DNA of 39,214 nt from Acidobacteriaceae bacterium. Its GTDB lineage: Bacteria; Acidobacteriota; Terriglobia; Terriglobales; Acidobacteriaceae. Numbering within the stretch: the stretch's first letter is position 1; each line of letters opens with the position of its first letter. Shown piece after piece: positions 1-39,214 of this stretch. The DNA lies in assembly GCA_027323885.1 (NCBI GenBank), contig DAHVZT010000145.1, positions 1-39,214 on the forward strand, read 5' to 3'. A program made the position numbers and the translations under genes. A model generated the notes under the pieces. The model was not told the origin of the DNA. It ran no database searches and saw only the letters and a list, made by a program, of their open reading frames with translations.

Positions 1-447
1 ACGTGGCAAACGGCTGAGGTCCTCAAAGAAATTGGAGGAGAAGACGGCAAGCGACTAAAAGGCTCCATCTTAAAAGCTATCGATCCGGACGTAATCGACA
101 GTCCGATGGCGGTGGATTGCCTCCTGGAACTCCCCGTAGACCGAATATCCCTTGCTGGAAAAGCAATAAACTTAGTGCGAGCGGCAATTTTAACGGTTCC
201 CGGCGAGGGCCGATCCGCTGGAGACGTCCAAGCCAATCTCGATCTGTATTTGTCTTCGCCTGGCTTGAGCCACGGGAAAGGATGGGCCGCAAAAGCGAAG
301 GGCCCGTCTGACTACGAAGTTTCGTACGGTTTTATTGACGGCGGTAAAGGGGAGCAAGAAGCCATCTGGAGAGCAAACCTCAAGACCGACCAGGTGAGGT
401 ATGAAAATGAATATGGCAAAATGTTTAGCTGGACTCCCAATTACTAG
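1..447 (+). CDS. Hypothetical protein, 5'-truncated by window edge
   Basis: Frame 1 is open from base 1 (TWQTAEVLKEIGGEDGKRLKGS...) to the stop at 445-447; the listed ATG at 106 is internal to this open frame. No family recognised. Confidence 0.6.
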   Translation, partial: TWQTAEVLKEIGGEDGKRLKGSILKAIDPDVIDSPMAVDCLLELPVDRISLAGKAINLVRAAILTVPGEGRSAGDVQANLDLYLSSPGLSHGKGWAAKAKGPSDYEVSYGFIDGGKGEQEAIWRANLKTDQVRYENEYGKMFSWTPNY

Positions 448-487
448 AAAATCTGCGAATTCAAATTACTAGGAACCTTGCGAAGCC

Positions 488-1531
488 ATGACTAACCACT
501 GGAAGTGGAACTGGCGAACGATTTTTATCTTGGCGGCAATTCTAGTGATGGCCCCGGGGTTTAGCTGCCCCGGACACGCGCAACCGCAGAGATCTCCTGC
601 GGCCCCCCTGAAAAAGATTGCTGTCCTCGACCTGCCCGGTCCTCCAGGCAAGCGGTTCGATTACCTCACGATCGACCGGCCGGACAATTACCTGCTCTCC
701 GCCCACCTGGGCCCTGGCATTCTGTACGTCATCGACCTGAAAACGAACAAGCTGGTGCATGCCATTCCAGGAGTGCCGGGTATCGAGGGCGTTGTCTATG
801 TTCCGGAGGTGCACAAGGCCTACACCTCAGACTGGCTGGAGAACAAAATTGGCGTGGTCGATTTGAGGTCCATGAAAATCGTCGCCAAGCTGCCCACTGA
901 GGCCAAGCCCGATGGGAGCGCCTACGCCTCTCCGTTTCATAAAGTGTACGTTTCCGACGAACGCGGCAAAGCCGAAGCCATCGTCGATGTGCGCACGGAC
1001 AAGATCGTGAAGACGCTGCATTTCAACAGCGAAACTGGCATGCCGCAGTATGATCCGGTGGCGAAACGTGTGTACGTCAACCTGCAGGACCAAAATCTGT
1101 TCGCCGAGATCGATCCGGCTACGGATCGCGTGATCGCCAGCTATCCGGTCGGGAATTGTAAGGGAAACCACGGCATGACACTGGATGCCGCGCACCACCG
1201 CGCATTCCTTTCCTGCGAAGAGAACAGCCTGATGACCGTCTTCAACCTGGATACGAACAAGCCCATCGCCTACTTGCCCATGGCCGCGGGCGCGGACGTA
1301 ATTAAGTACGATCCAGGTCTGCGGCGCATTTATGTGGCATGCTTCAGCGGGTCGATTTCCATCTTCCAGGAAGATGACCCTGACCACTATCGCAAGCTGC
1401 AGGACTTTCCTGTGCAGTACAAGGTACACAGCCTTGCCGTGGATCCAACCACCCACCGTGTGTACGCGCCGGAGCAGCAGGAGAACGGCAAGCCTGTATC
1501 CAGAATGGTGATCTACCAGGCCCTTCCCTAA
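488..1531 (+). CDS. Secreted YVTN/NHL-type beta-propeller repeat protein
   Basis: N-terminal signal peptide-like segment; repeated blade-like motifs (YVIDLKTNKLVHAIPGVPG, GVVDLRSMKIVAKLPTEAKPDG, AIVDVRTDKIVKTLHF). Confidence 0.8.
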   Translation: MTNHWKWNWRTIFILAAILVMAPGFSCPGHAQPQRSPAAPLKKIAVLDLPGPPGKRFDYLTIDRPDNYLLSAHLGPGILYVIDLKTNKLVHAIPGVPGIEGVVYVPEVHKAYTSDWLENKIGVVDLRSMKIVAKLPTEAKPDGSAYASPFHKVYVSDERGKAEAIVDVRTDKIVKTLHFNSETGMPQYDPVAKRVYVNLQDQNLFAEIDPATDRVIASYPVGNCKGNHGMTLDAAHHRAFLSCEENSLMTVFNLDTNKPIAYLPMAAGADVIKYDPGLRRIYVACFSGSISIFQEDDPDHYRKLQDFPVQYKVHSLAVDPTTHRVYAPEQQENGKPVSRMVIYQALP

Positions 1532-1539
1532 ACGAACGG

Positions 1540-3039
1540 CTACTGCGGCCCAAATTTCGCGACAAAGATTTCCTGCGCTCCGTTCGGATTGGTCGATCCT
1601 GGGAAGGCCCCGGTCGTCATGCCGCCAACGAAAGTATCGTTCTGTGGGTCGGTGGCGACCGCTATCGGCGAAGACGTTTGCGAATCCTGCGCCTCAATTT
1701 CCTTGCCGGTGCCAAATTGCTGAACGGAAACAGGTTGTCCTGCAGGCGTGAACTTCGCCACAAAGACATCGTCGATGCCCGCGGTAAACGCTGGCAGAAA
1801 AGCCCCCTGCGCAAAGCCGCCAACAACAATGCTGCCATCACTGTCGATCGCCAGGCCACCAACGAGCGTCTGCTGGCCGCCTCCGAAGTGTTGGTTCCAA
1901 ATGGTATGTCCATCCGTGCCGCTGAACTCAAAGAGAAGGCACTGCGGAGCCCCTCCCGACTGGACCAGACCCTGGCCATCCACCAGCACATTCCCAGCCG
2001 CGTTTACCGCAACGGCATTGTAGAAAAACCCGGAGGGAAAACTGCTGGTCGGTGGCTGCTGCAGCCACAGGGACTGTCCTGTCGTGCCGGCGAGCTTCAG
2101 GACAAACGGCAGCGATGCGTTCATGTCCGTGGGATAGAAGTTTCCGGGAAATGCTCCGCTGCTGGTACCCACCAGGACGGGGTTGCCCTGGCCATCGACC
2201 GCGATCCCACTCACGCTATCAGCGGCGTTCTCATTCCCGAATACCTGGATCCATTCCTGTGCGCCGGTCGCGCCATTCAGCTTCTCTACATACAAGCGCA
2301 TCGGAGGTAGAGGCATCATTGTGCCGAACTCAGGGAAGCCAATGTTCAAAAATGCGGTTTGGTCGGGGTTCGGAGAAGGGCTCAGCTCTCCGGTAATGAA
2401 TACGTTGCCCTGACTGTCGGTAGCCACAGCCGCCACTGTGGTCGTGGTTTCCACGCTCAACTGTTGCCTCCACAGCAGATGGCCGCTGCTGTCCAGCTTC
2501 TCCACCATGGTTTGCAGATTGTGATTCGGATTGGCAAAGCCTGGGAATGCGCCTCTGGTTACACCGGCTACGGCGATGTTCGACTGTGCGTCCACCGCAA
2601 CGCCCGCCAGTTCGTCGCCCATGGGCGTTCCAAACTGCAGAAGCCATAACCGGCTCCCCGCAGGGTCGAACTTGGCAATGAAGTCCTGCGGTACTCCACC
2701 GGTGTTGGTGAATCCGGGGAACCTGCCTGTTGTGAAGCCAGCGGCCACGATATTTCCTTGCGAGTCGGTCGCCGTTCCCGTCAGGGAATCACGCTGGTCA
2801 TCTCCATCGCTTACTGTCCCGGTGCCGAATTGGCGAATCCACTGCTGCGTGGCCGCTTTCGTAAAGCGCGAAGTTGTGGAAGACGGAGGATGCATCGTGC
2901 CCCCGCCGCAGCCGGTCAGCCAAAATCCCAACGCGGCTGTCAGACAGAGGACTGGGGCGAGAAGATATTTCTGGAGCGGCGGGTGTTTGGCGTATCGCCG
3001 GTTGTGGCTTGTTTGTGTGACCGTCCGGTGCGATCGCAT
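1540..3039 (-). CDS. SBBP-type beta-propeller repeat lipoprotein
   Basis: Lipobox-like LTGCGGG after a hydrophobic stretch; repeats of the form 'DSQGNIVAAGFTTGRFPGFTNTGG..DFIAKFDPAGSRLWLLQFGT'. Confidence 0.8.
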   Translation of the reverse strand: MRSHRTVTQTSHNRRYAKHPPLQKYLLAPVLCLTAALGFWLTGCGGGTMHPPSSTTSRFTKAATQQWIRQFGTGTVSDGDDQRDSLTGTATDSQGNIVAAGFTTGRFPGFTNTGGVPQDFIAKFDPAGSRLWLLQFGTPMGDELAGVAVDAQSNIAVAGVTRGAFPGFANPNHNLQTMVEKLDSSGHLLWRQQLSVETTTTVAAVATDSQGNVFITGELSPSPNPDQTAFLNIGFPEFGTMMPLPPMRLYVEKLNGATGAQEWIQVFGNENAADSVSGIAVDGQGNPVLVGTSSGAFPGNFYPTDMNASLPFVLKLAGTTGQSLWLQQPPTSSFPSGFFYNAVAVNAAGNVLVDGQGLVQSGGAPQCLLFEFSGTDGHTIWNQHFGGGQQTLVGGLAIDSDGSIVVGGFAQGAFLPAFTAGIDDVFVAKFTPAGQPVSVQQFGTGKEIEAQDSQTSSPIAVATDPQNDTFVGGMTTGAFPGSTNPNGAQEIFVAKFGPQ

Positions 3040-3156
3040 GGTACGTGATCCTCCTGGGAACGCCCGATGATTTTATTTGAATATTTAGACGCCACAGGGG
3101 AACGGACGGAAGCCTTGATGGAATTTGGATTTCGATGGAAATTGATAGGAAGCAAA

Positions 3157-3173
3157 CCCGCGCCCAACGCGGG
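3157..3173. other. Perfect 6-bp-stem hairpin CCCGCG-CCCAA-CGCGGG upstream of acs
   Basis: Read directly; no T-tract on the + strand, weak TTTGCTT on the - strand side. Confidence 0.5.
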
Positions 3174-3315
3174 CATGGACCGCTTCGTGAACTTCATTTG
3201 ACGGGCAAGGAGTTGCGCAAAGGCTGGGTCCCCGATTTACTCTGTTGGACAGTGCATTAGCCATTTTTTTGTGGTGTTTCTGCGCAGAGATATTTTTCTG
3301 GAGTGTATTTCGCCG

Positions 3316-5274
<1,959 letters not shown>

Positions 5275-5335
5275 CGCTGGGCTGAATGCCCGCGAGCTCG
5301 AACGCTTGGCCAGCTCAACATGGGATGCTTTCGCC

Positions 5336-7921
5336 CTACCTCAGCTTCATCAACAAGAGCGTCATGTCGTCGTGCTGTGGAGCGATGCCGGTGAATTGAT
5401 CAACCTCGTCGAAAAGATGATTCAAAATTTCTTGCGCCGTTCCGTCGGGGAGGGCCTCGGCGGCGGCAAGCATCCGGTCTTCGCCCCATTCCTCGTTATC
5501 GAGAGTCATGGCTTCGCTGATGCCGTCGGTATACATAAGCAGCAGGTCGCCGCGCCGCAGCACCAGGCGCTGTTCCTCATAGGTTGCGAACGAGAGTAAT
5601 CCGACGACCGGGCCCCCCGCTTCAAGTCGCTGGACGTTAAAGCGTTCCTCAGTCCGCCGAATCAGACACGGCGGGTTGTGGCCGGCATTCACATATGCCA
5701 GTTCGTGTGTATGCGGGCAATAGGTGGCAAAGAAGAAGGTCGCGTAGCGGTTCGTCGCGGAAGACTCATAGACCAGGCGATTGACTTTCTTGATAACTGC
5801 TGCAAGGTCATGCGGAGCATCGAGCGTCGTGCTGCGCAGAGATGCCCGCAGACTGGCCATCAGCAGCGCGGCGGAGACGCCTTTGCCGCTTACATCGCCG
5901 ATGGCGAGGCCGATCCGGTCGTCGCCGAGGCGAAATACATCATAATAGTCGCCGCCCACGCCTTGCGCGGCTCGGCAACGGCCAGCCAGCGTGATTCCCT
6001 CTACTTCCGGAAAGCTTTGGGGAAACAGCCTTTCCTGCACCTCGCGCGCGACTTCGAGTTCCTGGCGAATGCGCTCCCGCTGCATTTCCTCTTCGGCCAG
6101 CGAACGCGCCAAGTTGCCGATCTCGAGCGCCAACCCGGTCTGCGCCGCCACAGATTCCAGCAATCGCAAATCGGAGGGGGTATAGGGCTCCTCGGAACGT
6201 TTGGGGCCGAGCGTCATAAGGCCCATCAACTGATCGCGTCCTGAGAGCGGCAGCAGGACCTCCGCGGACAGCGTCTCCAGCAGGTTGCGCTCGGAGGTGC
6301 TGGCCAGCAGGAGCCATCCATCCGGATTCTGGCGGTAGAGAGTAACCGGAGTATTGATGCGCATCAGGTTGCGCACGGTGGCGGAATTGACCGGAAGTTG
6401 CACCGATTCGGCTGCGAGACCATCCAGCCCTATGGCCCGCGTAAGTTGAAAACTGTTTCCGGTCCGCAGCAGCACGGCCAGCCGGTCGATGTGCAGCGTT
6501 TCAGCCAGGCTTTTCAACACCATGTCCAGCATGGGTCCGCTGTCGTTGTATTTACGCACGCGGTGGGAAAGTTCAGCCAAAAGCTGCTCGGCGTTATACG
6601 CTTCCCGGAAGAACTTGCGATCGAGCCATGCCGACAAATTGTGGGTCAGGCGGATTCGCAGCAGCAGGAGCAGCCCGGCTAGCGCTGCAATCTCAACCAC
6701 TGTGCGCGGCGGAAGAGAGGGCGCGCGAATTGCACGTACCAGCAAGACGATCAAAGCCACGAGAAGGCCGGAGCGCAGGACTGAAATTGTCGCCTTCGCG
6801 AGCGCGTATTTGGTGCCCATCCGCACCAGGATGCGGACATCCATAGCGCGCTGCACCACAACGACGTACGCGAGAGTGAAAGGGAAGACCAGGCTGAGAA
6901 CCGTGCCCGTCTCGGCAAGCCACAGCTTGGATTGCGCGAGAATGCCGAAATGTGGCAACAGAACAAAGATGACGAGAAGCGAACCAAGACCCACGACGGA
7001 GCCCGCACCCAGCACCCGCAAGCGCCTGCGGGAGTCCGCATTGGTGGCGGAGCGCATCTTGTCAAAGATCGCAACCCAGTAGAGCAGGACACAGCACAAG
7101 TTGATCGGATCTACGATGCGGTTGATCCATGGATTCAGCAGGATGGACCAATGGTTCCATGAAGGGTGAAAGTTCTCGCCATATTGCAGCCAAAGAATCA
7201 ACCCGGCCGAGATGGATGGAGGGACCAGCAAGACCCACTTGGCCCAAGGCAGTTTGCGGTCCCATCGCCAGCGTTCCGGAAAATACAGGCCGATCAGCAG
7301 TAAAGCGAGCGGCCCCGCGATTTGCTGCACCATGTACCACGCGCCCAGGAAAATGAGCCATGGTCCCGTCCACCAATTCGCGCTGAAAAACAACACCTCT
7401 GGAAACGTAAGCAGAAAGAGAATGAGCCAGGCCGAAAAATCCTCCGGACGGGCCGCTACGACCCAAAAACCGACCAGGAGGCAAACCAGGGGGGCCACGG
7501 AGGACAGAACGAAATAAAGCCCATACTCCTTGAAAGGCGCGGGAGCGGTGTTACCGGTCAATCGGATCCTGGCAATCTTTGGTTTTCCTGCGGGTGTGCG
7601 GACGGTTACCGACAACGTATCGCCGGGATGCAAATCGACCTGCAGGAGGCGGAGCCATTCTGCCCATCCGACATAAGGCACTCCGTTTACGGCGATCAAG
7701 GTATCGCCTGTGGCCAGACCGGCTTTTGCTGCCTCGGGCCGGAGCTGGGTGAGCTTTAGAGTATCGATATCAAACTCGAACGGCCGATGCGGACGATGAT
7801 GCAGGTCGAAGAAATTGTCGACGAATGCCGCTGTGTTCGCCAAGAAATACGTCGTGCTGGCGACAATATAGAGGCCGAGCAGGATGTACAGCCAACGATA
7901 CTTTCTCGACGTGTCAGGCAT
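5336..7921 (-). CDS. Membrane PDZ-GAF-SpoIIE (PP2C/RsbU-type) serine phosphatase
   Basis: N-terminal TM, PDZ-like GLATGDTLIAVNGVPY, several TM segments, GAF-like region, SpoIIE core (GGDYYDVFRLGDDRIGLAIGDVSGKGVSAALLMA ... YVNAGHNPPCL ... GDLLLMYTDGISEA ... HDDMTLLLMKL). Confidence 0.9.
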   Translation of the reverse strand: MPDTSRKYRWLYILLGLYIVASTTYFLANTAAFVDNFFDLHHRPHRPFEFDIDTLKLTQLRPEAAKAGLATGDTLIAVNGVPYVGWAEWLRLLQVDLHPGDTLSVTVRTPAGKPKIARIRLTGNTAPAPFKEYGLYFVLSSVAPLVCLLVGFWVVAARPEDFSAWLILFLLTFPEVLFFSANWWTGPWLIFLGAWYMVQQIAGPLALLLIGLYFPERWRWDRKLPWAKWVLLVPPSISAGLILWLQYGENFHPSWNHWSILLNPWINRIVDPINLCCVLLYWVAIFDKMRSATNADSRRRLRVLGAGSVVGLGSLLVIFVLLPHFGILAQSKLWLAETGTVLSLVFPFTLAYVVVVQRAMDVRILVRMGTKYALAKATISVLRSGLLVALIVLLVRAIRAPSLPPRTVVEIAALAGLLLLLRIRLTHNLSAWLDRKFFREAYNAEQLLAELSHRVRKYNDSGPMLDMVLKSLAETLHIDRLAVLLRTGNSFQLTRAIGLDGLAAESVQLPVNSATVRNLMRINTPVTLYRQNPDGWLLLASTSERNLLETLSAEVLLPLSGRDQLMGLMTLGPKRSEEPYTPSDLRLLESVAAQTGLALEIGNLARSLAEEEMQRERIRQELEVAREVQERLFPQSFPEVEGITLAGRCRAAQGVGGDYYDVFRLGDDRIGLAIGDVSGKGVSAALLMASLRASLRSTTLDAPHDLAAVIKKVNRLVYESSATNRYATFFFATYCPHTHELAYVNAGHNPPCLIRRTEERFNVQRLEAGGPVVGLLSFATYEEQRLVLRRGDLLLMYTDGISEAMTLDNEEWGEDRMLAAAEALPDGTAQEILNHLFDEVDQFTGIAPQHDDMTLLLMKLR

Positions 7922-8063
7922 AAATGGCGAGCATTGAAAACCATCCTACCGGAAATCGAAGCATCTCCTTTTGTTCTCTTCAGACGAACTTGTGCGGCGC
8001 AGCTTCAACGGATCGGCGGGACCATGGACACTCTATACTGCGAAGGATTGGAGTCCATTCGCA

Positions 8064-9278
8064 GTGAAGCCGCACCCCACCGTGGAAGTCGCCGGGCCGG
8101 CGCGCATCCATTTGCCTGCGCTGGATGGCCTGCGTGGGCTGGCCATTCTGCTGGTGCTTGTGTCGCACCTGATGCTGTTCAACGATCGCACTGGCAGCCG
8201 CTTTGGGGATTCTTTGGCCGCGCTGCGCGGTCTGGGTTGGACCGGCGTCGATCTGTTTTTCGTGCTGTCAGGCTTTCTGATCACCGGCATTCTGTTCGAT
8301 ACCCTGCGTGACTCTCATTATTTCCGCAGCTTTTATATGCGGCGTTTTCTGCGCATATTCCCCCTTTATTACGGTTTTCTGCTGTTCATGGTTTTACTGG
8401 CTCACTGGCAACATTTTTCCTGGGGCGGGCGCCAGTACGTGCTGCTGGCCTATCTGCAGAACACCGGACTGTGGTTCCCGGTCACGGATTTCCATCTCGG
8501 CCTGTGGGCGGACCTGGACCACTTCTGGTCGCTGGCCGTCGAGGAGCAGTTTTATGTGTTCTGGCCGCTGCTGGTCTTTCTGGTGCGCGGGCGCAGTCGT
8601 CTGATCGGACTCACCCTCTCACTTTCGTTTGCTGCGCTGCTCCTGCGCATCGCTCTCTATGTACATGGCGCTTCGCCGCTGACCATCTTTATGGCGACCC
8701 CGTGCCGCATGGACACTCTGCTGCTCGGCGGCTGCGTGGCGCTAGTAATTCGCGGAAACAGCGATTGGATTCCCCGCCGCTGGATGTTGCCGCTGGTGCT
8801 CCTGTCGGCGGCAGGGATTGCGGGCTACACGCTGGCGCATCCGCATCGTGACATGCGAGCGGGCTTTTTCGGCGCGACCTTCGGTTACAGCGTGATCGCG
8901 ATTGGATGCGTGGCGCTGCTGATTGCCGCCCTCGAGAAAGACTCGCCCATACACCGCGTTCTACGTTGGCGCGTTCTGCGCAGCCTGGGCAAGTACAGCT
9001 ACGGCATTTACGTGCTGCACATTTTTATTTCGCACCTCTTCGGAACCCTGGTGGAACGCTTGCTGGGGCAAAGCCTGCGGAAATTCCTGACACCGGTGCT
9101 GCATTCCCATCCGCTTGCCGTCCTGGTCGAGTTTTTCCTGAACCTGGCTGTGGTGTTTGGCGCGGCTTATGTCAGCTATCACTTGTATGAAGTACACTTT
9201 CTGCGCCTCAAACGGTATTTTGCTTACAGAAAAGAATCCGGTGACCGGTTGGCCGTGTCCGGTGTGCCAGCCACCTGA
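8064..9278 (+). CDS. Acyltransferase 3 family (OafA/YrhL-like) membrane protein
   Basis: LPALDGLRGLAILLVLVSH, GVDLFFVLSGFLITGIL, SLAVEEQFYVFWPLLV. ORF opens at 7971; GTG at 8064 (VKPHPTVEV) is a plausible start with GGAG upstream. Confidence 0.85.
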   Translation: MKPHPTVEVAGPARIHLPALDGLRGLAILLVLVSHLMLFNDRTGSRFGDSLAALRGLGWTGVDLFFVLSGFLITGILFDTLRDSHYFRSFYMRRFLRIFPLYYGFLLFMVLLAHWQHFSWGGRQYVLLAYLQNTGLWFPVTDFHLGLWADLDHFWSLAVEEQFYVFWPLLVFLVRGRSRLIGLTLSLSFAALLLRIALYVHGASPLTIFMATPCRMDTLLLGGCVALVIRGNSDWIPRRWMLPLVLLSAAGIAGYTLAHPHRDMRAGFFGATFGYSVIAIGCVALLIAALEKDSPIHRVLRWRVLRSLGKYSYGIYVLHIFISHLFGTLVERLLGQSLRKFLTPVLHSHPLAVLVEFFLNLAVVFGAAYVSYHLYEVHFLRLKRYFAYRKESGDRLAVSGVPAT

Positions 9279-9311
9279 CTTGACTCCCCGGTTTCGAGTG
9301 CCGAGCACTAT

Positions 9312-9329
9312 TGTGGCCAAATGGCTACA
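9312..9329. promoter_or_regulatory. Near-palindrome TGTGGCC-AAAT-GGCTACA upstream of dxs
   Basis: 7+4+7 inverted repeat with one mismatch, about 60 bp upstream of the dxs ATG. Confidence 0.35.
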
Positions 9330-9338
9330 CTATAGGGA

Positions 9339-9379
9339 GGCGGGATCCAGACGCACGGCTGTAAGCGGCGGGATCCAGA
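9339..9379. repeat. 13-bp direct repeat GGCGGGATCCAGA (9339-9351 and 9367-9379) in the dxs leader
   Basis: Two exact copies 28 bp apart immediately before the ATG at 9389. Confidence 0.7.
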
Positions 9380-9388
9380 GCGACAATC

Positions 9389-11281
9389 ATGAGCGATATT
9401 CTGGACACGATCCATTCGCCGCGCGACGTGAAACAGCTCAATCTCGCGCAGCTCGAGCAGTTGGCGCAGGAAATTCGTGAGCGGATGATTTCCGTGCTGG
9501 CGAAGACGGGAGGCCACCTCGGGCCGAACCTCGGCGTAGTTGAACTGACGATTGCGATGCACGTGGTGTTCGACACACCCACGGACCATTTCGTCTTCGA
9601 CGTGAGCCACCAGGCGTACATCCATAAGCTATTGACTGGCAGGCGCGAGCGGTTTCAGACGATGCGTCAGCCCCAAGGGCTGAACGGATTCATGCTTCGC
9701 ACGGAAAGTGAGCATGATGCTTACGGCGCAGGCCACGCCGGAACCGCACTGTCCGCCGCCCTTGGAATGGCGGTCGCACGCGACTTGAACGGCGGCAGCG
9801 AACACGTGATTGCCCTCGCCGGAGATGCGGCGTTTACCAACGGAATCTCGTATGAAGCGCTCAACAATGTGGCCGAACAAACTCGGCGTCTGATCATTGT
9901 GCTGAACGACAACGAGTGGTCGATCGATCGCAATGTGGGCGCCATCTCCTCCTATTTGCATCGAATTGTGACCAATGATCGATACGCATATCTCCACGAC
10001 CGCGCGACTCGCCTGATTGAAAAGCTCGGCGGCAAAACGGTCGGACACGTCATGCGGCGCGCCGAAGAGGCGGCCAAAGGCATGCTGTTGCCTTCGTTGA
10101 TCTTTGAGGAATTTGGCCTTACCTATTACGGGCCGATTGACGGCCACGATCTTGGCTTGCTGATCGAGACATTTCGTTTTCTGAAAACCCAGAACCGCCC
10201 CGTGATTCTGCACGCGCTCACACAAAAAGGACGCGGTTTTCAGCCGGCGCTCGACAAGCAAAAGAAATTCCATGGGCTCGGCCCGTACCATCCTGAAACG
10301 GGTGAAACGGCGGCTGTCGGGCAAAAAACATATTCCGAAATCTTTGCCGAAACTCTCGTGAAGCTGGCCGACAGGAACGATAAGGTCGTGGCCATTACTG
10401 CAGCCATGCCCAACGGCACTGCGCTCGATCTTTACCGTCCGCACCATCCCCGGCGCTATTTCGATGTGGGCATTGCGGAAGAACATGCCGTCATCTTCGC
10501 GGCTGGGATGGCGACAAAAGGCTTGCGGCCATTCTGCGCGATTTACTCCACCTTTTTGCAGCGCGCGTACGATCCGATCATTCACGACGTATGCCTGCAG
10601 AACCTACCGGTCGTCTTCTGCATGGATCGCGCCGGCCTGTCCGGGGACGACGGTCCCACGCATCACGGACTCTTCGACATCAGCTACCTGCGCGGCGTGC
10701 CGAATATCGTTCTCATGGCGCCAAAGGACGAGGATGAACTCGCCGACATGTTGAAAACCGCCGAGCAGCATTCCGGGCCGTCAGCGGTTCGTTATCCGCG
10801 CGGAGGAGGACCGGGTGTCGCTTTGAAAGAGCAGCCGGTCGCGTTGCCCCTGGGCAAAGCGGAAGTTCTGCGCGAGGGGAGCGAGGTTGCGGTCTGGGGC
10901 CTGGGAGCGATGGTTCCCATGGCCACTGCATTTTCCGACCGGCTGGAGCGCGAGGGACACTCGACAGCCCTGGTGAATGCCCGCTTTGCCAAGCCCCTCG
11001 ATACGGCGCTGCTGGAAGAGCAGGCGCGCCGCGTCTCATTGATCGTCACGTTTGAAGATCATGTGCTGATGGGCGGGTTTGGCAGCGCGGTCCTGGAGCA
11101 TCTCAGCGCGCTCAACCTGCATGTGCCGGTGGTCCGCATCGGCTGGCCCGATACTTTTATCGAGCACGGCAAGGTGGATCAACTGCGGGCGAAATATGGT
11201 TTGACCGTCGAAGCGGCGATGGAAAGATCCCGGCCGTTTCTGAAAACGCCCGCGGTCAAGCTTTTCGCTGTTACGGGATGA
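9389..11281 (+). CDS. dxs: 1-deoxy-D-xylulose-5-phosphate synthase (divergent)
   Basis: DVSHQAYIHKLLTGRRERFQTMRQPQGLNGF, LNDNEWSIDRNVGAISSYL, YYGPIDGHDL, GIAEEHAVIFAAGMA, DRAGLSGDDGPTHHGLFDISYLR. Confidence 0.87.
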   Translation: MSDILDTIHSPRDVKQLNLAQLEQLAQEIRERMISVLAKTGGHLGPNLGVVELTIAMHVVFDTPTDHFVFDVSHQAYIHKLLTGRRERFQTMRQPQGLNGFMLRTESEHDAYGAGHAGTALSAALGMAVARDLNGGSEHVIALAGDAAFTNGISYEALNNVAEQTRRLIIVLNDNEWSIDRNVGAISSYLHRIVTNDRYAYLHDRATRLIEKLGGKTVGHVMRRAEEAAKGMLLPSLIFEEFGLTYYGPIDGHDLGLLIETFRFLKTQNRPVILHALTQKGRGFQPALDKQKKFHGLGPYHPETGETAAVGQKTYSEIFAETLVKLADRNDKVVAITAAMPNGTALDLYRPHHPRRYFDVGIAEEHAVIFAAGMATKGLRPFCAIYSTFLQRAYDPIIHDVCLQNLPVVFCMDRAGLSGDDGPTHHGLFDISYLRGVPNIVLMAPKDEDELADMLKTAEQHSGPSAVRYPRGGGPGVALKEQPVALPLGKAEVLREGSEVAVWGLGAMVPMATAFSDRLEREGHSTALVNARFAKPLDTALLEEQARRVSLIVTFEDHVLMGGFGSAVLEHLSALNLHVPVVRIGWPDTFIEHGKVDQLRAKYGLTVEAAMERSRPFLKTPAVKLFAVTG

Positions 11282-11496
11282 AGCCTGGCCATCTTGCGCA
11301 CGGCGAATGTCTGGACCTGGAAACATCGTCGCCGGCATTTTCCGGCATCAAGCGCGGCAGGTTTTCCGGGCCGGCGAAGAAAGCAAACACGAGATCCACC
11401 CGAGCGGAGATCCATCGCTCGGCGCGGAATCGCTGACGCAAAGCCATCTCCGATCTCTTCCAGCCGCGGTCTGGATGCGCATGGTGCGTTTTTTGC

Positions 11497-12204
11497 ATGA
11501 CTCATTTGGCGAATCCATGGGCCATGCATGACAATATGCACATGCATCGCAAACATTTGCTGCTGCCCGCTCGTTTGGGCATGCTTGTATTCGCAGCGGG
11601 AATTCTCTTCGCAGCGCTTTCCTCTTTCGCCCAAAAGGCGGACGTGAACGTCAATATTTTTGGCGCTTTTCCTTCCACGGCGACGGGACCGGCTCCGAAC
11701 GTGAACGGCGAAACATTTTCTCCGGTGAGACAGACGGCAGATCCTTCGGCAGGTTTTCGGATGGGCGCGCGCTATGTTTTCAGCCCGGTATTCGGTCTGG
11801 AAGCGAACTTTAGCTACAGCCGCGCGACCCAGCACTTTACTGGCAATGCTCAGCAGAGCGGCGTCGTCTACTCTCATGCCAAGTCTTTTACGATCGATTA
11901 CGTCGCCACGCCGAAGATCATTTTCCACGGTTTCCAGCCATTTATTCTGGCTGGCGGCGGTGTAATTTCCTACAACATCTCCAGTTTCGCGGCGTTGCCA
12001 GCGAGGCCAGAGTATGTTCCCGTTTTCTTTGAGTATGGAGGGGGCGCCGATTATCACCCTGCGCAGTTCCCGAACTTTATGGCAATGCGATTCGAGTACA
12101 GAGGATTAGTCGGCCACGCGCCCGATTATCTGCTACCATACTTGGCAACTTCCAAATTCATCAATATCGCCGAACCGCAGGTGGGACTGGTGTTCAGGTT
12201 CTAG
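11497..12204 (+). CDS. Outer-membrane beta-barrel domain protein
   Basis: Signal peptide (LLLPARLGMLVFAAGILFAALSSFAQ), amphipathic barrel-like strands, terminal aromatic LVFRF. Start may be an internal ATG (11524/11536/11542). Confidence 0.75.
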   Translation: MTHLANPWAMHDNMHMHRKHLLLPARLGMLVFAAGILFAALSSFAQKADVNVNIFGAFPSTATGPAPNVNGETFSPVRQTADPSAGFRMGARYVFSPVFGLEANFSYSRATQHFTGNAQQSGVVYSHAKSFTIDYVATPKIIFHGFQPFILAGGGVISYNISSFAALPARPEYVPVFFEYGGGADYHPAQFPNFMAMRFEYRGLVGHAPDYLLPYLATSKFINIAEPQVGLVFRF

Positions 12205-12214
12205 CCGCGATTCC

Positions 12215-12790
12215 ATGCACTGCGGTGCGGTCCGATTGCAGTTGCCAGTCGAGGGACGGATGGGATGTGTGACGGTCCAGCCTAGCGAAACTATGAACGC
12301 CAAGCCTTGCCACCGGCGTTGGCTGGTGATTATCGGTGCTCTTAAACTGGTGAAGGGTGTTTTGTTTTTAGCCCTGGGTTTCGCGTTGCTTCGCATCCTG
12401 CATCGCGACTTTTATATGATCGCCCTGCGTGTATCGGAGGCCCTGCGGCTGGACCCGGAGCGTATTGCCGTTTCCAAACTGCTGGAAAAGGCAACCTTGC
12501 TGGACGTCCATCGCCTGAAGCAAATGAGCGGGCTTATTTTTGCCTACGCCTGCCTGGATTTCATTGAGGGCACGGGCCTGGTGCTTGAAAAGCGATGGGC
12601 GGAATACTTTACACTGGTCCTCACAACGGCATTCTTGCCTCTGGAAGCCATTAAGCTGGCCCATCACCCCAATCGATGGACCTTTCTGCTGCTGTTGATC
12701 AATGTGCTTCTCGTGGTCTATCTGGCGTCGCTTTTGCGGGGCCAGCATATTGCGCGGAAAAACGCCGGTTTCGCAGACGCGCGCGTTTAG
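12215..12790 (+). CDS. DUF2127-like integral membrane protein
   Basis: LVIIGALKLVKGVLFLALGFALLR, DVHRLKQMSGLIFAYACLDFIEGTGLVLEKRWAEY. True start uncertain (12260 or 12293 possible). Confidence 0.7.
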   Translation: MHCGAVRLQLPVEGRMGCVTVQPSETMNAKPCHRRWLVIIGALKLVKGVLFLALGFALLRILHRDFYMIALRVSEALRLDPERIAVSKLLEKATLLDVHRLKQMSGLIFAYACLDFIEGTGLVLEKRWAEYFTLVLTTAFLPLEAIKLAHHPNRWTFLLLLINVLLVVYLASLLRGQHIARKNAGFADARV

Positions 12791-12916
12791 TTCAAGCAAA
12801 GCTTGCCGCCACGCCGTCCGGGACCGCTTGTCATCCGGGGCCGCACGCGAACAAATCCGAGCAAGGCGAGCAGCCCGCACGCTTCTTAGGACCACAACAG
12901 GACGACAGGAACTCCG

Positions 12917-14215
12917 CTAAGGCTGGCTGAAACGTTTCTTCAGCCCCTGCCAGCACTCAAAATATTCGTGCTGCAACACCTTTGTCTCCAGGGCAAAACG
13001 GGTTGGGCGGATGACCAGTTGCGTTTCGAACATAAAAGCCATCGTGCCTTCCAGCTTCTGCGGTCTCAGTTCGGCCGCGCTTGCCTTCTGAAACGTTTCC
13101 GCGTCCGGTCCATGGCCCGACATGCAATTGTGCAGACTGGCGCCTCCTGGAATGAATCCCTCGGCTTTGGCATCATATTGGCCGACGAGCAGGCCCATAA
13201 ATTCGTTCATCAGATTGCGATGGAACCACGGGGGACGGAAGGTGTTTTCGGCTACCAGCCATCGTGGCGGGAAGATTGCGAAATCGCAGTTCGCTGTGCC
13301 GGGAACTGCGCTTGGAGCGGTCAGAACCGTGTAGATGGAAGGATCGGGATGGTCGAAGGAAACCGAGTTGATGCAGTTGAATTTGAAAAGGTCGTACTTG
13401 TAAGGCGCATAGTTGCCGTGCCATGCAACGACATCCAGGGGCGAGTGGTCGATCTCAGCCTGCCATAAATTGCCGAGAAACTTGCCGACGATCCGGTAGC
13501 TGCCATCCAGGTCTTCATGCGCCGCCACCGGCGTCTGGAAATCGCGGGGATTCGCCAGACCATTGGCTCCGATCGGCCCAAGGTCGGGCAGCCGGAAGCT
13601 CAAACCATAGTTTTCGCAGATGTAGCCGCGTGCCTCTTTATCAATCAGTTCAACTTTGATCTTGATGCCGCGGGGAATCATGCAGATTTCCCCCGGCTTC
13701 ACCGAAAGAATTCCCAGCTCCGTGTGGATCAGCAGACTGCCCAGCTGCGGCACCATCAACATTTCGCCGTCCGCGTTGTAGAAGTAGCGGCCTTCCATGG
13801 AGCGGTTGGCCGCGTACCAATGGATTCCGACACCCGTCTGCATGGACACATCGCCATTGCCGCCAAGCGTCACGAGCCCGTCTATGAAGTCTGTAGGCTC
13901 TGCGGGGATGGGTATGGGGTTCCAGCGCATCTGGTTTGGCGGCGTTTGGACTTCATCAAAGGGGCCGCTGCGGATTAGCCGCTGGGGCAGCGGTTCGAAA
14001 GGCTTGTGCGTCACCGACGGCCGGATGCGATACGTCCATGTGCGCCGGTTCAGGTGTCGCGGCGCGGTGAAAGGCGAGCCGCTCAGTTGTTCCGCATACA
14101 GGCCCAGCGGCGCGCGCTGCGGAGAGTTCTGCCCGGCGGGCAGCGCGCCAGGCACCGCTTCCGTCGAGAAGTGATTTCCGAAACCGGGCTGGTACTGCAA
14201 TTCCTTTGCTGCCAT
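12917..14215 (-). CDS. hmgA: Homogentisate 1,2-dioxygenase
   Basis: [69 protein letters not shown] before the ATG. Confidence 0.95.
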
Positions 14216-14314
14216 TCAACTGCCCTCCAAAGTCCTTTTTGTTGCGCCTATAAAATTACACTTCTCCGGCAGGTTTTGTATGAACCCTCGAATTAGGACG
14301 CTTGAAGGTTGGAT

Positions 14315-15091
14315 TCAGAACTTGAAGTAAAGGCTCGCCACCGGCTCCTGGGTGAGCACGGAATGATTGGAATGCAGGAAACTGCTTCCAAAACTCGGTG
14401 CCTTATATGCAAGACCTCGATATTCCAAGCGAACTCCCAGGTGCCTAGTCCAAAGAGGAGCGTCGATGCCAATGGCATAAAGTCCCGCGAAGCAATTTTG
14501 CGCTGAAATGTTCAAAGGTACTGCAATGATCGAACGTAGCGGTGGCGGAACGATGGGCTTTTGCGATGAGGTCTGGTAGGTTAGCGCAGTCTCGGCCGCC
14601 GGCGGCACAAACACTAAATCGCCAAGGCCGACTTCTCCATACGGCCGCAGTCGAAGTAATGAAATTGGGGATTTCACCAGATACGCCCCGGTAAATTCAT
14701 GCATGGAGGCCGGAACCCTTGCGTTCGCCGGAGTCACAGAACCACAAACAAGCCCGCATACAGATCCAAAGGTGACGCGGTAGTATTCGGAAAATCTGGT
14801 ATAGCCGTAGTTCGCGTCGAGGCCCAGCCACCAATGGTCGGACTTATGGAAGCTGAAGAGCGCGCCGGCGGAGTCGTTCGTGCTTTGAGCGATGGGTTGT
14901 GAGGTGGCCGCTACCGTGCTGGTGAACTGGCCAAAAATGCCCACCGAGATGTCCGCATTATCGATCGCAGACGATGGATCGGAGTTCTTCTTGTGCTGTG
15001 CTAAGCCCGAAAGACCAGCCACGAAAAGCGAAACCGCTACGAGCCCTCGCAGGATGGGTTGGCTGCGGAAAGAATGCATGAGTTGTCGCAT
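14315..15091 (-). CDS. Outer-membrane beta-barrel domain protein, related in layout to 11497..12204
   Basis: ORF opens at 15433 but MRQLMHSFRSQPILRGLVAVSLFVAGLSGLAQ at 15091 fits a signal peptide; C-terminal ASLYFKF. Confidence 0.75.
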   Translation of the reverse strand: MRQLMHSFRSQPILRGLVAVSLFVAGLSGLAQHKKNSDPSSAIDNADISVGIFGQFTSTVAATSQPIAQSTNDSAGALFSFHKSDHWWLGLDANYGYTRFSEYYRVTFGSVCGLVCGSVTPANARVPASMHEFTGAYLVKSPISLLRLRPYGEVGLGDLVFVPPAAETALTYQTSSQKPIVPPPLRSIIAVPLNISAQNCFAGLYAIGIDAPLWTRHLGVRLEYRGLAYKAPSFGSSFLHSNHSVLTQEPVASLYFKF

Positions 15092-15462
15092 CGGATGGCA
15101 CGGTCTCCTATTTAGCAAATTTCCAGCATCGGTCATCAGGCGGACTGATCGTCGGTGGCGATGATAAGTCCGCCTGGCTTTTGGTCTTGGACAAATTACG
15201 GTAACAAGCGGATGCGCCGGACACAAGGTAACTCTCAACTCTGTGATCTGCCCGGTATTTTGGGCTGCTGAAGATTCATCGGCACCCAGCCAGCGCGCTC
15301 CGTTATCGCAAAAAATAAACTTCACCGGTTTCAGTGCAACCGCGCACGGCCCGGAATCAGATTCGATAACACTATAGGCGGGGCTTTTGCTCCGGACTCC
15401 CACAAATACCAGAGTGATCTGCCTGGTCCTCACTCTTTTTCAACATACCCACAGATTTTTGT

Positions 15463-15468
15463 TTGACA
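15463..15468 (+). promoter_or_regulatory. Consensus -35 hexamer TTGACA upstream of mraZ
   Basis: Perfect TTGACA about 25 bp before the GTGG boxes; no clean -10 at 17 bp (AGAGTT), GATAGA lies at 14 bp. Confidence 0.4.
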
Positions 15469-15490
15469 AGCCAATACTTTACGATAGAGT

Positions 15491-15520
15491 TGTGGACGAA
15501 AGTGGTCTAAAGTGGTGACG
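15491..15520 (+). promoter_or_regulatory. Putative MraZ-binding direct repeats (three GTGG boxes, 10-bp period)
   Basis: tGTGGacgaa / aGTGGtctaa / aGTGGtgacg; GTGG at 15492, 15502, 15512, between the -35 and mraZ. Confidence 0.7.
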
Positions 15521-15610
15521 CGGGGGAGAAAAGCAGTAGGATTTAGGCAGGGTACCCGCCCAAAACCGGCTTCCACCCGTAACCAGTAATGCACGAGCAA
15601 GGTGAATGGC

Positions 15611-16051
15611 ATGTTTCGCGGCAACCATCCAACCCGGGTCGATGAAAAGGGAAGGCTGAAGTTGCCTGCGGAATTCAAGCGCCATATTGAAGAGAAATAC
15701 GGAATGCGGTTCTACATCACCAGCCGGGACGGGCAAACCGCAGAGGTTTACCCGCTGGAGGAATGGGAAAAGATCGAGCAGAAGCTAGCTGCGATGCCGA
15801 ACTCCAACCCGGCGAAAAAGAAGTTGCTGGATAGGGTGAGCTATTTCGGCCAAGTTGCAGAAATGGATACACAAGGAAGAGTTTTGATCCCGCAGATTTT
15901 GCGGGAAACGGCAAAGGTGATGGGCGAAGTGGCAGTGTTCGGCAAGCTGACGTATTTGGAGGTTACCAATATGGACAGCTTCCGCCAGAATATGGACGCC
16001 AATCCGCTGACGGATGCAGATGCTGAAGCTCTTGCCGCCTTCGGTCTTTAG
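15611..16051 (+). CDS. mraZ: Transcriptional regulator MraZ
   Basis: MFRGNHPTRVDEKGRLKLPAEFK and DTQGRVLIPQILRE double AbrB-like motifs; the ORF track starts upstream at 15602. Confidence 0.95.
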   Translation: MFRGNHPTRVDEKGRLKLPAEFKRHIEEKYGMRFYITSRDGQTAEVYPLEEWEKIEQKLAAMPNSNPAKKKLLDRVSYFGQVAEMDTQGRVLIPQILRETAKVMGEVAVFGKLTYLEVTNMDSFRQNMDANPLTDADAEALAAFGL

Positions 16052-16054
16052 CAG

Positions 16055-17062
16055 ATGAACGACCAGGCCCCCCAGGGGGCGCACAGCCGAACCAGGAGGC
16101 ATGTGCCGGTTCTTTTAGAAGAAGCAATACGGTTTTTGCGAATCCTGCCGGGCGGCACCTATGTGGATGCCACGCTCGGCCTGGCCGGGCACAGTTTGGA
16201 AATTGCCCGGCGCCTGGGTCCCGAAGGCCACCTGATCGCATTCGATCGCGATCCGGAGGCCATTGAGACCGCGGAGGCGAGGTTCACGGAGTTACGAGCG
16301 GAACTGAAAGATCAGACGCCGCGCATCACGATCCACGCCGAAGCGTTTGCCGAGCTTGCAAAGAGAACAGAACCGCGGAGTCTGGACGGGATACTGGCCG
16401 ACTTCGGGGTCAGCTCGCTGCAACTGGACACAGCGCAAAGAGGATTCAGTTTTCAGGCAGACGCGCCGCTTGACATGCGGATGGACCCGCGCAGCGGAGT
16501 GACTGCCGAACAAGTGGTAAATCAGGCGGGCGAGGAAGAGCTTGCAAATCTGATTTACGAATTCGGAGAGGAAAGGAGGTCGCGGAGAATCGCCAGAGCA
16601 ATTGTCAGGGCGCGGCCTGTGACGACCACGGCACAACTGGCCAGAGTCGTTGCAAGCAGCGCCCCGGCAATAAAAAGCGATCGCATTCATCCGGCGACGA
16701 GAGTCTTTCAGGCGCTCCGAATTTATGTGAATGGGGAACTCGACCAAATCACCGCACTGCTGCAGCAAGCGCCGAAGTTGTTACGGTCAGGCGGTAGGAT
16801 GGTGGCGATCAGTTTCCATTCGCTCGAAGACCGTATCGTGAAAGATGCCTTTCGAGAGGGAAGAACAAGCGGAACCTGGCAGGTGCTGACGCCCAAGCCG
16901 GTGACCGCAACGGAACTTGAGATTCGCGGCAACCCGCGTTCGCGCAGTGCCAAATTACGCGCGGCCGAGCGGATGGCTGAGCCGGACAGCTCCAGCAGCA
17001 AGTTTGAACGAAAGCCGGGAATGAAACCCGGCAGGCAGAAAGACAAAAGTTTACGGCGCTAG
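16055..17062 (+). CDS. rsmH: 16S rRNA (cytosine-N4)-methyltransferase RsmH
   Basis: HVPVLLEEAIRFL, DATLGLAGHSLEI, LADFGVSSLQLDTAQRGFSF, RVFQALRIYVN, ISFHSLEDRIVK. Confidence 0.95.
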   Translation: MNDQAPQGAHSRTRRHVPVLLEEAIRFLRILPGGTYVDATLGLAGHSLEIARRLGPEGHLIAFDRDPEAIETAEARFTELRAELKDQTPRITIHAEAFAELAKRTEPRSLDGILADFGVSSLQLDTAQRGFSFQADAPLDMRMDPRSGVTAEQVVNQAGEEELANLIYEFGEERRSRRIARAIVRARPVTTTAQLARVVASSAPAIKSDRIHPATRVFQALRIYVNGELDQITALLQQAPKLLRSGGRMVAISFHSLEDRIVKDAFREGRTSGTWQVLTPKPVTATELEIRGNPRSRSAKLRAAERMAEPDSSSSKFERKPGMKPGRQKDKSLRR

Positions 17063-17099
17063 CCGAATTCGGCAGCGCCGGGCAGGATCGGGCCGGGTT

Positions 17100-17227
17100 T
17101 GTCCCACCCTTCTTTCAGGCGAAAGAACAGCGCACATAGAACGTCCCCAATCCCTCCAAGCTCAACGAGCCTGGCCCGAAGAAGTTGAGGGATTGCCTGA
17201 GAAGCAAGGACCCGGAAATGTGGGACA
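17100..17227. repeat. Putative degenerate intergenic repeat cluster in the rsmH-ftsL spacer
   Basis: TGTCCCAC (17100-17107) inverted as GTGGGACA (17220-17227); internal hairpin TTCTTTC-AGGC-GAAAGAA (17110-17127); a minus-strand reading gives NPSTSSGQAR, resembling translations of dispersed intergenic repeats. Confidence 0.45.
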
Positions 17228-17338
17228 CACAAAGATTGAGGCCCGTGCAACGGTACGCGGCCAATCGCAGCAGCGGAGAGCCCAGTTGGGGGACTGCCTT
17301 TCCGTCCACGTCGACCAAACATTCGAGGAGGCAAAGTT

Positions 17339-17458
17339 ATGTCGCACATATATGACTTTTTTGACAATCACATGGAAGTGTCGGGCGCCGTTATTTTCGG
17401 TGTCCTGACCGTGGCTGCCTGCGTAGCCATCGCCGCGGCAATCAGCGGAGTCATGTAG
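17339..17458 (+). CDS. 39-aa single-TM small protein inside the dcw cluster
   Basis: ATG at 17339 preceded by GAGGAGG SD at ~7 nt; translation MSHIYDFFDNHMEVSGAVIFGVLTVAACVAIAAAISGVM then TAG; hydrophobic C-terminal two-thirds. Absent from the ORF track, probably because it is below its length cutoff. Confidence 0.7.
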   Translation: MSHIYDFFDNHMEVSGAVIFGVLTVAACVAIAAAISGVM

Positions 17459-17518
17459 GTCGCACTCCGCCGCATCGATTGGGAACGCCTCACAGCAGGA
17501 GCAGAGTAAAGGAACCTT

Positions 17519-18037
17519 ATGGCAGCAGCGCGCGTCGTACTCGAGAGTTTTCGGGAGAAGGGTCATTGGAGCGCCGAAACGGCAATGGAGCACAACCGAT
17601 GGCTGTTCGCGGCACAACAACGCGCCCGTCGCGGACCCACTCCTGAAGTCTTTTTCGAAAAGCGTTTGGACAATTCTCGTCTGGTAAAAGCCGACGATCC
17701 TGTCCGTAAGCGCGAGATGCGCAGCTTTTCCGTTGCCGCGGTTTTCTTTTTCGTTTTTCTCATGCTTTATAGTTGGCAGCACTTCAGCTCGATCGAGTAT
17801 GGCTATCGGATCGAGACCGAGCGGGCGCAGTTGCAGCACCTTCAGGATGAAAACCATCAACTGGGCCTGACGGAAGCGCAACTGACCCGCTCGGAGCGTA
17901 TTGACCGGCTGGCGCACCAGATCGGGATGCAATCTCCGCAACCCGGACAGACGATTTCTCCAGGTATGATGGACGGCAATCCTGAGGCGCCCGTTCTTGC
18001 ACAGGTAAGGGAACCAGCCATGCCCAATTTCCGGTAA
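17519..18037 (+). CDS. ftsL: FtsL-like cell division protein
   Basis: Position between rsmH and ftsI; single TM (SFSVAAVFFFVFLMLYSWQHF) followed by a coiled-coil-like segment (ETERAQLQHLQDENHQLGLTEAQLTRSERIDRLA). Confidence 0.75.
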   Translation: MAAARVVLESFREKGHWSAETAMEHNRWLFAAQQRARRGPTPEVFFEKRLDNSRLVKADDPVRKREMRSFSVAAVFFFVFLMLYSWQHFSSIEYGYRIETERAQLQHLQDENHQLGLTEAQLTRSERIDRLAHQIGMQSPQPGQTISPGMMDGNPEAPVLAQVREPAMPNFR

Positions 18038-18054
18038 CAGCCGGTAGACTGTAT

Positions 18055-20409
18055 GTGCAAAGCCCATCCAAACGTGCAGGACTGAACAACGGCATGAGCC
18101 GAAAATCCACGCAGCCGCTTTCCGCTCCCATTCCCCGGCTGCGTTTCGTCATCTTAGCGACCGCGTTCCTATTGTGGGCAATGGTCATAGCAGGGCGGCT
18201 GATCTGGCTGCAGGTTTTTCGCCATGCGGACTATGCCGCGCGCGAAATGCGTCAGCAGCAGCGCACCTTTCAGATAGCTCCGCGACGCGGCGTGTTATAC
18301 GATCGCAACCTGCGCGAGCTCGCAATGACCGCGCTGGTCGATTCCGTTTACGCCGTGCCCAGCGAAATTGCCGACAAGCAGGCCACGGCGAAGAAGCTTG
18401 CCGCTGTAGTCCACGCCGACCCGAAGGACCGCTACACCACTGCGGCGCAGATCGCCGCGCGTCTCCGGGCCTCGCGCAACTTCGCATGGGTGGCGCGTAA
18501 GGTGGACTCCGATGTAGCGGCGCGCGTGCGGGCGCTGAATCTGAAGGGTGTGTACCTGCAGAAGGAATTCAAGCGGTCCTACCCGGACAACAGTCTTGCC
18601 GCGCAGATTCTTGGATACGTAAGCCTGGACGACAACGGGCTCGGCGGCTTGGAATATCGCTATGACAAGATCCTGCACGGCAAGCCCGGCCGCGTTCTAA
18701 CGGCGGTGGACGCGCGCCGGCAGGCCCTGGGCAGCGTGCAGCGCGATCCTCAGGCCGGGGAGAATCTTGTCCTCACGCTGGATGAGCACATCCAGTTCAT
18801 CGCCGAGCAAGCGCTCGATCATGCAATGGAGCGGACCAAAGCGGCGAACGGCACCATCGTCGTTCAGGACCCCTCCAGCGGGCAGATTCTCGCGCTGGCA
18901 ATTCGACCGACCTTCAATCCAAACTCTGTAAGGCACGTTCCATCCGATTTGCTGCGCGACAATGCTGTCAGCGGCGTGTATGAGCCGGGCTCGGTGTTCA
19001 AGCTGGTGACCTATTCCGCCGCGTTGAATGAGCATGTCATTACGCCCGACACAATGATCAACTGCCTGGGAGGCCAGATCAATGTTGCGGGCAGAATGGT
19101 GCATGACGACCGCGACGCCATCAGGTACGAGAGCCGTTACCACAACGTGATCTCCGCAACGGAGGCCCTGGAACAGTCGAGCGACGTTGCCGCGATCGAG
19201 CTGGCGGAACGCCTGGGTAAGGATCGCTTCTATCAGTACATTCGCGCCGCCGGGTTCGGGGGGCGCACCGGGATTGAGCTGCCCGCAGAGACGCGCGGCC
19301 TGTTGAAGCCGCCCATGCGTTGGAATCCCACGACCATCGGCTCCATCCCGATGGGCCAGGAAGTTGGCGTGACCCCGATCCAATTGGTGAGCATGGTTTC
19401 CATGATCGCCAACGGAGGGATGTACCTGCCGCCGCACATCATCCTGCAGAGCTCGAGCGAGGCCAAGGGCGGCAAGTTGATGCCGGAGCCATTTCATCCG
19501 GGCCACGAACTGCCCGACCCTTTGCCTGCAGGCGCGCATCGCGTCATCTCCACCATGACAGCGGCAGAAATGCGCAAGATGATGCAAGCCGTGGTGCTTC
19601 ATGGAACTGGAATCCCGGCGCAGCTGAACGGATACAGCGCGGCGGGAAAAACCGGAACTGCGCAGAAAATTGACCCCCGAACCCACACATACTCAAAAAC
19701 GAAATACATTGCTTCCTTTGCGGGCTTCGCACCGGTCAACGATCCGGCGATCACGGTGGTAGTCGTAATGGATTCGCCACAATACTCCATGCATTACGGC
19801 ACGTCAGCCAGCGCTCCGGTCTTTCACGAGATGGCGCAACAAATTCTGGAATATCTTGGTGTGCCGCATGATGAGCCTTTGAAATCCACGAACGAAATTG
19901 CGGCGATTGTCAGCCATGCGCCAGCGGACGATGCTCCGGCGGAGCACCTGGATGATCTGAGCACCTTGTTTGCGGAAGTCAATCATTTGCCCGCAGACGA
20001 TCCGCTGCGAGCGCCCGCCAGGGAAACCGTAGGCGCGAACGCGGACGCAGATGAAGCTCGGGCGTATCAGCCCAACCCAACGCAGGGCGACAACGCGAAT
20101 GGCAGCGGGGAGGCTCAGGGCGATGCGGCCACGGGCGCCACTGCAATCGCCGATGACCCATCGCCGGCTCATTCGCAGCCTGCGCCCGCGGTTGTCGCCG
20201 CGGCAAGCTCCCCAGTACGGAGCAAAAATGTGGGACCCCTTATTACGGTGCCGAACTTTGCTGGCCAGCCTATGCGGAGCGTTGTGGGAACTGCGGCAAA
20301 TCTGGGATTGAATGTGCGCGTGTATGGAAATGGATTGGCGTCCGACCAGGCTCCGGCCGCGGGAACCCAAGTGCCTGCCGGGACGGCGGTCGTGGTGCGA
20401 TTCCATTGA
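18055..20409 (+). CDS. ftsI: Peptidoglycan transpeptidase (class B PBP, FtsI/PBP3) with C-terminal PASTA-like domain
   Basis: YEPGSVFKLVTYSAAL (SxxK), EQSSDVAAIEL (SxN position), AAGKTGTAQKID (KTG), C-terminal VPNFAGQPMRSVVGTAANLGLNVRVYGNG. ATG at 18094 is an alternative start. Confidence 0.93.
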   Translation: MQSPSKRAGLNNGMSRKSTQPLSAPIPRLRFVILATAFLLWAMVIAGRLIWLQVFRHADYAAREMRQQQRTFQIAPRRGVLYDRNLRELAMTALVDSVYAVPSEIADKQATAKKLAAVVHADPKDRYTTAAQIAARLRASRNFAWVARKVDSDVAARVRALNLKGVYLQKEFKRSYPDNSLAAQILGYVSLDDNGLGGLEYRYDKILHGKPGRVLTAVDARRQALGSVQRDPQAGENLVLTLDEHIQFIAEQALDHAMERTKAANGTIVVQDPSSGQILALAIRPTFNPNSVRHVPSDLLRDNAVSGVYEPGSVFKLVTYSAALNEHVITPDTMINCLGGQINVAGRMVHDDRDAIRYESRYHNVISATEALEQSSDVAAIELAERLGKDRFYQYIRAAGFGGRTGIELPAETRGLLKPPMRWNPTTIGSIPMGQEVGVTPIQLVSMVSMIANGGMYLPPHIILQSSSEAKGGKLMPEPFHPGHELPDPLPAGAHRVISTMTAAEMRKMMQAVVLHGTGIPAQLNGYSAAGKTGTAQKIDPRTHTYSKTKYIASFAGFAPVNDPAITVVVVMDSPQYSMHYGTSASAPVFHEMAQQILEYLGVPHDEPLKSTNEIAAIVSHAPADDAPAEHLDDLSTLFAEVNHLPADDPLRAPARETVGANADADEARAYQPNPTQGDNANGSGEAQGDAATGATAIADDPSPAHSQPAPAVVAAASSPVRSKNVGPLITVPNFAGQPMRSVVGTAANLGLNVRVYGNGLASDQAPAAGTQVPAGTAVVVRFH

Positions 20410-20478
20410 TTGAAATCAGGACGGACTGCGCTACACTACCCTGCAAAGCGTCATCATGGCCGTCTGTCTAGAATGTCA

Positions 20479-20556
20479 GTTGCCATTCTGAGCGCAGCTA
20501 AGGATCTGTTGTTTTGCGGACCCAGGGCAAAAATCCTTCGCGGCGTTCAGGGCAAC
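20479..20556. repeat. Long imperfect palindrome in the ftsI-murE spacer, dispersed-repeat-like
   Basis: GTTGCC-att-CTGAGCGCAGCTAAGGAT ... ATCCTTCGCGGCGTTCAG-GGCAAC; 6 bp plus 15 of 18 bp paired, 27-nt central segment. Confidence 0.7.
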
Positions 20557-20625
20557 AACATCGAATTTTGCGCAGAGTGACCATGCGTCGCAGCTTTTCC
20601 AGGATAGGAAGTTCCCCATCCAGCT

Positions 20626-22146
20626 ATGAATTTTTCCGGCCTATTGCGTCATGTGGAAATTGCCGAGCGGTCCGGTGCGGACCCGCATGTAAACGACGTC
20701 GTCTATGACTCCCGCAAAGCTACGCCCGGCGCTGTCTTTGTTGCCATGCATGGAGCCACCACCGACGGCAATCGCTACATCGAGAATGCGCTGCAGCAGG
20801 GCGCAGTCGCCATCGTCACGGACTCGCTGGAGCTATGGAAACAGCGAAGCGCATCTCATCCGGAACTGCCGCTCGTCCGTGTGGAGCACGGGCGGCGCGC
20901 GCTTGCAGTCCTCAGTGCGAATCTGCTTGAACATCCAGAGAAGAAACTCCACTTGACTGGAGTCACCGGAACCAACGGGAAGACCACCGTAACCTACATT
21001 CTGGAAGCAATGCTGCGGCACGCCGGGCGCAGTTGCGTACTCGCCGGCACCATCGAATATCGCGTCGGCCAGCAGGTCCGCCCCTCGCAGCATACTACGC
21101 CGGAATCGCGTGATCTGCTCGGCCTGTTCTCGGAAGGCGTAGCGGCAGGCGCTACGGAAGCGGTGATGGAAGTCTCATCTCACGCGCTCGATCAGGAGCG
21201 TGTTTGGGGACTCCACTGGGACACCGCGGTATTTACGAATCTGACGCAGGACCATCTCGACTACCACGGCGATATGGAATTGTACTTCCAGGCAAAGACG
21301 AAAATGTTCACCGGCCAGGGCGCTCCGCCTCCGCGCGTGGCGATCATCCATACGGGGGACAGTTACGGGCAGCGCATGCTGGCGATTGCGAAGGCTGCGG
21401 GAAGTGAGGTTTTCGGCTATAGCCTGAACGACGGCGACTTCCGTGCGGAAGACGTGCATATGGCGGGCAATGGTACGCGGTTTCGAATGCTGACGCCTCA
21501 CGGACATGCCGATATTCGGACCCACCTCGCCGGTCCGGTGAATGTGCTCAACCTAATGGCTGCCGCGGCTGCCGCCTCTGCCCGGGGACTGACGATGGAC
21601 GAAATCGTTTCGGGAATCGAGACGATCCCCCATGTGCCAGGGCGATTCCAGACCGTTGACTGCGGACAGCCGTTTACAGTCGCCATCGATTATGCCCATA
21701 CTGAGGACGCATTGCGCAACGTGGCTCGCCTGGCCAGGCTGCTGGCCAGACCGCACAACGGCCGGGTTATCCTGGTCTTCGGTTGCGGTGGAGATCGTGA
21801 TCGTGGCAAACGGCCCCGCATGGGACTGGCAGCCGGTGAGAGAAGCGACTTTGTTGTCGTTACGAGTGACAATCCGCGCGGAGAAGACCCGCAGGCGATT
21901 GTCCAGGCCATACTCCCTGGCGTTCAAGCCAGCGGAGTCAAGTTTGCTGTTGAACTGGACCGTGCGCGCGCAATCCAACTTGCAATTTCATCGGCAACAG
22001 ATCATGACGTGGTGGTAATCGCCGGAAAGGGGCATGAAAAGGTGCAGATTGTCGGTGGCCGCACCATACCCTTTGACGACGCGGAGTATGCGCGGCGGGA
22101 GCTGGAAAAGCGCTTCCGCCAATTCTCGCCAAAAAGGCCGGGGTGA
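20626..22146 (+). CDS. murE: UDP-MurNAc-L-Ala-D-Glu:meso-DAP ligase
   Basis: GVTGTNGKTTVTYI, EVSSHALDQERVWGLHWDTAVFTNLTQDHLDYHG, TSDNPRGEDP (DNPR, meso-DAP type). Confidence 0.95.
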   Translation: MNFSGLLRHVEIAERSGADPHVNDVVYDSRKATPGAVFVAMHGATTDGNRYIENALQQGAVAIVTDSLELWKQRSASHPELPLVRVEHGRRALAVLSANLLEHPEKKLHLTGVTGTNGKTTVTYILEAMLRHAGRSCVLAGTIEYRVGQQVRPSQHTTPESRDLLGLFSEGVAAGATEAVMEVSSHALDQERVWGLHWDTAVFTNLTQDHLDYHGDMELYFQAKTKMFTGQGAPPPRVAIIHTGDSYGQRMLAIAKAAGSEVFGYSLNDGDFRAEDVHMAGNGTRFRMLTPHGHADIRTHLAGPVNVLNLMAAAAAASARGLTMDEIVSGIETIPHVPGRFQTVDCGQPFTVAIDYAHTEDALRNVARLARLLARPHNGRVILVFGCGGDRDRGKRPRMGLAAGERSDFVVVTSDNPRGEDPQAIVQAILPGVQASGVKFAVELDRARAIQLAISSATDHDVVVIAGKGHEKVQIVGGRTIPFDDAEYARRELEKRFRQFSPKRPG

Positions 22147-23537
22147 TCATGCGGCTGACTCTGGAACAAATCCGATACTGGATGAGCGCGGAATTTGCGG
22201 CTCCGCATTTTGTGGATAAAGCCGCGGCCTCCGGCTATTCCATTGACTCGCGCACGATCGGGCGGGGAGAGATTTTCTTCGCCGTAAAGGGGGAACGCTT
22301 CGACGGTCACGATTTCGTGGAAGCGGCCCTGAGCTCGGGTGCGCTGGCCGCGGTCGTCAGTTCGGCGCGGTCTGCGCAATTTACCCTTCCTGCCGTCCGC
22401 GCCCGTCTCCTGCTGGTGGATGACCCGCTCGCTGCGCTGCAGCGTCTCGCCTCCTCTGTTCGGCGGCATTGGGGGAAGCGGGTCATCGGAATCACCGGAA
22501 GTGCGGGCAAGACGACGACGAAAGAAGCTGTTGCGCAGGTTCTGCAGAGTCGATATCGCGTTCACAAATCTCAAGGCAATCTGAACAACCATTACGGGTT
22601 GCCGCTCCAGTTGCTTAAGCTGCAGCCGGACCAGGATGTGGCCATTCTGGAGATGGGAATGTCGCATGCCGGAGAGATCGCCGCTTTGTGTCACATCGCC
22701 GCCCCGGATTGGGGCGTGGTGACCAATGTAGGCATGGCGCACGGCGAAAATTTCGCCGACGGACAGGCCGGAATCGCTCGCGCGAAATATGAACTGATCG
22801 CCGCGCTCCCGCGCCACGGAACTGCTATTCTGAACTGCGATGACAGCTATGTGCAGCAGTTTGGCCGGGATTTTGAAGGAACTGTCGTTTACTTTGGCAC
22901 TGGCTCGTGCGCCGATCCTCGCGCGGAGCGGATCGTGCCCCTGGGTACTCAGGGAACCAGATTTGCCGTAGTGGCCGGTGAAGAACGTGCCGAACTTCAA
23001 TTGAAGCTGATGGGTGAACACAATGTGCGCAATGCATTGGCCGGGATCGCGGCCGGCCTGGCGAGTGGGATTTCTCTGCCGGAATGTGCTGCCGCGTTGC
23101 AGAGTCTGGAGCCGCCCGACAGACGCGGCCAGACTCTTCGGCTGCGCGGCGCAACGCTCATAGATGACTGCTATAACTGCAATCCCCAGGCGTTGCAGGC
23201 TATGGTGAAGACGCTGCTGACGATTCCCGCGCAACGGCGCATCGTTGTTGCCGGAGAAATGCTCGAACTTGGTCCGGAGAGTCCGCGTCTGCACTATGAA
23301 TCCGGCAAATCCATGGCCACGCTTGGAGTCGATCTGGTCCTCGGAGTGCGCGGCGAGGCTGCATCTCTAGTCGCGGGAGCGAAAGCGGCGGGCACTGAGG
23401 CGCTTTTCCTGGAGTCCCCGGAAGACGCGGGAGCGTGGCTAAGGAATCATCTGCGCACGGGTGATGCGGTGCTTCTGAAAGCTTCACGCGGCGTACGGCT
23501 GGAACGCGCGCTGGAAGTATTGCAGCGTGCGGAGTAA
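22143..23537 (+). CDS. murF: UDP-MurNAc-tripeptide D-Ala-D-Ala ligase
   Basis: GITGSAGKTTTKEAV, NLNNHYGLPLQLL, LEMGMSHAGEI, DDCYNCNPQALQA. Start GTG 22143 overlapping the murE stop or ATG 22149. Confidence 0.95.
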   Translation: MIMRLTLEQIRYWMSAEFAAPHFVDKAAASGYSIDSRTIGRGEIFFAVKGERFDGHDFVEAALSSGALAAVVSSARSAQFTLPAVRARLLLVDDPLAALQRLASSVRRHWGKRVIGITGSAGKTTTKEAVAQVLQSRYRVHKSQGNLNNHYGLPLQLLKLQPDQDVAILEMGMSHAGEIAALCHIAAPDWGVVTNVGMAHGENFADGQAGIARAKYELIAALPRHGTAILNCDDSYVQQFGRDFEGTVVYFGTGSCADPRAERIVPLGTQGTRFAVVAGEERAELQLKLMGEHNVRNALAGIAAGLASGISLPECAAALQSLEPPDRRGQTLRLRGATLIDDCYNCNPQALQAMVKTLLTIPAQRRIVVAGEMLELGPESPRLHYESGKSMATLGVDLVLGVRGEAASLVAGAKAAGTEALFLESPEDAGAWLRNHLRTGDAVLLKASRGVRLERALEVLQRAE

Positions 23538-23553
23538 GCGCGCCGTTCTGGAC

Positions 23554-24513
23554 TTACTCCGCTCCGTTCTCCATCCAGCCATTCAGGTGCAGCCAGTTCT
23601 GTAGCAGCACGGGCCACATGCGAAGCTGAGGATTGTCCTGTGCCAGTCCTACTCCGTGATGTCCCTGCTCGAAGATGTGCATTTCCGCCGGAACGCCTGC
23701 GCGTACCAGCGCCTGGTAGAAAAGCACGGTGTTCATTACGGGTACCGTCCCATCATTCGTGGTGCTGAACAGAAACGCCGGTGGTGTTTGGGGCGTGACC
23801 TGCAATTCGTTCGACAACTCATTTTCCAGCGCAGGATTGGGCTGCTCCCCTAGCAGCATGTGCAACGAGCCATTGTGGGTGATCCCCGGCTGCATGCTGA
23901 TGACCGGGTAGCTAAGCACCAGGAAATCCGGACGGCTGCTCGCCCGCTCGATTGGATCGGCTGCGCCGGGATTGCCCGCATCGAAATGCGTTGCTGTGGT
24001 GGCCGCAAGATGCCCACCGGCGGAGGACCCCCAGATTCCAATATGTTTCGGGTCAAGACCGTCCGCCGCAGCCTGGCTGCGGACGTAGCGAATGGCCCGC
24101 TGTGCGTCGAGCAGCTCGGCAGGATGGTGGTAGCGAGGACCCAGCCGGTATTTGAGGACGAAAGCAGCCACCCCGCGGGCGTTCAGCCAATGTGCGAATT
24201 GTGTTCCTTCCAGGTCCGTCGCCAGCATGGAATAGCCTCCGCCGGGGCACACAACGATTCCCGTATGCGTCGGATTCTGCGCGGGCAAGTATGCCGTCAG
24301 TGTCGGCTTGTCAAGGTCGCCGCTCCCGAGCGCTCCGGGTGCGCCGCCGGGCCACAACAACACTGGCGCGGCAGCGGGCTGGACGGGTTCAGGAGATCCG
24401 CTTTGCCCCCGCATCAGCAACACGGAGCAGAATGCAAATACCGCGAGCGATAGAAGAAAACGTCGACGATACGGCACACTATTTCTTCGCCTCCGAAAGT
24501 ACCGAAACTCCAT
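23554..24513 (-). CDS. Secreted alpha/beta-hydrolase (acetyl-xylan-esterase-like)
   Basis: VVCPGGGYSMLATDLEG, GIWGSSAGGHLAATTATHF, NDGTVPVMNTVLFYQALVRAGVPAEMHIFEQGHHGVGL. A GTG at 24477, just after the GH42 stop, is an alternative start. Confidence 0.82.
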   Translation of the reverse strand: MEFRYFRRRRNSVPYRRRFLLSLAVFAFCSVLLMRGQSGSPEPVQPAAAPVLLWPGGAPGALGSGDLDKPTLTAYLPAQNPTHTGIVVCPGGGYSMLATDLEGTQFAHWLNARGVAAFVLKYRLGPRYHHPAELLDAQRAIRYVRSQAAADGLDPKHIGIWGSSAGGHLAATTATHFDAGNPGAADPIERASSRPDFLVLSYPVISMQPGITHNGSLHMLLGEQPNPALENELSNELQVTPQTPPAFLFSTTNDGTVPVMNTVLFYQALVRAGVPAEMHIFEQGHHGVGLAQDNPQLRMWPVLLQNWLHLNGWMENGAE

Positions 24514-26584
24514 AGCGGGGAAGTGTCACGGATTGTACCGCGCTGCCCTGCAAAACGTCGTTCATGGTGGCTGGTAAGGAAACGGTCTGCGGCCCGTCCG
24601 CCAGGTTCACAAGAATGAAGACGGTGTGGTCTTTTCCGTAGCGTGGGTCCACTTCAACCCCTGCCGGAACCGAGCCAAACGCCGGAGTCACCCCGCTCAT
24701 CCCTGTCATCCACTGCGCGAGCTTCGCCATGCCAGCTTCATCCATCCACACGCCAACATAGGTAATGCTGCCCTTCCCGACTTTGCGGGTGATGATCGCT
24801 GGTTTGCCGTCGAGCCAGCCGTTGCTCTTGCCATAGGTCGCCAGCACCTGCGTGTCTGGCGAACTGGTGCTCAGCAGCTCCGCCCAGAGCTGGCTGGTGT
24901 TGCTGCCGAATTGGCCCTCGACCGGAACCGGATGGATCAGCGCGTAATACTGCTCCACTCTGCCCCCGAGCAGAGAAACCAACGGACCGGGCTGCCGTTC
25001 CGTTTGCAGGCCATTGTCGTCATTCTTCATGCCAGAGCGCTGGCCCAGCACGAGATTCCCGCCGTTCTTCACGTACTGCTCCAGATTTTTCGCCGCCGCG
25101 CTGGACAGCACATTCAGACCCGGAGCGACCACGAGCTTGTACTGACTCAGGTCAACCGTGGGTTGCACAATGTCAATGGATTGTGCAATGTCCCGGAGCG
25201 GCTGATAGTAGCTGAGGATTTCCTTGATCGGGTCGTACGCCTTGTTGTGGCGTTGCCAGTTGATTGCCCATACGCTTCCATAGGTGTGCAGGATCGCCAC
25301 CTGCGATTTCGGAGTGGTTCCGGCGAGGACCGGCGCCGCCTTGGCAAATTCTCTGCCAATCTGCGCCACTTCTGTGTAGAGCGGAACGGGTGTTCCATCC
25401 GGACCGACGAGCGTTCCGTGGTATTCTTCCTGACCGTTGAGCGCGCTGCGCCATTGCCAATAGCTGACCGCGTCCGCACCATGGCCGACGTTATGCCACG
25501 CCATCGCCCGAACTTCTCCCTTGTTCAGGTCGTTGTTATCGGCGGCCCAGTTTACGTGGCCTGGCTGCGTTTCCATCACCCAGAAATTCTTTTGCTTAAA
25601 GCCTCTCGTCAAATCGTCCGTAGAGCCGTTGAAGTAAGCGTTCAGATGACCTTCGCCGATGTAATCGTCCCAGCTGGCCAGGTCCAGGTCCTGCGCCACG
25701 GTGTAGTGGTTATAGCCCTGGAACCATCCCATCATGTTGGTCGTGATGAACTGTCCGGGCGCGGCATATTGCCGGATCACGTCCAGCTGATTCTTTTGAT
25801 AGCTGCGCCAGGTATCGGAGACAAACCGCTTCCAGCTCAGCAGCAGTCCCGGATTGCCCTTGGTTGCTTCGATTGGGACCTGGTCCCAGTTGTTGTAGGT
25901 CTGGCTCCAATAGGTTGTGGTCCAGCGTGTGTTCAAGTTGTCCAATGTCTTATACCGTTGCTTCAGCCACTGCTGAAAGTCGGCGCGCGTCTGCGGGTCG
26001 TAAGAAACGTCGCTGTATTCGTTGTCGATCTGCCACCCGATCACGTCGGGATTATGGCCAACGCGCTGCGCCATCCGCGTCGCGATGTCCCGGGCGAGTT
26101 CCCTGTATTTGGGGTTGTCGAAGTTGAACTGCTGGCGGTTTCCGTGCTGCGCGCGGCGGCCGTCGTGTTCGGTGCGGAGCGTCTCCGGATATTTCTGCGT
26201 CAGCCATGCCGGAGGTGCGGCGGTAGGCGTCCCGACCACCACGTAGATTCCGTGCTTACCGGCCGCGTCGATTGCCCGCTCCAGCCAGCCCAGGTGGTAA
26301 TCACCCTCGGTGGGCTCCAGAGTACTCCACGCAAATTCCCCGATGCGAACGAAGCGAATGCCCGCCTTCTGCATCAGGTCCAGATCGGCATTCCAGCGAG
26401 ATTCCGGCCACTGCTCGGGATACCAAGCCGTCCCCAGCAGAATGGCTGGCGGCTTCGCGACGGATGGCTTCGCGCTTTCCTGCGCGGATGCCGCGGAGGG
26501 AAACGAGGCAGGAAAAAGGAATGCGCTAAAACACACTACGGAACTACATATCGCGAGAACTTTGCTGCGGTGCAACCACTTCAT
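24479..26584 (-). CDS. Secreted GH42-type beta-galactosidase
   Basis: Signal peptide, GTAWYPEQWPESRWNADLDLMQKAGIRFVRIGEFAWSTLEP, GWQIDNEYSD, FWVMETQPGHVNW. Confidence 0.9.
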   Translation of the reverse strand: MKWLHRSKVLAICSSVVCFSAFLFPASFPSAASAQESAKPSVAKPPAILLGTAWYPEQWPESRWNADLDLMQKAGIRFVRIGEFAWSTLEPTEGDYHLGWLERAIDAAGKHGIYVVVGTPTAAPPAWLTQKYPETLRTEHDGRRAQHGNRQQFNFDNPKYRELARDIATRMAQRVGHNPDVIGWQIDNEYSDVSYDPQTRADFQQWLKQRYKTLDNLNTRWTTTYWSQTYNNWDQVPIEATKGNPGLLLSWKRFVSDTWRSYQKNQLDVIRQYAAPGQFITTNMMGWFQGYNHYTVAQDLDLASWDDYIGEGHLNAYFNGSTDDLTRGFKQKNFWVMETQPGHVNWAADNNDLNKGEVRAMAWHNVGHGADAVSYWQWRSALNGQEEYHGTLVGPDGTPVPLYTEVAQIGREFAKAAPVLAGTTPKSQVAILHTYGSVWAINWQRHNKAYDPIKEILSYYQPLRDIAQSIDIVQPTVDLSQYKLVVAPGLNVLSSAAAKNLEQYVKNGGNLVLGQRSGMKNDDNGLQTERQPGPLVSLLGGRVEQYYALIHPVPVEGQFGSNTSQLWAELLSTSSPDTQVLATYGKSNGWLDGKPAIITRKVGKGSITYVGVWMDEAGMAKLAQWMTGMSGVTPAFGSVPAGVEVDPRYGKDHTVFILVNLADGPQTVSLPATMNDVLQGSAVQSVTLPRYGVSVLSEAKK

Positions 26585-26640
26585 GGAATCTCCTCTTCTC
26601 AGTCGGCCAGGAATGCAGACTGCGCGGCGACATCGATATT

Positions 26641-26654
26641 AAACGATAACGTTT
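26641..26654. promoter_or_regulatory. LacI/GalR-family-like operator AAACG-ATAA-CGTTT
   Basis: 5-bp inverted arms around a 4-nt centre, about 57-70 bp upstream of the GH42 start codon (minus strand). Confidence 0.4.
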
Positions 26655-26881
26655 GCTCGTGCGTACCAGGCTTCTGGCGAGCCATCCCGGCAGCGCTGCC
26701 GCTCCGCGTCAAACGCTATCCCTGGTCCAACAAAATCGCCAGGGCCGTCGACTCCCGCGGTCTTATGCGCATCTATCACAAGAGGTAAAGTGTTCGAGCC
26801 TGCCCCTATTCCGCAGGAACGGTATGGGTTTACCGCTGCAAAGCGGCCAAGCTTTTCAACATCCCGACAGGAGATTTCATC

Positions 26882-27178
26882 ATGGATTTTAGAGTTCGTC
26901 CCGGAGAAATACAGGAAGACCAGTTGACCGCGCTGATGGAAAGCTATTCTTCACGCTGGCCGACAAGCTTATTTATGGGGGCTGCGTTAGCCGCCATCGT
27001 CGGTTCCGCTCTGCTCAAAAGCCAGGGCAAGCACCAGCATGCGCTGTTCGTCGGGCAATGGGCTGCCCCGTTTTTGATCCTGGGACTGTACAACAAAACC
27101 GTAAAGCAGCACGGGTCCGATACGCATCGCTCGGGCTCCCAGGAATCCAGCCAATCCGAGTTGCGTGAAGCCCGCTGA
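26882..27178 (+). CDS. Small hypothetical membrane protein (98 aa)
   Basis: SD CAGGAG before the ATG; two hydrophobic stretches (SLFMGAALAAIVGSALL, ALFVGQWAAPFLILGLY). Confidence 0.55.
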   Translation: MDFRVRPGEIQEDQLTALMESYSSRWPTSLFMGAALAAIVGSALLKSQGKHQHALFVGQWAAPFLILGLYNKTVKQHGSDTHRSGSQESSQSELREAR

Positions 27179-27196
27179 TTTTTTGCGGATAGTTTG

Positions 27197-27229
27197 ATTC
27201 TTTACGTATTCTTTACGCATTCTCTACGC
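27197..27229 (+). promoter_or_regulatory. Three 11-bp direct repeats ATTCTTTACGT/ATTCTTTACGC/ATTCTCTACGC
   Basis: Contiguous tandem units with TTTACGt/c half-sites separated by ATTC; upstream of a SpoIIE phosphatase gene. Confidence 0.65.
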
Positions 27230-27419
27230 AATAGACCGTCCCCGGCCCACCCTGAAACCGCACATACGCAAGTATGATTCCGGCTTCGGGGTGGGAGCGA
27301 ACTTCGGGCGTCTATTCCAGCCTCGCGAGTCCGTGGAGTGGGCACGCTGTTCCTCCTCTCCGCATCAGGTGTAAGCTCCCCAGAATCCAAGCCCACGTTT
27401 ACAGGTTTCCCACGGCGGG

Positions 27420-27452
27420 CCCACAAGCCCCCCACAAGCCCCCCCAAGCCCC
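27420..27452 (-). repeat. C-rich tandem repeat; minus strand is G-quadruplex-capable
   Basis: + strand CCC-ACAAG-CCCCCC-ACAAG-CCCCCCC-AAG-CCCC; minus strand has four G-runs with loops of 3, 5 and 5 nt. Confidence 0.7.
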
Positions 27453-27476
27453 TTTGTTACACTCGGCCTATCAGGT

Positions 27477-29690
27477 ATGGGCAATAGAATCCGGGCGTTT
27501 GAGGAACGAACTTGCGCTCTGTTGCATAGCAGCGCTCCCTCCGGGCGCTCGGGACGCGTGGCGTTCTGGTCTTTGCTCACCGCTCTGTGCCTTTTTACAT
27601 TGCGAATTGTTCCCGGCATTGGGACCGGACTCCGCGCATGGTCTTGGCTTGCGCTCCTGACGGGGTTGTTTTTCAGTGTGCCTGCCATATTCCGCTGGAT
27701 GCGATGGAAATTGCTATGGCGGCTGCGGAACCGCCTCTTTGTCACCTATTTACTGATCGGCGTTACGCCAGTCGTTCTGCTTGGAGTTCTGGCAGCCGGG
27801 GCCGCTTATGTCCTGTTCGGCCAATTCGCGAACTTCGCCGCCACGACGGAGATTGAAACTCAACTGCTGCAACTTTCCGCGAACAATGAATCCCTCGCGC
27901 GGCACATCCAGCACGCTCTCCTGTCCACCAGTGGAGCACTGGCAACTCCACATTCGGGCAGGAGCAGAACTCCGGGTTCCGGATGGGCGCAGTCTGGAGA
28001 AATACCTCCTGAAGTGCAGACCGTCATCGACATTCCGGAGCTACGGGTCGGCCTGTATATCGATGGCAAACTGCGGCCATTCCCGGTCCCGCCCGAACAT
28101 GCTCTCACATCCCTGCAAAGTCCGCCTGGCTGGATCAAAGACGGTTTCCGCGGCTTGACCTTGGATCAGGAGCACGTTTTCTTCCGCGCCATTACTCGGG
28201 AGAAGGTGAACGGTCATACCCTCACGGTAGTCACGAGCCTGCCGCTCGACGCTGGATTTCTTGGTCGAGTGGCAAGCGGCCTGGGCAAAATAAGCCTTCT
28301 TCCCAAGGTGCGCATTGCGGAGAATGGTGTGGAATACAACCAGCGCGACGTGAAGACATCCGCAGGCGTCTCGGGCAGCGCGAGAGGCGCTGTTGCGACG
28401 CCCGTTCCTGGCAAACCCGATTCTCCGGATGATGGTGCGGCGTTTGGCGGCACTCTGCCGAAAGGCACCGGCATCTTCGATATTCCCATCACCTTTCCCA
28501 CCACAGTAGAGACGGTCGACTGGACGACCGGCAAGCGCATCGCGGTCGTCGCCCTGGTGACCTCACGCCCGTCGCTCCTGTATCAGCGGCTGTTCCGTGA
28601 GTCGGTTGCGATAGGTGGCGGAGTTCGCGCGGCGATCATTCTGGCTGCCGTCGTGTTTACATGTCTCGAGTTGCTTGCTATTTTTCTTGCCAGCCGCTTA
28701 AGCCGCACGATTACCCACTCCGTGTCCGATCTCTACCATGCGACCCGGGAGGTCGATCAGGGACGCCTGACCTACCGCATTCCGGTGACGCGGCACGACC
28801 AGTTGGCCGCGCTAAGCCAATCGTTCAATCTGATGACGGAGTCGCTGCTGCGCCTGCTCCAGGAACAGAAGGAAAAAGAACGCCTGCAAAGCGAAATGGC
28901 CATCGCGCAGGAGGTGCAGGCGAATCTTTTTCCGGCCGCCGCCGTGCGCGTTGGAGAACTGGAACTGCACGGATTGTGCCGCCCGGCCCGCAGCGTCAGC
29001 GGCGATTACTATGATTTCCTGGTGCTCGGCCATGGAGAACTCTGCCTGGCCATAGGCGACATCAGCGGCAAAGGAATTTCCGCTGCGTTGCTTATGGCCG
29101 GTCTGCATTCCGCCGTGCGCGCGTACCGGTTCGCCAGCGAGGAATTGTTTGCCGGTGGCACAATCGACAGCCAAATTGGGCAGCTTCAGGATGCGCAGGG
29201 CAATATCATTCCCCGCGAGGCGTTTCGTTCGCCCGGCAATTTGCTGCGCCTCCTGAATCAACATCTGTACCGCAGCACACAGCCGGAAAAATACGCCACT
29301 CTCTTTCTCGCCTACTACGACGCTGCCACCCGCGTGCTCCGCTACTCGAACGGAGGGCAATTGCCGCCTCTTATTTTGCGTGCGAATGGCTCGGTCGTTC
29401 GACTCGATCGGGGCGGCACCGTGATTGGCCTGCTCGACAACATGTTCTATCAGGAAGGCTCGGTCGCGCTCGATCCCGGCGACATTCTTGTTGCGTACAG
29501 CGATGGCGTGACCGAGCCGGAGAACGAATACGGCGACTTTGGTGAAGACCGGATGGTGGATCTGGTTCACCGCAATCGCAGCCTGCCGCTGGAAGAAATC
29601 ACCCACCGTGTCATGCAGGCGCTGGATGACTGGATCGGCGCCGCGGAACAACCGGACGACATCACACTTGTCCTGGCCCGGCAGCACTAA
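27477..29690 (+). CDS. Membrane HAMP-SpoIIE (RsbU-type) serine phosphatase
   Basis: TM segments, HAMP-like region (SRLSRTITHSVSDLYHATREVDQGRLTYRIP), SpoIIE core (SGDYYDFLVLGHGELCLAIGDISGKGISAALLMAGLH ... YSNGGQLPPLIL ... GDILVAYSDGVTEPEN ... PDDITLVLARQ). Confidence 0.92.
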   Translation: MGNRIRAFEERTCALLHSSAPSGRSGRVAFWSLLTALCLFTLRIVPGIGTGLRAWSWLALLTGLFFSVPAIFRWMRWKLLWRLRNRLFVTYLLIGVTPVVLLGVLAAGAAYVLFGQFANFAATTEIETQLLQLSANNESLARHIQHALLSTSGALATPHSGRSRTPGSGWAQSGEIPPEVQTVIDIPELRVGLYIDGKLRPFPVPPEHALTSLQSPPGWIKDGFRGLTLDQEHVFFRAITREKVNGHTLTVVTSLPLDAGFLGRVASGLGKISLLPKVRIAENGVEYNQRDVKTSAGVSGSARGAVATPVPGKPDSPDDGAAFGGTLPKGTGIFDIPITFPTTVETVDWTTGKRIAVVALVTSRPSLLYQRLFRESVAIGGGVRAAIILAAVVFTCLELLAIFLASRLSRTITHSVSDLYHATREVDQGRLTYRIPVTRHDQLAALSQSFNLMTESLLRLLQEQKEKERLQSEMAIAQEVQANLFPAAAVRVGELELHGLCRPARSVSGDYYDFLVLGHGELCLAIGDISGKGISAALLMAGLHSAVRAYRFASEELFAGGTIDSQIGQLQDAQGNIIPREAFRSPGNLLRLLNQHLYRSTQPEKYATLFLAYYDAATRVLRYSNGGQLPPLILRANGSVVRLDRGGTVIGLLDNMFYQEGSVALDPGDILVAYSDGVTEPENEYGDFGEDRMVDLVHRNRSLPLEEITHRVMQALDDWIGAAEQPDDITLVLARQH

Positions 29691-29730
29691 GCAGGTCGGC
29701 AAATTCGAATCCGCGCCGGCTGCGGCGGCG

Positions 29731-30969
29731 TCATCGCCTCGATTGCAAATTGAATGCTTTTACTGCGATGTCGTTGGGGGAACGTCCTGCAGGCAGCATG
29801 GTGAACAGACTATGGGTCAATGTGCGAACAACCGCTACGTCTCCGGTTCGGGTATCTACAGCAAATAACAAGTGGCCCGCTTTGGACAATGCCATCGCTT
29901 TGGGACCATCGCCAGTCGGTGCGGCGCCAACAAGCTGCGCATCGTCGATGCTGAATACGCCAAGAGAATCTGCGTCGAGGTTGCTGACATAGAGGGTCGC
30001 ATTGTCCGCACTCACGACTCCGCGCACAGGATGCGTGCCGATCAGGTAGGCGGCGCCGACTTCATTGGTGCTGGTGTCAATTTCCGAGACCGAGCCGCTG
30101 CCGTAATTGACCGCAAAAATCTCGCCCCCGTCCGGCTTCAGCGCCAGATTCACGGGCGTGGTTCCGACATCGAGCAGGGCCAGCAAAGAATCGGCGCGAG
30201 CGGAGTCTGCATCGATCCTCCTGCGTCTCGTGGCCGTATTCGCAGGCTTCGCCAGCGACAAAGCCATGACCTGGTGGCCGCCGGAACAGGCGACGAATGC
30301 CTTATTGGAATCTGGCAGCACGGCAATGTCTGTGGCGCCAGGGCAACCGCTCCACACGCTCCGGACGCGCAGCGATTTAGTATCGACAAGGCTGACGCTG
30401 CCGCTGGCCCGGTTTGATACCACAACGGTGTTCCCGTCCGGACTTACCGCCGCCACCTCAGGCGATTCACCCACGCCAATGGCTGCGATCTCTCGCCGCT
30501 CTCCAAGATCGAGCACGGAAACGTTATTCGATCCTGAATTTGCGACATAGCCGCGCGTTCCATCCTGGCTGACCGAAATAGAAGACGGACGGCGATGCAC
30601 CGCGATTTGCGCAACCACCCGGTTTTTTTCCGCGTCGATTACGCTGACGGAGTTGCTGCCGGTGTTGACGACATAGACTTCGTTCCGTCTCGGATTGACG
30701 GCCACGCCAGTGGGACCGGCCCCCACGGGAATCGTGCGGTCCTGGCGAACGTTCACCACGTCCAGCACGGTGACAGAGTTGCTGCCGCCGTTCGTCACAT
30801 ACGCGTATTCGCGATAATTGGCCGGGTAATCGGGAAAGTCGTGCGGACGGCAGCCAGGGAGCAGAGAAGTGAGCCCGGCCAGGAAAAGGAATGGCGCTCG
30901 ACGGAACTGCCGTGAGCGCCAGAGATCCCGCCCGGCGGATCGGGTGGTGCAAAGGCGCGCCTTCGTCAA
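29731..30969 (-). CDS. YVTN-family beta-propeller lipoprotein
   Basis: Hydrophobic segment and lipobox-like LTSLLPGC; repeats AYVTNGGSNSVTVLDVVNVRQDRTIPVGAGPTGVAVNP etc. ORF track starts at 31161 inside aroF; a TTG at 30969, 8 nt after the aroF stop, is a more plausible start. Confidence 0.8.
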   Translation of the reverse strand: MTKARLCTTRSAGRDLWRSRQFRRAPFLFLAGLTSLLPGCRPHDFPDYPANYREYAYVTNGGSNSVTVLDVVNVRQDRTIPVGAGPTGVAVNPRRNEVYVVNTGSNSVSVIDAEKNRVVAQIAVHRRPSSISVSQDGTRGYVANSGSNNVSVLDLGERREIAAIGVGESPEVAAVSPDGNTVVVSNRASGSVSLVDTKSLRVRSVWSGCPGATDIAVLPDSNKAFVACSGGHQVMALSLAKPANTATRRRRIDADSARADSLLALLDVGTTPVNLALKPDGGEIFAVNYGSGSVSEIDTSTNEVGAAYLIGTHPVRGVVSADNATLYVSNLDADSLGVFSIDDAQLVGAAPTGDGPKAMALSKAGHLLFAVDTRTGDVAVVRTLTHSLFTMLPAGRSPNDIAVKAFNLQSRR

Positions 30970-30976
30970 GGAGTAG

Positions 30977-32053
30977 CTACTTCGCCTTTGCAGGGACTGC
31001 AACCTCTTCCCCCCGGTAGACGTGGATACCGTCCGGCACATCGCGGTGAAGGATGCGGGCGATCTGGCGGACTTCTCCGACCATATCGGCAAACTGCTCA
31101 GGGAAGATCGACTGCGCGCCGTCCGACAAAGCGCGGTCCGGTTGGTGATGGACTTCCACAATCAGGCCGTCCGCTCCCACCGCTACGGCGGCACGCGCCA
31201 GAGGGACGACCTTGTTGCGCTTGCCCGTGCCGTGGCTTGGATCGACGATAATCGGCAGATGGCTCAGGCGCTGCACGGCGGGAACGATGCTCAGGTCGAG
31301 CGTGTTGCGTGTGTGATCGACAAAAGTCCGCACGCCGCGTTCGCACAGGATCACCTGATAGTTGCCCTCGCTCATCACATACTCAGCGGCCATCAGCAAT
31401 TCTTCCAGAGTGGCCGCCATGCCGCGCTTCAGCAGGATAGGCTTGCGGGTGCGGCCCGCCTCGCGCAGCAGAGTGTAATTCTGCATATTGCGCGCGCCAA
31501 TCTGAATTACGTCCGCATACTTCTCCACCAGATCGAGCGACTCGCGGTCCAGCGCTTCAGTCACGATGCGCAGACCGAAGGCATCGCGAATCTCGACCAT
31601 GATTTTGAGAGCTTCTTCGCCCATGCCCTGGAAAGCATAGGGCGAAGTGCGCGGCTTGTATGCCCCGCCGCGAAAGAACTGCGCACCCGCGGCGGCGACC
31701 TGTTCGGCCACAGCAAAGGCCTGCTCGTGCGTTTCAATGGAACAAGGGCCAGCCACAATCGCCAGGTTCTTTCCGCCGATGGAGGCATCGGTTCCGGGGA
31801 AGTGAATTACTGTGTCTTCTTCCTTGACCTCACGACTGACCAGCTTGTACGGCTTGGTAACTCGAATGACCTCGGCCACGCCCGACAGTTCCTCGAAAGT
31901 GCCCTGGTTGATGGTGCCCTGGTTGCCGGTGATGCCGATCGCGGTACGCTGCGCGCCTGGCAGCGGATGAGGACGAAGTCCAAGACTTTCAATGTGCTCA
32001 CAGACAGCGCGGACTTCTTCCTCCGTGGCCTGCGTCTTCATTACGATCAGCAT
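30977..32053 (-). CDS. aroF: 3-deoxy-7-phosphoheptulonate (DAHP) synthase
   Basis: [72 protein letters not shown]. Confidence 0.95.
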
Positions 32054-32078
32054 GGGTGACCCTCTCTTTTAGGCTATT

Positions 32079-32131
32079 TTATCGGTTGGCACTGCCGGTG
32101 AATCGAAGAATCGCGTTTGGTTATCGGTTGG
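32079..32131. repeat. 11-bp direct repeat TTATCGGTTGG (32079-32089, 32121-32131) in the aroF leader
   Basis: Two exact copies, 42 bp start to start, upstream of the minus-strand aroF ATG. Confidence 0.55.
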
Positions 32132-32199
32132 ATCAAGAGCGAAGAACCTGACGTTCCGCGCCGTCACGTCCTGGTGGGGAATGGAAAGCAGCAGCCCAT

Positions 32200-32301
32200 C
32201 TACTTGCGCAGGCGTCGCCAGCCCAGCAGGATCGAGCTCAAATAGCCAAGCTGCAGCGTCCATACAAAGATGTAGGCGATCACCAGATGCCGATGTCCCA
32301 T
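32200..32301 (-). CDS. ccmD: CcmD-like short membrane protein (33 aa)
   Basis: MGHRHLVIAYIFVWTLQLGYLSSILLGWRRLRK; located directly after ccmC; embedded in a longer, probably mis-started ORF (32200..32448). Confidence 0.75.
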   Translation of the reverse strand: MGHRHLVIAYIFVWTLQLGYLSSILLGWRRLRK

Positions 32302-32327
32302 ACCAACTCCAATCTTCTGTCCAGACT

Positions 32328-33044
32328 TTACCGCACGGACTGCAGGGTGCTCTCGAGTGCACGCAGCGTTGCGTCCTGGTCGGCCCGCTGGCGCTTGCGC
32401 TGCAATTGATAACGCAGCGTCACCAGCAACACTCCCCAGGCAAACCATCCCGCCACGTTTAGAACAAACGCGGGAACCATATGCGGATCAATCCCTGTGT
32501 CTGGACCGCCAAAGAAAACCGGCGAAGGGTGCTGGGTGCGCCACCATCGAATCGACATGTACACAATCGGAACATCGATGGCCGCGAACACGGAAAGCAC
32601 TGCGGCCAGCGTCTGCGTCTGTCCCCCGGCGGTAAAGCGGCGCAGAAGAAGATAGCTGACATACAGCAGCCAGAGCATCAGAAAGCTGGTAAGCCGCGCA
32701 TCCCATGTCCACCAGATGCCCCAGGCCGCGCGGCCCCACAGCATACCTGTCGCAAGGCCGATGCTCGCAAAAACGAGAGTCACCTCCGCGGCGGCGAGCG
32801 CCAGTGCATCCGCCGCCTGCGCGCGTAAGGGATTGGAACGCCGGATGAGCAGGTAAGCTGCGGACGCGGCAAAGTTCACGTATGGAAACAGCAGCGCCAT
32901 GATGGCCGACGGAACGTGGTAATAGAAGATGCGCTGGACTTCGCCCATCGTCGCTTCCGTGGGCGCTACAAAGATAGCCTGATAGAAGCCCACTGCAAGA
33001 ATCGCCAGCGCGATTGGCAGACCGACTTGGAGGGTTCGTTTCAT
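32328..33044 (-). CDS. ccmC: Heme transporter/cytochrome c assembly protein CcmC
   Basis: QRIFYYHVPSAIM, WGIWWTWDARLTSFLMLWLLYVSYLLLRR (WWD motif), VYMSIRWWRTQHP. Confidence 0.95.
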   Translation of the reverse strand: MKRTLQVGLPIALAILAVGFYQAIFVAPTEATMGEVQRIFYYHVPSAIMALLFPYVNFAASAAYLLIRRSNPLRAQAADALALAAAEVTLVFASIGLATGMLWGRAAWGIWWTWDARLTSFLMLWLLYVSYLLLRRFTAGGQTQTLAAVLSVFAAIDVPIVYMSIRWWRTQHPSPVFFGGPDTGIDPHMVPAFVLNVAGWFAWGVLLVTLRYQLQRKRQRADQDATLRALESTLQSVR

Positions 33045-33081
33045 ATCCTACGCAAAGGGACGACTCTAGTTTACGCCAACG

Positions 33082-33756
33082 CTACTCTGCGTCCAGCACG
33101 GTTTCAAACAGCAGCAGGCATAGCGTGACAAAAATGATGTCATAGCCGCTGAGCATACGAATCCACAGGCCCGGATCCGATTCCCCGGTCAGGATCGCCG
33201 TCGTCGACTGCACCATGGCCAGCAGCGCCGGTACGGAGACGGGAAACAGAATCAACGGCAACAGCATTTCCCGGTTGCGGGTGCGCAGCGACAGGGCCGC
33301 AAAAAACGTTCCATTTACCACAAGCGCCAGAGTTCCCAGCGGCAGTACCAGCAGCATCAGCCAGCCCTGGCCGATGGCGCGCAGGTTATAGAAAATGATG
33401 AACAGCGGAGCGAGCACGACCTGAATCATGGTGACGAACAGAAAATTCGCCAGCACCTTGGACAGGAACAGCGCGCTGGCCGGGCTGGGGGCCATGCGCT
33501 GCGCGTCCAGGACCCGGTTGCGCAGCTCTCGTGTCCAGGTCTGATTGAGCGCCGTGACGGAGGCGAACAGCAGCGCGACCCAGAGGATGCCGCCTGCGAT
33601 CTGACGCGAAACCGCCATCGTGGGATCGAAGGCGAAGCTGAACAGCACCACGACAAGCAGCGAAAAGAAGAGCATTCCGTTCAGAGCGTCTTTCGATCGC
33701 CACTCCAGCCGCAGGTCTTTTTGCAGATGTGCCCAGACGGTTCGCGCGTAGTTCAT
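33082..33756 (-). CDS. ccmB: Heme exporter protein CcmB
   Basis: About six TM segments; KDLRLEWRSKDALNGMLFFSLLVVVLFSFAF; adjacent ccmC. Confidence 0.92.
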   Translation of the reverse strand: MNYARTVWAHLQKDLRLEWRSKDALNGMLFFSLLVVVLFSFAFDPTMAVSRQIAGGILWVALLFASVTALNQTWTRELRNRVLDAQRMAPSPASALFLSKVLANFLFVTMIQVVLAPLFIIFYNLRAIGQGWLMLLVLPLGTLALVVNGTFFAALSLRTRNREMLLPLILFPVSVPALLAMVQSTTAILTGESDPGLWIRMLSGYDIIFVTLCLLLFETVLDAE

Positions 33757-34253
33757 CGTGTGGTCTCGCCGGGCGCCACGGACGATGTGCGGACCAGATC
33801 GACCAATTGCGCCTGCGCCGCACGGATGTAGTCCGCCGGTGAAAGCAGAAGCTGCAGGCCCCGCATGCCGGCGGAAACGGAGATTCGGTCGAAGATCTCG
33901 ATCGTTTCCTCCGCGAAAACAGGAAACGCTTTTTTGCTGCCAAACACGGTCACGCCTCCGCGAATATATCCGGTAAGCGGCTGCACTTCTGTTATGGGGA
34001 CAAGCTCCGCGCGTTTGCCTCCGGCAGCAGCGGCAAGCTTTTTAAAGTCCAGCTCGCCGGCCACGGAAAGCACGGCGAAAACAATCTGCTCGTGATCGAC
34101 CCGGCAAAGGAGCGTCTTGAAAACCTGCTCGGGCGGCAGACCAATTTTTCTTGCCACAGTCTCGCCGGAAAGGTCGTCCGGGTCCACCGTGTATTCGCGC
34201 GTCTCGTAGCGGATCGCCAGCGCATCCAGCATGCGGCATGCATTGGTTTTCAC
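33753..34253 (-). CDS. ybaK: YbaK/EbsC-type aminoacyl-tRNA deacylase (Cys-tRNA(Pro) deacylase-like)
   Basis: PEQVFKTLLCRVDHEQIVFAVLSVAGELDFKKLAAAAGGKRAELVP, GYIRGGVTVFGSKKAFPVF; 4-nt ATGA overlaps with ccmA and ccmB. Confidence 0.9.
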   Translation of the reverse strand: MKTNACRMLDALAIRYETREYTVDPDDLSGETVARKIGLPPEQVFKTLLCRVDHEQIVFAVLSVAGELDFKKLAAAAGGKRAELVPITEVQPLTGYIRGGVTVFGSKKAFPVFAEETIEIFDRISVSAGMRGLQLLLSPADYIRAAQAQLVDLVRTSSVAPGETTR

Positions 34254-34936
34254 GCGGCGCTTCCTTCCGGGGAGAAAAACTCCATGGCTGCAATCTGGCC
34301 TTCGTGCATGGTGCAGAAGCAGTCCGCGATTGGCCGCGCCAGCTCCGGCTGATGAGTCGTCAGCAGGATTGTCTTTCCTTCGGCGCGCAGTTTTCCAAGC
34401 ACCTGCAGCATTTTGGAACTGCTGGCAAAGTCCACATTGGAAAACGGCTCGTCCAGCAGCAGCAGTTCGGGTTTGCTCATCAAGACACGCGCGAGCGCCG
34501 CACGCTGCCGCATCCCTTGAGAAAACTTGCCGACGGGCCGGTCCAGCGCCGCATCCAGCCCGACAAGATCCAGGGCCTCTTCAGGTTTCCACATGGGTTC
34601 GGCGGACGGATCGGCATCGGCATAGAGCCGTGCGGCGTAGCCGAGATTTTCAAGCGCCGTCAGCTCGTCATACACCATGGAATCATGACTCAGATATCCG
34701 ATACGCCGCCGGATTGCCGCCACGTCTTGCGAGCCGAGCACCGTGACTTTGCCGAAGCTGGGACGGATGAGCCCCGCCAGAATGCGCAGCAGCGTGGATT
34801 TGCCGGCGCCGTTTTGTCCGAGTATGACAAAGGTCTTTCCCGCGCTAAGCTCGGCGGTCACCTTTCGCAGCGCGGCAAAGTCACCGTAGACCTTGGACAC
34901 TTCATTCAGATGAATAGCGCGCGTGGCAGAGGGCAC
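34250..34936 (-). CDS. ccmA: Heme exporter ATP-binding protein CcmA
   Basis: Walker A GQNGAGKSTLL, signature FSQGMRQR, Walker B LLLLDEPF. ORF opens at 35191; GTG at 34936 is a plausible start. Confidence 0.9.
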   Translation of the reverse strand: MPSATRAIHLNEVSKVYGDFAALRKVTAELSAGKTFVILGQNGAGKSTLLRILAGLIRPSFGKVTVLGSQDVAAIRRRIGYLSHDSMVYDELTALENLGYAARLYADADPSAEPMWKPEEALDLVGLDAALDRPVGKFSQGMRQRAALARVLMSKPELLLLDEPFSNVDFASSSKMLQVLGKLRAEGKTILLTTHQPELARPIADCFCTMHEGQIAAMEFFSPEGSAA

Positions 34937-34961
34937 GAGTGGAGTATACGAAATCAGCCGT

Positions 34962-35411
34962 CTACGACGCTTTCGCCGGGGACATCGAGGCAGTCTGTGT
35001 GGTTTGTGCGCCGGGTTTGGCGGGTGCGTATTTGGACGCGCACTTGGCCTGGATCTGTGTGGCGTGAAAGATTCCGTCGCGTCCGTACATGCCAATAGCA
35101 AGAGCCTGCGCGTTGTCTTTGAAAGTGTCGGGAGGAGGATCGTCACCCACGTAGCTGACGTGCAGAACGCGTCCTTGTTCCACCAGCACAAATTGCATGT
35201 GGCCGCCGTTGCGCTCGATCGAGCCGGGCTTCACATTGCCTGCAACTCGCAAATGCCGTGTGTACGCGTGATTGCCCATGCCTTGGAGTTCCTGGATCGT
35301 GACATAGTAACTCTTGTTCGCGCGGACCCCGGTGATGGCCAGGTACAAGATGGTTCCTACGATCAGAATGGTCGCGATCGCGACGCGAATGCCGACATTA
35401 CTTTTGTTCAC
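34962..35411 (-). CDS. ccmE: Cytochrome c maturation heme chaperone CcmE, CxxxY type
   Basis: Single N-terminal TM, HLRVAGNVKPGSIERNGG, VSYVGDDPPPDTFKDNAQALAIGMYGRDGIFHATQIQAKCASKYAPAKP. Confidence 0.9.
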   Translation of the reverse strand: MNKSNVGIRVAIATILIVGTILYLAITGVRANKSYYVTIQELQGMGNHAYTRHLRVAGNVKPGSIERNGGHMQFVLVEQGRVLHVSYVGDDPPPDTFKDNAQALAIGMYGRDGIFHATQIQAKCASKYAPAKPGAQTTQTASMSPAKAS

Positions 35412-35622
35412 TGAAGGCTCCTGCGGAACTCACCGGCAGCTTATGTGTGGTTCAAAGCATCTGCCGCAGTTCTCATATTATTATGCGCTGACCAGCGTCC
35501 AAATGCGCAAGGCAATTCCGCCCAGGCGAAACAGAGGATGAGGAGGCAAGGGGCCCTGGAATCCGCGAATCGTGACGCACAGAACGCCTGGGTTGTACCC
35601 GCTGGGACAGAATCGCGCGGCG

Positions 35623-35628
35623 TATAAT
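35623..35628 (+). promoter_or_regulatory. Perfect TATAAT -10-like box upstream of thiC
   Basis: TATAAT about 60 nt before the thiC ATG; no consensus -35 at 16-18 bp. Confidence 0.35.
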
Positions 35629-35660
35629 CTCCTCATTGACACGCTTACTCTGAGCGGTAA

Positions 35661-37166
<1,506 letters not shown>

Positions 37167-37194
37167 ATACAAGGTACTGCGATGGGAAAGCTTT

Positions 37195-37449
37195 ATGGAG
37201 TTAATCGTACTTACCGCACTGGCCTTTACCGTATTCATGGTCGTTTTTGCTTGCGGTTTTCTGATGACATTTTTCCCTGAAAGGTTCCTCGTTTTTTACA
37301 AGCGGTCGATTCAGCAATCCCGATTTGCTGGTTGGCAAGTTCAGCACGTTAGGACCCATCGAGTAGAGTATAGGGTGCTCGGTATTATGTTTATGGCTGC
37401 TGGCCTTTACGGACTTTCCAATCTTCTCTTCCGCTCATTCAATCATTGA
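37195..37449 (+). CDS. Small hypothetical membrane protein (84 aa)
   Basis: Hydrophobic N-terminus (IVLTALAFTVFMVVFACGFLMTFF) and second hydrophobic segment near the C-terminus. Confidence 0.5.
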   Translation: MELIVLTALAFTVFMVVFACGFLMTFFPERFLVFYKRSIQQSRFAGWQVQHVRTHRVEYRVLGIMFMAAGLYGLSNLLFRSFNH

Positions 37450-37512
37450 TGCCGGGTGTCCCTTGTGTCAGGCCCAGGCGTCTGCCGGTCATCATCGCAA
37501 TAGTGCGCACCC

Positions 37513-37543
37513 TCTGGATTCTTCACTTCGTTCAGGATGACAA
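37513..37543. repeat. Dispersed-repeat-like sequence (TCTGGATTCTTCACTTCGTTCAGGATGACAA)
   Basis: Minus-strand reading gives VILNEVKNPEG, matching the translation style of dispersed intergenic repeats seen in many bacterial genomes (recalled, not searched). Confidence 0.6.
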
Positions 37544-37641
37544 ATATAACGTAAATAAATATAAATAAGCAATTTAGTATTTTGATATTATCTATACGAG
37601 TCCTACACAGATACGAGGATTCAACGACTTGCAGAAAAAAC

Positions 37642-37663
37642 CTGCACAGAATCTGCACGGAAT
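37642..37663 (+). repeat. Tandem 11-bp repeat CTGCACAGAAT/CTGCACGGAAT upstream of the integrase
   Basis: Two units, one mismatch, ending 12 nt before the ATG at 37676; TGCAG at 37630-37634 adds an inverted partial copy. Confidence 0.65.
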
Positions 37664-37675
37664 GCGTCTTAGTAC

Positions 37676-39115
37676 ATGGAGCCGGATATGGCATTCGTCA
37701 CCGACAAAGCGGAACTCAAGCCGGGATTGGTGATCTTCCGGCGTGGCGACGTGGAGCACCGCATGTGGTACTGCCGGATGAAGATTCCGAAGGCAGACCG
37801 CTATAAGACTGTTTCCCTCAAGACAACCGACGCTGAAGTGGCGCGGGAGCGCGCCTTCGATCAGGACGCAGATATCCGGTTCCGCCTGAAGCATGATGTC
37901 CCGGTGTTCAATCATCCCTTCCGCGAGGTTGGAAGAGAGTATCTGCTAACGCAGGAAGCCCGAGCGCAGCGCGGGGAGATCAGCGCGGCGCGGCCCAAGA
38001 AGATTCGCGCCGTCATCGAAGGAGCCTTGGACAGGTATGTCGGTTCCACTCAGGTGCATTTGATCGGGGATGAACTATGGGGCGGCTATCCAGCGTGGCG
38101 GCGAGTGAACGGAGCGGGCCGCCTTAAGCGAAACGGCGTTCGCGAAGTCAGCGAGGAGATGGCGCGGGAGTTTGCGGACAAGGAAGCCGAGCGCCGCACC
38201 AAGACTCAGAATTCTCTCGGTATTCGTGTTCTGAAACCTATCAAGGTGGAACCGTCCGAGGAGCGGACGGTTCCCTTCATCAGTGATTCCACGATCCGCT
38301 TTGAGATGTCGATCTTCGGCGCTGTGATGAACTTCGCGATCAAGAAACGGTACGTTCCTGCGAGCCAGCGTTACGATGAGCGCCCCAAGCTCAAGACGAT
38401 GCGCAGAGATGAGTTCACGCTGGAGGAGTACCGCAAGCTCCATACCGTAGGCCGCAAGTGGATTGGTGAGGCCGACAAACCTTCGAGCATTTGGTATCGG
38501 ACTGTTACCTACAACATGATTCTGATTGCCTGCAATACCGGCATGAGGCCAGCGGAGATGAAGAATCTCCGCTGGCGCGACATCATGCCTGCAAAAGACC
38601 GCGAGGGCCGGGAGATCGTTGTTCTGTTCGTGCAAGGCAAAGGCAAGTCGCGCAAGCTGGTAGCGCCAAAGAGCGTTGGGGATTATTTAGAACGTATCCG
38701 TGCCATCTCCAAAGCAACGGCGTTGGAAGATCGGGTCTTTACGACGGTGAACGGCAAGCCTGCAAAGAGTCTCTATGTATCTTTGATCGCCGATCTTCTG
38801 GATAAAGCAAACCTGCGCGAAGGCACGCAGGGCGTGCCGAGATCGACCTACTGCTTTCGGCATACCTATGCCACGCTGCGATTGCAGGAGGGCGTGGACG
38901 TGTACTTCCTTGCTGAGCAGATGGGGACATCCGTGCAGATGATCGAGCAGCACTATGGGCATGTGAACACGATCAAGCACGCCGACCGTGTATTGCAGGG
39001 CATGGCAGGATGGGAGTTGCCGCATCCGGAAGTGGACGTTACCAGGGCGAAAGCGTCGAAGGCTGCGGAGACACACGATAAATCCAAGAGAGGTCAGCAC
39101 CGCAGGGCAGGCTGA
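37676..39115 (+). CDS. Tyrosine recombinase/phage-type integrase
   Basis: Catalytic motifs NTGMRPAEMKNLRW, GKGKSRK, CFRHTYATLRLQEG, EQHYGHVN. Confidence 0.93.
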   Translation: MEPDMAFVTDKAELKPGLVIFRRGDVEHRMWYCRMKIPKADRYKTVSLKTTDAEVARERAFDQDADIRFRLKHDVPVFNHPFREVGREYLLTQEARAQRGEISAARPKKIRAVIEGALDRYVGSTQVHLIGDELWGGYPAWRRVNGAGRLKRNGVREVSEEMAREFADKEAERRTKTQNSLGIRVLKPIKVEPSEERTVPFISDSTIRFEMSIFGAVMNFAIKKRYVPASQRYDERPKLKTMRRDEFTLEEYRKLHTVGRKWIGEADKPSSIWYRTVTYNMILIACNTGMRPAEMKNLRWRDIMPAKDREGREIVVLFVQGKGKSRKLVAPKSVGDYLERIRAISKATALEDRVFTTVNGKPAKSLYVSLIADLLDKANLREGTQGVPRSTYCFRHTYATLRLQEGVDVYFLAEQMGTSVQMIEQHYGHVNTIKHADRVLQGMAGWELPHPEVDVTRAKASKAAETHDKSKRGQHRRAG

Positions 39116-39214
39116 CCGTGGAACTCTCCCGAAGCCGTCTTTGGCCGGAGCCGCTGGCGGAGGCTGGCGCAGGCAGTTCCTGTCCAATCTGGATTCTTCT
39201 CATTTATGGTTTTG

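Follow-up and report, generated by a model that had tools for sequence, protein, structure and literature searches.

A predicted 39-residue single-span membrane protein and a structured RNA between rsmH and ftsL in the dcw cluster of Acidobacteriaceae

The dcw cluster is among the most studied and most conserved bacterial gene clusters, and its standard gene order is mraZ-rsmH-ftsL-ftsI. In the stretch of DNA analyzed here (the window: 39,214 nucleotides of an Acidobacteriaceae bacterium, assembly GCA_027323885.1, contig DAHVZT010000145.1), the spacer between rsmH and an ftsL-like gene contains a short open reading frame (ORF) with its own ribosome-binding site and, further upstream, a structured RNA element (Table 1). 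The 39-codon product, read from the window sequence, is MSHIYDFFDNHMEVSGAVIFGVLTVAACVAIAAAISGVM, and the stop codon is TAG. This reading agrees in coordinates and sequence with the original prediction, which had placed a 39-aa ORF preceded by GAGGAGG between rsmH and ftsL. The ORF is separated by 276 nt from the end of rsmH and by 60 nt from the ftsL-like gene; the latter distance is 60-95 nt in the carrier loci compared. The small gene lies on the strand of rsmH and ftsL, and a consensus scan of the spacer found no sigma-70-like promoter; therefore, it is probably transcribed with the dcw cluster, from the early dcw transcript and downstream of the structured RNA.

Table 1. Features of the rsmH-ftsL region and related elements. 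Positions are those of the window unless a locus (L) is named.
Feature	Position	Strand	Basis or remark
rsmH, upstream neighbour	16055-17062	+	TIGR00006, E=1e-92
Structured RNA element, ~120 nt	17087-17210	+	covariance model 101 bits; P1 covariation; no Rfam match
Helix P1, 5' strand	17088-17102	+	pairs with 17165-17179
Helix b, 5' strand, CAATCCCTC	17148-17156	+	pairs with 17187-17195; 9-bp match in the window
Helix P1, 3' strand	17165-17179	+	pairs with 17088-17102
Helix b, 3' strand, GAGGGATTG	17187-17195	+	pairs with 17148-17156
Possible leader hairpin, GGCCCGTGCAACGGTACGCGGCC	17240-17262	+	conservation by eye in the spacer alignment of gene-bearing genomes
Shine-Dalgarno sequence, GAGGAGG	17325-17331	+	direct reading; 7-nt spacer to ATG; GAGGAGG or a close variant at the same distance across the genus
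Gene of the 39-aa single-helix membrane protein (predicted)	17339-17458	+	ORF, syntenic homologues, purifying selection, predicted helix 2-38
ftsL-like gene, downstream neighbour	17519-18037	+	TIGR02209, E=1.4e-7, below curated cut-off; syntenic homologues
3' hairpins of sister species	L017 848-922; L015, L018, L019 ~2426-2500; L024, L025 ~2406-2500
Flagellar-cluster copies of the small gene	L058 7016-7195; L059 7055-7195		genus g13

Several features of the wider region were also recorded. The dcw cluster of the window is seemingly split after murF, where an esterase-like gene on the opposite strand follows (23537 onward). In four genomes carrying the small gene (G003, G007, G021, G025), mraY is located on a separate contig, and in G026, which has the RNA and lacks the small gene, mraY lies about 28 kb away. 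A tyrosine-recombinase-like ORF of 479 aa (37676-39115), noted by eye near the contig end, possibly marks the boundary of an integrated element.

Among 100 relatives searched, the small gene was detected in all ten sampled members of the genus (g1) and in genera g17 and g13, with no internal stops; identity to the window copy is 62-74% in the nine other members of the genus. An alignment search matched 16 of 398 family genomes. Two of these matches, in G301 and G384, are marginal, confined to the C-terminal part and located within longer open frames, and were dropped; the remainder belong to g1, g13, g17 and g107. The original prediction had advised searching the rsmH-ftsL spacer across Acidobacteria; homologues in this spacer in the genus and in g13, g17 and g107 are full-length, ungapped and stop-free, with the same start codon and a Shine-Dalgarno sequence. 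In loci fetched independently via the ftsL gene, the small gene is found at the matching position. Aligned upstream regions of the genus also retain the start codon and the ribosome-binding site, so that frame, start and Shine-Dalgarno sequence are conserved among close relatives; loss of the frame or of the Shine-Dalgarno sequence there would, according to the original prediction, have refuted it.

The substitution pattern is that of a protein-coding sequence. Within the genus, 17, 12 and 33 of the 39 columns vary at the first, second and third codon positions, respectively, the third positions varying most. The synonymous/nonsynonymous analysis proposed with the prediction yields a pN/pS of 0.22 in the true frame, the only one below 1 (1.25 and 1.66 in the two other frames), and pairwise comparison of the window copy with other genus members gives dN of 0.13-0.23 and dS of at least 1. 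Because the gene occupies the same place across four genera and is under purifying selection in its own frame, the ORF is almost certainly a genuine gene encoding a translated membrane protein, judging by these comparative data.

The gene is narrowly distributed. About 96% of the sampled family genomes lack it, the rsmH-ftsL spacer of the other Acidobacteriaceae loci compared is devoid of it, and it was not found outside the family in class and phylum genome samples. This distribution is in line with the earlier description of the gene as lineage-specific and foreign to the usual dcw set. In other relatives the spacer is occupied by a different gene, coding for a soluble protein of 51-57 aa unlike the 39-aa one, which abuts or overlaps the ftsL start (L046 2291-2446, L047 2282-2437, L048 2247-2420).

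The product is predicted to be a small single-span (bitopic) membrane protein. Hydropathy peaks over residues 17-35 (mean Kyte-Doolittle value 2.68), and AlphaFold2 models one continuous helix of residues 2-38 with a mean pLDDT of 88. The family alignment contains 11 invariant positions (M1, D9, E13, G16, A17, F20, C28, A30, A32, A34 and G37): conserved acidic residues precede the helix, and small residues run along it. The single small-residue-rich membrane segment originally proposed thus corresponds to one predicted helix with invariant small residues. Such a combination of acidic and small residues would suit packing on another membrane protein. A positively charged tail is missing from most family members.

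Searches of Pfam, NCBIfam and PHROG gave no match to the 39-aa protein above curated cut-offs. The best Pfam candidate, DUF2776 (16.6 bits against a cut-off of 26.1, E=0.005), the NCBIfam family CcoM (10 bits against a cut-off of 40) and a weak match to OppC_N, also below its curated cut-off, were dropped, and the best PHROG match reaches only E=0.15. A literature search on small dcw membrane proteins returned none within the terms tried. The protein is new to the family libraries searched and previously unnamed.

Copies of the gene also occur outside the dcw cluster, in three genomes. G006 possesses a second homologue, which shares 62% identity with the window protein. It is located on a 14.6-kb phage contig (L057, G006:C394), which may represent a prophage in the chromosome or a co-binned free phage and has genes for a terminase (PHROG 2, E=6e-25), a portal protein (PF04860, E=1e-52) and a head-tail adaptor; this copy sits between a gene for a 145-aa protein and a C92-type amidase gene. 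In G021 and G133 (g13), a copy is located within a flagellar cluster (CheX, CheY-like, FliN-type, FliM, FlhA). The flagellar copy of G133 contains an internal TGA, and that of G021 lacks the ATG of the family at the corresponding position. With copies on a phage contig and in a flagellar cluster, the family is not confined to the dcw cluster. The dcw site, which all four carrier genera have retained, is nevertheless the stable home of the gene, the other copies being sporadic.

A role of the protein can be proposed from these properties. The short polar N-terminus with the conserved D9 and E13 would lie at the membrane face, while the small-residue helix (G16, A17, C28, A30, A32, A34, G37) could pack on that of a partner protein. 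The best candidates for this partner would be FtsL and FtsI, which are encoded in the same operon, or the complex that they form; the protein could then tune division or septal wall synthesis, either as a regulator or as a small accessory subunit. That the partner belongs to the division or wall-synthesis machinery is a tentative suggestion, held at somewhat less than even odds. It derives from operon position only: the gene lies between rsmH and ftsL in all carrier genera (g1, g13, g17, g107). Speaking against a tie to division, the majority of the family divides although it lacks the small gene. Accordingly, of the original description as a lineage-specific small divisome or envelope protein, the envelope and lineage-specific parts are well supported, and the divisome part is suggested by position alone. 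The statement as a whole, in which a genuine single-span protein made from the dcw transcript serves as a small accessory or regulator of division or wall synthesis, is likewise possible but falls short of an even chance.

Among known proteins, SidA (29 aa) is reported to bind FtsW and FtsN (cited in PMC3567139). The 39-aa protein resembles regulators of the SidA type as a tiny single-span membrane protein with a proposed action on the division machinery; unlike SidA, it is encoded in the dcw cluster, and no sequence relation between the two is known. With FtsL and FtsB it shares a single span and a dcw location beside ftsL, but it is far shorter and has no periplasmic coiled coil, and the gene that follows is ftsL proper. 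In size and in having one membrane helix, the 39-aa protein is comparable to small hydrophobic accessory subunits and to type I toxins (for example CcoM and DinQ); it differs from them in the absence of a family match above cut-off, in its conserved operon position and in that no antitoxin RNA was seen.

Nearly as likely as the tuning of division is a function that is general or has nothing to do with division: the product might, for example, be a small subunit of a transporter or of a respiratory complex, or a membrane-stress peptide, with the gene residing in the dcw cluster merely for expression. The copies on the phage contig and in the flagellar cluster agree with such a role, as does the small number of genera carrying the gene, which is hence no core part of division. 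However, the dcw position in four of four carrier genera exceeds chance placement, and known small subunits such as CcoM give no match above cut-off.

Derivation from, or exchange with, phages, so that a lysis or exclusion membrane peptide became domesticated in the dcw cluster, is improbable. It is suggested by the homologue residing beside an amidase gene on a contig that also encodes a terminase and a portal protein, but this is a single phage contig. Small-ORF homologues were absent from IMG/VR, the phage collection and plasmids; IMG/VR relatives of the phage terminase have no similar small gene upstream of the terminase; the phage amidase as a query found none in IMG/VR and no further small gene, and neither did the neighbouring 145-aa gene used as a query reveal one. 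In addition, the phage copy is 56-64% identical to most g1 members, compared with 38-44% to those of g13 and g107, a pattern more readily explained by transfer from a g1-like host to the phage than by the opposite direction, although 39 residues are too few to root a tree.

A type I toxin-like membrane peptide checked by an antisense RNA would share the size, the single helix, the narrow distribution and the extra copies on mobile DNA. This is very unlikely for a gene whose Shine-Dalgarno sequence is strong and unhidden and whose synteny is stable over four genera. Furthermore, no described toxin family is matched in Pfam, most members lack the charged tail, and a consensus scan of the rsmH-ftsL spacer detected no antisense promoter-like site.

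Still lower is the probability that the ORF is a leader peptide, whose act of translation, and not its product, controls ftsL. Its position 60-95 nt before ftsL would allow this, and most sister species have a strong hairpin between the stop codon of the small gene and ftsL; that of G006 (L017) has the shape of an intrinsic terminator with eight T. But the amino acids are conserved end to end, in the pattern of a membrane helix, whereas synonymous sites are almost saturated; moreover, the window species has at most a weak 3' hairpin, and the phage copy is located away from ftsL. Given the hairpin or terminator after the gene in sister species, simple co-expression with ftsL cannot be assumed, and the coupling of the small gene to ftsL may differ between species. 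Folding z-scores of the possible leader hairpin upstream of the gene are weak (about -1.8 to +0.6) and suggestive only. A chance ORF, conceivable because short ORFs are numerous in the GC-rich DNA of the window, is refuted by frame-specific selection and conservation and has practically no probability left.

The second element of the spacer is the structured RNA. In the spacer alignment of the genus, the ORF is surpassed in conservation by a block far upstream of it, whose identity reaches 0.96 per 20 nt; this block is also found in family members without the small gene. Its layout is UCGGGCCGGGnUCGUCCCACC, GGCGAAAG, a pyrimidine run, ACGAnCCnGGCCCGA and a purine run. Of 300 family genomes searched with a covariance model containing helix P1 only, 81 have the RNA, each in a single copy; they represent 20 of 79 genera. 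The model detects the RNA in none of the sampled genomes outside the family. All 30 loci checked by motif (L115-L144) have rsmH beside the RNA on the same strand. In 27 of them ftsL follows the RNA; the ftsL motif was unseen in the remaining three, one of which is at a contig end. The RNA-bearing loci comprise L026, L027, L029, L039, L042 and L115-L164, among them those of the cultured Acidipila rosea (L029), Acidobacterium sp. S8 (L026) and strain KBS 83 (L039).

Both helices are supported by comparison between species. For P1 (15 bp), 98.4% of the cells in an alignment of 51 distinct sequences are paired, with both-side changes in 7 of 15 pairs (33 cells), although this alignment leans toward P1, which was included in the model. 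Such a number of both-side changes was reached in 0 of 500 shuffles, the signal was lost when the partner strand was slid, and the same trend appears in an unfitted alignment of 17 sequences. Helix b lies outside the model and was misaligned by MAFFT; it was therefore tested without alignment, by partner swapping. Own strands score 17.15, whereas strands swapped between species score 14.53 (sd 0.43), and 0 of 500 permutations reached the observed value. Shuffles of single sequences are mostly non-significant for helix b, and the helix is unconvincing in a number of genomes, including several from g35. Since the strands of helix b flank the 3' strand of P1, the two helices would interleave, and the comparative data support a pseudoknot. 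Folding of the whole spacer as a single sequence is uninformative (z=0.03).

Permissive searches with 4227 Rfam models gave no match, and the structured RNA is apparently undescribed so far. An interpretation of the spacer as a dispersed repeat was rejected, the spacer being single-copy in the genome. The RNA keeps a fixed position in one operon and on the same strand, as expected of a cis-regulator, and the simplest view is that it controls the dcw transcript in cis. Perfect DnaA boxes (TTATCCACA) occur in or near the rsmH-ftsL spacer of relatives without the RNA (L028, L030-L033, L048), and none are present in eight RNA-bearing loci compared.

Two groups of described RNAs are comparable. The mraW RNA motif (RF01746) is listed for actinomycetes (Actinomycetales) in the rsmH (mraW) region (PMC2864571). 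The spacer RNA is similarly structured and tied to this region of the dcw cluster; unlike the mraW motif, it is placed after rsmH and before ftsL, and it belongs to Acidobacteriaceae. Acido-1 (RF01686) and Acido-Lenti-1 (RF01687) are also structured RNAs of Acidobacteria, listed as not cis-regulatory, whereas the spacer RNA is fixed in one operon position. None of these Rfam models matches it, and kinship with the mraW motif or Acido-1 is unsupported.

The distributions of the RNA and of the small gene are independent of each other: in G127 the gene is present and no RNA is detectable, and most RNA-bearing genomes and genera lack the gene. The RNA is thus not specific to the small gene, which in the window lineage is placed between the RNA and ftsL. 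A more far-reaching reading, which remains rather unlikely in its entirety, would be that an undescribed class of pseudoknotted cis-regulatory RNA sets the expression of the downstream division genes, and that a new 39-residue septal regulator, also acquired by a phage, was inserted before ftsL in one lineage.

With a selected membrane gene added to the dcw cluster and a conserved structured RNA within it, there are two testable handles on the control of division in Acidobacteriaceae. If a copy of the small gene turns up in more phages, phages may act on that division step. Of the two results, the RNA is the broader and the less expected one, being found in 20 genera, cultured strains included, at one fixed place.
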